In this document: positions 1 to 64,000 of the stretch, piece by piece
Position numbering within the stretch: the stretch's first letter is position 1
How the letters are laid out: each line of letters opens with the position of its first letter
DNA from: Paenibacillaceae bacterium ZCTH02-B3
GTDB taxonomy: Bacteria > Bacillota > Bacilli > Paenibacillales > Paenibacillaceae
Reading direction: 5' to 3'
Length of the DNA: 64,000 nt
Assembly (NCBI GenBank): GCA_002159065.1
Contig: LZRV01000066.1
Coordinates: forward strand, 1 to 64,000
Made by a program: the position numbers and the translations under genes
The notes under the pieces: generated by a model
Database searches by the model: none
The model's input: the letters and a program-made list of their open reading frames with translations, nothing else
Told to the model about the DNA's origin: nothing

Positions 1-127
1 GCGTTTGCCTCCGGCTTCCTTCAGATCCCGCCTCGCGGCAGGCACCCTTGCCTTTGGCTAATGGTAGGCGCTCGCCAGCCCCCATTCCGGACTTTCACCG
101 TAGAGATGACGCCCATGCTGGGCGTAC
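1..127 (-). mobile_element. 5' end of a group IIC intron (partial, runs off the window)
   Basis: Read on the minus strand, the segment opens with GUACGCCCAGCAUGGGCG and continues with GGUGAAAGUCC, UUAGCC, AAGGGUG and AUCUGAAGGAAGC. The order and spacing match the beginning of domain I of bacterial group IIC introns such as the Oceanobacillus iheyensis intron. The first base lies directly downstream of the hairpin at 131-165, and insertion behind intrinsic terminator stems is the known target preference of class C introns. The reverse transcriptase and 3' domains would lie left of base 1 and cannot be seen, so intactness is unknown. Family assignment is by recalled sequence pattern, without a covariance search. 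Confidence 0.8.
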
Positions 128-130
128 AAG

Positions 131-165
131 AAGCGGCCATTACGCCGTCGGCGTGATGGCCGCTT
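131..165 (-). terminator. Terminator-type hairpin overlapping the yxcD stop codon; intron target
   Basis: AAGCGGCCAT pairs with ATGGCCGCTT, and the stem extends inward through TACGCC/GGCGTG to a 3-base loop, about 16 bp in all. The TAA stop of the 140-424 gene lies inside the stem. The run of T expected after an intrinsic terminator is interrupted, because the group II intron begins 3 bases beyond the stem. Confidence 0.7.
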
Positions 166-424
166 CGATTTCTTCGTTCAGTTCCAGGCGGATGTCGTCC
201 GGGTAGACGCGCCGCCCGTATTCCGTGAGCAGATAGCGGATGATGGCTTCTTTCAGGTTGGCCTCCACCAGATAGCGGCTGCGTCCTTCCACCCAAACCT
301 CGGCGTTAAAGCCGAGTTCGTCGTCATACATGAGTTCCACTTCCACCGTCGTCACCGGCACCTGATGGCGTTCGGCCAGGTGCAGGCAGACGGCGTTGAT
401 GATTTCGTCCATCGACAGCCGCAT
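140..424 (-). CDS. YxcD-like protein (DUF2653 family)
   Basis: A 94-residue acidic soluble protein with no signal peptide. It starts MRLSMDEIINAVC and carries a central segment resembling the small YxcD/DUF2653 family of Firmicutes, whose biochemical role is unknown to me. It lies 3 bases downstream of the 428-889 membrane-protein gene, so the two are probably one transcript. Its stop codon lies inside the terminator hairpin. The family call rests on length, the opening residues and pairing with a secreted or membrane partner; no catalytic motif is evident. Confidence 0.65.
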   Translation of the reverse strand: MRLSMDEIINAVCLHLAERHQVPVTTVEVELMYDDELGFNAEVWVEGRSRYLVEANLKEAIIRYLLTEYGRRVYPDDIRLELNEEIEAAITPTA

Positions 425-427
425 CCG

Positions 428-889
428 TCAATACCCCCGGTTGCGGGGGGCAGGCTCTTGCCGCCGTTTCCTCTCGATGAACCGGTGGTAGAGATGCACG
501 GCCAGCATGAACAGAAGAAGCAGGGCCGTCGCATTGATGAGGAATCCGACGAGTTCGGCGAAAAATCCGCTGCCGAGCATGCCGCCGAGCAGGAGGCCGG
601 CAAGTCCACCCGCCGCCATGCCTTTCCAGAATCCGCCGCCGGTCATCGCGCCGCCGGGCGTTCCCGTTCCGGCCGGGCCCGTGCCGCTCCGGGCGGCCGT
701 GCCGGCGGTGTTGGCGCCGCTTCCGCCGTTGTTTTGCATCACGTTGTCTTCGGCTTTTTTCGGCGTGGTGGTAAAGGACCTTTTGCCGGAGCTGAAGCGG
801 ACCTTCGCCTCGGCATGCTCCATGTGCGGGGCCGCGAAGGACAGAGTGAAGGCAAGCAGCGTCAGCAAAATCAGCGTTTTTTTCCACAT
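428..889 (-). CDS. Exported/membrane protein, glycine-rich, unknown function
   Basis: The ORF is open further upstream, but the start chosen is the ATG at 889, preceded by GGAGG at a good distance; translation from it gives 153 residues. Residues 1-27 form a signal peptide or signal anchor (MWKKTLILLTLLAFTLS...). A basic Ser/Thr-rich stretch and a Gly-rich segment follow, then a hydrophobic region with GLAGLLLGGMLGSGF and a second membrane helix, and a basic tail (RFIERKRRQ). The Ser/Gly-rich region before membrane helices resembles Tim44-like bacterial membrane proteins, but no domain can be claimed. It is probably co-transcribed with the YxcD-like gene 3 bases downstream. Confidence 0.7.
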   Translation of the reverse strand: MWKKTLILLTLLAFTLSFAAPHMEHAEAKVRFSSGKRSFTTTPKKAEDNVMQNNGGSGANTAGTAARSGTGPAGTGTPGGAMTGGGFWKGMAAGGLAGLLLGGMLGSGFFAELVGFLINATALLLLFMLAVHLYHRFIERKRRQEPAPRNRGY

Positions 890-986
890 GTCGGGTTTTC
901 TGGCCTCCGTCGTCGATATGGTATCCGTTTGTTTATTACGGCCGTGGCGCGGTTTGGTTTCAGGTTCCGAGGGGGAAGCGCCGGCA

Positions 987-1574
987 TCAAGGCTCCGCGC
1001 GTTGAAGCGCCAGATATTCGTCTCCGTCGGTGACCAGTTCCAGCGCCCCGGTATGCGGGTCGATGATGAGCCCGTGCACCGGCGTGCCGGGCGGCAGCAG
1101 CGGATGGCGGCGGACGATTTCCACGCTGCGCTCGACGCTGTCCCGGACGCTGTCAAATCCGGTCAGCCAGCGGTTCAGGTCGATGCCGGCGTGGCGCAGC
1201 GTGCGGATCACGTCTTCGGACACGCCCCGCGCCTGCATGCGGCGGACGGTCTCGGCCGGATCGATCCCGGTCATGCCGCAATCGTGATGGCCGACGATGT
1301 ACACCTCTTTGGCGTTCAGTTCATATAGCGCCACCAGCACGCTCCGCATGATGTTGCCGAAGGGAGCGGTGACGATGGCGCCGGCGTTTTTGATGATTTT
1401 GGCGTCGCCGTTTTTCAGGTTCATGGCCTTCGGCAGCAGCTCCGTCAGCCGGGTGTCCATGCAGGTGACGATGACCATTTTCTTGTCGGGAAACCGTGTC
1501 GTTGCATAAGGCTCGTACATTTTCGTCTCGACGAACCGCCGGTTGTATTCGAGCATCTGATCGAGCGTGCGCAT
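987..1574 (-). CDS. Beta-class carbonic anhydrase
   Basis: Catalyses reversible hydration of CO2 to bicarbonate in the cytoplasm, using a zinc ion. The 195-residue protein shows the zinc ligands and dyad of the beta class: C38-x-D40-x-R42 (VTCMDTRL) and H96-x-x-C99 (GHHDCG). Length is normal for the small prokaryotic subfamily. The long upstream extension of the reading frame is the antisense shadow of the carboxypeptidase gene. The ATG at 1574 has a purine-rich AAAGGAAG ribosome site just before it and a promoter at 1651-1679. It is transcribed divergently from the M32 carboxypeptidase. Confidence 0.92.
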   Translation of the reverse strand: MRTLDQMLEYNRRFVETKMYEPYATTRFPDKKMVIVTCMDTRLTELLPKAMNLKNGDAKIIKNAGAIVTAPFGNIMRSVLVALYELNAKEVYIVGHHDCGMTGIDPAETVRRMQARGVSEDVIRTLRHAGIDLNRWLTGFDSVRDSVERSVEIVRRHPLLPPGTPVHGLIIDPHTGALELVTDGDEYLALQRAEP

Positions 1575-1647
1575 CGCGTTTCTTCCTTTCCCCGCACATG
1601 CGCGGACCTCTTGCCGAACCGGATTCGGCGGAGCCTCCCGCGGCATG

Positions 1648-1679
1648 TTGATTATACGGGAGGCGGAGGCTATGATCAA
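1648..1679. promoter_or_regulatory. Two superimposed divergent sigma-A promoters
   Basis: Plus strand: TTGATT (1648-1653), 17-base spacer, TATGAT (1671-1676), reading toward the M32 carboxypeptidase. Minus strand: TTGATC (1679-1674), 17-base spacer, TATAAT (1656-1651), reading toward the carbonic anhydrase. Each -10 lies on or beside the other promoter's -35, so two polymerases could not occupy the site together. Confidence 0.6.
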
Positions 1680-1763
1680 GGGGACGGCATCGAAGACGAA
1701 AGTTTTGGAGAAGGCCGCGGACGGTTTTTGCGGTCCGGGAGAAGACGGGAAAGGGTGTTGAAG

Positions 1764-3290
1764 GTGAGCCGGATTTCGGGAAACGCCGCTCAGGCGCTGG
1801 AAAAGTTCCGCGAATTGGCGCGCAGGATCAGGCAATACGAGGAAATTCTCGGCGTCGTGTACTGGGACATGCGCACGGGAGCGCCGCGCAAGGGGATCGG
1901 GCACCGCTCCGAGGCGGTGGGGGCGCTGTCCGACGAAGTGTTTCGCCTGATGGTCTCCGACGAAATGGGCGAACTGCTGGCGGCGCTGACGGAAGAGGAA
2001 ACCCTGCGGGAACTGGGCCGGATCGACCGGCGTCTCGTGGAGGAGATGAAAAAGGAATACGACCGCAAGAAAAAAATTCCGCCGGAGCTGAACCGGGAAT
2101 ACGTGGTGCTGACGACCAAGGCGGAGGCGGTGTGGGAAGAGGCGAAGGCCAGGAGCGATTTTGCGAGTTTTGCGCCCTACCTGGAACAAATCGTGGACTA
2201 TACGCGGCGTTTTGTGGAGCTGTGGGGCGTGAAGGGGACGCCCTATGACACGCTCCTCGACCTGTATGAACCGGATCTCACCGTCGCCGACTGCGACCGG
2301 CTGTTCGGGGAACTGAAGGCACGGCTGGTGCCGCTGCTGGAGGCGATCATGGATTCGCCCCATCAGCCGGACACGTCGTTTCTCAAGGGCACGTTCGACG
2401 CGGGCGCGCAGAAGCGGTTCAGCCTGTTCATTTTGCGGGAAATGGGATTCGATTTTGAAGGCGGGCGGCTTGACGAAAGCGTGCACCCCTTTGCCATCGG
2501 CCTCGGCCCCGGAGATGTGCGGATCACCACCAGGTATCTGCCCGACGACGTGGTGAGCGCGCTGTTCGGCACCATCCATGAAGGCGGCCACGCGCTCTAC
2601 GAACAGAATTTCGCGCCGGAACTGGCCGGCACGCACCTGGCGGACGGCGCGTCGATGGCCGTGCACGAATCCCAGTCCCGCCTGTGGGAAAACATGGTCG
2701 GCCGGAGCCTGGCGTTTTGGAGGCGCTATTTTCCGGTTCTGAAAAACCACTTCCCCGGGGCGTTCGAAGGGGTGACGCCGGAGGCGTTCTACCGCGCCAT
2801 CAACGTCGTGCGGCCGTCCCTCATCCGCATCGAGGCGGACGAGCTGACGTACAACCTCCACATCATGATCCGGTACGAACTGGAGAAAAAGCTGTTCAAC
2901 GAAGGCCTGTCCGTCCGCGACCTGCCGGAGGCGTGGAATGCCGCGTACCGGGAAACGCTCGGCGTCGAACCCCGCAGCGACGGCGAGGGCGTGCTGCAGG
3001 ACGTGCACTGGTCCGGCGGCGCCTTCGGGTATTTCCCGTCCTATTCCCTCGGCAACATGTACGCGGCGCAGATCATGCGGGCGGCGCGGCGGCATCTGCC
3101 GGACCTGGACGGGCTGATCGAAGCCGGAAAGCTGCTTCCGCTGAAGGAATGGCTGACGGAGCACGTGCACCGGCACGGCAAGCTCCTCAGGCCCGCCGAG
3201 CTGATCCGCGCGATCTCCGGGGAACCGCTGGGTTCCGCCTGTCTGTGCGACTATCTGGAAACGAAATATCGCGAAATCTACCGGCTGTGA
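1764..3290 (+). CDS. M32 family metallocarboxypeptidase (Taq carboxypeptidase type)
   Basis: Cytoplasmic zinc carboxypeptidase that trims C-terminal residues from peptides. From the GTG at 1764 (GGGAAAGG about 9 bases upstream) the product is 508 residues, the usual M32 length of about 500. A TTG at 1758 and a GTG at 1755 are alternative starts. The zinc motif HEGGH is at residues 272-276 (GTIHEGGHALYEQ), followed by HESQSRLWEN, which supplies the further glutamate seen in the family. N-terminal YWDMRTGAP is also typical. The frame is open to 1611, but that extension is low-complexity and not family-like. It stands alone, divergent from the carbonic anhydrase. Confidence 0.92.
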   Translation: MSRISGNAAQALEKFRELARRIRQYEEILGVVYWDMRTGAPRKGIGHRSEAVGALSDEVFRLMVSDEMGELLAALTEEETLRELGRIDRRLVEEMKKEYDRKKKIPPELNREYVVLTTKAEAVWEEAKARSDFASFAPYLEQIVDYTRRFVELWGVKGTPYDTLLDLYEPDLTVADCDRLFGELKARLVPLLEAIMDSPHQPDTSFLKGTFDAGAQKRFSLFILREMGFDFEGGRLDESVHPFAIGLGPGDVRITTRYLPDDVVSALFGTIHEGGHALYEQNFAPELAGTHLADGASMAVHESQSRLWENMVGRSLAFWRRYFPVLKNHFPGAFEGVTPEAFYRAINVVRPSLIRIEADELTYNLHIMIRYELEKKLFNEGLSVRDLPEAWNAAYRETLGVEPRSDGEGVLQDVHWSGGAFGYFPSYSLGNMYAAQIMRAARRHLPDLDGLIEAGKLLPLKEWLTEHVHRHGKLLRPAELIRAISGEPLGSACLCDYLETKYREIYRL

Positions 3291-3334
3291 GCCCGCTGCG
3301 GAGGGCTTGTCCGCTCCGCGTCCCCTCCGCCGGC

Positions 3335-3364
3335 GTCATGAATCCTCCATCGCGGTCATACAAT
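3335..3364 (+). promoter_or_regulatory. Probable sigma-E promoter of cotE
   Basis: CATACAAT at 3357-3364 is an exact match to the mother-cell sigma-E -10 consensus. GTCATGAAT at 3335-3343, 13 bases upstream, fits the -35. In B. subtilis cotE has a sigma-E promoter and a second sigma-K promoter. A possible weak sigma-K-like CATAGACTT lies at 3420-3428. Confidence 0.55.
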
Positions 3365-3465
3365 GGAACGGGTGCGCCGCACGCAGGGCTGTTTTTTTGT
3401 CACTCTAGACGAATGTCCTGCATAGACTTTAATCGAACGGAACGCATGGAGGAGGTCAACCGAAG

Positions 3466-4029
3466 ATGGCGTTGGCGGATAAACGGTTGCAATGCAGGGA
3501 GATCATCACCAAAGCGGTTTGCGGCAAAGGCCGGAAATTTTCCACGGTCACCCATACGATCACGCCTCCGCATCCCCCGTCCAGCATCCTGGGGGCTTGG
3601 ATTATCAATCATCAATACGAAGCGGTGAAGTCGGGGGACGGTGTGGAAATCATCGGTTCCTACGACATCAACGTCTGGTATTCCTACGACCGCAACACGC
3701 AGACGGACGTGGCCAAGGAAACGGTCACCTATTCCGAGCTTGTGCCGCTTTCCTATCTGGATCCGAAACACCGCAAATCCACGGAGGAAGTGTCCGCGGA
3801 AGCGATCCAGGAGCCGAATTGCGTGGAGGCGTCGATCCAGGGCCGAAACTCCGTCGCCGTCCGGGTGGAGCGGGAGTTCGCCGTGGAGATGATCGCGGAA
3901 ACGAAGGTCTGCGTCGCGGTTTGCCCCGGCGGATGCGCCGATGACGGCAAGGATGCCGGTTTTGCCGTCGGCATGGGCGAGGACGGTTACGAAGATCTCG
4001 ACGCGGATTTGCTGGAAGACGAGGTGTGA
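3466..4029 (+). CDS. cotE: Outer spore coat morphogenetic protein CotE
   Basis: CotE is made in the mother cell and forms the ring on which outer coat proteins assemble. The 187-residue product has the family hallmarks: REIITKAV near the start, KGRKF, PPSSILGAWIINH, GSYDINVWYSY, PNCVEASI, a VERE-FAVEMIAETKV block, and a very acidic C-terminus. Length is close to the 181 residues of the B. subtilis protein. GGAGGAGG lies 10 bases before the ATG. In B. subtilis mutS follows directly; here an amidoligase and a GH115 gene intervene. Confidence 0.95.
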   Translation: MALADKRLQCREIITKAVCGKGRKFSTVTHTITPPHPPSSILGAWIINHQYEAVKSGDGVEIIGSYDINVWYSYDRNTQTDVAKETVTYSELVPLSYLDPKHRKSTEEVSAEAIQEPNCVEASIQGRNSVAVRVEREFAVEMIAETKVCVAVCPGGCADDGKDAGFAVGMGEDGYEDLDADLLEDEV

Positions 4030-4401
4030 ACGCCGGGTTCCCGTGTCTCGCGCCGCCTGTGCGGACGGCCGCGCGAAGGGTGAAGCGTTCCTTTTGTCCG
4101 GCGCATTGGCGTTCGGTCCCGCCGCATGATCCTGCTTTATGTATACGCATCATTGTGGCAAAGTCGCGGGCGGACGCCCGGCCGGACGCGGCCGGATAAG
4201 CCCGGTTTGCCGGCGCGCGCCGCCCTCGGGACGATGCGGGAAGCCATATCGCGGTGCGGTTACGGGCAGCCCGGACCCGGCGCAAGCTCCGCACAAGGCG
4301 CGATGCCGACCGGAATTCGGCGCGGTGCCATGGAAAAGTCGGCACGGCGCCTGTTTGCGTTTGCGGGCGTTATTTTTTTGCGCCGGGAAGGGGCGGGGAG
4401 G
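4030..4401. other. Intergenic gap of 372 bases, no clear feature
   Basis: The frame of the downstream amidoligase stays open from 4126, but codons before about 4402 look non-coding (Gly/Arg/Pro-rich, no domain). I see no RNA gene, no strong sigma-A promoter and no T-tailed terminator. A local AT-rich patch near 4135-4160 (TTTATGTATACGCATCAT) could hold a promoter for the next gene, perhaps a sporulation one, but the match is weak. Confidence 0.4.
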
Positions 4402-5625
4402 ATGGGCTTGCGGGAAGAGGCCGCGCGCCTGCCGGCCGCGGCGGACATCGCGCGGATTTTGGCAAGGGAAGGCCTTCGGGCGCAGATGGAGCCGGATGCT
4501 CCCGCGCCAGACGGAAGCAGGCGGGATGCGCGCACGTTTTCGGTCACCGTCTGGGACCTGGAGGCGGTGGACATCGCCAGATGCGGGGCCGGTCCGTTGT
4601 TTCGACCGGCGCCGCCGGACGCGGCCCTGGCGCGCCGGATCGGGCGCGCCGCCGCTCGGGCGCTGTACGCGCTCGGCCTGGACGGGGGGCAGGTCCGGCT
4701 GGACGTCGATGCCGGCGGGCGGGTCACCGTCCGGGCCCTGTCCGCCACGCCGGAACCGGCCGCCGCGGATGGGGAGCGCCGGCTGGCGGACGCCATCCGC
4801 CGGCAGGCGCGGCTGCGGGAGGAGGAGCGGCGCCGCCCGCCGGCGGCGGTTCTCGGCGCCGACCCCGAATTCGTCCTGCTTTCGCCCGAAGGCCGCATCG
4901 TGCCGGCATCCCGCTATTTTCCGCCCGGCGCGGCGATCGGCAGCGATTCCCTCGTCGTGAGCGGCGTCCGGCGCTGGCCCCTGGCGGAACTTCGGCCGGC
5001 TCCCGCCGCCGAACCCGCCGTCCTCGCCGGGGAGCTGCGCCGGCTTCTCGCCGAGGCCGCGCGCCGCGCCGGCGACGAGCCGCTCACGTGGCGTGCGGGA
5101 GCGCTGCCGGTGCCCGGCCTGCCGCTGGGCGGGCACATTCACTTCAGCGGCGTCGCGCCGACGCCCGTGCGGCTGCGCGCCCTCGACAATGCCGTAGCCT
5201 TGCCGCTTCGCCTGCTGGAGCCGCCGGGCGCCTCCAGGCGGCGGCCGCGCTACGGCGTGCTGGGCGATTTTCGCCGCAAGGCGCACGGCGGTTTCGAGTA
5301 CCGCACGCCGCCCAGCTGGCTCGTGTCGCCGGCGCTCGCCTGCGGCGTCCTTGCCTTGGCGAAGATCGCCGCCGAGACGCCGGAACGGATCGCCCGGCCG
5401 CTGGACGACGAACGCGTTCGCGCCGCATTCTACGCGGACGGCGAAGACGAGGGGGCCCGCCACGCGCTGGCGGGCGCGGTGCGCGAGGTCATGCGGTCCG
5501 TGCGGCAGACGGAGGGCTATGCGAAGTACGGCCGCCTCATCGCCCCGCTGTTTCGCGCCATCGAAAGCGGCAAAACCTGGAACGACGCCGTCGATCTGCG
5601 CGACCGCTGGCGGGTGCGCGGATAG
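4402..5625 (+). CDS. COOH-NH2 ligase-type amidoligase (phiEco32-like, PF14395 type)
   Basis: Predicted ATP-dependent peptide-bond-forming enzyme of the glutamine-synthetase-fold amidoligases. The diagnostic blocks are LGADPEFVLL, a GSDS segment, ELRPAPA, GGHIHFSG, and RKAHGGFEYRTPPSWL followed by helical SPALACGVLALAKIA. The Asp/Glu and His residues in these blocks probably bind metal and ATP. A preceding segment (RALYALGLDGGQVRLDVD) resembles the tail of an ATP-grasp fold. The start is uncertain: ATG 4402 has GGGGAGG immediately against it, TTG 4408 is better spaced, and the frame is open to 4126; about 407 residues are given here. Substrate unknown; position beside cotE suggests but does not prove a spore role. 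Confidence 0.7.
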   Translation: MGLREEAARLPAAADIARILAREGLRAQMEPDAPAPDGSRRDARTFSVTVWDLEAVDIARCGAGPLFRPAPPDAALARRIGRAAARALYALGLDGGQVRLDVDAGGRVTVRALSATPEPAAADGERRLADAIRRQARLREEERRRPPAAVLGADPEFVLLSPEGRIVPASRYFPPGAAIGSDSLVVSGVRRWPLAELRPAPAAEPAVLAGELRRLLAEAARRAGDEPLTWRAGALPVPGLPLGGHIHFSGVAPTPVRLRALDNAVALPLRLLEPPGASRRRPRYGVLGDFRRKAHGGFEYRTPPSWLVSPALACGVLALAKIAAETPERIARPLDDERVRAAFYADGEDEGARHALAGAVREVMRSVRQTEGYAKYGRLIAPLFRAIESGKTWNDAVDLRDRWRVRG

Positions 5626-5643
5626 GCGCGTCTTTCGCCGAAA

Positions 5644-8600
5644 TCAGGAGCGCGCGGTTTCGCGCGGCTCCCGGACCGAATAGCGCCAGGCGCGCTCCGT
5701 GCCGTCGTCCAGGCGCAGGGACACGCACAGCCAAAGGCGGGAGACGCCCGGCCGCGCGGACGGCAGCTTGAGCTGCAGCATTTCCCTGCCGCCGCGCTCC
5801 AGGCGGCCGACCGCTTCCACGCTGCCCAGAAGGCTTTCGTCTTCGCCGCGGAGCGCAACCGCAACGTCGTATCGCCGGCCGTACGCGCCGTCGTTGAAGA
5901 GGCCGATTTGCGCGATGAACGGACAAGCTTCACCCGCGTTTTCCCGGCGCAGCGTCGGCCGCACGCGGACCGTGTCCCGCTCGGCCAGGGCAAACGCGAG
6001 TCCGGCGAAGCGGAGGGTTCCCGACTCGGCGCGAATCCGCAGGCGGTGTTCGCCGGCCGGCAGCCAGAGGCCGGACACCGGCCGGCCTTCGTTGGCCGCG
6101 TCGAGCCGCACCGGCGGAAGCTCGGGCAGACCGCCCCATCGTTCCGGAAAGAGCGGCTCCATTTCCAATGCGGCGCGGAAGTCCGCCGCTTTTTCCGCCC
6201 CTTCCGGCGCGTCCGGTTCCGCGGACATGAGCCGTACATCGTACAAACCGGTTTCGTGGACGAAGACGTCCGCTTCCCACGTTTCGCCTTCCCGCAGCAG
6301 AAGGGGAGAAACCGGCCGCACCCGTCCGGGCAGATCGTACGGATCGAAGGCCGCTTCCGCCACGGCCGCCTTTTCCCGGACGGCCGCGGCCGCGGCGTTC
6401 GCTTCCGGCTGCCCCGCGCGCGGGCTTTCCGGAGGCCCGAGGTAACTCGGGCGCACGCCGCCGGCGTCGAGGACGATTTTTTGCAGCACGACCGTCGGAT
6501 CGACCATCCACACGCGCAGCGTATGTTCGCCGGGCGCGTCAAGGCGGTGGACGGTTTCGACGGTCCGGACGTTCAGGATGACGCTTTTTTCCCAATCCTT
6601 GCCGTCGTTGATGCCGTCGTAGGGACGGCTGTCGGCGCCGTGCGGCAGGCCGTCCCCGATGACAATCGGCCCGTCGTCGAAGGAAACGCCGATGCGCAGA
6701 CCGGCGCCGGGCACGAAGTCCAGCGACGGAGCCAGATAGCAGACCACCCGGATGTCCCCGGCGGTTGAAAGGCGCACGCGGTATTCAAGGCGCGGCGAGC
6801 TTTCGGGCGGCCGGGCGCTCGGCACGGTGACCGGAAAAACGGCCATGGACGACAGCGTTCTTCCGTAGCCGTCGATTTTGCGCCAGGACGCGCCGCCCGC
6901 CGGCACGTTCGCCGCAAAATGTTCCGCTTCGATGGAAATGTGGCCTTCCGCTTCCACGAATACGTCCGCCGCTTCCGTTTCGCCTGCGGGCGTTTGCGGC
7001 GCAAGGCCCGCCGGACGAACCAGGCGGACCCGCACGGTCACCTCAGTCCCGTCCGACCCGTTGATCGTTACCGTTCCTTCGGCCCGTTCGCCGGCCGGAG
7101 CGGCATCCCGGTCGACATCCACCCAAATCCGCTTTTGCTTCACGACGACCCCTTCCGTCACGTCGGGACGGATCCAGCCGTCGGCCTTCACCGTGAACGC
7201 AAAGGGCTCCGATCCGCGGTTGAACACGTCGATGTACCGCCGTTCGCGCGAATGCGGATCAAACGGCGGCAGCGCGCATTCTTCCTCTGCGCCCGGCCAG
7301 GCGGATTCCGAACCTTCGACGGCGACGCCCATGGCGGCGCCGGGGAGCGGCGACACGCGGCCCGTTTCCGGCATGACGTTCGTTTCCGGCTGGTTCCAGT
7401 AGGTGTACCCGATATGGGTCTGGTCCATCATGTGGTTCCATTTGCCCAGCGCGACGCGCCGGTTGTAATCGAAGGCCAGTTCCTCATCGGTTTCGAACAG
7501 GAGCTCGGCCCGGCGGGCTTCCGCGTTCGCCATCGCCCGGCCCTGGCGCGCGTAGAGCCTGCTTTTTTCCGCCCGCAGATGCAGCTCGTTGACGGTCGCC
7601 GACGCCTTGACGGGGTAGAGCACCAGCTGGAAAAAGGCGTCCCTGTACGCCGCGGGCAACTCCGCGTAAAGGCGTTCGGCCCGAACGACGGCGTCACGCA
7701 TGTCGGCGAGCGCCGTTTCCGCCTCTTTGTAATGGACCCAGCTGTAAAGCGGCACGGCGTTGAGCAGCTCGGGCTTGATGCGCCCGTTCCATTTGGTGTA
7801 GCGGGCGATGAGATCCGCGATCTCTTCGGCCGCGGCGCGGCCCGCGCCGAATTGCCGCATGGCCCACCCGACGCCGAACTCGCGCAGGTTGTCGGGGGAA
7901 AAGCCGTGGACGTTCCACGCCAGGCGAAGGAAAAATTCCGTCTGGAATTCCATCGGTTTCAGATCCCCGACGTTGACGACCCAGAGCCGGTCGGCGCCGT
8001 AGGCGTAGGCTTTGTGCATCTGCTCCCAGATCTTCGGAACGGGGACGGTGGCGATCCATTTGTAAGACCTTGGGTTGCCGACGTAATCCAGGTGGTAATA
8101 GATGCCCGCGCCGCCCGGACGTCCGCGTTCCTCCGGAGACGGAACCCGCCGCAGGTTGCCGTGGTTGTCGTCGGACCAAAGCAGCGTGACGTCGTCCGGC
8201 ACCCGCATGCCCCGCTCGTAATATTCCTGCACTTCCTTGTAAATCGCCCAGATCTGGGGCACCTTCGTGACGTCCGGATCCATGTGCCTTGCGATGATTT
8301 CCCGCTGGTCCGCGACGATGGTCTGCAAAAGGCGCATTCTTTCTTCCAGGGGCTCGCCGCTGCCCATCGGTTCGTCGCCGTCGCCGCGCATGCCCAGCGT
8401 GATGACGCTTTCGTAATCGCGGGCGCGGACGATGCCTTCTTCCCAGAAGCGGTACAGCGTGTCCCGGTTGGCGGCGTAATCCCACGGACCGCTGCGGCGT
8501 TTTTTCCAGTCCTTGTGGGGGCGCAGCATCGGTTCGTGGTGGGACGTGCCGATGACGATGCCGTACAGGTCCGCCACGGCCGCGTTTTGTTCGTCGTCTT

Positions 8601-9294
8601 CGTAGAACGAGCTGTCCCACATCGCCGGCCAAAGGAAGTTGGCCTTGAGCCTGAGCAGAAGCTCGAACACGCGCTCGTAAAATTCATGGGTGAAATCGGG
8701 ATGGTTCGAACGGACCCATGTCATGAGGCATGGCCCTTCGTCGTTCAAGAAGATGCCGCGGTATTTGACGGTCGGCTCGCCCTGTTTGTATGTACCCCGG
8801 CGGACGTAAAGTTCCGGCCGGCGCCTGACGGGCACGTCGGCCCACCAATGCCAGGGGGAGACGCCGATTTGCCCGGACAGGTCGTAGATGCCGTAGATCG
8901 TCCCGCGCCTGTCGCTGCCGGCGATGACGAGCGCCTCTTTCACGCCGGGCAAAGGCCCGGGAACCGTCTGGACGACGAAGGATTCCCATTTGCCGGCGAC
9001 GCCGGCGGCATCGAGCCGGCCGCTTTCGATCAGCCTGTCGATGACGGCGCTCTTGCCGATCGTGCCGATGAGCACCGCAAAATCGGACAAGGCGGCGGCA
9101 TCGTGACAGAGCCGGGGCGTCACGCCGGTGACGCGGAACAAATCCCGCATAAGGTCACCCGCCGCCCGGACGACGCCGGGGTGGTCGTCGCCGGACACAT
9201 ACAGGTCGGCGACCTTTCCGCCGGCGGCCAGGGGGAAGACGCCGGCGTCCGGGACGCCGGAGGCCGCGTCGGCAACATAACGGATCTCGGCCAT
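5644..9294 (-). CDS. Glycoside hydrolase family 115 (xylan alpha-1,2-glucuronidase)
   Basis: GH115 enzymes remove (4-O-methyl)glucuronic acid from the side chains of glucuronoxylan. The 1216-residue protein has the family's blocks: YGIYDLSGQIGVSPWHWWADVP near 130-170, KYRGIFLNDEGPCLMTW, FYERVFELLLRLKANFLWPAMW, TSHHEPMLRP, LWSDDNHGNLRR, GIYYHLDYVG, WVVNVGDLKPMEFQ and the GH115 C-terminal region. The last part (beyond about residue 950) is beta-rich with a carbohydrate-binding look. No signal peptide is visible, so it probably acts inside the cell on imported aldouronic acids. The start at ATG 9294 follows GGAAAGGATG; the ORF extends to 9390 without similarity. It stands alone and opposite to cotE/mutS. 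Confidence 0.9.
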   Translation of the reverse strand: MAEIRYVADAASGVPDAGVFPLAAGGKVADLYVSGDDHPGVVRAAGDLMRDLFRVTGVTPRLCHDAAALSDFAVLIGTIGKSAVIDRLIESGRLDAAGVAGKWESFVVQTVPGPLPGVKEALVIAGSDRRGTIYGIYDLSGQIGVSPWHWWADVPVRRRPELYVRRGTYKQGEPTVKYRGIFLNDEGPCLMTWVRSNHPDFTHEFYERVFELLLRLKANFLWPAMWDSSFYEDDEQNAAVADLYGIVIGTSHHEPMLRPHKDWKKRRSGPWDYAANRDTLYRFWEEGIVRARDYESVITLGMRGDGDEPMGSGEPLEERMRLLQTIVADQREIIARHMDPDVTKVPQIWAIYKEVQEYYERGMRVPDDVTLLWSDDNHGNLRRVPSPEERGRPGGAGIYYHLDYVGNPRSYKWIATVPVPKIWEQMHKAYAYGADRLWVVNVGDLKPMEFQTEFFLRLAWNVHGFSPDNLREFGVGWAMRQFGAGRAAAEEIADLIARYTKWNGRIKPELLNAVPLYSWVHYKEAETALADMRDAVVRAERLYAELPAAYRDAFFQLVLYPVKASATVNELHLRAEKSRLYARQGRAMANAEARRAELLFETDEELAFDYNRRVALGKWNHMMDQTHIGYTYWNQPETNVMPETGRVSPLPGAAMGVAVEGSESAWPGAEEECALPPFDPHSRERRYIDVFNRGSEPFAFTVKADGWIRPDVTEGVVVKQKRIWVDVDRDAAPAGERAEGTVTINGSDGTEVTVRVRLVRPAGLAPQTPAGETEAADVFVEAEGHISIEAEHFAANVPAGGASWRKIDGYGRTLSSMAVFPVTVPSARPPESSPRLEYRVRLSTAGDIRVVCYLAPSLDFVPGAGLRIGVSFDDGPIVIGDGLPHGADSRPYDGINDGKDWEKSVILNVRTVETVHRLDAPGEHTLRVWMVDPTVVLQKIVLDAGGVRPSYLGPPESPRAGQPEANAAAAAVREKAAVAEAAFDPYDLPGRVRPVSPLLLREGETWEADVFVHETGLYDVRLMSAEPDAPEGAEKAADFRAALEMEPLFPERWGGLPELPPVRLDAANEGRPVSGLWLPAGEHRLRIRAESGTLRFAGLAFALAERDTVRVRPTLRRENAGEACPFIAQIGLFNDGAYGRRYDVAVALRGEDESLLGSVEAVGRLERGGREMLQLKLPSARPGVSRLWLCVSLRLDDGTERAWRYSVREPRETARS

Positions 9295-9612
9295 GGGCTG
9301 GACATCCTTTCCGCTTTGTTTCGGTCTTAGGCAAAGTCGATTCGATTTTAAGACATGTGTCGGGTCGACGGAACGAATCGGAGGCAACAACTAAATTTTT
9401 TACGGCAAACGGTTAAATTTGCGGGGGGTCCCGCAGGCATCGGGGAGGCCTGCGCGAGGTTTGCGCGCCGCCGGCCCGGCCGGTCCGGAGAACGCCAATG
9501 AACCATTGATAGACGGAGCCGGCCGGCCCGCCGAAAAACGCGGCCGGTTTGGCGACGTTCTCTCTTTTTCTGCTATAATGGATTCGGGTTTCATTGGATC
9601 GGGAGGCGGACC
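9295..9612. other. Divergent intergenic region between the GH115 gene and mutS
   Basis: It holds the mutS promoter, a weak minus-strand promoter candidate (TTCCGT-17-TAAAAT near 9344-9372) and a cre-like 14-mer at 9404-9417. Two overlapping, mutually exclusive GC hairpins (TGCGGG/CCCGCA and CGCAGGC/GCCTGCG) lie around 9418-9455. No reading frame in it looks genuine. Confidence 0.5.
9574..9579 (+). promoter_or_regulatory. Extended -10 promoter of mutS
   Basis: TGCTATAAT gives a perfect -10 hexamer with the TGn extension, 34 bases before the mutS ATG. The -35 is poor (TTGGCG with a 19-base spacer), as is common with extended -10 promoters. Confidence 0.55.
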
Positions 9613-12528
9613 ATGGCAGGCTATACCCCCATGATCGAGCAATACCTCGCGGTCAAGGCGGAGGCGGGGGACGCGCTTCTGATGTTCCGCCTCGGCGATT
9701 TTTACGAGCTGTTTTTCGAAGACGCCGTGATCGCCGCCCGCGAACTGGAGATCACCCTCACCGGCCGCGACGGAGGGGCGGAGCAGCGCATCCCCATGTG
9801 CGGCGTTCCGTACCATTCGGTGGAATCGTACATAGCCAAACTGATCGAAAAGGGCTACAAGGTCGCCATCTGCGAGCAGATGGAAGACCCCAGGACGGCC
9901 AAGGGCGTGGTGAAGCGGGAGATCGTCCGCATCGTCACGCCGGGCACGGTGATGGAAGGAAAGGCCCTGGACGGCAAGGCCAACCGCTTCATCGTCGGCG
10001 CCGCGCTGGCGGAAGGGCGTCTCGGCTTCGCCGCCTGCGATCTGACCACGGGCGAGCTGTACGTCACTTCGCTGGACGCCTCCCCGGAAGCGGTGCTCAC
10101 CGAACTCAACGTGTACGAACCGGCGGAAGCGGTGGGCGACGAAGCGGCCCTTGGCGTCATCCGGCGGGCGGCGGCCGAAGCGGGGCGCGACGTGTTTTGC
10201 ACGGTGAGGGAAGGCAGCCCCGAAGCGGATCTGGCGGAACAGTTCCCCGGCGAGGACTTAAGCCGCCACGAACCGGCGCGGCGCGCCGCCGTTGCCCGGC
10301 TGCTCGCGTACCTCAAGGAAACGCAGAAGCGCTCCCTCGCCCATATCCGCGCGATCAAGGCGTACGATACGCAGCGGTACATGCGGCTGGATCCCTACAC
10401 CCGCCGCAATCTGGAGCTGACCGAGACGATCCGCGACCGGTCCCGCAGGGGGTCGCTTCTCTGGCTGCTGGACCGGACGCGCACGGCGATGGGCGCCCGC
10501 ATGCTGCGGCGCTGGCTCGACCAGCCGCTGCTCGATCCGAAGGCCATCGACGAGCGGCTGGACGCGGTCGAAGCCCTGCACGGCAACTGGCTGCAGCGCG
10601 CCGAGCTGCGCCGGGAACTGGCGGAAATCTATGACCTCGAACGGCTTGTCGGCCGCGTCGCCTACGGGACGGCGAACGCCCGTGACCTGAACGCGCTGCG
10701 GCATTCGCTGGAACGCATTCCCGCCGTGCGGGAAATCCTCGCTTCGCTGGAAGGGTCCCCGCTGGCGCGGCTGGCGGAAACGATGGATCCGTGCACGGAT
10801 GTGGCCGGGCGGATCGCGCAGGCCATCGCCGACGATCCGCCGGCGACGCTTCGCGAAGGCGGGCTGATCCGGCCGGGTTTCGATCCGAAGCTGGACGAAC
10901 TGCGCGAAGCGAGCCGAAGCGGCAAGCAATGGATCGCCGACCTCGAGCGGCGGGAACGGGAAATCACCGGCATCAAGTCGCTGAAGGTCGGCTACAACAA
11001 GGTGTTCGGCTATTACCTGGAAGTGACCCGGGCGAATCTCGCGGCGCTGCCGGAAGGGCGTTACGAACGCAAACAGACGCTGGCCAACGCGGAACGGTTC
11101 GTCACGCCCGAGCTCAAGGAGATGGAAGCCCGCATTCTGGAAGCGGAAGAGCGTCTGGTCGACCTGGAGTACGAGACCTTCCTGGCCATCCGGGAGGAGG
11201 TGGCGCGGCAGATTCCGCGGCTGCAGCGCCTGGCGGAGCAGATCGCCGCCCTCGACGTGCTGCAATCCTTCGCCGAGGTGGCCGGAGAACGGCGCTACGT
11301 CCGGCCGCGCTGGTCTTCCGGGTTCGATCTGCGCATCGAAGGCGGCCGCCATCCGGTGGTGGAAGCGCTGTCCGAAAACGAGCCGTTCATCGCCAACGAC
11401 ACGGCGCTCACGCAGGAAGACGGCTGGATGCTGCTGATCACCGGGCCGAACATGGCCGGCAAGAGCACCTACATGCGGCAGGTGGCGGCCATTTGCATCC
11501 TGGCGCAAATCGGCTCCTTCGTCCCGGCGAAATCCGCCGAGCTGCCGATCATCGACCGGATCTTCACGCGGATCGGCGCGGCGGACGACCTCACCGGCGG
11601 ACAGAGCACATTCATGGTGGAGATGAAGGACATCCGGGTGATGGCGGAACAGGCCACCCGGCAAAGCCTGGTCATCATCGACGAACTCGGACGGGGCACG
11701 TCGACGGACGAAGGAATGGCCATCGCCCAGGCCGTCATCGAATACGTGCACGACAGGATCGGCTGCAAGGCCCTGGTTTCCACGCATTACCACGAGCTGG
11801 CCCGGCTGGAAGAGAGCCTTCCCGCGCTGCGCAACGCGCGCATGGCGGTGAAGGAAAGCGGGGACACGGTGACGTTCCTGCGCAAGCTGGTGCCGGGAGC
11901 GGCCGATTCCAGCTACGGCATCTATTGCGCGCGCCTTGCCGGCGTGCCGGATTCGATCGTGCAAAGGGCCTACGAACTCCTGCGGCAGAAGGAGAAGGAA
12001 GCCGCGAAAACGGCGGACGGCGCCGAACAGGCCGAAACGCGGCGGGCTGCGCCCGGAGGAGCGGCGGCGGCTTGGAGCGAAGAAGCGGTGGTGCGGGATG
12101 GCGCCGCAGCCGTGTGGAGCGAAGCGGCGGCCGCGCGGGATGGCGCCGCGGACGCCGCGGACGCATGGAATGAAGCGGCGGCCCGGGCCGGAACCGCGGA
12201 TGCGTGGAGTCAGGCGACGGTCATGCGGGAAGGAGCCGCGGGGGCATGGAATGAACCGGCTGCCGCTCGGGAAGCGGCCGGGTGGAACGAAACGGCTGTG
12301 CCGGACGGCGCTTCGGCCGGGTCCGGGACGGCGGAGCCGGTGCAGCTGGCGATGTTCGCGGACATGCCGGCCGTCGAGCCGAGGGGGCGCAAGGCCTTGA
12401 GCCCGCGCGAGCAGCGGATCCTCCAGCGCCTGCGCAAGATCGACGTGCTGCGCATGACACCGCTGGAGGCGCTGGCATGGCTGAACGACGCGAAAAACGA
12501 ACTCATGGAGAGCGGGGATGGAACATGA
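9613..12528 (+). CDS. mutS: DNA mismatch repair protein MutS
   Basis: MutS recognises mispairs and small loops and recruits MutL. The mismatch-contacting F-x-E motif is F30-Y-E32, and the Walker A is GPNMAGKS at 611-618, followed by DELGRGTSTDEG. At 971 residues it is about 100 longer than usual. The excess is a repeat-built linker at residues 821-902 (W-S/N-E units of about 14 residues), after which comes the sliding-clamp motif QLAMF at 911-915 and a normal C-terminal helical domain. GGGAGG precedes the ATG. The stop overlaps the next gene's start (ATGA), so translation is coupled to the S41 protease gene. Confidence 0.97.
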   Translation: MAGYTPMIEQYLAVKAEAGDALLMFRLGDFYELFFEDAVIAARELEITLTGRDGGAEQRIPMCGVPYHSVESYIAKLIEKGYKVAICEQMEDPRTAKGVVKREIVRIVTPGTVMEGKALDGKANRFIVGAALAEGRLGFAACDLTTGELYVTSLDASPEAVLTELNVYEPAEAVGDEAALGVIRRAAAEAGRDVFCTVREGSPEADLAEQFPGEDLSRHEPARRAAVARLLAYLKETQKRSLAHIRAIKAYDTQRYMRLDPYTRRNLELTETIRDRSRRGSLLWLLDRTRTAMGARMLRRWLDQPLLDPKAIDERLDAVEALHGNWLQRAELRRELAEIYDLERLVGRVAYGTANARDLNALRHSLERIPAVREILASLEGSPLARLAETMDPCTDVAGRIAQAIADDPPATLREGGLIRPGFDPKLDELREASRSGKQWIADLERREREITGIKSLKVGYNKVFGYYLEVTRANLAALPEGRYERKQTLANAERFVTPELKEMEARILEAEERLVDLEYETFLAIREEVARQIPRLQRLAEQIAALDVLQSFAEVAGERRYVRPRWSSGFDLRIEGGRHPVVEALSENEPFIANDTALTQEDGWMLLITGPNMAGKSTYMRQVAAICILAQIGSFVPAKSAELPIIDRIFTRIGAADDLTGGQSTFMVEMKDIRVMAEQATRQSLVIIDELGRGTSTDEGMAIAQAVIEYVHDRIGCKALVSTHYHELARLEESLPALRNARMAVKESGDTVTFLRKLVPGAADSSYGIYCARLAGVPDSIVQRAYELLRQKEKEAAKTADGAEQAETRRAAPGGAAAAWSEEAVVRDGAAAVWSEAAAARDGAADAADAWNEAAARAGTADAWSQATVMREGAAGAWNEPAAAREAAGWNETAVPDGASAGSGTAEPVQLAMFADMPAVEPRGRKALSPREQRILQRLRKIDVLRMTPLEALAWLNDAKNELMESGDGT
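12073..12320 (+). repeat. In-frame degenerate tandem repeats in mutS
   Basis: Six units of roughly 36-51 bases, each opening with a Trp-(Ser/Asn)-(Glu/Gln) codon triplet and continuing with an Ala-rich stretch that usually holds an Arg and an acidic or Gly residue. Units begin at residue 821 and the last near 891. The copies have diverged at the base level, so this is an older expansion or one under drift. Confidence 0.8.
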
Positions 12529-13958
12529 GGCGGAAATGGATCACCCGTCTCGCCGCATGGCCGCTGGTTCTGGCGCTGTTGCTTTCCGGCGCCGCGGGCG
12601 GCGCGCCGGCGGCGCATGCCGAAACGGCGCAGCAGCTGGAGGAAGTCCGCCAGCTTCTTGAAAGATATCATCTCAGCCGGCCCGAGGAATCCGCGCTGAA
12701 CCGCGCGGCCATCGAAGGCATGATCCGGGCGCTGGACGACCCGTACACGGAGTATCTGTCCCCGGAGGAGTGGGAAGCGTACCAGAAGGACCTGGAACAG
12801 GAATTCGTCGGGATCGGCGTCTACCTGACGATCCACAATCAGGCCGTTTACATCACCGATGTGATCCCGGATTCCCCCGCCGAGAAGGCAGGCATCCGGG
12901 CAGGCGACACCATCCTCGAAGTGGACGGGAAAGCGGTCCGCACGACGGATGAAGCGAGAAACCGCCTGCTCGGGAAAGCGGGGACGAGCGTGACGGTCAA
13001 GGTGCTGCGGGACGGCCGGGAACTGACCATCCGCGTCACCCGGCAGCTCATCCGGCTGGCTTCCGTCAACGGTCAACTCATGGGGGACGGCGTCGGATAC
13101 CTGGCTCTCACCGGCTTTACCAGCGATGCGCCGGCGCTGTTTGCGGAACGGCTCCGGCAGCTGGAGGGCGGCGGGATCAAGGCGCTCATCGTGGACCTGC
13201 GCAACAACGGCGGCGGTTACATCGAAGCGGCGCAGAAGATCGCCTCCCATTTCATCAAGGAAGGCGTGCTGGCCCACATGATCAACCGCGACGGCGTGGA
13301 CACGCCGCTTACGGTCAGCGGAACCCCGCGGACGTATCCGGTGGTCCTCCTTGTGAACGAAGTGACGGCGAGCGCCGCCGAGCTGTTCGCCGGCGCCCTG
13401 CAGGATTACGGCGTCGCCCGCCTGGTCGGCCGGCCGACCTACGGAAAGGGGGTCACCCAGCTTTTGATTCCGCTGAGCGGCGGCGGGGTGCTGAAGGTGA
13501 CCACCCAGGAATATTTGACGCCGAAAAACCGGAAAGTGGAAGGCATTGGGCTTAAGCCCGACATTCCGGTCCAGGGTTCCGCGTCCCAGCTGGTCGCCGC
13601 CTTCCGGGCCGCCGGAGGCAAAACGCTGCAAGTTTCCTACACCGAGGGCAACGTGACGGTCAACGGGGTGCGCATGAGGCAAAGCAATGCGCTTTACAAC
13701 CATAACGGCGCCTGGTATGTAAACGGACACTTCGCCGCGGCGGTGCTCGGCGCCGGAATCCGGTACGACGCGGCTTCCAGGACGGTGAGCCTGACGAGGG
13801 ACGGCAAGTCCCTGACGCTTCGCATCGATGACAAACGCCTTCACGTGCAGAACGGAGTCAGCGCCTTCGACATCCGGGCGCTGGCGGAATGGGCGCCCGA
13901 ACTTCGCTGGAACGCCGAAGGCAACGCGGTGAAGCTGACACTGACCGCGGCGGGCTGA
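12525..13958 (+). CDS. S41 family C-terminal processing peptidase with PDZ domain
   Basis: An exported serine protease of the CtpA/CtpB type. The start is the ATG overlapping the mutS stop, giving 477 residues. Residues 1-33 are a signal peptide ending in AHA. A PDZ domain follows (GIGVYLTIHNQAVYITDVIPDSPAEKAGI), then the protease domain with nucleophile S283 in VTASAAELF and general base K308 in YGKG, spaced 25 apart as in the family. The last 110 residues resemble the copper-amine-oxidase N-terminal-like domain of many Paenibacillus cell-surface proteins. The position between mutS and mutL says nothing obvious about repair; the substrate is unknown. Confidence 0.88.
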   Translation: MRRKWITRLAAWPLVLALLLSGAAGGAPAAHAETAQQLEEVRQLLERYHLSRPEESALNRAAIEGMIRALDDPYTEYLSPEEWEAYQKDLEQEFVGIGVYLTIHNQAVYITDVIPDSPAEKAGIRAGDTILEVDGKAVRTTDEARNRLLGKAGTSVTVKVLRDGRELTIRVTRQLIRLASVNGQLMGDGVGYLALTGFTSDAPALFAERLRQLEGGGIKALIVDLRNNGGGYIEAAQKIASHFIKEGVLAHMINRDGVDTPLTVSGTPRTYPVVLLVNEVTASAAELFAGALQDYGVARLVGRPTYGKGVTQLLIPLSGGGVLKVTTQEYLTPKNRKVEGIGLKPDIPVQGSASQLVAAFRAAGGKTLQVSYTEGNVTVNGVRMRQSNALYNHNGAWYVNGHFAAAVLGAGIRYDAASRTVSLTRDGKSLTLRIDDKRLHVQNGVSAFDIRALAEWAPELRWNAEGNAVKLTLTAAG

Positions 13959-13983
13959 AACGGCAGGGAAAAGGATTCGGGAC

Positions 13984-14026
13984 GGCCGGACGGGCGGGCT
14001 GAACGGCGTTCCCCTCCCGTCCGGCC
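13984..14026. other. Long GC hairpin between the protease gene and mutL
   Basis: GGCCGGACGGG (13984-13994) and CCCGTCCGGCC (14016-14026) form a perfect 11-bp stem with a 21-base loop. No T-run follows on either strand, so it is not a standard intrinsic terminator; it may stabilise or partly terminate the mutS-protease transcript. Confidence 0.5.
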
Positions 14027-14073
14027 CCGTCCGTTGCCGCATGTCCCGCCATCCGGACGAAGGAGGGAACGCG

Positions 14074-15924
14074 TTGGGAATCATCCGTCTGCTCGACGAA
14101 CATGTCGCCAACCAGATCGCGGCCGGCGAGGTGGTGGAGCGGCCCGCTTCCGTCGTCAAGGAACTGGTGGAGAACGCCATCGATGCCGGAGCCACCGCGA
14201 TTGACGTCGAGGCGGAGGAAGGCGGCCTCAAGCTCGTGCGGGTGACGGACAACGGCCACGGCATCGCGCCCGAGGACATGGAACTGGCGTTCCAGCGGCA
14301 CGCCACGAGCAAGATCCGCAGCGGGCGGGATCTGTTCCGCATCGCCACCCTGGGATTTCGGGGGGAGGCGCTGCCCAGCATTGCCGCCGTCGCCAGGGTG
14401 ACTTGCCGCAGCGCGGCGGGCGACGGAGGGCTGGGCGTGCGTCTTGACATCGAAGGCAGCCGGATCGTCCGCCGGGAGGAAACCGCCGCTTCCCGGGGAA
14501 CGGACATCGCGGTGCGGGACCTGTTTTTCAACACGCCGGCGCGGCTCAAATACATGCGCACCGTGCAGACCGAGCTGGGGCACGTCTGCGACGCGGTTTA
14601 CCGGCAGGCCCTGGCCCACCCCGGGATCGCCTTCACGCTCCGCCACAACGGACAGGTGCTCCTGCGGACGCCGGGCAACGGCGATCTGCGCCAGGTCGTG
14701 GCGGCGATTTACGGCACCGCGGCGGCCCGCGCGATGGTGGAGCTGGCCGGGGAACATCCGGATTACGCCATCTCGGGCCTGGTCGCCCTGCCCGTGGAGA
14801 CGAGGAGCAACCGGAACGCCGTCACCATCGCGGTGAACGGCCGCCACGTGCGCAGCCCGGCGATCCTGCAAGCCCTGCTTGACGCGTATCACACGATGCT
14901 GCCGGTGAACCGCTATCCGCTGGCCGTCGTGCATTTGCGCATGGATCCCTCGCTTCTGGACGTGAACGTCCATCCGTCCAAGCTGGAGGTGCGCTTCAGC
15001 AAGGAAGCGGAGCTGCGCGCTTTCGTGGAAGAGGCGGTCAGGCGGGCGCTTGGGCGGCAGCCCTATATTCCCTCCGGTCCGGCGGCCAAAACGGCCGGGA
15101 CGTCCGCGCCCGAACAGCAGCGCATCCGATTCGTCCCGCAGGGGGGAGCGGGCACGGGAAACGGCTGGCCGGCGGCGTTCAAAGAAGGGCAGGCGGAGAG
15201 CTATCCTTTTCGGAAACGCGGGGACAACCGTCCCGCGCAGGAAGGCGCGATCGTGCCCGAACGGGTGTGGCGGGCCGCCCTGGAGGAACCGGCCGCCGCG
15301 GACGCCGCGCCGGCGGCAGGCGCGGAAGCCCGCTCAGCGGCGTTTCCCGAGCTGCACTGGGTCGGCCAGGTGCACGGAACCTACATCGTGGCGCAAAACG
15401 AAAGCGGGCTGTTTCTCATCGACCAGCACGCCGCGCATGAACGCATCCAGTACGAACATTTTTACGATCTTTTCGGCCGTCCGCCGGAAGCAAGCCAGGA
15501 GCTGCTCTTGCCCGTGACGCTGGAATTTCCGCCGGGCGAGGCGGCGGTGCTGCGGGCCAGGCTCCCCGTATTTGAGACGGTCGGGGTGTATCTGGAGGAA
15601 TTCGGGGCGAGCGCGTTCATCGTACGGTCGGTTCCCCATTGGTTTCCGAAAGGCGAGGAGGAAGCCCTCGTCCGGGAGATGGCGGAATGGGTCGTCGCCG
15701 AACGGGACGTGGACCTGGCGAAATTCCGGGAAAAGGCGGCGATCCTGTGCGCCTGCAAGGCGGCGGTCAAGGCCAACTCGGCCCTCTCCGCCGAAGCCGG
15801 GCAGCGGCTCCTGGAACGCCTGGCCTCCTGCAGGCAGCCGTACACGTGCCCGCACGGACGGCCGATCGTCGTGAGTTTCAGCCGGTACGAATTGGACAAA
15901 ATGTTCAAAAGGGTGATGTCGTGA
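14074..15924 (+). CDS. mutL: DNA mismatch repair protein MutL (endonuclease type)
   Basis: MutL couples MutS to strand removal. The TTG at 14074 is chosen: AGGAGGG lies 7 bases before it and it gives the family start MGIIRLLDEHVANQIAAGEVVERPASVVKELVENAIDAG; the ATG 33 bases upstream has no ribosome site. Length is 616 residues. The N-terminal GHKL ATPase motifs are intact (ENAIDAGA, DNGHGI, GFRGEAL). The C-terminal half carries the metal-binding nicking motif DQHA-x2-E-x4-E at 450-461 and CPHGRP near the end. It is therefore a latent endonuclease MutL, as expected in bacteria lacking MutH. Confidence 0.97.
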   Translation: MGIIRLLDEHVANQIAAGEVVERPASVVKELVENAIDAGATAIDVEAEEGGLKLVRVTDNGHGIAPEDMELAFQRHATSKIRSGRDLFRIATLGFRGEALPSIAAVARVTCRSAAGDGGLGVRLDIEGSRIVRREETAASRGTDIAVRDLFFNTPARLKYMRTVQTELGHVCDAVYRQALAHPGIAFTLRHNGQVLLRTPGNGDLRQVVAAIYGTAAARAMVELAGEHPDYAISGLVALPVETRSNRNAVTIAVNGRHVRSPAILQALLDAYHTMLPVNRYPLAVVHLRMDPSLLDVNVHPSKLEVRFSKEAELRAFVEEAVRRALGRQPYIPSGPAAKTAGTSAPEQQRIRFVPQGGAGTGNGWPAAFKEGQAESYPFRKRGDNRPAQEGAIVPERVWRAALEEPAAADAAPAAGAEARSAAFPELHWVGQVHGTYIVAQNESGLFLIDQHAAHERIQYEHFYDLFGRPPEASQELLLPVTLEFPPGEAAVLRARLPVFETVGVYLEEFGASAFIVRSVPHWFPKGEEEALVREMAEWVVAERDVDLAKFREKAAILCACKAAVKANSALSAEAGQRLLERLASCRQPYTCPHGRPIVVSFSRYELDKMFKRVMS

Positions 15925-16703
15925 TCGTAACCACAACGGAGCGGCCCGATCGCGAAACGGCGGCGCTGGCGAAGCGCCTTGCCGACGAACTGGGGGCGGT
16001 CTTTGTGCCGCGCGGCCGGCGGACGCTTAAGGAGCTTCTCCGCCGGCACGGCGCGGACCGCGCGCTCGTGGCGGGCGCGGGCGGCCTCCGGCTGGTATCG
16101 GATCTTGGGCCGCCGCTGTTTTTCCATCCGGGCATGGCGCTGCTTCGCGTCAAGCGGCTGCAGGGCGGCGGCCGGGACGCCCTGGTGGAGGTGACGGGCG
16201 TGCGTCCCGGCGACCGGGTGCTGGACTGCACCGCCGGACTCGCGGCGGACGCCATTGTGTTTTCGTACGCCGCCGGCCCCGAGGGAAAGGTGACCGCCCT
16301 GGAGATTTCGCCGATTTTGCATGTGATCGTCCGCGAAGGGCTGGCTTCCTATACAACCGGAGACGCGGAGATCGACGCGGCGATGCGCCGCATCGACGCG
16401 AGGCGGGCCGACTGCGCGGAATTTCTCGCGGCGCTGCCGGATCAAAGCTTCGACATCGTCTATTTCGATCCGATGTTCCGCATTCCCGTGCGCACCTCCC
16501 CCGGCATGGCGCCGGTCCGGCCCTTCGCCGAAGACCGTCCCCTTGACGCGGAGACGGTGCGGCAGGCGGTGCGCGTCGCCCGCCGGCGGGTCGTCATGAA
16601 GGACCACCGCGACAGCGGGGAGTTTGAACGGCTCGGCTTTGCCGCCCGGCGGAGACCGTCCTCCGCCGTCGCCTACGGGGTGATCGAATGTGGCGGAGCT
16701 TGA
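15921..16703 (+). CDS. Class I SAM-dependent methyltransferase (RsmJ-like)
   Basis: GTG at 15921 overlaps the mutL stop (GTGA), giving 260 residues and translational coupling. The SAM-binding loop is VLDCTAGLAADAIVF near residue 101 and the catalytic-type motif is YFDPMF near 183. The overall layout (FHPGMALLRVKRL before the SAM loop, then the DPMF) resembles the RsmJ family of 16S rRNA guanine methyltransferases. The rRNA target is inference. It overlaps miaA by 14 bases, another RNA-modification gene. Confidence 0.75.
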   Translation: MIVTTTERPDRETAALAKRLADELGAVFVPRGRRTLKELLRRHGADRALVAGAGGLRLVSDLGPPLFFHPGMALLRVKRLQGGGRDALVEVTGVRPGDRVLDCTAGLAADAIVFSYAAGPEGKVTALEISPILHVIVREGLASYTTGDAEIDAAMRRIDARRADCAEFLAALPDQSFDIVYFDPMFRIPVRTSPGMAPVRPFAEDRPLDAETVRQAVRVARRRVVMKDHRDSGEFERLGFAARRRPSSAVAYGVIECGGA

Positions 16704-17658
16704 ACGCAAGCCGCCGCTCATCGCCATCGTCGGCCCCACCGCCGTCGGCAAAACGGCCCTGAGCCTCGACCTGGCCGAGCGTTTCGGATGCGAAATCATC
16801 AGCGGCGACTCCATGCAGGTTTATCGGCGCATGGATATCGGCACCGCCAAGCTGCCGCCCGATGAGCGGCGGGGCATTCCGCACCACCTGATCGACATCC
16901 GCGAACCCCACGAGCCTTTTTCCGTGGCGGAATTCCAGAAACTCTGCGCCGAACGGATCCGGGACATCGCTTCCCGCGGCCGGCTGCCGATGCTCGTGGG
17001 CGGAACGGGACTGTACGTCGAAGCGGTTTGCTACGGGTTTCCCCTGAGCGAAGCCGCCGACACGGATCCGGATTTCCGGCGGCGCATGCGGGCGCTCGCG
17101 GAAACCGAAGGGCCGGAAGCCCTCCACGCGCGCCTGAAAGAAGTAGACCCCGAGACGGCGGACCGCCTCCATCCCCGCGACGTGAAACGCGTCATCCGCG
17201 CCCTCGAGGTCTACGAAACGACCGGCCGGCCGATGTCGGAGGTGCAGGCCCAGCGCAGGGGCGAACCGAAAACCTCGCCCTACAACCTGCTCATCATCGG
17301 TCTCTCAATGGACCGCCAAACCCTTTACGGGCGGATCGAAAGGCGGGTGGAGGAGATGCTGGCGGCCGGTCTTGTCCGGGAAGTGGCCTCCCTTCTTGCG
17401 GAAGGCGTTCCCCGCAACGCCACGTCCATGCAGGCCATCGGATACAGGGAGATCGCCGCCTATCTCGCCGGCGAGACCGACTATCCGTCGGCCGTCGCCG
17501 CCCTCATCCGCAACACCCGCCGTTTCGCCAGGCGGCAGCTGTCCTGGTTCCGCCGGATGCCTGACATCGTCTGGGTGGACGCGGGCGAAAAAAAGGAAAA
17601 CCTTTACCTTAAAACTTGTGATATAATAACAGGAAAGTTTATGCCAAACCGCGAATAA
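16690..17658 (+). CDS. miaA: tRNA dimethylallyltransferase
   Basis: Adds the isopentenyl group to A37 of tRNAs that read codons starting with U. GTG start at 16690 gives 322 residues, the usual size. The P-loop GPTAVGKT at about 14-21, SGDSMQVYR, GTAKLPPDERRGIPHHLIDI and GGTGLYVEA are all present. It overlaps the methyltransferase gene and precedes hfq, as in many bacteria. The 3' end of the gene also carries an hfq promoter. Confidence 0.96.
   Translation: MAELERKPPLIAIVGPTAVGKTALSLDLAERFGCEIISGDSMQVYRRMDIGTAKLPPDERRGIPHHLIDIREPHEPFSVAEFQKLCAERIRDIASRGRLPMLVGGTGLYVEAVCYGFPLSEAADTDPDFRRRMRALAETEGPEALHARLKEVDPETADRLHPRDVKRVIRALEVYETTGRPMSEVQAQRRGEPKTSPYNLLIIGLSMDRQTLYGRIERRVEEMLAAGLVREVASLLAEGVPRNATSMQAIGYREIAAYLAGETDYPSAVAALIRNTRRFARRQLSWFRRMPDIVWVDAGEKKENLYLKTCDIITGKFMPNRE
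17622..17627 (+). promoter_or_regulatory. Extended -10 promoter for hfq inside miaA
   Basis: TGATATAAT gives a perfect TATAAT with the TGn extension, 77 bases before the hfq start, within the last miaA codons. No convincing -35 is present. Confidence 0.5.
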
Positions 17659-17703
17659 AATCGAACAACACCCTAATACTTTGGCGATGGGGGTATCCGG
17701 CCC

Positions 17704-17949
17704 ATGAACAAATCCATCAACATCCAGGACACGTTCCTCAACCAGCTGCGCAAGGACAGCATACCCGTTACCGTATATTTGACGAACGGATTCCAGATCC
17801 GGGGCGTGGTGCGCGCATTCGACAATTTCACCATCGTCATCGACAGCGACGGCCGCCAGCAGATGATATACAAGCACGCCATCAGCACCTTTACGCCCCA
17901 GCGCAACGTTTCCCTTGTGCAGCCGCAGGATTCGGGGACGGAAGCCTGA
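17704..17949 (+). CDS. hfq: RNA chaperone Hfq
   Basis: Sm-like hexameric protein that binds A/U-rich RNA. The 81-residue product contains Sm1 ([21 protein letters not shown]) and Sm2 with the hallmark YKHAIS. The GGGGGTA sequence 10 bases upstream serves as ribosome site. It has its own promoter in miaA and a terminator directly downstream. Confidence 0.97.
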
Positions 17950-18012
17950 CCGGCCCGAGGCTCGAAACCTTTTGCCCCCCATTTGCGTCTAACGGAATGA
18001 ATAAACGAGCCA

Positions 18013-18042
18013 GAGCAACCCGCAAAGGGTTGTTCTTCTTTA
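18013..18042 (+). terminator. Intrinsic terminator after hfq
   Basis: GAGCAACCC (18013-18021) pairs with GGGTTGTTC (18027-18035) over a 5-base loop, one G-U pair, followed by TTCTTTA. Confidence 0.75.
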
Positions 18043-18152
18043 TGGAAGACCTTGTTTGCAGGGAAACCTAAAGAGAGAGATCCCCGCGGGAACCCGGGCC
18101 GCGTGCCTGTGTTCCGGAGACAAGCCGGGGGATTCGAGGGGGGAGAACCATC

Positions 18153-20633
18153 ATGGGCAAAGCCGCGCAGCGGGGGAAACCCCGCCGGAAAGCCTCCGCC
18201 CGCGCCGGGCGGAAGGCGGGCATCGGCTTGCTGTGGGTGTTCTACGCCGGACTGTTCGCCGCCGTTTGCCTGGTGCTGGGGTATTTGCTCATCATTTTGA
18301 ACGGCGAACGGATCCTGAGCGAAAACGAAAACCGCTTCGAGCTGGCGCAGGCCACGGTCATCACCGACCGGGAAGGCCGCCAGGTCACCAAGCTGTATGT
18401 CGCCGAAGGCAACCGTGACTACGCGGAATTCAAGGACATTCCGGAACTGGTCCGGCAGGCGTTCATCGTCACCGAAGACCGAAGGTTCTACGAGCATCGG
18501 GGGGTCGATTTCTGGAGCATCGGACGGGCGCTGGTAAAGGACATCCTCGCCGGCGACCTGGTGGAAGGCGGCAGCACCATCACGCAGCAGCTGGCCAAAA
18601 ACCTGTTCCTCACCTCCGAAAAAACGTTCCTGCGCAAGGCGACGGAAGCGTCCATCGCGCTGGCGCTGGAGAACCACAGGACGAAGGACCAGATTCTCGA
18701 GCTGTACCTGAACCGGATCTATTTCGGCAAAGGGCAGTACGGCATCAAGACCGCGGCCCGTTTTTATTTCAACAAGGACCTGAAAGACCTGGAATTGTGG
18801 GAAATCGCCACGCTGGCGGGCATTCCGAAGGCGCCCAACGTGTACAACCCGCTGGCGGACCCCGAAAGGTCGAAGCAGCGCCGCGCCGTCGTGCTGGATC
18901 TCATGGCGGAGGCCGGCCTCGTCACGCGTGAAGAGGCGGAAAAGGCGAAAAAGGTCGAGTACGACCCGAAAAAGGCGCAGACGCAAAACGCGGGAACGCG
19001 GTATCCGACCTATGCCGATTATGTCCTGGACGAAGCCGTCCGGATGACCGGGCTGGACGAGGACCGGATCATGCGGGGCGGGTACACCATCGTCACGGCC
19101 ATCGACGTTGCGGCCCAGCAGGCGATGGAGAAGGCGTTTGCGGACGACGGGCTTTTTGAAAAAAGCGGAGACGGCACTTCGGCGCAGGGCGCGATGGTGA
19201 TCCTCGACCAGCACACCGGCGAGATCGCCGCCATGGTCGGCGGGCGCGACTATGCCGCCAAGGGCTGGAACCGCGTCACCAAGCCGCGCCAGCCGGGATC
19301 CTCGTTCAAGCCCATCGCGTCGTACGGTCCGGCCCTGGAAACGGGAAAATGGTTCCCGTGGTCCACTTTGCGCGACGACAAGATCTGTTACGACAACGGC
19401 AAATATTGTCCCGAAGATTCCAACAAGACGAAGTACATCGGACCGGTCAGCATGACGCAGGCGGTGAAGGAATCCCGCAACCAGCCGGCGGTCTGGCTGC
19501 TCAACGAGATCGGCGTGGGGGCCGGGATCGAGTTCGCCGGGCGGCTCGGCATCGAGCTTGCTCCGGACGACCGCAACCTGGCCATCGCCCTCGGCGGGCT
19601 CACCAAAGGCGTCACGCCGCTGGAGATGGCACGGGCCTACGCGGCCTTCGCCAACGGCGGCTTTTTGCCGGAACCGCACACCATCCTTGAGATCCGGGAC
19701 AGTTCGGGAAAAACGGTCTACCGGTACAAGGAAAAAGAACCCGAACGGGTGATGAAGGCCGAAACGTCCTACTACATGACCCAGCTCCTGCTGGAGGTGG
19801 TCAAGCCCGGCGGCACCGGCACGCGCGCGGCCATCCAGGGCCGCCAGGTGGCGGGCAAGACCGGCACCACCCAACTGGGCATTCCCGGGGTCAAGGACGA
19901 GGGCAACCGCGACGTCTGGTTCGTCGGGTACACCCCCGAGTATACCGCCGCGGTTTGGATGGGGTACGACCGGACCGACGAAAAGCATTACCTGCAAAAA
20001 GGCAGCGGCCAGGCGGCGGCGCTGTTCGCCGCCGTCATGTCGGAGGCGCTGAAGAACAAGGAAAAGCGTTCGTTCCCGAAGCCGGAAGGCATCGGGAAAC
20101 GGGAAGAACCGGAACTCGCCGCCCTCACGGGCCTTAAAGCCGAATACGTTCCGGAAGACGTGCTGGTGAAGCTCACGTGGCAGCCTTCCTCCGCGAAGAA
20201 CGTCGTGTACAGGGTATACCGCAAAACCGACGGTCCGGAGGAATCGTTCTCCCTGCTTGCCGAGACGGCGGAACCCGTATTTTATGATCTGGCGATTTTC
20301 CCGGAAGAGACGTACGTCTATTACGTGACCGCCTACGATGCCGCGGCCCGAAGGGAAAGCCCGCCTTCGGAGCAGGTGTCGGTCTTCATCGAGACCGGGC
20401 TGCCGGAAATCGTCATTCCCGAAGAACCGGGCGAAGGAACCGCGCCGCCGGGCGAAGGCCTGCCGGAAGGACCGCCGGACGGGGGAGAAGAACCCGGCGA
20501 GGAACGTCCAGAAGGCCCGCCCGCGGAGGGCGAAACGCCTCCGGAGGAACCGCCCGCCGGTTCTCCGCAGGATGGAGGACCGCCCGGAGGGGGCACGACG
20601 GCAATCCCGCCCGCTGACGGCGAATCGCCGTAG
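18153..20633 (+). CDS. Class A penicillin-binding protein (PBP1A family)
   Basis: Bifunctional peptidoglycan synthase, 826 residues, anchored by one N-terminal membrane helix (about 22-48). The GT51 glycosyltransferase has catalytic E108 in TEDRRFYEH and the motif GGSTITQQLAKNLFL. The transpeptidase has S383-x-x-K386 (SSFK), an SRN triad and KTGTT. After these come a fibronectin-III-like module (VKLTWQPSSAKNVVYRVYRK) and a roughly 75-residue Pro/Glu/Gly-rich tail. It starts at ATG 18153 with GGGGGGAG upstream. It stands as its own unit between the hfq terminator and a weak terminator at 20651-20710. Confidence 0.94.
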   Translation: MGKAAQRGKPRRKASARAGRKAGIGLLWVFYAGLFAAVCLVLGYLLIILNGERILSENENRFELAQATVITDREGRQVTKLYVAEGNRDYAEFKDIPELVRQAFIVTEDRRFYEHRGVDFWSIGRALVKDILAGDLVEGGSTITQQLAKNLFLTSEKTFLRKATEASIALALENHRTKDQILELYLNRIYFGKGQYGIKTAARFYFNKDLKDLELWEIATLAGIPKAPNVYNPLADPERSKQRRAVVLDLMAEAGLVTREEAEKAKKVEYDPKKAQTQNAGTRYPTYADYVLDEAVRMTGLDEDRIMRGGYTIVTAIDVAAQQAMEKAFADDGLFEKSGDGTSAQGAMVILDQHTGEIAAMVGGRDYAAKGWNRVTKPRQPGSSFKPIASYGPALETGKWFPWSTLRDDKICYDNGKYCPEDSNKTKYIGPVSMTQAVKESRNQPAVWLLNEIGVGAGIEFAGRLGIELAPDDRNLAIALGGLTKGVTPLEMARAYAAFANGGFLPEPHTILEIRDSSGKTVYRYKEKEPERVMKAETSYYMTQLLLEVVKPGGTGTRAAIQGRQVAGKTGTTQLGIPGVKDEGNRDVWFVGYTPEYTAAVWMGYDRTDEKHYLQKGSGQAAALFAAVMSEALKNKEKRSFPKPEGIGKREEPELAALTGLKAEYVPEDVLVKLTWQPSSAKNVVYRVYRKTDGPEESFSLLAETAEPVFYDLAIFPEETYVYYVTAYDAAARRESPPSEQVSVFIETGLPEIVIPEEPGEGTAPPGEGLPEGPPDGGEEPGEERPEGPPAEGETPPEEPPAGSPQDGGPPGGGTTAIPPADGESP

Positions 20634-20650
20634 GGCGTGGCCGCCGGAGC

Positions 20651-20710
20651 GGGGGCGCGGTTTCGATGTCCGGCCGCGAAAGTCGCTTGCCGGAAGTGGA
20701 GCGCGCCCCC
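20651..20710 (+). terminator. Possible terminator after the PBP gene
   Basis: GGGGGCGCG (20651-20659) pairs perfectly with CGCGCCCCC (20702-20710), with an inner CCGGC/GCCGG stem; the following GATTTGTGTT is only a poor T-run. Confidence 0.4.
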
Positions 20711-20791
20711 GATTTGTGTTAAGATTCGGATATATCGGCGCGGGGTGTGCCGCGGCGGCCGCACCCCGCCGCACGGAGAGGAACATGCAGC

Positions 20792-21352
20792 ATGAAACGC
20801 AAATTTTCGGACCGGGCCAACTGGCGCCGCATCCTGAAAAAAAGCTACGCCTGCGTTCCGATGAACGAGGCGGGTTTTCGCGGATACGTGACCCTGTTCC
20901 GGATTCATGAACTCAAGGAACCGCTGTGGAGGGAGTACGGCGGAAAGCGGCTGTGCCTGGCGGACAAAGGGTATCTGTGGATGCAGCATTATCCGAAGGG
21001 CGAACACTTCGTCGTCACCACGATGTTCAACGACGCGGGACGCGTTGTGCAATGGTATATCGATATTTGCAAAACCCAGGGCGTGACCGGACAGCAGGTT
21101 CCCTGGTTCGACGATCTGTTTCTGGACATCGTCGTCCTTCCGGGCGGCGAAACGCTGCTTCTCGACGAAGACGAGCTGGAAGAAGCGCTGGACGAAGGGC
21201 AGATCACCGAACGGGACGCGGAGATGGCCGAACGGACCGCCAGGCGGGTGCTGGAAAGCATCCGCAAGAAGCGGTTTCCTTTTTTCCGCCTGAGCGAGGA
21301 ACACCGTCGGCTGCTCCTTCGCCGCCTCGGCTGGGAGGCGGAGTGTTCCTGA
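20792..21352 (+). CDS. DUF402 protein, probable nucleoside tri-/diphosphate phosphatase
   Basis: Members of this family (Ntdp, B. subtilis YgaC-like) hydrolyse nucleoside di- and triphosphates and have an FomD-like barrel fold. The 186-residue product carries the family core YLWMQHYPKGEHFVVTTMFND and WFDDLFLDIVVLPGG, with the Asp residues that coordinate metal. The C-terminal third is an acidic then basic helix pair. ATG 20792 is preceded by GGAGAGG; the 15 codons upstream of it are unlike the family. Confidence 0.8.
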   Translation: MKRKFSDRANWRRILKKSYACVPMNEAGFRGYVTLFRIHELKEPLWREYGGKRLCLADKGYLWMQHYPKGEHFVVTTMFNDAGRVVQWYIDICKTQGVTGQQVPWFDDLFLDIVVLPGGETLLLDEDELEEALDEGQITERDAEMAERTARRVLESIRKKRFPFFRLSEEHRRLLLRRLGWEAECS

Positions 21353-21548
21353 TCTCCGGTTGAGCGGCCCGGCCGACCAGCAAATGCGACGGACGGCTCC
21401 GGAAATCCGCGGACGCTGTCGGCGGGCGCAACGCCGCGTACATACGCCCGAGGGCTCCGGCATGGCGGATGAACGGGCCGAATACATTGGTAAGGCGGCA
21501 TCATTTGGGGCCGACGCCGACAACGCCCAACGGGGAAGGGGCGAAGCC

Positions 21549-22520
21549 ATGAACGAACGGGCGAGATCGCCGGAAACGCGGGAAGTCCCGCTTTCGCGAC
21601 CGGACCGGAAAATCAACGTCGTGCTGCGGTCCGCGTCCGCCGACCAGGCCGTGCCGCTGACCGCCGTCCGGACCCGGACGCTTCCTTCCGAAGGCCCCTG
21701 GGCCGAATGGCAAAGGGAGTTGGACCGCCTGGTCGGACTGGAAGAAGTGAAGGCGCTCGTCTACGAAATTTACGCCCTGCTGCAGGTCGGACAGATGCGC
21801 GCCGCGGCCGGCCTGTCGAACAGCCGGCACGTGTTTCACATGATTTTCAAGGGCAACCCCGGCACCGGCAAAACAACAGTGGCCCGCATCCTGGCGCGGC
21901 TTTTCCAAAGCATGGGCGTGCTGGGCAAAGGCCACCTGGTGGAAGTGGAGCGGGCCGATCTCGTCGGCGAATACATCGGACACACGGCGCAGAAGACGCG
22001 GGAGTGGATCCGGAAGGCGATGGGCGGCATCCTGTTCGTCGACGAGGCATACAGCCTGGCGAGGGGCGGCGAGAAAGACTTCGGAAAGGAAGCGATCGAC
22101 ACGCTGGTCAAGGCGATGGAAGACCACCGCAACCAGTTCGTGCTCATCCTGGCCGGTTACACGCTGGAAATGGAAGCCTTTCTGTTGTCGAACCCCGGCC
22201 TTCCTTCGCGCTTTCCGATCCGCATGACCTTTCCCGACTACACGACGGACCAGCTGATCCAGATCGCCGAACTCATGGCCCGGGAACGGGATTACACCCT
22301 GCTGCCGCAGACGCTCAAGAAGCTGCGCCAGATGGTGATCGCGGAGAAAAACGCGCGTCTTTATTCGTTCAGCAACGCCCGTTTCATCCGCAACGTTCTG
22401 GAGCGGGCCATCCGCAACCAGGCCGTTCGGCTGCTCGAACAGTATCCGGGCGGCACGCCCGGGCGGATGGAGCTCATGGATATCCGGCCGGAGGATTTGC
22501 GCATGGACGGATGGGAGTGA
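21549..22520 (+). CDS. spoVK: Stage V sporulation protein K (AAA ATPase)
   Basis: An AAA ATPase of the CbxX/CfqX type required for late spore maturation in B. subtilis. The ATG at 21549 yields 323 residues, matching the 322 of B. subtilis SpoVK. An upstream ATG at 21462 would add a non-conserved tail. Walker A is GNPGTGKTT, Walker B ILFVDEAYSL, and sensor/arginine-finger region GLPSRFPIRMTF. It is followed 18 bases later by hflX, the conserved Bacillales order. No convincing sigma-E promoter was found just upstream. Confidence 0.94.
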   Translation: MNERARSPETREVPLSRPDRKINVVLRSASADQAVPLTAVRTRTLPSEGPWAEWQRELDRLVGLEEVKALVYEIYALLQVGQMRAAAGLSNSRHVFHMIFKGNPGTGKTTVARILARLFQSMGVLGKGHLVEVERADLVGEYIGHTAQKTREWIRKAMGGILFVDEAYSLARGGEKDFGKEAIDTLVKAMEDHRNQFVLILAGYTLEMEAFLLSNPGLPSRFPIRMTFPDYTTDQLIQIAELMARERDYTLLPQTLKKLRQMVIAEKNARLYSFSNARFIRNVLERAIRNQAVRLLEQYPGGTPGRMELMDIRPEDLRMDGWE

Positions 22521-22538
22521 CGGAAAGGGGGGAAGGCG

Positions 22539-23831
22539 ATGGCAAGGCTGCACGAAACCGGCGCCGGCGAGCGCGAACGCGTCATCCTCGTGGGCCTGGT
22601 GACGGACGAAACGCGGCGCTCGGGCGTCGATCCGGACGAATCCATCCGGGAGCTGTCACGGCTGGCGGAAACCGCGGGGGCCGAGGTGGCGGCGGTGACC
22701 GTGCAGCACCGTCCGGCGCCCGACCCGAAATGGTTCGTCGGCAAGGGCAAGGCGGAGGAAATCGGACGGCTGGCGGAGTCCCATGGCGCGGGGACGGTCA
22801 TCTTCGACCAGGAGCTGTCCGCCGCTCAGGTGCGAAACCTGGAACCGGTGCTGAACGCCAAAATCATCGACCGTACGCAGCTCATCCTCGACATCTTCGC
22901 CGGGCGGGCCAGGACCCGAGAGGGCATGCTGCAGGTGGAGCTCGCCCAGCTGAATTATCTTTTGCCCCGGCTGGCCGGCCACGGCCGGCATCTGTCGCGG
23001 CTGGGCGGCGGCATCGGCACCCGGGGTCCGGGCGAGACCAAGCTGGAAACGGACCGCCGCCACATCCGCCGCCGCATCGGCGAGCTTCGCCGCCAATTGG
23101 AAAGCGTGAAAGCCCACCGCGAGCTGCACCGTCGGCGGCGCCGCAAAAGCGGCGTATACCAGGCCGCGCTGGTCGGCTACACGAACGCGGGAAAATCCAC
23201 GCTGCTCAATCGTCTCACCGAGGCCGGGGTGCTCGCGGAGGACAAGCTGTTCGCCACGCTGGACCCGACGACACGGATGCTGCGCCTGCCGGGCGGCGGG
23301 GAAGTGCTTCTCACCGACACCGTCGGGTTCATCCGGAACCTTCCCCACGAGCTGGTCGCCGCCTTTCGTTCCACGCTGGAGGAAGTGAAGGAAGCGGACC
23401 TCCTGATCCACGTGATCGACGCGTCCTCGCCGGCGCACCGGGAGCAGCGCGAAGTGGTGGAACGGGTGCTGGCGGACCTCGGCGCGGGGGACAAGCCCGT
23501 GCTTGTGGTCTACAATAAAATCGATCTTTGTTCTCCCGACACGGTGCCGTTCCTCAAGGAAAACGGCGGCGCGCTGGCCATCAGCGCCTTCCGGGACGAG
23601 GATTTGCGCCGCCTGACGGAAGCGATCGAGCGCAAGCTGGACGGCGGAACGGCCGTGTTCCGCCTGCCGGCGGCGCGGGGCGATCTGGCGGCCCTGGCGC
23701 ACCGGGTGGGCGAGGTGACGGAGCGGCGGGCCGAAGAGGACTGGCTGCTCCTTGCCGTCCGGCTTCATCCGGAAAAGATGGAACGGCTGGGAAAGCCTTT
23801 GGAACCGTATCTTCTGGAAAGGACGGAGTAG
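22539..23831 (+). CDS. hflX: GTPase HflX (ribosome-splitting)
   Basis: HflX binds the 50S subunit and dissociates stalled or stressed ribosomes. The 430-residue protein has the N-terminal HflX domain (HRPAPDPKWFVGKGKAEEI, RTREGMLQVELAQL, GGGIGTRGPGETKLETDRR) and a C-terminal GTPase domain with GYTNAGKST near 213, DTVGF and NKID. GGAAAGGGGGGAAGG precedes the ATG. Only 18 bases separate it from spoVK and 4 from the next gene. Confidence 0.96.
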   Translation: MARLHETGAGERERVILVGLVTDETRRSGVDPDESIRELSRLAETAGAEVAAVTVQHRPAPDPKWFVGKGKAEEIGRLAESHGAGTVIFDQELSAAQVRNLEPVLNAKIIDRTQLILDIFAGRARTREGMLQVELAQLNYLLPRLAGHGRHLSRLGGGIGTRGPGETKLETDRRHIRRRIGELRRQLESVKAHRELHRRRRRKSGVYQAALVGYTNAGKSTLLNRLTEAGVLAEDKLFATLDPTTRMLRLPGGGEVLLTDTVGFIRNLPHELVAAFRSTLEEVKEADLLIHVIDASSPAHREQREVVERVLADLGAGDKPVLVVYNKIDLCSPDTVPFLKENGGALAISAFRDEDLRRLTEAIERKLDGGTAVFRLPAARGDLAALAHRVGEVTERRAEEDWLLLAVRLHPEKMERLGKPLEPYLLERTE

Positions 23832-23835
23832 CGGC

Positions 23836-25107
23836 TTGAAAGCCGAAAGAACGCCATTTTCCACGGACTGGGACAAGCTGGCCGAAGCCGCCGAGGCGAA
23901 GGCGGCGGAACGGCTTAGGGAAGCGGACCGGGTGGCCGAGCGCAACCAATGGAAAGTCATCCGGGCGTTTCAGAAACATAAAGTCAGCGAAACCCATTTT
24001 GCGGATTCCACCGGGTATGGCTACAACGACCGGGGCAGGGAAACCCTGGACGCGGTGTTCGCCGACATTTTCGGGGCCGAGGCGGCGCTGGTGAGGCCGC
24101 ATATCGTTTCCGGCACCCACGCCATCGCCGTCGCCCTGTTCGGCCTCCTGCGCCCTGGGGACGAGCTGGTGTTCGTCGCCGGCAGTCCGTACGACACCCT
24201 GCACCCGGTGATCGGCCGGTCGCGCGACGGTTCCGGCTCGCTGGCCGACTGGGGGGTCATAAGCCGCATGGTGCCGCTCCTCTCCGACGGCCGCGTCGAT
24301 TGGTCCGGGGTGAAGGCCGCCGCGGGCGAGCGGACGAAGGTGTTCGCCATCCAGCGCTCGCGCGGATACAGCTGGCGGCCGTCGTTCACCGTGGACGAAA
24401 TCGAAGAAATGGCCAGGCGTCTCAAGGAGATCAAGCCGGACGCCGTTGTGTTCGTGGACAACTGCTACGGGGAATTCGTCGAGGAACGGGAGCCCACGGA
24501 GGCCGGGGCGGATCTTGTCGCCGGGTCACTCATCAAAAACCCGGGCGGGGGCCTTGCGCCAACCGGCGGATACATCGCGGGACGGCGCGAACTGGTCGAC
24601 CGGGTCGCCGCGCGGCTGACGGCGCCGGGCATCGGGGCGGAGATCGGCGCGATGCTCGGCACGACGCGGGCCCTGTTTCAGGGGCTGTTTCTGGCGCCGC
24701 TTTTCGTGAATCAGGCGGTGAAGGGCAGCATATTCGCCGCCGCGGTGTTCGGGGAGCTCGGCTATGAAACCCGTCCCGCGTGGCACGAGCAGCGCACCGA
24801 CCTCATCCAGGCGATCCGCTTCCGCTCGCGGGAGCAGCTCATCGCCTTCGTGCGGGCGGTGCAGCGCGCCGCCGCGGTGGACGCGCATGTGGTGCCGGAA
24901 CCGGCGGAAATGCCCGGCTACGATGACCCGGTCATCATGGCCGCCGGCACCTTCATCCAGGGAGGCAGCCTGGAACTGTCGGCCGACGCGCCGCTGCGGG
25001 AACCTTACATCGCCTACATGCAGGGCGGCCTGGCTTACGCCCAGGTCAAGCTTGCCGTAAGGTTGGCGGTAGAAGCGCTTTCACGCGTGTCAGATTCCTT
25101 GACATGA
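23836..25107 (+). CDS. ynbB: YnbB-like PLP-dependent protein (methionine gamma-lyase / aluminum-resistance family)
   Basis: A fold-type I pyridoxal-phosphate enzyme of uncertain reaction. TTG at 23836 with a purine-rich ribosome site and a 4-base gap from hflX gives 423 residues, the family size. PLP-binding lysine is K234 in SLIKNPGGGLAPTGGYIAG. Other blocks are VRPHIVSGTHAIAVALFG and VFVDNCYGEFVE. Its last codons contain the cre-like sequence and half of the GlnR operator of the next operon. Annotation as an aluminum-resistance protein is historical. Confidence 0.88.
   Translation: MKAERTPFSTDWDKLAEAAEAKAAERLREADRVAERNQWKVIRAFQKHKVSETHFADSTGYGYNDRGRETLDAVFADIFGAEAALVRPHIVSGTHAIAVALFGLLRPGDELVFVAGSPYDTLHPVIGRSRDGSGSLADWGVISRMVPLLSDGRVDWSGVKAAAGERTKVFAIQRSRGYSWRPSFTVDEIEEMARRLKEIKPDAVVFVDNCYGEFVEEREPTEAGADLVAGSLIKNPGGGLAPTGGYIAGRRELVDRVAARLTAPGIGAEIGAMLGTTRALFQGLFLAPLFVNQAVKGSIFAAAVFGELGYETRPAWHEQRTDLIQAIRFRSREQLIAFVRAVQRAAAVDAHVVPEPAEMPGYDDPVIMAAGTFIQGGSLELSADAPLREPYIAYMQGGLAYAQVKLAVRLAVEALSRVSDSLT
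25070..25083. promoter_or_regulatory. cre-like sequence just upstream of the GlnR operator
   Basis: TAGAAGCGCTTTCA matches the CcpA consensus TGNAANCGNTNNCA at 9 of 10 fixed positions. It lies inside the end of ynbB, so chance from codon use is possible. Confidence 0.35.
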
Positions 25108-25127
25108 TTCGGCACGCCCATTAAGAT
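25088..25127 (+). promoter_or_regulatory. glnRA promoter with GlnR/TnrA operator over the -35
   Basis: TGTCA-N7-TGACA (25088-25104) is a perfect GlnR/TnrA box (TGTNA-N7-TNACA). Its right half is the -35 element TTGACA (25099-25104), followed after 17 bases by TAAGAT (25122-25127). Binding of GlnR would block RNA polymerase, giving the known nitrogen-excess autorepression. Confidence 0.88.
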
Positions 25128-25175
25128 GAATATGGTTGCAAACCGACGATCGCTAGGAAAGAAGAGGGTTGCGGC

Positions 25176-25595
25176 ATGACAGAACAATCGCGCGATCAGA
25201 TGGCCCTTTTCCCGATCGGGACCGTCATGAAGCTGACCGGGCTGTCGGCCCGCCAAATCCGCTATTACGAGGAGCACGGCCTTGTCCTGCCGATCCGCAC
25301 CGCGGGCAACCAGCGCCTTTTTTCTTTCCGGGATGTGGAACGGCTGCGGCAGATCAAGTCGATGCTCGAAAGCGGATTGAACATCGCCGGCGTCAAGAAG
25401 GTTTTGCAACAGGGACAAACGGACGTGAAGGAGGGAACCGCCGCCGTCGGGCAGCCGAACCTTGCAGGCAACGAAATCAGCGATCCCCAAGTCCATCGCA
25501 TCCTCAAGCGGCAGCTGATGGACCGCCGGCCGGGGAAGGTGACGCTGATCGAAGGGCAATTGGCCGGCTATTTCCGCAATCCGCAGCCGCGATGA
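25176..25595 (+). CDS. glnR: Nitrogen regulator GlnR (MerR family)
   Basis: Represses glnRA when glutamine is plentiful, acting with feedback-inhibited glutamine synthetase. The 139-residue product opens with the winged-helix block FPIGTVMKLTGLSARQIRYYEEHGLV and continues with TAGNQRLFSFRDVERLRQIKSMLESGLNIAGVKKVL, as in MerR-type GlnR. The short Gln/Arg-rich C-terminus is the part that contacts glutamine synthetase in B. subtilis. It is followed 42 bases later by glnA. Confidence 0.95.
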   Translation: MTEQSRDQMALFPIGTVMKLTGLSARQIRYYEEHGLVLPIRTAGNQRLFSFRDVERLRQIKSMLESGLNIAGVKKVLQQGQTDVKEGTAAVGQPNLAGNEISDPQVHRILKRQLMDRRPGKVTLIEGQLAGYFRNPQPR

Positions 25596-25637
25596 ACATG
25601 TTCCATTTTCAACGGCCGAAGGAATCAGGAGGTTTCC

Positions 25638-26966
25638 ATGGGTTACTCGCGCGAAGACATTTTGCGCATCGCGAAGGAAGAGAACGTCCGGTTTATCCGC
25701 CTTCAATTTACGGACTTGCTCGGAATCGTAAAGAACGTGGAAATTCCCGTCAGCCAGCTGGAGAAAGCGCTGGACAACAAAATCATGTTCGACGGATCGT
25801 CCATTGAAGGGTATGTGCGCATCGAAGAATCGGACATGTATCTGTATCCGGATCTGGACACGTGGGTCATTTTTCCCTGGGTAACGGAGGACAAGGTGGC
25901 CCGCCTCATCTGCGATGTCTACCTGCCGGACGGCACGCCCTTCCCCGGGGACCCGCGCGGCATCCTGAAACGGGAGCTCCAGCGGGCCAGGGAAATGGGA
26001 TTCCAGACGATGAACGTCGGTTCGGAACCGGAATTTTTCCTTTTCAAGACGGACGCGAACGGAAATCCGACCAACGAGGTGAACGACCAGGGCGGCTATT
26101 TCGATCTGGCGCCGACCGACCTGGGCGAGAACTGCCGGCGCGACATCGTGCTGACGCTGGAAGAGATGGGCTTCGAAATTGAAGCTTCCCACCACGAGAC
26201 GGCGCCCGGCCAGCACGAAATCGACTTCAAATACGCGGACGCGATCCGCGCGGCGGACAAGATCCAGACCTTCAAGGTCGTGGTGAAAACCATCGCCCGC
26301 AAGCACGGCCTGCATGCCACCTTCATGCCGAAGCCGCTGTACGGCATGAACGGATCGGGGCTGCATTGCCACCTGTCCCTCTTCAAGGACGGCCAGAACG
26401 CCTTCTACGATCCCAATGACAAGCTGGGGCTGAGCGAAACGGCAAAGCAGTTCATGGCGGGAATTCTGCATCATGCGCGCGGCTTCACCGCCATCACCAA
26501 CCCGACGGTGAATTCGTACAAGCGCCTCGTGCCCGGCTACGAAGCGCCCTGCTACGTGGCCTGGTCGGCCGCCAACCGCAGCCCGATGGTCCGCATCCCC
26601 GCTTCGCGGGGCATGAGCACCCGCATTGAAGTGCGCAACCCGGACCCGTCGGCCAATCCCTACCTGGCGCTTGCGGTGCTGCTCAGGGCGGGGCTTGACG
26701 GCATCCTCAAGAAGATGCCGCTGCCCGCGCCGGTGGACCGCAACATTTACGTCCTGACGGAAGAAGAGCGGATCCGCGCGGGCATTCCCAATCTGCCGGT
26801 GTCCCTGGCGGAGGCGTTGCAGGAGCTGAAGCGGGACGAAGCGATCTGCGACGCCCTGGGCGAACACGCCCTGACCCATTTCCTCGAGCTGAAGGAAATC
26901 GAATGGGATTTGTACCGCACGCAGGTCCACCAATGGGAACGGGAACAGTACATGACCTTGTATTGA
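25638..26966 (+). CDS. glnA: Glutamine synthetase type I
   Basis: Makes glutamine from glutamate, ammonia and ATP. The 442 residues match the type I-alpha (non-adenylylated, Bacillus) form: [72 protein letters not shown], and [10 protein letters not shown] strong AGGAGG lies 7 bases before the ATG. It is co-transcribed with glnR and ends at the bidirectional terminator shared with lexA. Confidence 0.97.
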
Positions 26967-27024
26967 TGCCTTGTTATTCGACACGGCGGACGGAACGCCG
27001 CCAAGGCCGAAGCGGGAAAAACGA

Positions 27025-27068
27025 AAGGACGTTTCCGGCGGATGTCCGGGTCCGCCGGAAACGTCCTT
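27025..27068. terminator. Bidirectional terminator between glnA and lexA
   Basis: A perfect 18-bp stem (AAGGACGTTTCCGGCGGA with its complement) closes an 8-base loop. On the minus strand TTCGTTTTT follows; on the plus strand GCGCTTTAT follows. It serves both convergent genes, more strongly lexA. Confidence 0.88.
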
Positions 27069-27083
27069 GCGCTTTATGCGGGA

Positions 27084-27701
27084 TCAATGGAACTTGCGGA
27101 TCAGCCCGATCACTTTGCCCAGAATGGTCACGTCCTTCAGGCGGATGGGCTCCATGCTGGAGTTTTCCGGCTGCAGACGGATGTGATCCTTTTCTTTGTA
27201 GAAGGTCTTCACCGTCGCTTCGCCGTCTTCGGTCATCGCCACCACGATATCGCCGTTGCCTGCGGTCGGCTGCTGCCGCACGATGACGTAGTCCCCGTCG
27301 AAGATGCCGGCTTCGATCATGCTGTCGCCCTGGACGGACAGCATGAACACTTCCTGATCGCCCACCAGATGGACGGGCAGTGGGAAGTAATCTTCGATGT
27401 TCTCCGTGGCGGTGATCGGTTCGCCGGCCGTCACTTTGCCCACGAGGGGCACCTGCCGCACCGAAAACGCGAAGTTCGCCCGCGAATCGTCATCCAGGAT
27501 CTCGATGGCGCGGGGTTTCGTGGGATCGCGGCGGATCAGCCCCTTCTTCTCCAGCCGGTCCAGGTGGCCGTGCACCGTCGAGCTGGAGGCGAGCCCCACG
27601 GCTTCGCCGATTTCCCGTACCGACGGGGGATAGCCTCTCTCGCGGACCGATGCTTTGATGAAATCCAGGATCGCCTGCTGGCGCTGGGACATTTTCGGCA
27701 T
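27084..27701 (-). CDS. lexA: SOS repressor LexA
   Basis: Represses DNA-damage genes and cleaves itself when RecA is active. ATG 27701 with GGGAGGGTG upstream gives 205 residues, equal to B. subtilis LexA. The N-terminal winged helix ([26 protein letters not shown]), the Ala92-Gly93 cleavage site in [11 protein letters not shown], and the Ser127/Lys165 dyad (GDSM; ATVKTF) are intact. The frame is open further upstream only because the intergenic region lacks stops. It is autoregulated through the SOS boxes in front of it. Confidence 0.97.
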
Positions 27702-27760
27702 GGAGCACCCTCCCTGAATATTCTGGACAAAAAGGCAACGCCCGGTTTTCTTCGTTTTCC

Positions 27761-27789
27761 ATTGTAACACAGAACTTTGGTTCGCGCAA
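27761..27789 (-). promoter_or_regulatory. lexA promoter
   Basis: Minus strand TTGCGC (27789-27784), 17-base spacer, TACAAT (27766-27761) with a TGT extension. The spacer contains SOS box 1. Confidence 0.7.
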
Positions 27790-27874
27790 ACATCCGTTCC
27801 CGAGGAACAAATGTTCGAAAACCCCTTGAAACAAACATTTGTTCGTGTTATACTGCGATCAGAACAAATGTTTG
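27771..27874. promoter_or_regulatory. Cluster of five LexA (SOS) boxes
   Basis: Five 14-mers fit CGAAC-N4-GTTCG with at most a few changes: 27771-27784 AGAACTTTGGTTCG, 27787-27800 CAAACATCCGTTCC, 27804-27817 GGAACAAATGTTCG, 27832-27845 CAAACATTTGTTCG and 27861-27874 AGAACAAATGTTTG. Box 1 lies in the lexA promoter spacer, box 4 in the yneA promoter spacer and box 5 just after the yneA start site. Starts are 16, 17, 28 and 29 bases apart. Confidence 0.85.
27826..27854 (+). promoter_or_regulatory. yneA promoter
   Basis: TTGAAA (27826-27831), a 17-base spacer that is mostly SOS box 4, then TATACT (27849-27854). Confidence 0.75.
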
Positions 27875-27885
27875 GGGTGGCGGAA

Positions 27886-28320
27886 ATGGTGTCCGATTGC
27901 TGGGTGCTTTCCTCGGGAACGAACATGGGGACGGGAAGAAGAACGGGGACCGGCAAGCCCGCGGAACGGGCCGGCGCGCGCCGGAAGCAGCGGAGGGAGA
28001 CGGTCTCGGAGACGGGCCCTTCCGCATGGCGGAGCTGGCGTCTTGCCTTCGTCTTTGTGCTGGCCTGTTCCATTTTTTTGACCGGTCTTTCGTTCGTCCG
28101 TTCCCATGCCGCCTTCGTGGAACCGGCTCCTCCCGGACCGGGGGAGAAGGTCGTCGTCGCCGATTCGGGCGACAGCCTGTGGAAGATCGCCGTGTCCGTG
28201 AAGAAGAAGGAGACGGACACGCGGGCAGCGGTGCACGCCATCATGAAACGGAACGGCCTTTCCGGGCCGGAGATCCGCAGCGGGCAGCTTCTGATCATTC
28301 CGGAAAGCATCCTGGAATAG
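27886..28320 (+). CDS. yneA: SOS cell-division suppressor YneA (LysM protein)
   Basis: YneA blocks division during the SOS response and is divergent from lexA in Bacillales. The start at ATG 27886 follows GGGGTGGCGG; ATG 27868 lies inside an SOS box and a later ATG at 27925 is also possible. The product is 144 residues: a basic cytoplasmic segment, one membrane helix ([21 protein letters not shown]) and a C-terminal LysM domain ([14 protein letters not shown] ... [10 protein letters not shown]). It is about 40 residues longer than the B. subtilis protein, all of it in the N-terminal tail. Confidence 0.85.
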
Positions 28321-28368
28321 ACCGCCCCTTGAAGACGACCGGCGCCTCTAGGCGCTTTCGTATTATCA

Positions 28369-28400
28369 GGTCAGCCAGAATTTCTGGTTGGCCTATTTTC
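28369..28400 (+). terminator. Intrinsic terminator after yneA
   Basis: GGTCAGCCAGA (28369-28379) pairs with TCTGGTTGGCC (28383-28393) with two G-U pairs and a 3-base loop, then TATTTTC. A smaller GCGCC/GGCGC hairpin precedes it near 28342. Confidence 0.7.
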
Positions 28401-28509
28401 ATGGCCGGGTTACGATGGCGGTAGTTGTTCCGTCCGGGGCCTTTTCCCGTCCGTTGGATCCGCCGCGGCACGGCGAGCCGCGCAAAGCGGCCGGGCGCGC
28501 CGTTTTGCC

Positions 28510-28538
28510 TTGACAACCTTTCCGGTCAAATGTAAAAG
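28510..28538 (+). promoter_or_regulatory. Sigma-A promoter for the 28592-33410 gene group
   Basis: Perfect TTGACA (28510-28515), 17-base spacer, TAAAAG (28533-28538), 54 bases before the membrane-protein start. Confidence 0.6.
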
Positions 28539-28591
28539 TAGAAGAGGCCGCATGCAAGGCGTAATCGCCTGGAAGGCCGGGAGGGTTCGCA

Positions 28592-29101
28592 ATGTCCCGA
28601 ACATGGGAACGGAAAGTGCGCAGAAACGCCAGGCAGCTCAACAAAAGGCTCAAAAAGCAGGGCAAGAAGGCCCTCGTCGCGGGAATCGGGCAACCCGTGA
28701 AATTTCGCGGGATCGGTTATATGGTGCCGCTGATCCTTCTGCTCGTCAACGCGTTTTTCATCTATCTCTCCAAGCCCTGGGAGACGGACCCGGGCGCCCT
28801 TTTCTGGTGGACGGTGGCGGCCTATGTGGTGCTCGCGGCGGTATATCTGTTGCGCCGGCCTTTCCTGACGGTGACCCGCAACACGCTGGAGACGCGGCGG
28901 TTCACCGGGTACAAGATCCTGAAGGCGCAGGAAATCCGCCGGATCGTCCTTATGCCCGGGGCGGTGGTCGTGGAATCGGTCAAGGGCACCCGCTGGGTGT
29001 TCTCGCGGTTTCTGAACCTTTATCCCGTCGAAAAAATGTGCGAACGCCTCCGGACTTTCGCCGAAGACAACCGGATCGACCTGGAAGACAGGACCCGATA
29101 A
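28592..29101 (+). CDS. Membrane protein with two helices, unknown function
   Basis: A 169-residue protein with a strongly basic N-terminus, two adjacent membrane helices (about 44-60 and 73-89, separated by KPWETDPG), and a soluble C-terminal half (RPFLTVTRNTLETRRFTGYKILKAQEIRRI ... KGTRWVFSRFLNLYP). The latter has the strand pattern of a small PH-like domain. I do not recognise a named family. GGGAGG precedes the ATG. The HAD gene starts 24 bases after it, suggesting one transcript through metH. Confidence 0.75.
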   Translation: MSRTWERKVRRNARQLNKRLKKQGKKALVAGIGQPVKFRGIGYMVPLILLLVNAFFIYLSKPWETDPGALFWWTVAAYVVLAAVYLLRRPFLTVTRNTLETRRFTGYKILKAQEIRRIVLMPGAVVVESVKGTRWVFSRFLNLYPVEKMCERLRTFAEDNRIDLEDRTR

Positions 29102-29125
29102 ACCGAAAAGGAAAGGAACCGTCAC

Positions 29126-29917
29126 ATGACCGTCAAGGCGGTTTGGTTTGATCTGGACGACACGCTGCTTTGGGACGAGCGGAGCGTGCGGGAAGCGCTG
29201 CAGGCGGCGGCGCTCCTGGCCGCGGAAAGAACCGGCGCCGATCCGGAGGCGCTCACGGCGGCGGTGGAGCGGGAAACGCAGGCGCTTTACGAAAGCTACG
29301 AAACCTATCCCTTTACGCAAATGATCGGCATCAACCGGTTTGAAGCCCTCTGGGCCCGGTTCGAGGACACGGAACATCCGATATTCGCCAGGCTCCGGGA
29401 AATAGCGCCGGCGTATCGCCAAGAAGCATGGACGCGGGCGCTGCGGGCCGTCGGCGTGGACGATCCCGGGCTGGGCGCCGAGCTTGCGGGGCGGTTCGTC
29501 GAGGAACGAAGACGCCGACCGTATCTGTTCGAAGACGCTCTGCCGACGCTGGACCAGCTGCGCCCCCGATACGGCCTGCTGCTGCTCACCAACGGATCGC
29601 CGAGCCTCCAGCGGGAGAAACTGGCCGGGGTGCCGGAGCTGGCTTCTTATTTTGATCATATTGTCATTTCCGGTTCCTTCGGCGAAGGAAAGCCGTCTCC
29701 GCGCCTGTTCCGCCACGCCATGGCGCTGCACGGCGTCTCCGCGGAGGAGACGGTGATGGTCGGGGACCGGCTGACCACCGACGTTCTCGGCGCGGGTTCC
29801 GTCGGGATGCGCTCGGTTTGGGTAAACCGCCGCGGCCTCCCGCGCGGGGAGGACATCGTTCCCACGTGGGAGATCCGCTCGCTGCGGGAACTTCCGGCAT
29901 TGCTTGAACGCGCGTAG
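29126..29917 (+). CDS. HAD family hydrolase (phosphatase)
   Basis: A cytoplasmic haloacid-dehalogenase-type phosphatase of 263 residues. Motif I is D9-L-D11-D12-T (FDLDDTLLW), motif II LLTNGS, motif III lysine in GEGKPSPRLF, and motif IV VGDRLTTDV. The long helical insertion between motifs I and II is a C1-type cap. The layout resembles B. subtilis YsaA-like proteins, but the substrate cannot be read from sequence. It lies 34 bases upstream of metH. Confidence 0.85.
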   Translation: MTVKAVWFDLDDTLLWDERSVREALQAAALLAAERTGADPEALTAAVERETQALYESYETYPFTQMIGINRFEALWARFEDTEHPIFARLREIAPAYRQEAWTRALRAVGVDDPGLGAELAGRFVEERRRRPYLFEDALPTLDQLRPRYGLLLLTNGSPSLQREKLAGVPELASYFDHIVISGSFGEGKPSPRLFRHAMALHGVSAEETVMVGDRLTTDVLGAGSVGMRSVWVNRRGLPRGEDIVPTWEIRSLRELPALLERA

Positions 29918-29951
29918 GCGAAGGCGCGCGGAAGGCGGAAGGGGTGTCGCC

Positions 29952-32900
29952 ATGAAAGGCACGACCGGTGAACACAAGCCGCCCTTGCAGGATCTTCTTC
30001 AAGAGCGGATTCTCATTTTGGACGGCGCCATGGGAACCATGATCCAGCAGGCCGGATTGACGGCCGCGGATTTCGGCGGGGAAGCGCTGGAAGGCTGCAA
30101 CGAGATGCTGAACCTGACCCGCCCGGACGTCATCCGCGGCATCCATGAGGCGTATCTCGAGGCGGGCGCCGACATCGTCGAGACGAACACGTTCGGGGCC
30201 ACCCCGGTGGTGCTGGCGGAATACGGAATCGCGGACCGGGCGCGGGAGATCAACCTGGCGGCGGCAAGGCTTGCGAGGGAAGCCTGCGACCGGTATTCGA
30301 CCCCGGACAAGCCGCGCTATGTCGCGGGTTCCATGGGTCCCACGACGAAAACCTTGTCCGTCACCGGCGGCGTGACCTTCGACGAGCTGGCGGAGGCCTA
30401 TCGCGAGCAGGCGCTGGCGCTTCTGGAAGGAGGCGTGGACGTCCTGCTCGTGGAAACATGCCAGGACACGCTGAACGTCAAGGCCGCCGGCGTCGGCATC
30501 CGGCGGGCGTTTGAAGCCTTCGGGCGCGAGGTGCCCGTCATGATCAGCGGCACCATCGAGCCCACGGGCACGACGCTGGCCGGGCAGAACATCGAAGCCT
30601 TCTACGTGTCGCTGAAACACCTGAAACCCATCTCCATCGGCCTCAACTGCGCCACCGGCCCTGAACTGATGCGGGACCATATCCGGACGTTGGCCGGCAT
30701 GGCCGACATCGCGGTCAGCTGCTACCCGAACGCCGGGCTGCCGGACGAAGACGGCCGCTATCACGAAACGCCCGAATCCCTGGCCCGGAAACTCCGCGGC
30801 TTCGCCGAACAGGGATGGGTCAACGTGGTGGGCGGCTGCTGCGGCACGACGCCCGCCCATATCCGGGCCATCGCCGAAGCGCTGCGGGATCTTCCGCCGC
30901 GCAGACCCGAGGGACGGCATCCGGCGGCGGTGGCCGGCATCGAGACGGTTTACCTGGAGGAAGCGAACCGGCCGTGCCTGGTGGGGGAACGCACCAATGT
31001 CCTCGGCTCCAGACGGTTCAAGCGGCTGATCGCCGAAGGAAAGTACGAGGAAGCGGCGGAAATCGCCAGGGCCCAGGTGAAAAACGGCGCCCAGGTCATC
31101 GACGTCTGCCTGCAGGACCCGGACAGGAACGAAGCGGAGGACATGCGGCGGTTTCTGGCCAGCGCCGCGCGGATCGTCAAGGTGCCGTTCATGATCGACT
31201 CCACCGATCCCGCCGTCGTCGAACTGGCGCTCAAAATGATCCAGGGCAAATCCATCATCAATTCGATCAACCTGGAAGACGGGGAAGAAAAGTTCGCCCG
31301 GATCGCGCCCCTCGTTCACCGGTACGGAGCGGCGGTGGTGGTGGGAACCATCGACGAACGCGGCCAGGCGATTACCCGGGAGGACAAACTGGCCGTGGCA
31401 CGCCGGTCGTACGAGCTCCTCACGGGCAAATACGGCCTGAAGGCGGAAGACATCATATTCGATCCGCTGGTGTTTCCCGTCGGCACGGGGGATGAGCAGT
31501 ACATCGGCTCCGCCCGCGAGACCATCGAGGCGATCCGGCTGATCAAGGAAGCCTTGCCGGAGTGCAAGACGATCCTCGGCATCAGCAACGTGTCGTTCGG
31601 GCTTCCGGAAGCGGGCCGGGAAGTGCTCAATTCCGTTTTCCTGTACGAATGCACGAAGGCCGGCCTCGACTACGCCATCGTCAACACGGAGAAGCTGGAG
31701 CGGTACGCCTCGATTCCGGAAGAGGAACGGCGGCTGGCGGAGAAACTGCTCTACGACACAAGCGGCGAGACGCTGGCCGCCTTCGTGGCCGCCTTCCGGG
31801 ACAAAACATCCAAAAAGCAAAAAGCCCCGGACGTAGTGCTGCCGCTGGAAGAGCGCCTCGCGCGCCGCGTGGTGGAAGGCAGCAAGGAAGGCCTGTTCGG
31901 CGACCTGGACGAAGCGCTTCGCAAGTACGCGCCGCTGGAGATCATCAACGGCCCCCTCATGGCGGGGATGGACGAGGTGGGCCGGCTGTTCAACAACAAC
32001 GAGCTCATCGTGGCGGAAGTGCTGCAAAGCGCGGAAGTGATGAAAGCGGCCGTGGCGTATCTGGAACCGCATATGGAGAAGGCGGATTCGGCCGTCAAGG
32101 GCAAGATGCTGCTCGCCACGGTGAAGGGCGATGTGCACGACATCGGCAAAAACCTGGTGGAAATCATTCTGTCCAACAACGGATACCAGGTGGTCGACCT
32201 GGGGATCAAGGTGCCGCCGGAGCGGCTGATCGAGGCGTACCGCGCCGAGAAACCGGACTTCATCGGCTTGTCCGGGCTGTTGGTCAAGTCCGCCCAACAG
32301 ATGGTGGTGACCGCCCAGGACCTGCGGGGCGCCGGCATCGGCATCCCCATCCTGGTGGGCGGCGCCGCGCTGACCCGCAAGTTCGTGAAGACGCGGATCG
32401 CCCCGGAATACGACGGCATCGTGCTGTACGCCAAGGACGCCATGGAAGGGCTGGAGCTGGCCAACCGCCTGTCCGACCCGGCGCAGCGGGAAGCCCTGGA
32501 GAAGGAATATTTCGCTTCCCGCGTCCAGGCGCACGGGGAAGGAAGCCCGGAAAAACGGGCGGGCCGGGCCGCCGTGCGTTCTCCGGCCATCGACCCCGAC
32601 GCGCCCGTCTTTACGCCGCCGGATACCGATCGGCATGTGCTGAGGGACATTCCGCTGTCCCACGTGCTTCCCTACGTCAACTGGCAAATGCTGCTCGGCC
32701 ACCATCTCGGGCTGAAGGGTAACGTGGAGCAGCTGCTCGCGGCGGGCGACGAAAAGGCGGTCCGGCTCCGGGAAACGGTGGACGCCGTCATCGCCGAAGC
32801 GGAGAAGAACGGCTGGCTCAGACCGCAGGCGGTGTACCGGTTCTTCCCGGCGCAGTCGGACGGCAACGACATTCTGGTATACGATCCGGACGACCCGTCC

Positions 32901-33410
32901 CGCGTGCTCAAACGGTTTTCCTTCCCCAGGCAGCCGGCCGAACCGTATCTGTGCATCGCCGATTTCCTGAAATCGGCGGACAGCGGCGTCATGGACTACG
33001 TCGGCTTTTTCGTCGTGACCGCGGGCCACGGGGCGAAGGAGCAGGCGAACCGCTGGAAAGAGGAAGGGGATTACCTGAGATCCCACGCGCTCCTGGCGGC
33101 GGCGCTGGAAGTGGCGGAGGCGGCGGCGGAGCGGACGCATCAGCTCATGCGGGACATCTGGGGATTCCCGGATCCTCCCGGCATGACGATGAAACAGCGT
33201 TTTGCCGCCCAGTATCAGGGCATCCGGGTTTCCTTCGGATATCCCGCCTGCCCGAACCTGGAGGACCAGGCGCTCCTGTTCGAGTTGCTGCATCCGGAGG
33301 ATATCGGCGTGCAGCTGACGGAAGGATACATGATGGATCCGGAAGCCTCGGTGTCGGCCATGGTCTTCGCCCACCCGCAGGCGCGATACTTTAATGTTAT
33401 GAATGATTAA
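29952..33410 (+). CDS. metH: Cobalamin-dependent methionine synthase
   Basis: Methylates homocysteine to methionine using methyl-THF and B12. The 1152-residue protein has all four modules: a homocysteine domain with zinc ligands C233 and C296/C297 (GGCCGTT), a pterin-binding domain, a cobalamin domain with D727-x-H729-x-x-G732 (DVHDIG), and the C-terminal activation domain. ATG 29952 has AAGGGGTG upstream. No SAM or B12 riboswitch is seen in the short gap before it, so it probably depends on the promoter at 28510. Confidence 0.97.
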
Positions 33411-33436
33411 TGACATTAAATATTAAACCAAATGAT

Positions 33437-33484
33437 AACCCCCTCCGGGCGCCGCGCGCGGCGGCAATGTTCCGGCAGGGGGTT
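33437..33484. terminator. Shared terminator between metH and tlp
   Basis: AACCCCCT (33437-33444) pairs with AGGGGGTT (33477-33484); the loop contains further self-pairing GC sequence. The plus strand continues CGGCTTTC and the minus strand ATCATTTGGTTT. Confidence 0.55.
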
Positions 33485-33581
33485 CGGCTTTCAAAAGGCG
33501 GCGCCGGACCGCGGCTGTCCCGGCATTCAACGGCCGGGCTTGAGCCGGACCGGCGCTCCGGGACCGGTTCCGTTCCGAATC

Positions 33582-33824
33582 TTACGGCTGATCTTCGTTT
33601 CGGGCGCGCCGGGCGCGGGCTTCGTCCTTGATCTCTTCGCGCAGGCCGCGGATGCTCTCGCGGCGGCGCATGTTTTTCTCGTTGATGGCCTGGATTTCTT
33701 CCGGCGCCAGCTCTTCCGCGTGTTCCGTCAGATATTCTTCCGCTTCCTCGAGATTCTCGATGGTGTTTTGCACCATTTTCTGCAGCTTCTCCACGTTGTC
33801 GGACCGGTCGTCCGGTTTGGCCAT
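33582..33824 (-). CDS. tlp: Small acid-soluble spore protein Tlp
   Basis: Tlp is a minor protein of the spore core. The 80-residue product begins MAKPDDRSDNVEKLQKMVQNTIENLEEAEE, almost the family signature, and ends with EKNMRRRESIRGLREEIKDE. AAAGGAGGT precedes the ATG. A candidate forespore sigma-G promoter (GCATA-18-CAACCTA, minus strand 34053-34024) lies about 190 bases upstream, but that leader is long and the match only fair. Confidence 0.93.
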   Translation of the reverse strand: MAKPDDRSDNVEKLQKMVQNTIENLEEAEEYLTEHAEELAPEEIQAINEKNMRRRESIRGLREEIKDEARARRARNEDQP

Positions 33825-34223
33825 GGGTGCACCTCCTTTTCGACGGATCGTCCGGAGCCGGGTTTCCGGCGGCGGACCGGGCGGGCTTTTCGCGCGGGAA
33901 CTTCCCCGTTCTCCCGTGAAGTCCGCGGATCTGCCGGTACCTTTCCGGGGTTGCCTGCCCCTTTAGTGCCGGTTCCCGCCGCGGAAACGGCCCGGTTTGC
34001 GGAATGGAAGGATCGTTCCCGCATAGGTTGCCGGATACTGCCGGTTTTTATGCGGCTGCAAGAGGCACCCGCCATGCCGGCGGACCAGGGAATCCGCCGC
34101 CATTTTCCCGGGAAAGCGCAGGAGCCGACAGGGCGTGTCGCAACGGAGACGCGGGAAGGGAATCTCGGCGGAAGGGCCGCCTCCTTTCGATCCCGTTTGG
34201 CAAATTGGGACACGCCGCGGGAA
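33825..34223. other. Intergenic region between tlp and mrfA
   Basis: About 400 bases without a credible gene. It contains the weak sigma-G-like sequence noted for tlp near 34024-34053. No RNA gene, terminator or repeat is evident. Confidence 0.5.
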
Positions 34224-34252
34224 TTGCATGGCGAACATACATTCTGTACAAT
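34224..34252 (+). promoter_or_regulatory. mrfAB promoter with a degenerate SOS-like box
   Basis: TTGCAT (34224-34229), 17-base spacer, TACAAT (34247-34252). The spacer holds CGAAC-ATAC-ATTCT (34232-34245): a perfect left half of a LexA box but only a partial right half. Confidence 0.6.
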
Positions 34253-34288
34253 GGAATCATGATCAGGCCTGCAAGGGAGCGGATCAGG

Positions 34289-36580
34289 GTGAACCGATGG
34301 ACCGGCCGGGCGGCTTCGGTGGAGGAGTGGATCGCCGATTTCCGCCGCCGCCCCGAGTTCATGGCGAACGTGACGCATTGGCATACCACGCCGGCGCGGC
34401 CCGCGCGGACGGCGCCGTTTCCGGAGGAGCTGCACCCGAAGCTGGCCGGCGGGCTCGGCCGCAAGGGAATCGCCAGCCTGTACACGCACCAGGCGGAAGC
34501 CTTCTCGGCGGCCCGTGCCGGGGAACACTTCGTCGTGGTGACGCCCACCGCCTCCGGCAAGACGCTGTGCTATAACCTGCCGGTGCTCCAGCGCATTCTG
34601 GAAGACGACAGCGCGCGGGCGCTTTACCTGTTTCCGACCAAGGCCCTGGCCCAGGACCAGGTGGCGGAACTGCAGGAACTGGCCAATCTGATGGACGTGG
34701 ACATCAAGACCCATACCTACGACGGGGACACGCCTCCCGAGGTCCGGCGGGTGGTCCGCCTGGCGGGCCACATCGTGGTCACCAATCCGGACATGCTGCA
34801 CAGCGCCATCCTGCCCCATCACACGAAATGGGTCAAGCTGTTCGAAAACCTGAAATACGTGGTCATCGACGAATTGCATGCGTACCGCGGCGTGTTCGGA
34901 AGCCATGTGGCCAACGTCATCCGCCGGCTGAAGCGGATCTGCCGGTTCTATGGCAGCCGCCCGCAGTTCCTGTGCGCCTCGGCCACGATCCGCAATCCGA
35001 AGGAACACGCGCAGCGCCTGCTGGAAGAGCCGGTCCGCCTGATCGATGACAACGGGGCGCCTTCGGGCGAGCGGCATTTCGTGTTTTACAATCCGCCCCT
35101 CGTGAACCGGCAGCTCGGCATCCGCGCGAGCAGCGTGCTGGAGACGCAGAAGATCGCGGCCGATCTGCTCAGGAGCGGCATCCAGACCATCGTGTTCGCC
35201 CGCAGCCGGGTGCGGATGGAGATTTTGCTGACCTATCTGCAGGAACTGATACGGAAGGATTTCGGACCCAAGACGATCCGCGGCTACCGGGGCGGCTATC
35301 TGCCCCGGCAGCGAAGGGAAATCGAACGCGGCTTGCGCTCGGGGGAAATCCGCGGCGTCGTCAGCACGAACGCCCTGGAACTCGGCATCGACATCGGCGA
35401 GTTGCAGGCGTGCGTGATCAACGGCTATCCGGGTTCCGTGGCCAGCACGCTGCAGCAATCCGGACGGGCCGGCCGCCGGCGCGGCAGCTCCGTCACGATT
35501 CTGGTGGCGGGAAGCAATCCCCTCGACCAGTTTCTCGTGCGCCATCCGGAGTTCTTTTTCGGCCTGACCCCGGAAGAAGCGCGCATCGATCCGGACAACC
35601 TGCTGATCCTGCTGGATCAGCTGAAGTGCGCCGCATACGAACTGCCCTTTGAGGCGGGGGAGACGTTCGGCGCGGAATCCCTGGAAGACATGCTGGAGTT
35701 CCTGGCGCAGGAACGGGTCGTCCACCAGGCAGGGAACCGCTGGCACTGGATGGCGCAGGCGTTTCCCGCGAACAACGTGTCCCTGCGCACCGCCGCTCCG
35801 GAAAACTTCGTCATCATCGACATCACGGAAGGGCACAGGGTCATCGGCGAGGTGGACCGCTTCAGCGCGCCGACTCTCATCCACGAAGAGGCGATTTACA
35901 TTCATGAAGGCGTGCAATACCAGGTGGAGAAACTGGACTATCCCGAGAAGAAAGCTTACGTCCGGCAGGTGAATGTGGATTATTTCACCGATGCCAACGT
36001 GGCGGTGGACCTGAAAGTGCTGCACGCCGACCTGGAGGAAGCGGACGGGCCGCTCTCCCGGCAATACGGGGAAATCGCCGTCACCGCGCGGACGACCGTT
36101 TTCAAGAAAATCCGCCTGCGCACCCACGAAAACATCGGTTCCGGCCCGATCCATCTGCCGGAGGAAGAACTCCACACCTCCGGCTGCTGGTTCGCCTTTG
36201 CCGATGAAGCCTTCGGGGGGCGAAACGAAACCGAACGGCAGACGGCCCTGATGGGCGTGTCCAATGTCCTCGGGCGGCTCGCGTCGCTGCATCTGATGTG
36301 CGATCCGTTCGACATTCGGGTGGTGCCGCAGGTCAAGGCGGTGCACACGAAACGTCCGACCATCTTTTTCTACGACCGCTATCCCGGAGGAATCGGGCTC
36401 AGCCGAAAGCTGTTCGACCTCTATGCGGAACTGTTCCGGGAAGGAGAGCGCCTCATCGCCGGCTGCGGCTGCGAAAACGGCTGCCCCTCCTGCGTCGGTC
36501 CCGCCGATGAAACCGGCGAAAGGGGCAAGGAACTGGCGTTGGAGCTTATTCGCCGCGCGCTGTCGGAGGTGCCGGCATGA
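34289..36580 (+). CDS. mrfA: DEAH-type helicase MrfA (YprA)
   Basis: In B. subtilis MrfA with MrfB repairs mitomycin C lesions independently of UvrABC. The product has Walker A PTASGKT at 86-92, a D194-E-L-H box, the helicase C-terminal block with QQSGRAGRRRG, and the C-terminal DUF1998 region with the four-cysteine cluster GCGCENGCPSC (726-735). GTG 34289 with AAGGGAGCGG upstream gives 763 residues, close to YprA. The ATG at 34259 would be nearly leaderless from the promoter. The stop overlaps the mrfB start (ATGA). Confidence 0.92.
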   Translation: MNRWTGRAASVEEWIADFRRRPEFMANVTHWHTTPARPARTAPFPEELHPKLAGGLGRKGIASLYTHQAEAFSAARAGEHFVVVTPTASGKTLCYNLPVLQRILEDDSARALYLFPTKALAQDQVAELQELANLMDVDIKTHTYDGDTPPEVRRVVRLAGHIVVTNPDMLHSAILPHHTKWVKLFENLKYVVIDELHAYRGVFGSHVANVIRRLKRICRFYGSRPQFLCASATIRNPKEHAQRLLEEPVRLIDDNGAPSGERHFVFYNPPLVNRQLGIRASSVLETQKIAADLLRSGIQTIVFARSRVRMEILLTYLQELIRKDFGPKTIRGYRGGYLPRQRREIERGLRSGEIRGVVSTNALELGIDIGELQACVINGYPGSVASTLQQSGRAGRRRGSSVTILVAGSNPLDQFLVRHPEFFFGLTPEEARIDPDNLLILLDQLKCAAYELPFEAGETFGAESLEDMLEFLAQERVVHQAGNRWHWMAQAFPANNVSLRTAAPENFVIIDITEGHRVIGEVDRFSAPTLIHEEAIYIHEGVQYQVEKLDYPEKKAYVRQVNVDYFTDANVAVDLKVLHADLEEADGPLSRQYGEIAVTARTTVFKKIRLRTHENIGSGPIHLPEEELHTSGCWFAFADEAFGGRNETERQTALMGVSNVLGRLASLHLMCDPFDIRVVPQVKAVHTKRPTIFFYDRYPGGIGLSRKLFDLYAELFREGERLIAGCGCENGCPSCVGPADETGERGKELALELIRRALSEVPA

Positions 36581-37932
36581 GCGCCCTGCGGGAACGGCTG
36601 ATGCGCCTGGGGGCCGCGGGAAGGACGGGGGGAGGAGACCTGTCGGCGCGGCCGGAAGAACGGGGGCGCGGGACAGCCGTTGTTGACAAGGCGGGGATCG
36701 CCGGGACCGTCCCGGTTCAGGACGCGGCAGGAAGGGAAGACGGCTGGCGGGCGCTCGGCGCCGCCACGGCGCGCAACGATTGGGGCGCTTTCCTTCTTCG
36801 CCGCCGGGCGTACCCCTCCGGCCACCGGCACGGCCGTCACCGGCTGGGCGATCTGGAATGGGCGCTGCCGCTCCTCGCCCCGGTCACGGAACGGCAAAAC
36901 CGCCGCGCTCCGGTTCCGTCCGCCCGTCCCCCCGGCGCGGAAGCGGTCCTTTTTCTCGATCTGGAAACCACGGGGCTCGGCGTCGGGACGGGGAATTTTC
37001 CCTTCCTGATCGGCCTTGCCTATATGGAAAGCGGCACCTTCCGCGTGGAGCAATTGTTCATCCGCCATCCCGGAGAAGAGCCGGCGGCGCTTGCGCATCT
37101 GCTGGACCGGCTGCGGGACCGGACCCACCTGGCCACCTTTAACGGCCGTGCCTTCGACTGGCCGCTGCTGACGAGCCGGTTCGTCCTGAACGGCTGGCGG
37201 CCGACCGGGGACGGCCCCCTTCATCTCGACCTGTTGCCGCCGTCCCGCGCCCTGTGGCGCCACGCGTTGGCGTCGTGCCGGCTGTCGGCCATCGAAGAGC
37301 ACCGTCTGGGCATCGAGCGCGAAGACGACATTCCGGGAGCGCTCGCCCCGACGTTTTATTTCCGATACCTGGAGGACGGCGATCCCGCGCATGTGGCGGG
37401 GGTGCTCGCCCACAACGAACGGGATTTGCTGGCGCTGGCTTCCCTGGCGGTGCACCTGGGGCGGTTGGCCGGGGGAATGGCGGACCCGGGGGAAACGGCG
37501 GAATGGACGGCGGCGGAGCTCATGGGCGCCGCCGCCTGGCTGGACGCCCACGGACGTCCGGAGCAGGCCGATCCGCTGTACCGGGAACTCGGCGGAAGGG
37601 ACGAGCCCGGCATGTTCCGCTGGCTGATGGCGGCGGCGGAACGCTGGAGACGCCTCGGGCGGTTCGACGAAGCGGTGCCGCTCTGGGAAAAGGCCGCGGC
37701 GATCGCGGAGCGGTCGGCGGTTCCGGTGCCGGATGCGCACATCCGGCTCGCTGTCTATCACGAACACCGCCGCAAGGACCCGGCCGCGGCGCTGGTTTAC
37801 GCGGAACGGGCGCTTGCGCTGTCCGCCGCCCTGCCGCCGTCACGCGGCTTTTCCCGCGCCCCGCGGGAAAGGGAGGAAATCCGACGGCGGGTGGAACGGC
37901 TCCGCCGCAAACTTGCCGCAAACCGTGACTGA
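36577..37932 (+). CDS. mrfB: Exonuclease MrfB (YprB), RNase H-like
   Basis: Metal-dependent 3'-5' exonuclease partner of MrfA. The 451-residue protein has the DEDD-type first motif D128-x-E130 (FLDLETTGLG), TFNGRAFDWPLL (motif II) and HNERDLLALASL (motif III). The C-terminal 120 residues form TPR-like helices (AAWLDAHGRPEQADPLYRELG). Translation is coupled to mrfA through the 4-base overlap. Confidence 0.9.
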   Translation: MSALRERLMRLGAAGRTGGGDLSARPEERGRGTAVVDKAGIAGTVPVQDAAGREDGWRALGAATARNDWGAFLLRRRAYPSGHRHGRHRLGDLEWALPLLAPVTERQNRRAPVPSARPPGAEAVLFLDLETTGLGVGTGNFPFLIGLAYMESGTFRVEQLFIRHPGEEPAALAHLLDRLRDRTHLATFNGRAFDWPLLTSRFVLNGWRPTGDGPLHLDLLPPSRALWRHALASCRLSAIEEHRLGIEREDDIPGALAPTFYFRYLEDGDPAHVAGVLAHNERDLLALASLAVHLGRLAGGMADPGETAEWTAAELMGAAAWLDAHGRPEQADPLYRELGGRDEPGMFRWLMAAAERWRRLGRFDEAVPLWEKAAAIAERSAVPVPDAHIRLAVYHEHRRKDPAAALVYAERALALSAALPPSRGFSRAPREREEIRRRVERLRRKLAANRD

Positions 37933-37953
37933 TCCCCTTCTCTGAGGTATAAT
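37925..37953 (+). promoter_or_regulatory. Promoter of the Fpg-like gene
   Basis: GTGACT (37925-37930), 17-base spacer, perfect TATAAT (37948-37953), 39 bases before the start. Confidence 0.6.
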
Positions 37954-37991
37954 GTTACGGACGAGCGACATCTGGGAAGGGAAGACCACGC

Positions 37992-38810
37992 ATGCCGGAA
38001 TGGCCCGAGATGGAACATTACCGCAGAAGGCTCGGCGATCTCGTCTGCGGTGTACATATAACGGACGCCGTCGTGCATCAGCCCCGCGCCATCAACGCGG
38101 AACCCGAAGAATTCGAACGAGCCCTGCAAAGCCGCCGCATTCTGTTCGTGGAACGACGGGGCAAGTATCTGCTGTTTCATCTGGACGACGGATACCGGCT
38201 GGTGCTGTATCTGGCGCAGGGGGGCTATCTTCGCCACGGGCCGGAGAGGGACAAGCTGGACGCCCGTTTTGCGGTCATCATCGGTTTCACGGACGGAAAC
38301 CGCCTGTTTTTCCGCATTCCCGCTTCCGGTTTTCTGCATTGGATGCCGGCGAAGGCGGCTGCGGAATCGCTGAAGTTCCTCGGGCCGGAACCGTTTGACC
38401 CCCGTCTGGACGACAACGCGTTCGCCGCGGCGCTGGCCGGCGGGCGCGGGGTTCTCCGGCTGGCGCTTGCCAACCAGCGCATCATCGCCGGCATCGGGGG
38501 CCGCTACGCGGACGAAATTTGCCATCAGGCGGGGATTTCTCCCCTGGCGGTGCCGGCCGATTTGTCCCTCGAAGCGCGGCGCAGCCTGTTCAGGGCCATG
38601 CGGCTGGTCCTGCAGGAAGCGGTGGATGCCGGCGGCTGCATGGACAAACCGCTGCACGACGGCGATGACCTGACCGGAGGCTACCGGTCCCGGCTGCGCG
38701 TGCACGGTCGGGAAGGGCAGGCGTGTCCCCGCTGCGGCGGCACGATCCGGCGGGAGACGGTCTCGTCCCGCCACGTCTACTTTTGCCCGGACTGCCAGAA
38801 ATTCGACTGA
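37992..38810 (+). CDS. Fpg/Nei family DNA glycosylase
   Basis: Removes oxidised bases and cuts the abasic site. The catalytic P2 and E3 are kept, although the start reads MPEWPEMEHYR instead of the usual MPELPEVE. K58 (GKYLL) matches the conserved Lys57, and NQRIIAGIGGRYADEIC is the helix-two-turn-helix. The C-terminal zinc finger is C-x2-C ... C-x2-C (CPRCGG, FCPDC). Length 272 is typical. The unusual opening suggests a subfamily distinct from housekeeping MutM. It starts a short base-excision group with the Nfo-like gene. Confidence 0.88.
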   Translation: MPEWPEMEHYRRRLGDLVCGVHITDAVVHQPRAINAEPEEFERALQSRRILFVERRGKYLLFHLDDGYRLVLYLAQGGYLRHGPERDKLDARFAVIIGFTDGNRLFFRIPASGFLHWMPAKAAAESLKFLGPEPFDPRLDDNAFAAALAGGRGVLRLALANQRIIAGIGGRYADEICHQAGISPLAVPADLSLEARRSLFRAMRLVLQEAVDAGGCMDKPLHDGDDLTGGYRSRLRVHGREGQACPRCGGTIRRETVSSRHVYFCPDCQKFD

Positions 38811-38829
38811 CGGAACGGAGCGCTTGAAC

Positions 38830-39678
38830 ATGGCCGGCGTCATGGCGGGCGGTCATCTGAGCATCCGCAAGGGCTACGAATCGGCGGCGAAGACGGCGGC
38901 GCGGATGGGGATGGGCGCGTTCCAGTACTTTCCGAAAAACCCCCGCAGCCTGCGCGTGAAGGCTTTCGACCCGCGGGACGCCGCCGCGTGCCGGGCCTTC
39001 TGCCGGGAGAAGGGCATCGTGTCCGTGGCGCACGGGCCTTATCCCGTCAATCCCGCCGCGGACCCGGCCGGCGCGGAAGCGTCGGTGCGCTGCGTGCTGA
39101 ACGATCTGGCCGTCGCCGAAGCCTGTGGCTCCATCGGCGTGGTGGTGCATTTCGGCTCGTGGCGGGGAAGCGATCCCCTGCAGGGATACCGCAACGTCAT
39201 CGCATGGCTTGACCGCGTGCTGGAAGAGTGGCCGGGACAGGCCAGGCTGCTGCTCGAGAACGAAGCGGGAGACAGGGGCCCGTTCGGCACGACGCCGGAA
39301 GAGCTGGCGCAAATCCGCGCGTTGTGCAAAAGGCCCGAGGCGGTGGGCTTCTGTCTGGACATCTGCCACCTTTTCGCCAGCGGGGAGTGGAACGGGAGAA
39401 ACGGTGACGAGTTCGCCGGACGGGCGCGCGAGTCGGGTTATTTCGCGGCCCTCGCCGCGGTGCACTGCAACGATTCGCCGCATCCGTGCGGTTCCCGGCG
39501 GGACCGCCACGCGCCGGCGGGCGAAGGGCGGATCGGCGAAGAAGGGTTCCGCGACCTTCTGCGCCTGCCGGAGATCCGCCGCGCGGCGCTTCTTTTGGAA
39601 ACCCCCTCCATGGAAGGCCATCCGTACGCGGGGCAGCTGGCCTTTTTGCGGCGCTTGTGCGAGGAGGAAAGCGATTGA
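38830..39678 (+). CDS. Endonuclease IV-like TIM-barrel protein (AP endonuclease family 2)
   Basis: Probable zinc-dependent AP endonuclease acting after the glycosylase encoded just upstream. Metal-ligand blocks resemble Nfo: GGHLSI, VVHFGSW, LENEAGD, CLDICHLFA, HCNDSPHPCGSRRDRH ... GEGRIG, and LLETP. ATG 38830 lies 9 bases after GGAACGGAG; the TTG at 38824 is too close to it. At 282 residues it has normal length. Several blocks are looser than true Nfo, so a related activity is possible. Its TGA overlaps the next gene's TTG. Confidence 0.8.
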   Translation: MAGVMAGGHLSIRKGYESAAKTAARMGMGAFQYFPKNPRSLRVKAFDPRDAAACRAFCREKGIVSVAHGPYPVNPAADPAGAEASVRCVLNDLAVAEACGSIGVVVHFGSWRGSDPLQGYRNVIAWLDRVLEEWPGQARLLLENEAGDRGPFGTTPEELAQIRALCKRPEAVGFCLDICHLFASGEWNGRNGDEFAGRARESGYFAALAAVHCNDSPHPCGSRRDRHAPAGEGRIGEEGFRDLLRLPEIRRAALLLETPSMEGHPYAGQLAFLRRLCEEESD

Positions 39679-40051
39679 TCCACGTGTTTCTTGACGATCT
39701 GCGTCCCTGTCCGGAGGGCTTCGTCCCGGCGCGCACGGCGGAGGAGTGCGTGACGCTGCTTCTGGAATGCGACGTCGGCGTGCTGTCCCTCGATTATGAG
39801 CTGGGGCCGGGAAGCGCAACCGGCATGGCGGTCGTGGAAAGCATGATCGTCCATCGCCGCTTTCCCCGGGAAGTGTACGTGCATTCGTCCAGTCCCATGG
39901 GAAGGCGCGGATGCTGAAGGCCCTGCGGGACGCGGCGCCGCCGGATACCGCCATCCACGACGGTCCGGTGCCGGAGACGGTTCGCCGGGCCATCGCCGAA
40001 GGAAAGTGGCAGGCCGGTCCATCAACCGCACGACGGGAGGAACGGACATGA
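39675..40051 (+). pseudogene. Receiver-like (cREC, cyclic-phosphate processing type) gene with a frameshift
   Basis: TTG 39675 follows AGGAGG and overlaps the upstream stop. The first frame reads IHVFLDDLRPCPEGFVPARTAEE ... SLDYELG ... VYVHSSSPMG, then hits a stop at 39917. The family's next segment appears in the other frame as ARMLKALRDAAPPDTAIHDGPVPETVRRAI and ends at 40051, overlapping the ABC gene start as ATGA. One base is missing near 39898-39904. That the second frame ends exactly in a coupled overlap shows it is the original frame. Either a recent mutation, a sequencing error or, less likely, programmed shifting. Confidence 0.75.
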
Positions 40052-40839
40052 TCCATCTGCATCAGCTGACGTGGCGCCGCGAAGACCGGCAGATCCTGAA
40101 AGGCGTCGACCTTCACATCGGGAAGGGCGAGCGCTGGGTGCTGCTCGGCCGCAACGGCTGCGGAAAAACGACGGTGCTGGAGATGATCTGCGGGTATCTG
40201 TTTCCCACGACGGGCAGGGTGGAAGTGCTCGGCCACGTCTACGGCACCGTGGATCTCCGCGAGCTGCGCAAGCGCATCGGCTACATCGGCCCGTCCCTCG
40301 TGGAAAAGTTCACCCTCCGCGATCCGGTGTGGGAGATCGTGGCCGGCGGACTTTTCGCCTACTTGCGCATCTACGAAAAGGTGGATGACGAGGTTTACCG
40401 GCGCGCGCTGGAGGAGCTGGCCCGCGTGAGGCTTAAAGACAAGGCGCATCAGCCCTTCGGCACGCTTTCCCAGGGGGAGCGGAAGAAGGCGCTGCTCGCC
40501 CGGACGATGATGGCGAATCCCGATTTGCTCATCCTGGACGAACCCTGCGCCGGCCTGGACCCCTATGAACGCGAAAAGTTCCTCGAAGCCCTGGGGGAAA
40601 TGGCGCGAGGCGACCTCACCATTCTGTACGTTACCCACCATGTGGAAGAAATCGTGCCGCTGTTCACCCATGTCGCCCTCATGGCCGACGGATGGATGCT
40701 GGCGGCCGGGCCGAAACGGGAAGTGCTGACGCCGGAGGCCCTGGGCGAAACCTACGGGCTTACGGTGTCGATCACCTGGGAGGACGGCCGCCCGTGGATG
40801 CGCGTCGGCAAGCCGGTCCGGCAAGGGGCGGGCGGCTGA
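40048..40839 (+). CDS. ABC transporter ATP-binding protein (YlmA-like)
   Basis: A 263-residue ABC ATPase with Walker A LLGRNGCGKTT, signature LSQGERKKALL, Walker B LLILDEPCAGLD and H-loop VTHHVEE. No permease gene lies beside it, as for B. subtilis YlmA, so it may work with an unlinked partner or have a non-transport role. ATG 40048 has GGGAGG upstream and overlaps the stop of the frameshifted gene; its own stop overlaps the next gene (TGATG). Confidence 0.85.
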   Translation: MIHLHQLTWRREDRQILKGVDLHIGKGERWVLLGRNGCGKTTVLEMICGYLFPTTGRVEVLGHVYGTVDLRELRKRIGYIGPSLVEKFTLRDPVWEIVAGGLFAYLRIYEKVDDEVYRRALEELARVRLKDKAHQPFGTLSQGERKKALLARTMMANPDLLILDEPCAGLDPYEREKFLEALGEMARGDLTILYVTHHVEEIVPLFTHVALMADGWMLAAGPKREVLTPEALGETYGLTVSITWEDGRPWMRVGKPVRQGAGG

Positions 40840-41870
40840 TGGCCGCATTCGTGGGCACGGCCAATCCGGGTTACGCGGCGGCGGCCATGGAAGAGGTGCG
40901 CCGGGCGGATCCGAAGGTCCGCATGAAGGGCCTTTCGCCCGACGGAGACGCGTTCCTCATCGAAGCGCCGGACGCGCCGGACGGAGGCGAAGCCGCCTGG
41001 ATGGCGATGATCCGGAAACGGGAGCCGGTGTTTCTCCGGCATCTGTTTCCCGTCCACGCGGAAGCGGACCTGTTGGCGGGTGAAGAATCCGCGGTCCGTT
41101 CCGTCGCCGGCTTTGCGGCGTCCCTCTCCGGCCGCGCTCAGGACCGGAAAATCGCCGTGCAATTCCGCAAAAGCCCGGACAGCCCGCTGTCCCTGCCGGC
41201 GGCGCGAGAGGCGGCTTCGGAAGCCCTCGCCGCCGCGGGAGCGGAAATTGTCCCGCGGGACGCGAACTGGATTCTTTCGGGTTTCGCCTCGAAAAACACC
41301 CTTTACCTGGGCGTCTCCAGGCCGGAGGACAATCTGTCCGACTGGCCGGGGGGCGCCATGCGTTTTCGCCGGGAGGAAGGCCTCGTCTCCCGGGCGGCGT
41401 TCAAGCTGCTGGAAGCGGAGCGCACGTTCCGGCTGCCGCTGGATCGAACCGTCCACGCCCTCGATCTCGGCGCCGCGCCCGGCGGCTGGACGTCGGTGAT
41501 GCTTCAGCGCGGCGCCCGTGTGACAGCCGTCGACCCGGCGGAGTTGCATCCATCGCTGGCCGGCCATCCCCGCCTGCGCCACATCCGCCGCAACGCCGCC
41601 GAGGTGTCGTTTCCGCCCGGATCCTTTGATCTTCTCCTTTGCGACATCAGCCGGGATCCGCTTCGCACCTGCCGCATCGTTTGCTCCCATGCCGATGCGC
41701 TGGCCGCGGGCGCGCCGGCCGTGGTGACCGTCAAGCTGACGGACCGGAGGCCCTTCGGACTCATCGCCAAAGTGACGGAAAGCTACGAGGCCCGTTTCGA
41801 CATCCGGCATGTCAAGCAGCTGTTCCACAACCGGGACGAAGTCACGCTGGTGATGCGGAAAAGGGCGTAA
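40839..41870 (+). CDS. SAM-dependent methyltransferase, FtsJ/RlmM-like
   Basis: Predicted rRNA ribose 2'-O-methyltransferase. The C-terminal half has the SAM loop DLGAAPGGWTSV and a K-D-K set typical of FtsJ enzymes: K in SRAAFKLLEAE, D in LLLCDIS and K in VVTVKLTD. The N-terminal half resembles the RNA-binding region of RlmM. At 343 residues it is close to RlmM size. The start overlaps the ABC ATPase stop. The exact RNA target is not deducible. Confidence 0.8.
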   Translation: MAAFVGTANPGYAAAAMEEVRRADPKVRMKGLSPDGDAFLIEAPDAPDGGEAAWMAMIRKREPVFLRHLFPVHAEADLLAGEESAVRSVAGFAASLSGRAQDRKIAVQFRKSPDSPLSLPAAREAASEALAAAGAEIVPRDANWILSGFASKNTLYLGVSRPEDNLSDWPGGAMRFRREEGLVSRAAFKLLEAERTFRLPLDRTVHALDLGAAPGGWTSVMLQRGARVTAVDPAELHPSLAGHPRLRHIRRNAAEVSFPPGSFDLLLCDISRDPLRTCRIVCSHADALAAGAPAVVTVKLTDRRPFGLIAKVTESYEARFDIRHVKQLFHNRDEVTLVMRKRA

Positions 41871-41928
41871 GGTTCCCGGTCTGGCGGCGCGGAACGTTTT
41901 TCTTCCCGGGGATTCCGTAAAATGGAAG

Positions 41929-41957
41929 TTGAGTCATCTCCGGGAACCCGTTACAAT
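41929..41957 (+). promoter_or_regulatory. Promoter of the Ser/Thr kinase gene
   Basis: TTGAGT (41929-41934), 17-base spacer, TACAAT (41952-41957). The leader to the start at 42107 is about 140 bases. Confidence 0.6.
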
Positions 41958-42106
41958 GAATATTGGAAAATGTCAAACGAAACCGAGCCGCCGGGAAAGC
42001 ATCCCGCACCGCCTGAAAGCGCGCTGGGCGCGATTTTCGACGGTGCTTTTTTTGTCCGGCGCGTAACGCGTGCATGAATCCCGCGGCCGCTGGAGGGATG
42101 AGCCGC

Positions 42107-43705
42107 TTGAACCTGGACGGGAGAACGGTGATCGGCGGAAGATACCGGATCGTCGCGCCCTTGGGGCGAGGCGGCATGGGCCGCGTGTTTCTGGCGGAGG
42201 ATTTGCGCCTCGGCCGCAAGAGGCGCGCGGTCAAGTTCGCCTGGCCCCTTCCCGGGGAGAGCGGCGAATTCGTCCGCGAGGCGCGGATGCTTTGCGAGCT
42301 GCGGCATCCGCTGCTTCCGGAGATCGTGGATTATTTTCCGCCGGCAGACGGGCGTCCGGCTTGCATCGTCATGGAATATGTCGAAGGGGAGACCCTTGCG
42401 GAACGCTTTGTCCGGTGCGGCCGGCGCCTGCCCTTCCGGCGGGTGCTGAGGTGGCTTGCGCAGCTTGCGGACGTGCTCGCGTATCTGCATGCCCGGCAGC
42501 CGCCCGTCGTGTTCCGCGATCTCAAGCCTTCCAATATCGTGATCGACGCGGCGGACCGCGCCGTGCTGGTGGATTTCGGCATCGCCCGCAAGGATCTGCC
42601 GGAGAAGCCGTCCGACACGGTGAGCTTCGGCACGCCGGGCTTTGCCGCTCCGGAGCAGCTGCGCGGAGGGCCGTCCGGTCCGAAAGCCGATCTGTACGCA
42701 TTTGGCGCGCTGGCCTATTATCTTCTTTCCGGCGGAGAGCAGGCCCGTCGAAGGGGAGCCGGCTGGAAGGACCGCCTGCGCGCGGCGGGAGCGCCTGAGC
42801 CCTTCGTCGTCCTTCTGGAACGGCTGCTTGCGGATGATCCGGCGGACCGGCCCGCCGGGGCGGAAGAAGTGCGCGCCACTTTGGAGGATCTCGCCGCCGC
42901 GTCCGGCGAAGCCCCGCACCCTGACGCGGAACCGCCCGAGTCCGGCGGCCCGCGTATCGTGGCGGTGCTGCCCGCCTATCCGGGCGCCGGAGCGACTTTC
43001 GCCGTCTTCAGCCTGTCCGCGGCGCTTTCCCGGCGCGGGTGGACCCATGCCGTCTCCGAATGTCCCGGCGCCTGGCCGGAACATTACGAGCTGCTGCACG
43101 GGGCGCGGCGGATGCCCCGGCGCGCCGTCTTCGCCCCGCCGGACGGCCGCGGGCCCGCCGGGCCGGCGTGGCGCAAGGGCTGCGCGGCGTATTTCCCGCT
43201 GCCCCCGGACGTCCCGCCGGTCCAAGATCCGCAGCCGGCGTTTTTTCTCTGGCTGCGGCGGCTGGATGTGCCGCTGGTGCTGCTGGACGGTTCGGGCGCG
43301 TGCGACGCCCCGGCCCGGGCCGCCAGACTGGCCGAAGCGGCGGACGAACTCGTGATCGTGGCCGACTGCGCGCCGTCGAAATGGAACGAAAGCCGCCGGG
43401 ACGCGTTGCGGGCCGCAGTCGTCTACGCGCTTGAAAAAGGAATCCCCGTGCACTGGGTGGGCAACCGGGACCAGCCGTTTGACAGCCGCCGGAACTGGCT
43501 GGAGCTTTTCCCCGTGCCGCCAGCGGTCCTGTTGCCGCAATTTCCGCCGGCCGATGCGGCGGACGCGGTATGGAAGGGCACGGCCGTGCCGGAGGCTCCT
43601 TCGCACGCGGAAGCGATGGAGCGGGCGTGGCGCGTGCTTTTGGACCGGTGGACAGGCCTCTTTCGGCCGAAGGATGCGCCGGGCGCTTTCTCAATGGTAC
43701 AATAG
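42107..43705 (+). CDS. Ser/Thr protein kinase fused to a degenerate MinD-like domain
   Basis: TTG 42107 sits 9 bases after GGAGGG and gives 532 residues. Residues 1-275 are a Hanks-type kinase: GRGGMGRVF loop, K43, D138 in FRDLKPSN (Phe replaces the usual His before Arg), D156-F-G and APEQ. From residue 283 a Rossmann-like domain begins (RIVAVLPAYPGAGATFAVFSLSAAL), with VPLVLLDGSGACD, DELVIVADCAP and GIPVHWVGNRDQP. This resembles the MinD/CpaE ATPase fold with a P-loop that lacks the standard lysine. No membrane helix or PASTA repeats. It is not the prkC-type kinase. Confidence 0.82.
   Translation: MNLDGRTVIGGRYRIVAPLGRGGMGRVFLAEDLRLGRKRRAVKFAWPLPGESGEFVREARMLCELRHPLLPEIVDYFPPADGRPACIVMEYVEGETLAERFVRCGRRLPFRRVLRWLAQLADVLAYLHARQPPVVFRDLKPSNIVIDAADRAVLVDFGIARKDLPEKPSDTVSFGTPGFAAPEQLRGGPSGPKADLYAFGALAYYLLSGGEQARRRGAGWKDRLRAAGAPEPFVVLLERLLADDPADRPAGAEEVRATLEDLAAASGEAPHPDAEPPESGGPRIVAVLPAYPGAGATFAVFSLSAALSRRGWTHAVSECPGAWPEHYELLHGARRMPRRAVFAPPDGRGPAGPAWRKGCAAYFPLPPDVPPVQDPQPAFFLWLRRLDVPLVLLDGSGACDAPARAARLAEAADELVIVADCAPSKWNESRRDALRAAVVYALEKGIPVHWVGNRDQPFDSRRNWLELFPVPPAVLLPQFPPADAADAVWKGTAVPEAPSHAEAMERAWRVLLDRWTGLFRPKDAPGAFSMVQ
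43698..43703 (+). promoter_or_regulatory. Extended -10 element for the two-component operon
   Basis: TGGTACAAT at the very end of the kinase gene, 45 bases before the response-regulator start; no clear -35. Confidence 0.4.
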
Positions 43706-43747
43706 GGACAGGACAAGAGCCGGCGGCGGATGAGAGGTGAACGAACC

Positions 43748-44464
43748 ATGAGCCTGACGGACGCCAGGGAGAAAGAAAGCATTCTGATCATCGAAGACGA
43801 GGAAGGCATCGCCCGCATCCTGCAGCTGGAACTGGACCATGAAGGCTACCGCACCGGGCTTGCCCGGGACGGCCGAACCGGCATCGAGATGGCGCTGTCC
43901 GGCGAATGGGACCTGATCCTTCTGGACGTGATGCTGCCGGAGCTCAACGGCATCGAGGTGCTTCGCAGGCTGCGCCAGCACGACCAGCGGGTGCCGGTGA
44001 TCCTGCTCACCGCCCGCAACACCGTGCCGGACAAGGTGAGCGGCTTCGAGCACGGCGCCAACGATTACGTGACGAAGCCTTTCGCCATGGAAGAGCTTCT
44101 GGCGCGGGTGCGCAACCTCCTGCGCATTTTCCGGCAGAAGCGGGAAGGGACGTCCGAGGATACGCTGCGCGTGGCCGATCTCACCATCGAGCTTATCAGC
44201 CGCAAGGTGTACCGCAAGGACCATCTGATCGAGCTTACGCCGAGGGAATATGAACTTTTGCTCTACCTGGCCCGGAACAAAAACAAGGAAATGACAAGGG
44301 AAGAAATCCTGACGGACGTATGGGGCTACGAGTTCATCGGCGACACGAACGTGGTCGACGTGTACATCCGGTATCTCAGGCAAAAGATGGACAGGGGGTA
44401 CCGGCACAAGCTGATCCATACCGTCCGCGGCGTCGGCTACATGCTGAAGGAGCCCGACAAATGA
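43748..44464 (+). CDS. OmpR-family response regulator
   Basis: A 238-residue DNA-binding regulator. The receiver domain has the acidic pair in IIEDEEG, phosphoacceptor D60 (LLLDVMLPE), the conserved T in LLTARN and K in VTKPF. The C-terminal winged helix ends HTVRGVGYMLKE. ATG 43748 follows AGAGGTGA; an ATG at 43730 has no ribosome site. The stop overlaps the sensor kinase start (ATGA). Targets are unknown. Confidence 0.93.
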   Translation: MSLTDAREKESILIIEDEEGIARILQLELDHEGYRTGLARDGRTGIEMALSGEWDLILLDVMLPELNGIEVLRRLRQHDQRVPVILLTARNTVPDKVSGFEHGANDYVTKPFAMEELLARVRNLLRIFRQKREGTSEDTLRVADLTIELISRKVYRKDHLIELTPREYELLLYLARNKNKEMTREEILTDVWGYEFIGDTNVVDVYIRYLRQKMDRGYRHKLIHTVRGVGYMLKEPDK

Positions 44465-46065
44465 CGCTCCGCACGCGCTTTACGCTGTTCACGATTTTCT
44501 GGTTCATTTTCATCCTGATCTTCTACAACATTTTCGTCTACTTTTTCGTCATCAGGGTGACGACGCGCAGCGAGCTGCAGCTGCTCTCCAGCAAGGTGGA
44601 GCTGGTGCGGGACGCCCTGCGCGAAAACGGCGTCGCCGTGAGGGACCCTTCGCTTCTTCGGGACCTGTATGCCGCCAATGAAATGATCCGGGTGGTCGAC
44701 GCAAACGGCAACGTGATCAACCAGGTGGGGTATGACCAGGAGCTGCTGTCGATCCCGCCTTTCGGTCAGCGTTCGGCTTACTCCGAAGCCACCATGCTGA
44801 GCGGCCACCGGGTCATTTTGCGTTCCGCGCCCCTTTACGAAATGGGCCAATATGTCGGCGCCGTGGAAGCGGCCCGGCGGCTGGTTGCCCTGGACAGCTA
44901 CCTGCAGATTCTGGTGGTGGTGCTTTCCGTCACCACGGCCGGGGCCATCGTGTTCGCCATCTTCGGCACGTACTGGTTCACCAGCCGCCTCACGGGGCCG
45001 ATCTCGCAGATGGTGCAGACGATGCGGGAAATCGACCGAAGCGGCAAGCTGCGCAAGGTGCAACTGGCGGGCAAGGAAGAATCGGTGGAACTCCGGCAGC
45101 TCATTCGCGCGTTCAACCAGATGATCGAACGGCTGGACCGCACGTTCGAACGGCAAAAACAGTTTGTGGCCGACGTGTCCCACGAGCTGAAGACGCCCCT
45201 CACCGTCATCGGCAGTTATGCGGACATGCTGAAACGCTGGGGCAGGCATGACGAGAAAATCCGGGACGAGGCGATCGAGGCCCTGGTCCGCGAAACGGAA
45301 CGCCTGCGCAAGCTGATCCAGTCCATGCTCATGCTGGTGGAATCGGAAGAGGAAGGCTGGCTGCACCCGGGCAAGTTCAATCTGACCGCGCTGGCGCGGG
45401 AGATGGGGCAGACCCTCGGCAAGGCGTTCGGACGGGAGATCCGCGTGCGCGCCCCCGATCACGTCTGGATGTACGGCGATCGGGACAAGATCGGCCAGAT
45501 GATGGTCATCCTGCTGGACAACGCCATCAAATACAGCAAAGAACCGATCGACATCCGCATCCGGAGCGACCGTTCCGGCATCGGGCTGGAAGTGACCGAT
45601 TACGGCATCGGCATTCCCGAAAGCGAGATTCCGTTTCTTTTTGAACGCTTTTACCGGGTGGACACGGCCCGGCACCGTTCCACGGGGGGCAGCGGCCTCG
45701 GGCTGTCCATCGCCAAGCGGATCATCGATCTGCACGAAGGGACGGTGGACGTGTTCAGCAAGCCGGGCAAGGGAACGACGGTGTCCATCCGTTTTCCCCG
45801 CAAGGCTTTGCGCCAGCAGGTCCCGGACGCTACGTCCGGCCGCCCGGAAAACCGGATGAATGCCTCCGCGGCCTCCGCGCAGGCCCTGCCCCCGGCGGAA
45901 AACAACAGCCCCGCACCGTCGGATGATGCGGGGCCGAAATCCGAAGCCGCGGGACCGAAACCCGCGGCCGGGGAAGCCGCGGCTCCGGAGTCCGGGGTCA
46001 CAGAACCCGGCGGGCCGTCTTATAGTGACTCTTCCAGTACGACGAATTCAGGTTCGAATACGTGA
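44461..46065 (+). CDS. Membrane sensor histidine kinase
   Basis: Partner of the upstream regulator, 534 residues. A membrane helix at about 9-32 is followed by an extracytoplasmic sensor of about 125 residues and a second helix at about 160-182. HAMP, HisKA with H241 (VADVSHELKTPL) and the HATPase N/G1/G2 boxes (DNAIKYS, DYGIGIPE, GGSGLGLSIAKRI) come next. About 80 residues beyond the ATPase form a Pro/Ala/Glu-rich disordered tail. The last 68 bases overlap, tail to tail, the NlpC/P60 gene. Confidence 0.93.
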   Translation: MTLRTRFTLFTIFWFIFILIFYNIFVYFFVIRVTTRSELQLLSSKVELVRDALRENGVAVRDPSLLRDLYAANEMIRVVDANGNVINQVGYDQELLSIPPFGQRSAYSEATMLSGHRVILRSAPLYEMGQYVGAVEAARRLVALDSYLQILVVVLSVTTAGAIVFAIFGTYWFTSRLTGPISQMVQTMREIDRSGKLRKVQLAGKEESVELRQLIRAFNQMIERLDRTFERQKQFVADVSHELKTPLTVIGSYADMLKRWGRHDEKIRDEAIEALVRETERLRKLIQSMLMLVESEEEGWLHPGKFNLTALAREMGQTLGKAFGREIRVRAPDHVWMYGDRDKIGQMMVILLDNAIKYSKEPIDIRIRSDRSGIGLEVTDYGIGIPESEIPFLFERFYRVDTARHRSTGGSGLGLSIAKRIIDLHEGTVDVFSKPGKGTTVSIRFPRKALRQQVPDATSGRPENRMNASAASAQALPPAENNSPAPSDDAGPKSEAAGPKPAAGEAAAPESGVTEPGGPSYSDSSSTTNSGSNT

Positions 46066-46495
46066 CGCCGGGCTTGCCGTACGTATGGAGAATTTTGCCG
46101 TTTCCGGCGTAGACGGCGACGTGTCCGATCTGGTTGCCGGTTCTGGCGGTGGTGAAGAACACGAGGTCGCCTTTTTTCAGGTTGGACTTGGACACGTAAA
46201 CCCCCTTGGTCGCCTGGGCCTTCGACGTGCGCGGCAATTTGACGCCGTATTTGCCGAAAATGTATTGCGTGAAGCTGGAGCAGTCGAAGGCGTAGGTGAC
46301 GCCCGACGGAGCGCCGAACTTGTAAGGGGTGCCGAGGAATTTGTGACCGAGGGCGAGGATTTTGTCGGCCTTCGTCGCCGCGGAGGCGGCAGGAGCCTGT
46401 CCGATCGCCCACATGCCCGCGAAGGCGACCGTCATCCCGAGCATGAGGGCGATCAGTTTGCGCGAAAACGTCCAGCGAAGTTGCACAAATTGCAT
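45998..46495 (-). CDS. Secreted NlpC/P60 peptidoglycan endopeptidase
   Basis: A cell-wall hydrolase that cuts within peptide stems (gamma-D-Glu to diamino acid type). The 165-residue preprotein has a signal peptide ending near PAASA (residue 39). Its catalytic residues are C72 (FDCSSFTQY), H125 (GHVAVYAG) and probably H137. No binding repeats, so it is a minimal single-domain enzyme. ATG 46495 has AAAGGAGCGG upstream. The C-terminal end overlaps the convergent sensor-kinase gene by 68 bases. Confidence 0.9.
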   Translation of the reverse strand: MQFVQLRWTFSRKLIALMLGMTVAFAGMWAIGQAPAASAATKADKILALGHKFLGTPYKFGAPSGVTYAFDCSSFTQYIFGKYGVKLPRTSKAQATKGVYVSKSNLKKGDLVFFTTARTGNQIGHVAVYAGNGKILHTYGKPGVTYSNLNSSYWKSHYKTARRVL

Positions 46496-46545
46496 GAAAT
46501 GATTCCGCTCCTTTCGTGGTAGTCGCCTCACTCCTTGCAGGTTGA

Positions 46546-46551
46546 AGTATA
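46546..46551 (-). promoter_or_regulatory. Extended -10 promoter of the NlpC/P60 gene
   Basis: Minus strand CGTGCTATACT: TATACT with the TGn extension, about 50 bases before the start. The same TGCTATACT string occurs before the thiamine pyrophosphokinase gene. Confidence 0.45.
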
Positions 46552-46580
46552 GCACGGCCGCGCTTTCATACTTTTTTCCA

Positions 46581-46607
46581 ACTAAAAAACAATTGCCGAT
46601 GCGGCAA
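46581..46607 (-). terminator. Terminator after the thiamine pyrophosphokinase gene
   Basis: Minus strand TTGCCG-CAT-CGGCAA (46607-46593) followed by TTGTTTTTTAG. Confidence 0.7.
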
Positions 46608-46649
46608 GAAAAAAAGCGTTTTCTTAAAATCAAATGATAGATTTCTCAT

Positions 46650-47291
46650 TCAATCCCGGCTGCGGATGACGAGCAGAAGCCCTTCGCCCACCGTGATGGT
46701 GCCCGAGACCCGTTCCAGTTCGTTGCTGACGCCGAGGGACCAGCCGAGCTTCAGGACGGCGTTTCGCAGCGGATAGCGGAACCCCTCCAGCGTCACCCCG
46801 CGCACCTCCGGCGTGAGGGGAAGCAGGGATACATACCTGAAACCGTCTTCGGCGTCGATCCGGACGCGGTCCGCGCACAGGCGGATGTCGTTGTTTTCGT
46901 CGGCGACGATGAGCTCGGAACCGGCATCGTGCGCCTGTTTCAGCAGATGGACATTGGCCAGGCTGTGGTCGAAGCGCGAGCCGATGGCCCCCCACAGCAC
47001 AATGCGTTCAAAACCGCGGCGCAGGGCCTCGCGCACCGCCATCTCGCTGTCCGTCAGATCCTTGGCCACGGGATCGCAGTCGCGGTATTCGGCCGCGGCG
47101 GCACGGATCGCTTCTTTCTCTTCTTCGGTGACGGAATCGAAGTCGCCGATGGCCAGGTGGGGCGGGAAGCCCGATTTCAGCAAAAAAAGCGCGCCGCTGT
47201 CGACGCCGATGCGGAAATCATCCGGCCGGATCGTCCTCAGCGCCCGCGCGCCCAGGACGCCGCCGGCAAAAATGAGCGCCCTGTGAAACAT
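46650..47291 (-). CDS. Thiamine pyrophosphokinase
   Basis: Converts thiamine to thiamine diphosphate. The 213-residue protein shows the family blocks GVDSGALFLLKSGFPPHLAIGDFDSV near the start, KDLTDSEMAVREAL, and GAIGSRFDHSLANVHLL, with the C-terminal beta domain ending ITVGEGLLLVIRS. ATG 47291 is chosen; a TTG at 47315 would add eight residues, but neither has a strong ribosome site. Its product would serve the E1 subunit of the nearby pyruvate dehydrogenase, though the two are not in one operon. Confidence 0.9.
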   Translation of the reverse strand: MFHRALIFAGGVLGARALRTIRPDDFRIGVDSGALFLLKSGFPPHLAIGDFDSVTEEEKEAIRAAAAEYRDCDPVAKDLTDSEMAVREALRRGFERIVLWGAIGSRFDHSLANVHLLKQAHDAGSELIVADENNDIRLCADRVRIDAEDGFRYVSLLPLTPEVRGVTLEGFRYPLRNAVLKLGWSLGVSNELERVSGTITVGEGLLLVIRSRD

Positions 47292-47358
47292 CGCAACCAG
47301 CTTCTTTCGTTTCAAGTGACTGTAGAAGACCGCACCATCGGACCTGCGGCCAAAAACT

Positions 47359-47364
47359 AGTATA
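47359..47364 (-). promoter_or_regulatory. Extended -10 promoter of the thiamine pyrophosphokinase gene
   Basis: Minus strand CGTGCTATACT, a TATACT with TGn, with TTCCGC 18 bases upstream as a weak -35. Confidence 0.45.
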
Positions 47365-47407
47365 GCACGCTCCGCGCATCCTGCGGAAATTCCCGGGAGT
47401 GGGTCGG

Positions 47408-48049
47408 TTGGGAATCTTCGAGATTCTGGGTTTGGCAGGAACCGTCGCCTTCGCGGTCTCCGGCGCCATTGTGGCGATGGAGGAAGAGTACGATATCCTG
47501 GGCGTGTTCGTGCTTGGCATGGCCACCGCCTTCGGCGGCGGGATCGTGCGCAACCTGCTGATCGAAATCGATATGTCGGTATTCTGGAGCCAGGGGCTCT
47601 ATCTGGGGGCGGCGGCGCTGGCCATCCTGATCGTGTTCCTCCTCCCGCCGCCGTTCATTACGCAATGGATGAGGGCGCTCGTGTTTTTCGACGCCATCGG
47701 GCTGGCGGCGTTCGCCGTGCAGGGCGCCATGTACGCGGTGGACAAGGCGTTTCCCGTCACCGCCGTCATGGTGGCGGCCATGCTGACGGGCATCGGCGGC
47801 GGGATGATCCGCGACCTTCTGGCCGGGCGCAAGCCTCTCGTGCTGCGGGACGAAATCTACGCCCTGTGGGCCCTTTTGGCCGGGCTCGCCATCGGCCTCC
47901 TGAAGCTGCGCGACATGTGGGAACTGCTTGCGGTGTTTGCGCTCGTGGTGCTTTTCAGAATGCTGTCGGTGCACTACAGATGGAGGCTGCCGCGTCGCTC
48001 GCTGCGTTCCGGCGGCGCCGGCGGTTCCGGCTCCGGCGGGGAAGGATGA
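47408..48049 (+). CDS. TRIC-like cation channel family membrane protein (UPF0126)
   Basis: A seven-helix membrane protein built of two inverted repeats, each with the hallmark GGG-x-x-R: FGGGIVRNLL and IGGGMIRDLL. Prokaryotic members of this family conduct potassium. TTG 47408 lies 8 bases after GGGAG and gives 213 residues; a GTG at 47399 lacks a ribosome site. The last 20 residues are a Gly/Ser/Arg tail. It is divergent from the thiamine pyrophosphokinase gene. Confidence 0.85.
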   Translation: MGIFEILGLAGTVAFAVSGAIVAMEEEYDILGVFVLGMATAFGGGIVRNLLIEIDMSVFWSQGLYLGAAALAILIVFLLPPPFITQWMRALVFFDAIGLAAFAVQGAMYAVDKAFPVTAVMVAAMLTGIGGGMIRDLLAGRKPLVLRDEIYALWALLAGLAIGLLKLRDMWELLAVFALVVLFRMLSVHYRWRLPRRSLRSGGAGGSGSGGEG

Positions 48050-48090
48050 GGCGGATGCATGCGGCCGTCGGCCGGCGATGCAAAGGCTCC

Positions 48091-48170
48091 GCTTCGGTGG
48101 GCGGACGGGAGCTTCGGTTGGCGGGTGAAAGCTTTGGTTGGCGGGCGGGAGCTTCGGTTGGCGGCAGAAA
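48091..48170 (+). repeat. Four phased 20-bp tandem repeats
   Basis: Units GCTTCGGTGGGCGGACGGGA, GCTTCGGTTGGCGGGTGAAA, GCTTTGGTTGGCGGGCGGGA and GCTTCGGTTGGCGGCAGAAA at 48091, 48111, 48131 and 48151. Not in a credible reading frame. Confidence 0.85.
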
Positions 48171-48290
48171 TTCCAAAGCGCAGTTGATTGAGGCGTTCCA
48201 GGCGTTGCGCGGAATCCGGCACCGTTTGCTTCCACTCACCCACTCGGCTGATGGCCTTTTTGGGCTCGACCAAAAACATTCATAACAGCA

Positions 48291-48473
48291 GCGACAAAAA
48301 TGCCATTATTTTGGCCTGAAAACGGGGTTTCAGGCAAAATAACGGCATTTTGTGCGATTAAATTGGAAAAACCTGTGCGAATTCCGGAAAATCGGCTGAA
48401 AATAATGTCACGAATGTCGCAAAATGCCCCGAACTGCTTTGAAAACGGAAAAATAATGGCACTTTTGTCGCAA
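48291..48473. repeat. Interspersed repeat family, four copies
   Basis: The core AAAATAATGGCATTTTTGTCGC occurs inverted at 48291-48312. Direct, diverged copies lie at 48336-48357 (AAAATAACGGCATTTTGTGC), 48399-48422 and 48450-48473. The first two copies face each other and fold into a hairpin with a stem of about 24 bp (48296-48353), interrupted by one bulge and one mismatch. Confidence 0.8.
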
Positions 48474-48814
48474 TTCGCGGCAGGTTTCCCATTCCGGCAT
48501 TGTCGGCTGAGGGCAGGGCCGCCGACGCCCGGAGGCGCCGGCGGTTTTTGCATGGCCGGTTGCCGGTGAAACCTTGCCGCTTTCTTTTTCAGCCTCGCCA
48601 TGCCGGCCGGGAGTGGCCGGTGGATTCGCGCCATTTCGTTTTCCGGCGGCTCTTCGTTCTGTGTCCGAACTTCGGACGGTTCATGCATGCGGGAGTGCTT
48701 GGTTGGGAAAAACAAAGGAGGCAGGAGTTACTGTATTATATTATTAAATATACTGTTACAAATACATAGAACATTTCAATATCCGATCAATTTGAAAATA
48801 AATAGGTTTTTACC

Positions 48815-48844
48815 TTGACCAAATGAATATAACAGAAGTATAAT
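48815..48844 (+). promoter_or_regulatory. pdh operon promoter
   Basis: TTGACC (48815-48820), 18-base spacer, perfect TATAAT (48839-48844), in an AT-rich stretch 49 bases before the pdhA start. Confidence 0.7.
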
Positions 48845-48886
48845 GAATATGAAACAGGATCCTTTTTCGTCATTGAAAAGAGGTGA

Positions 48887-49999
<1,113 letters not shown>

Positions 50000-50033
50000 C
50001 GGATTGGCCGCGGGGTTGGAGGAGGGATACGGC

Positions 50034-51011
50034 ATGGCGCAAATGAACATGAAGGAAGCGATCCGCGACGCGCTTCGCACCGAGCTGGCGCGGGACCCGA
50101 ACGTGCTCGTGTTCGGGGAGGACGTCGGCAAGGCCGGCGGCGTGTTTCGCGTGACGGAAGGGTTGCAGGCGGAATTCGGCGAACACCGGGTGTTCGACAC
50201 GCCGCTGGCGGAATCGGCCATCGCCGGACTGGCGGTCGGTCTCGGAACCCAGGGTTTTCGGCCGGTCGCGGAAATCCAGTTTGTCGGGTTCATTTTCGAG
50301 GCGGCGGACCAGATGTTCGTGCAGGCGGCGCGGATGCGCTACCGTTCCGGCGGGCGGTACCACGCGCCCATCGTGTTCCGCACGCCGTTCGGCGGGGGCG
50401 TGAGGGCGGCGGAGCTGCACACCGATTCGCTGGAGGGCCTGGCGATGCAGACGCCGGGCATGAAGGTGGTCATCCCGTCCAATCCCTTCGATGCCAAGGG
50501 GCTGCTCATCTCGGCCATCCGCGACAACGACCCGGTCTTTTTCCTGGAACATCTGAACCTGTACCACGCCTACCGGGAAGAGGTGCCGGAAGGCGAATAC
50601 ACGGTGCCTCTCGGACAGGCCAGCATTGTGCGCGAGGGCAAGGACGTCACCATCGTGGCGTATGGTCTTATGGTGCATACATCCTTGAAGGCGGCGGAAG
50701 CGCTGGAGAAGGAAGGGGTGTCCGCGGAGGTGATCGACCTGCGGACCCTCATGCCGCCGGACATCGATACCATCGTCCGTTCCGTGCAAAAAACCGGCCG
50801 CGCGGTTGTGGTTCAGGAAGCGCAGCGGACGGCCGGCGCCGCGGCGGAGATCATCGCGCAGATCAACGAGAAGGCGATCCTGCATCTGGAGGCGCCGGTG
50901 CTGCGCTGCGCGGGTCCGGACACTGCGTATCCCTTCGCGCAGATCGAGGACGAGTGGCTGCCCACGCCGTCCCGCGTGGCGGCTACCGTCCGCAAGGTTT
51001 TGGAATTTTGA
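50034..51011 (+). CDS. pdhB: Pyruvate dehydrogenase E1 component, beta subunit
   Basis: The 325-residue beta subunit has [36 protein letters not shown], and [13 protein letters not shown], as in Bacillus PdhB. GGAGGAGGG lies 8 bases before the ATG; the ORF's earlier ATG at 49992 overlaps the pdhA stop and lacks conservation. Forms the alpha2-beta2 E1 with PdhA. Confidence 0.96.
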
Positions 51012-51032
51012 GGCGGGGTGGTGGACCGCGGC

Positions 51033-52436
51033 ATGGCCAGATATGAATACCGTTTTCCGGAGCTGGGCGAAGGGCTGCACGAAGGGGAAATCGTAAAGAT
51101 TCATATTGCCCCGGGCCAGACGGTGACCGACGACGACATCCTGATGGAAGTGCAGAACGACAAGGCCGTCATGGAAGTGCCCTGCCCGGTGAACGGCAAG
51201 GTGCTGGAAGTAACGGCAAGGGAAGGCCAGACGATGCGCGTCGGGGAACTGGTGGCGGTGTTCGAGGCGGAAGAAGAAATTCCCGGGCAGCCGGATGCGG
51301 CCGGGACCGGGGAAGCGGAGGCCGGACGGGAGCCGGGGGACGAAGCGGCCCGGGACGACGCGTACGGCGTGCGCGCTCCGGCGGGCGGCGAAATAGGCGA
51401 AATTCAAGACGGCGCCGCCGCGTCGCGAACCGCCGGCCGGGAAGACGCGGACCGACCGGACATGCTCATCCTGGCGACGCCGGGCGTACGCCGGCTGGCC
51501 CGCGAAATGGGCGTCGATATCCGACGCGTGCGCGGCACCGGCAAGAACGGCCGGATCACCCGGGAAGACGTGCTGGCGGCCGCCGCAGGCGGAACGGGCG
51601 GGTCCCCGGAAGGGCCGTCCGGATTGCCGGCGGCGGCAGGGGCGGCACCGGCCGGGAAGCCGGCGGAAGCGGCCGCGCCCGATCCGGCCGTTCTGAAGGG
51701 TCCGGTGCCCGGGCCTGCTCCGTTGACCGACGACCCGGCCGAATCGCGCATCCCGTTCAAGGGCATCCGCAAGGCCATCGCCTCCGCCATGGTGAAGTCC
51801 GCCTTCACGGCGCCGCATGTGACACTGATGGACGAGGCCGACGTTTCGGCCCTGGTGGCCCTGCGGGAACGGGCGAAACCCATCGCCGAGCAGAAGGGCG
51901 TGAAGCTCACGTACCTGCCGTTCATCGTCAAGGCGCTGGTGGCGGCCTGCCGCGAGTTTCCCGTGATGAACGCCTCCCTCGACGAAGCGGCGGGGGAAAT
52001 CGTCCTGAAAAAACACTGCCACGTCGGCATCGCCACCGATACGGACCAGGGCTTGCTGGTGCCGGTCGTCTTCCACGCCGACCGCAAGAATATCTGGACC
52101 ATCGCCGGCGAGATCCGGGACCTGGCCGCCCGGGCGCGGGAAGGAAAGCTCGCCCCGCATGAAATGCGCGGCAGCACCATCACGATCACCAACATCGGCT
52201 CGGCGGGCGGGCTCTTTTTCACCCCCGTCATCAACCCGCCGGAAGCGGCCATCCTCGGCACCGGACGCATCACGGAAAGACCGGTGGTCAAAAACGGCGA
52301 AATCGCCGTCGCGCCTATGATGGCCCTTTCCTTGAGCTTCGACCACCGGCTGGTCGACGGCGCAACGGCGCAAGGATTCCTGAACCGCATCAAACAGCTG
52401 CTCGCGGATCCGGAGCTGCTGCTGTTGGAGGTGTGA
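51033..52436 (+). CDS. pdhC: Dihydrolipoyl acetyltransferase (E2)
   Basis: Core acetyltransferase of the complex, 467 residues. One lipoyl domain with K44 ([10 protein letters not shown]), an Ala/Pro/Glu-rich linker, the subunit-binding domain at about 145-183 ([22 protein letters not shown]), a second linker and the catalytic domain with H438 and D442 (DHRLVDG). ATG 51033 follows GGGGTGGTGG. Single lipoyl domain as in Gram-positive E2. Confidence 0.95.
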
Positions 52437-52439
52437 CCC

Positions 52440-53861
52440 ATGGTCGTGGGCGACGCGTCCCTCGAAATCGACGTTCTCGTCATCGGCGGCGGGCCGGGCG
52501 GATACGTGGCGGCCATTCGCGCCGCGCAGCTGGGCCGGCGGGTGATCATCGCCGACAAGGGCAAGTGGGGCGGCGTCTGCCTCAACGTCGGCTGCATCCC
52601 GTCAAAGGCCCTCATCCAGGCGGCGCACCAGTATGAAGCGGTGCGAAACGCGGATCGGTTCGGAATCCTCGCGGACAACGTCCGGGTGGATTTCGCGAAG
52701 GTGCAGGCATACAAGGAATCGGTGGTCGGACGGATGAGCCGGGGCGTGGAGGCGCTGCTCAAGGCGAACGGCGTGCAACTGTTTCAGGGCGAGGCCATGT
52801 TCATCAGCGACCGGGAAGCGCGCCTGTTCAACGATCGGGAGGCCCCCCGTTACCGCTTTGAACACTGCATCATCGCCACGGGGTCGCGGCCCGTGGAGCT
52901 CAAGGGATTTCCCTTCGGCGGGCGGATTCTTTCCTCGACCGAAGCGCTCGCCTTGCGGGAAGTGCCGGAACGCCTCGCCGTGATCGGCGGCGGCTACATC
53001 GGCGTCGAACTGGGGCAAATGTACGCGAAATTTGGCGCAAAGGTGACCGTATTGGAAGCCGCCGACTCGATCCTGCCCGGATTTGACCCGGATCTCACCC
53101 GCCTTGCCGCGAAACGGTTGGCCGGGTCCGGCGCGCAAATCGTCACCAAGGCCAGGGCGCTGGACGCCGAACAGAACGAACGGGAAGTGACGGTCACCTA
53201 CGAGGCGGACGGCAAGACGCAGAGGGTGACGGCGGACTACCTGCTCGTCACCGTCGGGCGCCGGCCAAACACCGACGGGGATTTCGGGCTGGAACTCGCC
53301 GGCGTCAGCGTCAACGATCGGGGTCTCATCGAAGTGGACGGGCAATGCCGCACGAGCAATCCGCGCATTTTCGCCGTCGGCGACGTGGTGCCGGGCCCGG
53401 CCCTGGCTCACAAGGCGTCCTATGAGGGGAAAGTTGCGGCGGAAGCCATCGCCGGTCTGCCGGCGAAAATCGATTACAAATGCATCCCCGCCGTCGTGTT
53501 CGCCGATCCGGAATGCGCCAGCGTCGGCTATACGGAACGGGAAGCGCAAGAAAAGGGCTTTGACCCCGTCGCGGTCCGGTTTCCGTTCGCCGCAAACGGA
53601 AGGGCCGTCACGCTTGGCGATACGGAAGGGTTCGTCAAGATCGTCGCGGACCGGAAAACGGGGCTCTTGCTGGGCGCGCATATCGCGGGGGCGGAAGCGT
53701 CCGATCTCATTTCCGAATTCGCCCTGGCGATCGAGATGGGGGCAACGGCGGAAGATCTCGCGCTCACCATCCATCCGCACCCGACGCTGGGGGAAATGGC
53801 GATGGACGCCGCGGAGCTTGTCCTCGGCCGGCCGATCCATGTGCCTCCCGCGAAGGCGTAA
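52440..53861 (+). CDS. pdhD: Dihydrolipoyl dehydrogenase (E3)
   Basis: FAD enzyme that reoxidises lipoate to make NADH. The 473-residue protein has the [20 protein letters not shown] fold, the redox disulfide C47-x4-C52 ([10 protein letters not shown]), the NAD fold [13 protein letters not shown] and the C-terminal active-site HPHPTLGE. It starts 3 bases after pdhC and ends before the operon terminator. Confidence 0.96.
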
Positions 53862-53884
53862 CGGAAAAACATCGGACCGTGAAA

Positions 53885-53918
53885 CCTCCCGCGCCGCAAG
53901 GCGCGGGAGGCTTTTTTT
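53885..53918 (+). terminator. Terminator of the pdh operon
   Basis: CCTCCCGCGCC (53885-53895), GCAA tetraloop, GGCGCGGGAGG (53900-53910), then C and seven T. Confidence 0.95.
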
Positions 53919-53939
53919 CCAACAAGGGCCAAACCATGT

Positions 53940-53945
53940 TACAAT
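53940..53945 (+). promoter_or_regulatory. Extended -10 promoter of thyA
   Basis: TGTTACAAT, 46 bases before the start; the -35 would fall in the pdh terminator tail and is weak. Confidence 0.45.
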
Positions 53946-53991
53946 ACAAGGGACGGCTTGTCTCCGACTATGCGAAAAAGGGTGTTGCTTC

Positions 53992-54786
53992 TTGCGCCAG
54001 TACCTGGATCTTTTGCGGGACGTTCTGGAAAACGGGGTCCCCAAACCGGACCGGACGGGCACGGGAACGATCTCGGTGTTCGGCCGGCAGATGCGCTTCG
54101 ACCTTTCCAAAGGCTTTCCGCTGGTCACCACGAAGCGGATCCACATCCGGTCGGTGGTGCATGAACTGCTCTGGTTTTTGCGGGGGGACACCAATATCCG
54201 CTACCTGCACGAGAACGGCGTGACGATCTGGGACGAGTGGGCCGACGAGAACGGCGACCTCGGGCCGGTGTACGGGGCGCAGTGGCGCGCCTGGACGGCG
54301 CCGGACGGGCGCAGGATCGACCAGATCGCGCAGGTGGTGGAATCCATTCGGAAAAATCCGGATTCCCGCCGCCATATCGTCAGCGCCTGGAACGTGGCGG
54401 ACATCGACAGAATGAAGCTGCCGCCGTGCCATCTGTTGTTCCAGTTCTACGTGTCGGGCGGAAAACTGTCCTGCATGCTGACGATGCGTTCCGTGGACAC
54501 GTTCCTCGGTCTTCCCTTCAACATCGCCGAATACGCGCTTCTGACGCATATGGTCGCGCAGCAGTGCGATCTGGAACCCGGCGAGTTCATCTGGTCGGGG
54601 GGAGACGTCCACATCTATCTCAACCATCTCGAACAGGTGAAACTCCAGCTCACCCGGGAGCCGTACCCGCTGCCGCAGCTGGTCATCAAGCGGAAGCCGC
54701 CTTCCATTTTCGATTATGTCTATGAAGATTTCGAATTTGCGGGCTATCAGCATCATCCGGCCATCAAGGCGCCGGTCGCCGTGTGA
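53992..54786 (+). CDS. thyA: Thymidylate synthase ThyA
   Basis: Methylates dUMP to dTMP using methylene-THF. TTG 53992 (AAAGGGTG upstream) gives 264 residues and puts the nucleophile at C146 ([11 protein letters not shown]), the same length and position as E. coli ThyA, which fixes the start. [28 protein letters not shown], and [12 protein letters not shown] are present. Followed 61 bases later by dihydrofolate reductase, its metabolic partner. Confidence 0.97.
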
Positions 54787-54847
54787 GCGGCTTCCGGCGG
54801 ACACAGGTCCGATCCCGGCCCGAAAAGGAGCAAAAGGGAGGTAAACC

Positions 54848-55336
54848 GTGCCCGTCACCCTGATCGCCGCCGTGGCGCGCAACGGCGTGATCGGTGCCGA
54901 CAACCGGCTGCCGTGGCGGCTTCCCGCCGATCTGGCCTATTTCAAACAGCAAACCATGGGCAAAACGGTGCTGATGGGCGCCGCCACCTGGCGTTCGATC
55001 GGGCGGCCGCTGCCCGGAAGGCGAAACGTGGTGCTTTCGCGGAGCATGGAAAGGGCGCCGGAGGGATGCGAGCTCGTCCGTTCCGTCGAGGACGCCCTGC
55101 GCCTTTATGGAGACGGGGAGCTCATGGTCATCGGGGGCGCGGAGATCTACCGTTCTTTCCTGCCATATGCGGATCGCATGCTGATCACCGAAATCGACGC
55201 CGAATTCGAAGGGGATGCCCGTTTTCCGGATTTTGACCGAAACGAATGGAAACTGGCGTCGCGGACGCCCGGGGTGACGGACGAAAAAAATCCGTTTCCC
55301 CACGCGTTCTGCGTCTATGAACGGATTCGCCGTTGA
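54848..55336 (+). CDS. Dihydrofolate reductase
   Basis: Regenerates tetrahydrofolate from the dihydrofolate produced by ThyA. GTG 54848 follows GGGAGGT and gives 162 residues. Catalytic acid D28 in LPADLAYFK, IGADNRLPWRLP, MGAATWRSIGRPLPGRRNVVLSR and VIGGAEIYRSFLP are all typical of chromosomal FolA/DfrA. Confidence 0.96.
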   Translation: MPVTLIAAVARNGVIGADNRLPWRLPADLAYFKQQTMGKTVLMGAATWRSIGRPLPGRRNVVLSRSMERAPEGCELVRSVEDALRLYGDGELMVIGGAEIYRSFLPYADRMLITEIDAEFEGDARFPDFDRNEWKLASRTPGVTDEKNPFPHAFCVYERIRR

Positions 55337-55385
55337 CGGATTCGCTTTTTTTCGGATTCGCCAGGCAATCGGGAGGGAGAACCGC

Positions 55386-56870
55386 TTGAACGGCCCGACC
55401 CTGCTGTCCGGAAGCGAAATCGGTCTCATCCGCCGTTATGTGGCAACCAAATACGCCCATCTTCCCGCTGCGCGCCGCGCCGACATCGTGGCCGACGCCA
55501 TCCGCCGCGCGGTGTTCCGGCGGCTGCCGGCCTTGCCGCACGCCTGGCGTCTCGAGCTGGCGGAAGAGCTGATCCGCCGCTGCCTGGTCCTGGAGCGGCG
55601 CGACATCCGCCGGGAAGACGTGCTGGCCGTGTGCGCCGGGCGCAAATGGGACGAACGACTGATCCGCGAAGCCGTCACGGCCTGGGCGCAGTGGGAAGCG
55701 CCCGAAGACGCGGCCGCCGGAACCCCCGCGGGGGTTATGGCCCCCGGATCCGGGGAGTCCGCGCGGAAGCCGGCGTCGCTTGCGGCGGAAGTCCGGGGTG
55801 AACCGGCACAGGCGACAGCGCCGGAGGAAAAGGGCGTGTCGCATCCGCCATCCGTTTTTTCGGTAGCCGGGAGCGTTCCGTTGCTGCCGTCCGCGTCGGA
55901 AATCCTGAACGCTTCCCCGCCGTCCGTGTCGGAAAGCCGGGAGGCCCAGGCGCCGCCGGCCGCCGTGGAGCCGGCGCCAATCCTGCCGACTGCTGTTCCG
56001 ACCTTGGCCATGCAGACCTCGGCATCGGCGGTGCCGGCAGCGGACCGGAACAGGGCGGAGGAACCCTTGGCCGGAAATGGAACGACAGGCAGCCAAACGG
56101 TGTCGTTCCTGCCCCGGATCCTTTGCCGGTTGCGTTCTCCGGGCCGGAGACCGGTTCCGGCCGCCTTGGTCTTTGCAGGGACGGGCGCCGCGGCCGTTTC
56201 GGCGGCAGAGAGGCCGGCGTCGAGTCCGTCTCCCGTCGCCTGGGCGGCCGCCGCCTTCCTGCTGACGGCCGGAATCTGGTTCGCCTTGCCAAAGTCCGCC
56301 CACGAGGAACCGGCGGTCCCGGCCGAGCCTCAACCGCGCGCGGCCGCGGAAAAAACCGTGCCGGAAGCCGTCCCGGCGCCGGCGGACGAACCGGGCATGC
56401 CTCCGGAATTCCGTTACGCCGAATTTGACCGGGAAGCGGTCAAAACCTATCTTCGTTCCCGTGATTCGCTCCTTGCGGAAGAGCCGTATTTCGGCGCGAT
56501 CGTGGAAAGCGGGAGGGAGCACGACGTGCATCCGCTCCTCTTGTTCGCCATCGCCGGCCAGGAACAGGGATTCGTGCCGAAAACGCACAAATACGCGGAG
56601 CAAATTGCCAACAATCCGTTCAATGTCTATGAAAGTTGGGAAAAATACAACACGGATATCCGCGACTCCGCCGACATCGCCGCGCGCACCGTCGCCAATC
56701 TGGCCGGCCGGCGGCCGGCGGGGTACGACCCTTTTCTCTGGCTCAATACCCGGTACGCCGAAGATCCGGCTTGGGCGGACGGGGTGCGCTGGTTTTTCGA
56801 CAAGCTCGTTTCCGTCTCGAAGGGAGAGAACCTGCCGGCTTCATCCGCCGTTTCGCCTTCGTCGTCATGA
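55386..56870 (+). CDS. Membrane-anchored glucosaminidase-like protein
   Basis: TTG 55386 after GGGAGGGAG gives 494 residues. Residues 1-95 form an Arg-rich helical cytoplasmic domain I do not recognise. Then comes a long Pro/Ala/Ser-rich low-complexity segment, a membrane helix at about 282-302 (VAWAAAAFLLTAGIWFAL), another linker and an extracellular lysozyme-like domain (about 345-480). That domain's blocks (GREHDVHPLLLFAIAGQEQGF, NNPFNVYESW, WLNTRYAEDPAWADGV) match the beta-N-acetylglucosaminidase family, with the Glu in AGQEQ the likely catalytic acid. The inside-out order suggests a signalling or anchoring N-terminus. Confidence 0.75.
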   Translation: MNGPTLLSGSEIGLIRRYVATKYAHLPAARRADIVADAIRRAVFRRLPALPHAWRLELAEELIRRCLVLERRDIRREDVLAVCAGRKWDERLIREAVTAWAQWEAPEDAAAGTPAGVMAPGSGESARKPASLAAEVRGEPAQATAPEEKGVSHPPSVFSVAGSVPLLPSASEILNASPPSVSESREAQAPPAAVEPAPILPTAVPTLAMQTSASAVPAADRNRAEEPLAGNGTTGSQTVSFLPRILCRLRSPGRRPVPAALVFAGTGAAAVSAAERPASSPSPVAWAAAAFLLTAGIWFALPKSAHEEPAVPAEPQPRAAAEKTVPEAVPAPADEPGMPPEFRYAEFDREAVKTYLRSRDSLLAEEPYFGAIVESGREHDVHPLLLFAIAGQEQGFVPKTHKYAEQIANNPFNVYESWEKYNTDIRDSADIAARTVANLAGRRPAGYDPFLWLNTRYAEDPAWADGVRWFFDKLVSVSKGENLPASSAVSPSSS

Positions 56871-56942
56871 AAAAATTCCAGGGAATTCATCGTCCGTCAT
56901 CCGGCCAAAACCTCTTCATCCCGAAAAACCGAAGGTGAAGCG

Positions 56943-58292
56943 ATGCCGATGGACAACGCAACTTCCGCCAAACCGGCCGCCGCGGCGAAGCGCAGGGCGG
57001 GGCTGATCCTCGTTTTGCCGGCCGTCCTGGCGCTTTACACGGCGGTCAACTATTATGTGGGCTGGCACGGCGAGCTCATGCTCCGGGCGCTGGACGCATC
57101 CCGATTTGCCGGGATCTATTGGACGCTGTTCGCCCTGGCGGCTTTCGGCCTGCTCCTCGGAAGGCTGCCGGGCCTGCCCGGCGCCGCGAAGCGCCTGCTC
57201 AAGGTGGCCGGATACTGCCATTTCGGCGTGCTGCAATACGCGCTGCTGCTTCTGCCCCTGGCCGATCTGGCCTATCTCGCGGCAAAACCGTCATCCGCGG
57301 AGCCGGAATCCGTCCGCCGCCTCGTTCTCCTCCTGGGCGGCGCGGTGCTGGCGCTGATGGCGGCCGTGTTCGCGCGGGGCTTCCGGAATGCCCGGTCGCC
57401 GGTCGTGCGCGCCCATGATCTGGAAATCCCGAAACCGGCGGGCCGCATCCGGCGGTTGCACATCGCCGTCGTTTCGGACCTGCATCTGGGCCACCTCGTC
57501 GGCAACCGGCACCTGGACCGCCTCCTGCGGGAAATGAACCGGCTGCGGCCGGATCTCATCCTCCTGGCGGGAGATGTCATCGACGACGACATCGAGCCCT
57601 ACATCCGCAACCGGATGGGCGAACGGTTGAAGCGGCTGCGGGCGCCGCTTGGCGTTTACGCCGTGCTGGGCAACCACGAATACTACAGCGGAAAAATCGA
57701 GGCGTTCGTCCGGGAAATGGCGGATGCGGGCATCACCGTTCTGCGGGACGAGGCGAAGCTGGTGGGCGGAGCGTTCTACGTCGTCGGGCGCAAGGACAGG
57801 ACCGCGGAATCCGCCGACCCGGAAGGCCGCAAACCCGTCGCTTCGCTGGTCGCGCCGCTGGATGCGGCAAAGCCGATCCTGGTCATGGACCATCAGCCGA
57901 CGTCGTACGGCGAAGCGGAAGCGGCCGGAGCCGACCTCATGATTTCCGGCCATACGCACCGCGGGCAGATGGCCCCCAACCACTGGATCACACGCCGCCT
58001 CTTCGAACTGGACTGGGGCTACAAGCGGAAGGGAAACATGCACGCCGTCGTCTCCAGCGGCTTCGGCACCTGGGGCCCTCCGCTCCGCCTCATGAGCCGT
58101 TCGGAAATCGTGCTGCTTCGCGTCCGCTTTGCGGAACCGTCGGAGGCGGGGGCGGAACATGCGCTTCAAACGGAACCGTCGGAGGCGGGGGCGGAACGCG
58201 CGGTTCAACCGGAAGCCGCAGGCCGGGCGGAACCGTCCGCTCCGGAGAGCGCCCCGGACCCGCAGGCCCCGGAACGCGGCCCGGCCCTATAA
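56943..58292 (+). CDS. Membrane-associated metallophosphoesterase
   Basis: A 449-residue protein with about four N-terminal membrane helices (first at 19-40) and a calcineurin-like phosphoesterase domain. Its metal motifs are SDLHLGH, LLAGDVIDDD, LGNHEYYSG and SGHTHRGQ, as in the YkuE/YaeI group, some of which act on lipid substrates. The C-terminal 55 residues contain two near-identical 13-residue repeats (EPSEAGAEHALQT and EPSEAGAERAVQP). ATG 56943 follows AAGGTGA. It lies 72 bases after the glucosaminidase gene. Confidence 0.85.
   Translation: MPMDNATSAKPAAAAKRRAGLILVLPAVLALYTAVNYYVGWHGELMLRALDASRFAGIYWTLFALAAFGLLLGRLPGLPGAAKRLLKVAGYCHFGVLQYALLLLPLADLAYLAAKPSSAEPESVRRLVLLLGGAVLALMAAVFARGFRNARSPVVRAHDLEIPKPAGRIRRLHIAVVSDLHLGHLVGNRHLDRLLREMNRLRPDLILLAGDVIDDDIEPYIRNRMGERLKRLRAPLGVYAVLGNHEYYSGKIEAFVREMADAGITVLRDEAKLVGGAFYVVGRKDRTAESADPEGRKPVASLVAPLDAAKPILVMDHQPTSYGEAEAAGADLMISGHTHRGQMAPNHWITRRLFELDWGYKRKGNMHAVVSSGFGTWGPPLRLMSRSEIVLLRVRFAEPSEAGAEHALQTEPSEAGAERAVQPEAAGRAEPSAPESAPDPQAPERGPAL
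58135..58212 (+). repeat. Two 39-bp tandem repeats in the phosphoesterase gene tail
   Basis: GAACCGTCGGAGGCGGGGGC recurs after 39 bases with the same following sequence apart from a few changes; it encodes the duplicated 13-residue tail motif. Confidence 0.75.
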
Positions 58293-58385
58293 CACGCCTG
58301 ATCGAAATAAAATTGCGAGATATCTCCAGCCTGAAGGAGAAAAAAGCCAACCAGTCCGGGAAAATTTGCCGCTATTCCGATTTTC

Positions 58386-58412
58386 CGCCCGTTGAAAATC
58401 AACGGGCGTTTT
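58386..58412 (+). terminator. Terminator after the phosphoesterase gene
   Basis: CGCCCGTTGA (58386-58395), 3-base loop, TCAACGGGCG (58399-58408), then TTTTC. Its 5' arm and loop also supply the -35 of the next promoter. Confidence 0.85.
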
Positions 58413-58421
58413 CATTATCAT
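58392..58421 (+). promoter_or_regulatory. Promoter of the CIRCE-controlled sugar operon
   Basis: TTGAAA (58392-58397), 18-base spacer, TATCAT (58416-58421). The predicted start site falls at the left edge of the CIRCE element, the usual geometry for HrcA repression. Confidence 0.6.
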
Positions 58422-58425
58422 GAAA

Positions 58426-58452
58426 ATAGCACTCTTGTCATGAGAGTGCTAA
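58426..58452 (+). promoter_or_regulatory. CIRCE element (HrcA operator)
   Basis: ATAGCACTC-N9-GAGTGCTAA differs from the consensus TTAGCACTC-N9-GAGTGCTAA only in its first base. HrcA binds this inverted repeat to repress groESL and dnaK operons until heat stress. No chaperone gene is in the window; the first gene downstream is the nucleotidyltransferase at 58693. Confidence 0.88.
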
Positions 58453-58637
58453 CATTGTCGATGCAGGAGGAGTTGGCAGGAACCCGGCCACAAGAGGATA
58501 GCAAGCGAAAGTATCCGGATTCCCGAATTCCTTTTCATATCTCCGCGAAGAAGACACGACAGATGCCTTGTCTGCCAGGTGGGGGAAGTTTCCGACGCCC
58601 GATCCTGAGGGGAATCTGTACTGACGTCTTCTTTTTT
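58453..58637 (+). ncRNA. Structured 5' leader ending in an intrinsic terminator (riboswitch-like)
   Basis: Several helices can be drawn. GGAACCCGG (58479-58487) pairs with CCGGATTCC (58515-58523), one mismatch; GGATA pairs with TATCC. TGGCAG (58474-58479) pairs with CTGCCA (58572-58577). The terminator stem is GAAGAAGAC plus ACAGAT (58547-58564) with ATCTGT plus GTCTTCTTT (58614-58634) and a T6 run. The TGGCAG/CTGCCA helix would enclose only one arm of the terminator, so the two states compete. It matches no riboswitch class I can recall; no credible reading frame is present. Confidence 0.55.
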
Positions 58638-58692
58638 CGTTCCGCAGCGCTTGCGAGGAATGGCCGGGAAATATGGAAAGGAGGAGGTATCC

Positions 58693-59736
58693 TTGAAGGC
58701 TTTGTTGCTTGCAGGCGGGCTGGGCACCCGGATGCGCCCGCTGACGGAATCCATGCCCAAGCCGATGGCACCGGTCGGAAACCGACCCTGGCTGGAACAG
58801 CTCGTGTTGCATCTGAAGTCGCAAGGCATCCGGGAATTCGTGATGGCGGTCAAATATTTCCCGGACCGCATCCAGAAGCATTTCGGCGACGGCAGCCGCT
58901 TCGGGGTGCGGATCCGGTACGCGGTCGAGCCGATCCTGTTGGGCACCGCGGGGGCGATCAAGAACGCCGAACCGCTGCTCGGCGACCGTTTCCTGGTGCT
59001 TAACGCGGATATCATCCAGAACGCGCCAATCGAGCCTTTGCTCAGGTTCCATGAAGCGCACGGCGGCGCGGCGACCATCGGACTCGTGGCGGTGGACGAT
59101 CCCACTTCCTACGGGGTGGTGGAACTGGACGCAAGCGGCCGGATCCTCCGTTTCGTGGAAAAGCCTGCAAAGCACGAAGCGCCGTCCAACCTCGTCAACG
59201 CCGGCATCTACATCCTCGAGAAAGAAGTGCTTCGCCATATTCCTTCCGGAAGGGAAGTGTCGATCGAACGGGAGACGTTCCCGCTGCTCATCGCCAGCGG
59301 CGCGGGAGTCTACGGGAAAGCCATCGAAGGCTATTGGATGGACATGGGCACGCGCGACCGGTACCGGAAAGTGCATTGGGATCTTCTGGACCGCACATTC
59401 CGTTTGCCGCTGCAGGGAAAGGAGTGGAAGAAGGGCGTATGGGTCGGCGAGCATACCGTCGTCTCCTCAGACGTCTCGCTCGTGCCGCCGGTGCTCATTG
59501 GCGACCGTGTCCGAATCGGTGAAGGAAGCGTCATCGGCCCCTACGCTGTCATCGGAGACGGTTGCGAAATCGGGCGGGGCGTGCGCGTCACCGAAACGAT
59601 CATGTGGAACGATTGCCGCGTCAGCGACGACGCGTATCTGAAAGGCTGCATTTTCGGCGCCGGTCTGCAGATCGGGCCGCGCCACTTCCTGTACGACGCG
59701 GTGGTCAGCCGCGGCGCGGAGGTGAGGCCAGAATGA
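58693..59736 (+). CDS. Sugar-phosphate nucleotidyltransferase (mannose-1-P guanylyltransferase type)
   Basis: Makes an NDP-sugar donor. TTG 58693 with GGAGGAGGT upstream gives 347 residues. The nucleotide-binding signature LAGGLGTRMRPLT ... PKPM opens the protein, with VLNADII (metal site), GVVELD, FVEKP and NAGIYILEKEVL following. The last 100 residues are a left-handed beta-helix of hexapeptide repeats (VLIGDRVRIGEGSVIGPYAVI). The closest recalled relatives are GDP-mannose pyrophosphorylases; base and sugar are not certain. It overlaps the next gene by 4 bases. Confidence 0.85.
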   Translation: MKALLLAGGLGTRMRPLTESMPKPMAPVGNRPWLEQLVLHLKSQGIREFVMAVKYFPDRIQKHFGDGSRFGVRIRYAVEPILLGTAGAIKNAEPLLGDRFLVLNADIIQNAPIEPLLRFHEAHGGAATIGLVAVDDPTSYGVVELDASGRILRFVEKPAKHEAPSNLVNAGIYILEKEVLRHIPSGREVSIERETFPLLIASGAGVYGKAIEGYWMDMGTRDRYRKVHWDLLDRTFRLPLQGKEWKKGVWVGEHTVVSSDVSLVPPVLIGDRVRIGEGSVIGPYAVIGDGCEIGRGVRVTETIMWNDCRVSDDAYLKGCIFGAGLQIGPRHFLYDAVVSRGAEVRPE

Positions 59737-60932
59737 CCCGCATCGCCTACATTGCGACTTATCCGCCCAAAAAGTGCGGCATCGCCACCTACACCCAACA
59801 CTTGAGGCAAAGCGTCAAAGCGGCAAGGCAATGGAAATTCACCGATACCGTATACGCCTTGACCGACGGCAACGAAAACTATGCGGATGCTTCCGTCCAT
59901 CCGCTGCCCCGCAACGACCGCCAGGCGTACCGGAAAGCCGCGCAGCGGATCAATGCCGGCGATGCCGACGTGGTTTCGCTGCAGCACGAATTCGGCATTT
60001 TCGGCGGCGCGAAAGCCGGCGATTACGTGCTGGAACTCTTGAGCCGGCTTGACAAGCCGGTGGTCACGACGTTTCACACCGTGTTCGAGAAACCGCCTGA
60101 ACCCTATTTTTCCGTTCAGCGGGAAATCGCATCTTTAAGCGACAGGATCGTCGTGATGAACCGGAAAGCGATCCCCCTTCTCATCCGGGCTTTTCATATT
60201 CCGGAGGAAAAAATCGTCTTCATCCCCCACGGTTCTCCGATCCCCGTGCCCCAGAAACGCGCGGAACTGAGAGAAGCCTTCGGCTGGCGGGACCGCAAAG
60301 TGATCATGACCTTCGGCCTGCTCAGCCGGGGGAAGGGGCTGGAACTCATTATCCGCGCGCTGCCGGACGTGATCCGGAAAGTGCCGAACGCGCTGTACGC
60401 CATTCTCGGCCAGACCCATCCGGAAGTGCGCAAGCGGGAAGGCGAATCGTACCGCGAAGAACTCATGGCCTATGTCCGCGAGCTCGGCCTGGAAAACCAT
60501 GTGGCCATGATCGACCGCTATGTGGACGAAAAGGAACTCGTCCATTACCTGACCGCCTGCGATCTCTACGTGACGCCGTATCCGGGCATGCAGCAGATCA
60601 CCAGCGGAACCCTCGCCTACGCCGTCGGCCTCGGCCGTCCGGTGCTCACCACGCCGTACAGCCACGCGCAGGATCTGCTCGGCGAATGGCGGGAAGAATT
60701 GCTGCTTCCTTACGGGGACACGAAGGCCTGGGCGGAGCGCATCGCCGGCATGCTGTCCGATCCGAATCGGATGCGGCTTTGGGAGGAACGCATGCGGACG
60801 ATCGGCGCACAACTGCATTGGCCGCGGGTCGGGGCCGTCCATGCGAAGCTGTTCTTTGAAACGGCGCGGCAAATCCGGTACGAACCCCGCGCGAAGGCGG
60901 CGGGCCAAGCCTTTTCGAAAAAGGAAGTGTGA
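59733..60932 (+). CDS. GT4 family glycosyltransferase
   Basis: A GT-B fold retaining transferase of 399 residues, likely user of the NDP-sugar made by the gene before it. N-terminal YIATYPPKKCGIATYTQHL and LQHEFGIFGGAKAGDY form the acceptor side. The C-terminal half has FGLLSRGKGLELIIRALP, LYVTPYPGMQQITSGTLAYAVGLGRPVLTTPYSHA with the donor-binding E replaced by Q-Q-I-T. No signal or membrane helix. ATG 59733 overlaps the preceding stop. Acceptor unknown. Confidence 0.85.
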   Translation: MTRIAYIATYPPKKCGIATYTQHLRQSVKAARQWKFTDTVYALTDGNENYADASVHPLPRNDRQAYRKAAQRINAGDADVVSLQHEFGIFGGAKAGDYVLELLSRLDKPVVTTFHTVFEKPPEPYFSVQREIASLSDRIVVMNRKAIPLLIRAFHIPEEKIVFIPHGSPIPVPQKRAELREAFGWRDRKVIMTFGLLSRGKGLELIIRALPDVIRKVPNALYAILGQTHPEVRKREGESYREELMAYVRELGLENHVAMIDRYVDEKELVHYLTACDLYVTPYPGMQQITSGTLAYAVGLGRPVLTTPYSHAQDLLGEWREELLLPYGDTKAWAERIAGMLSDPNRMRLWEERMRTIGAQLHWPRVGAVHAKLFFETARQIRYEPRAKAAGQAFSKKEV

Positions 60933-60935
60933 CCC

Positions 60936-62111
60936 ATGGCGTTGAACGTTTCCACGACGGCGCGCGGCGTATCGTTCCGCCACCTCGAACGGATGACGGA
61001 CGACACCGGGCTTTTGGAGCACGCCATGGGATGCATTCCCCGCCGGGAGGAAGGCTACACGACGGACGACAACGCCCGGGCCCTCTGGGCCTGTCTCGAA
61101 TGGCTGGATCTGCTCCCGACGGAGGATTCGGCGCGGCGGGAGACGCTGACGCGTCTGGCGGACACTTACCTGTCCTTTTTGCTGTGGGCGGCAAGGAAAG
61201 ACGGCACGTTTCACAACAATTTTACTTACGGCAGGCAGCCCGAAGGGGAAGAGCCTTCCGAAGATTGCCACGGCCGCGTGCTGTGGACGCTCGTCCTGGC
61301 CGCGGAGCGGTGGCCGGACCATCAACGCGGGGTGGTGGCGGAGACGCTGCTGGCCGCGGCGCTGCCCCATGCGGCGGCAATGAGGTATCCGCGCGGCCAG
61401 TCTCACGCCCTGTTGGCCTTGTGCCGGCTGCTGGAGACGGCGAAGCGGCGGGAAACGGCGGCGGGAAGCGGCGTCTTCGGGGTCAGGGACGCGGATTTTC
61501 CGACCGAAGAACGGCTTGAAGAATGGGCACGCCTGCTGGAGGAGCGCCTGATCCGGGCGTACCGCCGGCATGCCGGCGAGCACTGGCACTGGCCGGAAGA
61601 AAAGATGACCTATGCCAACGGCATCCTGCCGGCGGCCCTTCTGGCGGCCTATCTTCGCTTTGGCCGCCGGGAAACGGGCGAAATCGCCCGGCGGACGCTG
61701 GATTTCCTCATCGAAAAAATGTCCGCGCCGGAAGGCGGAATCCGCCCGATCGGCAACAGGGGCTGGTGCACCCGGGAACATTGCGCCCGCTGGGACCAGC
61801 AGCCCCTTGAAGCGCTGAAGCTGGCTTTGGCTTGCCGATACGGGTGGCTCGCGTTCAGGGACTCCCGATACGCGGAGACCGCCCGGGCTTGCCGGGCCTG
61901 GTTCCACGGCCTCAACGACGCGGGCGTGCCGCTCGTGGACGGAGACGGCGGCTGCTGCGACGGAATCAATGCGGATGGCCCCAACTTCAATCGCGGGGCC
62001 GAATCGACGCTGTCGTATCTGCTCACGGAGGCGATCTGCCTGCGCCTGGAGCGCGAATCCGCCGCCGCGGGCGAGGAGGAACCCGCCGCCCTGGGACGCG
62101 CTCCCGATTGA
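60936..62111 (+). CDS. Six-hairpin (alpha/alpha barrel) glycosidase-like protein
   Basis: A 391-residue cytoplasmic protein with repeated helix pairs. Its marker is CIPRREEGYTTDDNARALWACLEW, seen in six-hairpin domains that accompany or are fused to GT4 transferases. Further blocks are DCHGRVLWTLVLA, NGILPAALLAAYL, GWCTREHCARWDQQPLEALKLALACR and NRGAESTLSYLLTEA. Acidic residues in DDN and GAES could be catalytic. It starts 3 bases after the transferase gene, implying a shared substrate. Whether it is a hydrolase, phosphorylase or non-catalytic partner is unknown. Confidence 0.7.
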   Translation: MALNVSTTARGVSFRHLERMTDDTGLLEHAMGCIPRREEGYTTDDNARALWACLEWLDLLPTEDSARRETLTRLADTYLSFLLWAARKDGTFHNNFTYGRQPEGEEPSEDCHGRVLWTLVLAAERWPDHQRGVVAETLLAAALPHAAAMRYPRGQSHALLALCRLLETAKRRETAAGSGVFGVRDADFPTEERLEEWARLLEERLIRAYRRHAGEHWHWPEEKMTYANGILPAALLAAYLRFGRRETGEIARRTLDFLIEKMSAPEGGIRPIGNRGWCTREHCARWDQQPLEALKLALACRYGWLAFRDSRYAETARACRAWFHGLNDAGVPLVDGDGGCCDGINADGPNFNRGAESTLSYLLTEAICLRLERESAAAGEEEPAALGRAPD

Positions 62112-62137
62112 CAGAGGGCGGGCGGCTTTGTTACGAT
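62108..62137 (+). promoter_or_regulatory. Promoter candidate for the ykuK-like gene
   Basis: Perfect TTGACA (62108-62113, over the upstream stop codon), 18-base spacer, TACGAT (62132-62137) with a TGT extension. The transcript would pass through the terminator hairpin at 62272-62293 before the gene. Confidence 0.45.
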
Positions 62138-62271
62138 GACAAAAAACCGACGCCTTCTCCGTGGAGGGCATTCCGGATGGATTCTGGCATACAACCCGGC
62201 ATACGCATACGAATGCATAACCGCAAGCAAGCTGCCCGCGGCGGGCCGGTTCGCTGTGGAAAGGCGGACCC

Positions 62272-62293
62272 CTGCCGTCCGGCAGCTTTTTTT
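62272..62293 (+). terminator. Terminator between the sugar operon and the ykuK-like gene
   Basis: CTGCC (62272-62276), loop GTCC, GGCAG (62281-62285), then C and seven T. It could end the sugar operon and, if the 62108 promoter is real, act as an attenuator for the next gene. Confidence 0.75.
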
Positions 62294-62334
62294 CATGACG
62301 GCTCAGGGCACACGGAAAGGGGAGGATGGAGCGT

Positions 62335-62907
62335 TTGAAACCCTTCCATCTCGCACCCGAGGAGGAACCCCGGTTCCACAACACAACCCAGACGAACATG
62401 ACGCCCGAGGACGTGAAGCGGCACGTCCTGCGGTTCATGGCCCAGGACCCGCGGGCGGCCTACCATTTTATCATCGGCACCGACAGCCATGTGCACCGGG
62501 GATACACGAAATTCGTCACGGGCATCGTGATTCACCGGCTGGGCAAGAGCGCCTGGGCGTGCTACCGCCAGGCGGTCGTGCCGCGGGAAGTCCGGTCGAT
62601 CCGCGAGAAGCTGGCCCTGGAGACGTCCTTTTCGCAGCAGGTGGCCGCCATTTTCGACGAGGACACGGTCCGCGGCATGGAAGAGCTGCTTCTGCCTTAC
62701 GTCTATCAGGGCGCCATGCTGGACATGTTCATCGACATCGACGCCGGCACGGAGCCGATCATCAACAAAACCTCCCTGTACGTGCAGGAAATGGTGAAAA
62801 GAGTGGAGGCGATGGGGCATTACCTGGCCCGCGTGAAACCGGAAGCCTGCGTCGCTTCCGCCTACGCCAACCGCTACACGAAACGAGCCGTGCGGCGCGT
62901 CATGTAG
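62335..62907 (+). CDS. YkuK-like protein (DUF458, RNase H-like fold)
   Basis: The 190-residue product carries the family core YHFIIGTDSHVH near residue 40, then VTGIVIHR, LLLPYVYQGAMLDMFIDIDAGTEPIINKTSLYVQEMVKRVEAMG and KPEACVASAYANRYTK. The Asp residues in GTDSH and IDIDAG give it an RNase H-like metal site; function is unknown, although B. subtilis ykuK is linked to stress and cold. TTG 62335 sits 9 bases after GGGGAGG; the ATG at 62326 touches that ribosome site and is less likely. Confidence 0.82.
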   Translation: MKPFHLAPEEEPRFHNTTQTNMTPEDVKRHVLRFMAQDPRAAYHFIIGTDSHVHRGYTKFVTGIVIHRLGKSAWACYRQAVVPREVRSIREKLALETSFSQQVAAIFDEDTVRGMEELLLPYVYQGAMLDMFIDIDAGTEPIINKTSLYVQEMVKRVEAMGHYLARVKPEACVASAYANRYTKRAVRRVM

Positions 62908-62928
62908 CGTTCCCGGTAACGGACGTTT

Positions 62929-64000
62929 TTACGGTGCCGGTTCATTCCGCTTTCGGAGCCTTATCAGCAGAAGAAGGGAAAAGAACGAGCAGACGACGGC
63001 CAGCAGCGCGATGACCGCGTAGCCCGTCCGCAGGCCGAACCTTTCCATGACGGAGCCGATGATCACGTTGCCGGCCACGCCTCCGATTCCCAGGAGCGTC
63101 ACGGTAAAGGTCATGGCGGTGTCCAGCCCCCTTGCATACCGCTTCGCCAAAATGGCCATCACGGTCGGGTAGATCGGAGCAATGCCCAGACCGGCCAAGG
63201 CGAACAGAATCGCCGCCGGCTCCCCGAGGAGAACCGCCGCGAGGCCGCAGCCGCCTCCAAAAGCGGAGAGCAGCATGACGGACCGGATGTATCCGACGCG
63301 GTCGGTGACGGGTCCGAGGAGGAGCCTCGCCAGCATGAAAAAGAGGAAAAACAGCGAGAGCATGCCCGAAGCCCGTTCGGTATCCCACCGGTACACGCTT
63401 TCCAGATAGTACACCAGCCAGCTGCCCACGGCCAGCTCCGATACGACGCCGAAGGTAAGCATGGCCACGATCAGCCAGGCGGCCGGATCGGCGGCGATCG
63501 CCTTGAGCGAAACGCGGTTGCCTGCGTCGGTTCCGTCGTCGGGATCCCTGCCCAGGAGCGCGGGCACGATCGGCAATAGCGACAGCGAAAGCAACAGCGG
63601 AAACATCCCGCGCCAGCCGAGTTCGCCGGCGCTTCCGATTTCCCAGGCCATCGCGCCGGCCGCGGCCACCGGCGCCACCGTGGAGCCGAGTCCGTAGAAA
63701 AAATGCGACAAATTCATCATCGCGCCGATGTTTTTCGTGAAAATGCGCGCCGCGATGATCCCCAGGCCGATTTCCAGCATGCCGTTTCCAATAAACAGAA
63801 GAAAAAAGGACGCGGCAAGGAAAGCGAAGTTTCCGGCAAGGCCGATCAGCCATCCGGACAGGCCCATCGCCAGAAACGCCGCGACCACGGTCGGCCGGAT
63901 GCCGATCCTGCGGGCCAGAAAAGCCGTAAACGAACAGGCCAGCAAATATCCCAGGGAATTGACGGCCCACAGAAAGCCGATCTGCGATTCGCCCAGCCCA
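62929..64000 (-). CDS. MFS transporter, N-terminus beyond the window edge
   Basis: The C-terminal 357 codons of a major-facilitator permease; the frame stays open to base 64000, so the start lies outside. About ten to eleven membrane helices are visible. The segment at the edge (GESQIGFLWAVNSLGYLLACS) is helix 2 or the end of helix 1, and FARLLLGPVTDRVGY-like FMLARLLLGPVTDRVGYIR is the repeat of the conserved A-loop in the second half. Helix GIAPIYPTVMAILAKRY is typical of FucP/LacY-like members. Substrate cannot be told. Convergent with the ykuK-like gene, 21 bases apart. Confidence 0.85.
   Translation of the reverse strand, partial: GLGESQIGFLWAVNSLGYLLACSFTAFLARRIGIRPTVVAAFLAMGLSGWLIGLAGNFAFLAASFFLLFIGNGMLEIGLGIIAARIFTKNIGAMMNLSHFFYGLGSTVAPVAAAGAMAWEIGSAGELGWRGMFPLLLSLSLLPIVPALLGRDPDDGTDAGNRVSLKAIAADPAAWLIVAMLTFGVVSELAVGSWLVYYLESVYRWDTERASGMLSLFFLFFMLARLLLGPVTDRVGYIRSVMLLSAFGGGCGLAAVLLGEPAAILFALAGLGIAPIYPTVMAILAKRYARGLDTAMTFTVTLLGIGGVAGNVIIGSVMERFGLRTGYAVIALLAVVCSFFSLLLLIRLRKRNEPAP

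Follow-up and report, generated by a model that had tools for sequence, protein, structure and literature searches.

A probable attenuator-type leader in a predicted HrcA/CIRCE-controlled GDP-mannose operon and covarying leader RNAs in its relatives

Within the window analyzed here, a stretch of 64,000 nucleotides from Paenibacillaceae bacterium ZCTH02-B3, we find what is probably a long 5′ leader of the attenuator type, placed ahead of a GDP-mannose/glycan operon under predicted HrcA/CIRCE control. In the mechanism that we favor, HrcA bound to CIRCE would repress initiation, and heat or a shortage of GroE would be expected to release it. Transcripts started in this way would then meet a terminator-like hairpin ahead of the first gene, which, acting as an attenuator, would let part of the transcription pass. 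We infer HrcA binding, termination, partial read-through and regulation from the DNA sequence; a second signal that alters read-through is possible but unsupported, and the reading of this leader as a riboswitch is not supported. The structured leader RNAs that we observe at the same place in related bacteria are the part that deserves follow-up.

The CIRCE operator and the operon behind it

We inspected positions 58300-58760 letter by letter for the elements claimed in a first-pass annotation of this DNA, and all of them are present, each at or within one base of where it had been placed (Table 1). The annotation had called the region the leader of a CIRCE operon, and this description holds. 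The operator departs from the inverted repeat TTAGCACTC-N9-GAGTGCTAA by a single mismatch and lies directly downstream of the −10 box. In the 3.1-Mb genome there are exactly three CIRCE sites at three or fewer mismatches, and a reversed control pattern gave 0 matches. The remaining two sites precede hrcA and groES (L028 1501-1527 and L173 1501-1527, loci being given here as L numbers and the genes identified from their translations), and the sugar operon is the predicted third HrcA target in this genome.

Table 1. Predicted features of the leader and operon, in window coordinates
Feature	Positions	Strand	Remarks
Intrinsic terminator of the upstream metallophosphoesterase gene	58386..58408	+	Terminator scan; overlaps the −35 box
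Sigma-A-type promoter, TTGAAA-18-TATCAT	58392..58421	+	10/12
CIRCE operator, ATAGCACTC-N9-GAGTGCTAA	58426..58452	.	One mismatch; predicted HrcA site, overlaps the transcription start
Shine-Dalgarno-like GGAGGAG	58464..58472	+	No start codon at suitable spacing; may be a 5′ stabilizer
Proposed antiterminator 5′ arm, TGGCAG	58474..58479	+	Rejected, chance
Terminator-like long hairpin	58547..58634	+	Outer stem 58547-58555/58626-58634; inner ACAGAT/ATCTGT
Proposed antiterminator 3′ arm, CTGCCA	58572..58577	+	Rejected, chance
T6 tract of the terminator-like hairpin	58632..58637	+	
Shine-Dalgarno sequence of the first gene, AAGGAGGAGG	58678..58687	+	
Sugar-1-phosphate nucleotidyltransferase, mannose-1-phosphate guanylyltransferase-like	58693..59736	+	TTG start
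GT4 glycosyltransferase	59733..60932	+	4-base overlap with the nucleotidyltransferase gene
(alpha/alpha)6-barrel glycosidase-like protein	60936..62111	+	

Orthologs of the nucleotidyltransferase were taken from family and order samples and from the best 80 loci found on scanning 84,980 species genomes. Most of the non-Cohnella orthologs examined have an upstream CIRCE at three or fewer mismatches; these operators (0-3 mismatches) lie 73-431 bases before the start codon and occur in Paenibacillus, Brevibacillus, Aneurinibacillus, Thermobacillus, Geobacillus, Parageobacillus, Aeribacillus and Alicyclobacillus. No CIRCE was found upstream of the nucleotidyltransferase gene in most Cohnella orthologs, in L026 or in L162, the last of which is the closest ortholog among the matches listed (73% identity). 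Because CIRCE is kept upstream of the orthologs across genera, the operon is a conserved predicted HrcA target. At two loci (L054 and L189), the operon sits divergently beside groESL, and operon and groESL each have a CIRCE of their own. L026 is a second copy of the nucleotidyltransferase gene in the same genome (G000:C130:2890-3921, 59% identical), with a glycosyltransferase gene behind it.

The operator sequence and its place at the transcription start are those of the known HrcA/CIRCE regulon (groESL and hrcA-grpE-dnaKJ), whereas the genes that follow it here are sugar-nucleotide and glycosyltransferase genes in lieu of chaperones. The leader also differs in form, since it is 267 nt long and carries a terminator, while the hrcA and groES leaders of this genome are short and terminator-less. 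We found no link between HrcA or CIRCE and a mannose or glycosyltransferase operon in the titles and abstracts that searches of an open-access library returned. HrcA is usually viewed as a chaperone regulator. With its predicted operator also at a GDP-mannose/glycan operon in several families of Bacilli, and a conserved structured terminator leader behind it in Paenibacillales and Brevibacillus, a heat-induced glycan and possibly an unlisted leader RNA become open to direct test.

In relatives, the operon comprises genes for a GMP-like nucleotidyltransferase, a GT4 glycosyltransferase, an (alpha/alpha)6 glycosidase-like protein, a phosphomannomutase and a mannose-6-phosphate isomerase, with GH130 or DUF1861 genes nearby. 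This content points to GDP-mannose-based glycan synthesis and turnover. The glycosidase-like protein of the window has no Pfam match; it is kept in the operon among relatives, and its predicted model resembles GH9, GH76, cellobiose 2-epimerase and methylmannose polysaccharide hydrolase.

The leader and its terminator-like hairpin

Between the promoter and the first gene, the leader contains a hairpin followed by a T-run, the arrangement of a terminator-type attenuator. Its arms (58547-58564 and 58614-58634) are paired with predicted probabilities of 0.73-0.99, and the helix score of the stem beside the T-run is equaled in 2 of 100 shuffles. The hairpin is long and imperfect by terminator standards, and its folding energy is only modestly better than that of shuffled sequences (z = −1.5, p = 0.07). 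A promoter scan of 58280-58760 returned a single site on the forward strand, that of Table 1, and none between the hairpin and the first gene. As the hairpin precedes that gene and nothing between the two looks like a second promoter, it would be expected to act as an attenuator.

It is somewhat unlikely, in our estimate, that the segment holds no regulatory RNA at all and that the hairpin is a chance structure, or an mRNA stabilizer or processing element, in a GC-rich spacer. Such an origin would fit the modest p value of the hairpin and the stability of the leader as a whole, which is not unusual against dinucleotide shuffles (z = +0.66 for 58440-58645 and +0.41 for 58453-58637). It would also fit the lack of close relatives: a DNA search of 61 genomes returned just short CIRCE-like or unrelated pieces, the genus of the window being represented by this single genome among those searched. 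The position, polarity and T-run of the hairpin, however, match those of conserved hairpins in relatives, which argues against such an origin.

The annotation had further proposed a possible new class of riboswitch or attenuator, in which a helix between TGGCAG and CTGCCA competes with the terminator. In 71% of shuffles, one or more complementary 6-mers could form a helix of that geometry, the mean being 1.53 such helices per shuffle against the one observed. The minimum free energy structure has −66.3 kcal/mol and a fold forced to contain the helix −54.0 kcal/mol, a cost of 12.3 kcal/mol. The pair probability of the helix is 0.0 in the full transcript, and it is also 0.0 when the transcript stops at 58613, before the 3′ arm of the terminator stem. 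The antiterminator having failed these three tests, the claim of competing folds is unsupported. A search for a shared upstream antiterminator in 17 leaders likewise supported none (combined p = 0.42). The two local hairpins that had been described do have their arms in place (GGAACCCGG at 58479-58487 with CCGGATTCC at 58515-58523, and GGATA at 58496-58500 with TATCC at 58512-58516), but the stability of this part is that of chance (58453-58545, p = 0.27). The two hairpins cannot fully form together, since bases 58515-58516 belong to both the CCGGATTCC arm and the TATCC arm.

In the predicted fold, 58528-58544 and the Shine-Dalgarno sequence of the first gene, which lie on either side of the terminator hairpin, are completely paired. 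This could make the leader an RNA thermometer or translational switch that heat opens, as might suit a heat-shock operon. This duplex is no better than that formed with a shuffled leader (p = 0.47) and few relatives exceed chance, and we regard a thermometer as very unlikely.

The proposal that the leader matches none of the known riboswitch motifs was borne out by an Rfam scan, in which no family reached its gathering threshold in the leader of the window and a relaxed search gave short chance matches only. The leaders of relatives likewise gave chance matches only, and an unrelated T-box lies elsewhere in L058. At the edge of the window (positions 1-42, reverse strand) there is an Rfam match to group II intron D1-D4-3 at 34.5 bits, cut by the window boundary. 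Our leader resembles T-box, SAM, lysine and similar leaders of Bacillota, which are transcription attenuators or terminator riboswitches, in being structured and having a T-run hairpin before the first Shine-Dalgarno sequence; it differs from them in having neither an Rfam match nor a supported antiterminator.

Structured leader RNAs in relatives

Many leaders of the operon in Paenibacillaceae and Brevibacillaceae end in a hairpin and T-run, usually 18-72 nt before the start codon, a spacing that leaves little or no room for a further promoter plus a Shine-Dalgarno sequence. Short leaders with no clear terminator precede the orthologs of Geobacillus, Alicyclobacillus and the P. lactis group, and attenuation is therefore not required for the operon generally.

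Two conserved types of structured RNA are recognizable among the leaders of relatives. Type A (model R1; L054, L055, L056, L058, L060, L152, L154 and L160) is a four-way junction, P1-P4, closed by the terminator stem and with highly conserved loops. Type B (model R2, built on L168, L170/L080, L143 and L153) is a long hairpin with the inner motifs TGAAgTTTTT, TCATG...CATGA and GTTCnCCATG; the model also recovers L006, L059, L140, L162 and the Brevibacillus hairpins L053, L057 and L158. Aligned jointly with MAFFT alone, types B and C were poorly in register, and R2 was used instead. In alignments fitted to their own models, which somewhat favors structure, type A has 56 pairs with 91.5% of cells paired and 15 pairs changed on both sides, and the 11 distinct members of type B have 95% of cells paired and 9 pairs changed on both sides. 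None of 500 shuffles was as good as type A, for which slid controls gave 39-51%; for type B, shuffles gave 4.2 such pairs and 1 of 500 reached the observed count.

Among 399 genomes of the order, R1 matches 5 and R2 matches 9, always at this operon, and the single R2 match outside the ortholog list turned out to be a further instance of the operon whose reading frame is broken. Both types are absent from Rfam 15 and occur in Paenibacillales and Brevibacillus leaders with the terminator just before the gene. They differ from known Bacillota attenuators in holding the structured domain inside the terminator stem. In Paenibacillales and Brevibacillus, the message would also have to pass a conserved, structured terminator leader that is seen nowhere else in the genomes searched.

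The hairpin of the window precedes the same gene at the same place and has the same AAGAAG...CTTCTTTTTT outer stem as types A and B, but it is without their inner conserved motifs. Its score as type A is 8.7 bits (members, 105-162) and as type B 17.0 bits (members used for the model, 77-92; distant members, 27-43), in both cases through the outer stem and T-run only. As a yardstick, the reverse strand gives 8.0 bits with R1 and 12.4 bits with R2 at its CIRCE hairpin. The window hairpin is accordingly not demonstrably a member of either type, its membership being statistically unsupported. We give a tentative minority place to the idea that these leaders hold cis-regulatory RNAs of an undescribed class. 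Types A and B would then have their sensing domain built into the terminator-stem loop, and the window would contain a shortened, diverged member. If true, heat-shock repression would be combined with a second metabolic or thermal signal.

A ligand-sensing riboswitch, in which an aptamer for a sugar nucleotide, a sugar phosphate or a similar compound would switch the terminator by competing folds, finds an argument in the covarying RNAs of relatives, which are fused to the terminator, include the four-way junction of type A with its highly conserved loops and occur only at this operon. We nonetheless consider it quite improbable: the named antiterminator is a chance helix, the 17 leaders yield no consistent one, the window falls outside types A and B, and leader structure varies by lineage (A, B or short), which is unusual for one conserved aptamer. 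What stands of the class proposed in the first-pass annotation is the attenuator anatomy, the absence of an Rfam match and the existence of covarying leader RNAs at the same place in relatives; the competing folds are unsupported, as are a ligand and the presence of an aptamer within the window.

Shine-Dalgarno-like words and small frames after CIRCE

Shine-Dalgarno-like words are enriched after CIRCE: 25 of the 54 leaders have one, compared with 2 of 54 in a reverse-complement control. This count includes close relatives and is not of independent sequences; the window alone is not significant (p = 0.2). Such a word may be followed by a small basic open reading frame, by start-stop codons (ATGTGA in L060 and ATGTAG in L160) or, as in the window, by no frame. 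The small basic frames have a strong Shine-Dalgarno sequence, span about 28-76 codons and are in many cases Arg-rich; they lie at position 73 after the CIRCE start in L054, at about 1636-1735 in L189, and also in L055, L058, L059, L006, L140-L142 and L168. In L060, L160, L154 and L034, the Shine-Dalgarno sequence comes shortly after CIRCE and leads into start-stop or 2-3 codon frames (ATGTGA, ATGTAG, ATGCGGTAG and ATGAGATATTAG), which suggests ribosome parking over a peptide product.

These frames bear on another reading of the hairpin, in which a short HrcA-induced transcript, either a small RNA or the mRNA of a small peptide, has its 3′ end there and the operon is expressed by read-through. 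Several leaders do place a Shine-Dalgarno sequence and a small basic frame between CIRCE and the hairpin, and the peptides of L054, L055, L058 and L189 are alike beyond shuffles. On the other side, no start codon follows the word of the window at the proper spacing, the small frame of L189 lies after the hairpin, some leaders have start-stop codons only, and two close pairs give no sign of purifying selection (L006/L059 compared with an in-frame indel uncorrected). The idea that leader peptides are what is conserved was rejected on these pairs, and we judge a short transcript of this kind unlikely.

The words and small frames fit either a ribosome-binding stabilizer or a fast-evolving leader peptide, as far as sequence can indicate. 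The STAB-SD 5′ stabilizer of Bacillus cry mRNAs is a Shine-Dalgarno-like word near the 5′ end that has no gene. The window shares with it a gene-less word of this kind near the 5′ end, but that word is not significant alone.

Most Cohnella orthologs (L063-L079, L081, L094 and L099-L101) are without CIRCE but carry a terminator of the form GACGCTTCCC..GGGAAGCGTC-T-run, which lies some 100-130 bases ahead of the gene. In several Cohnella species, the upstream region also contains GGAGGTGATTG and a short frame after the terminator.
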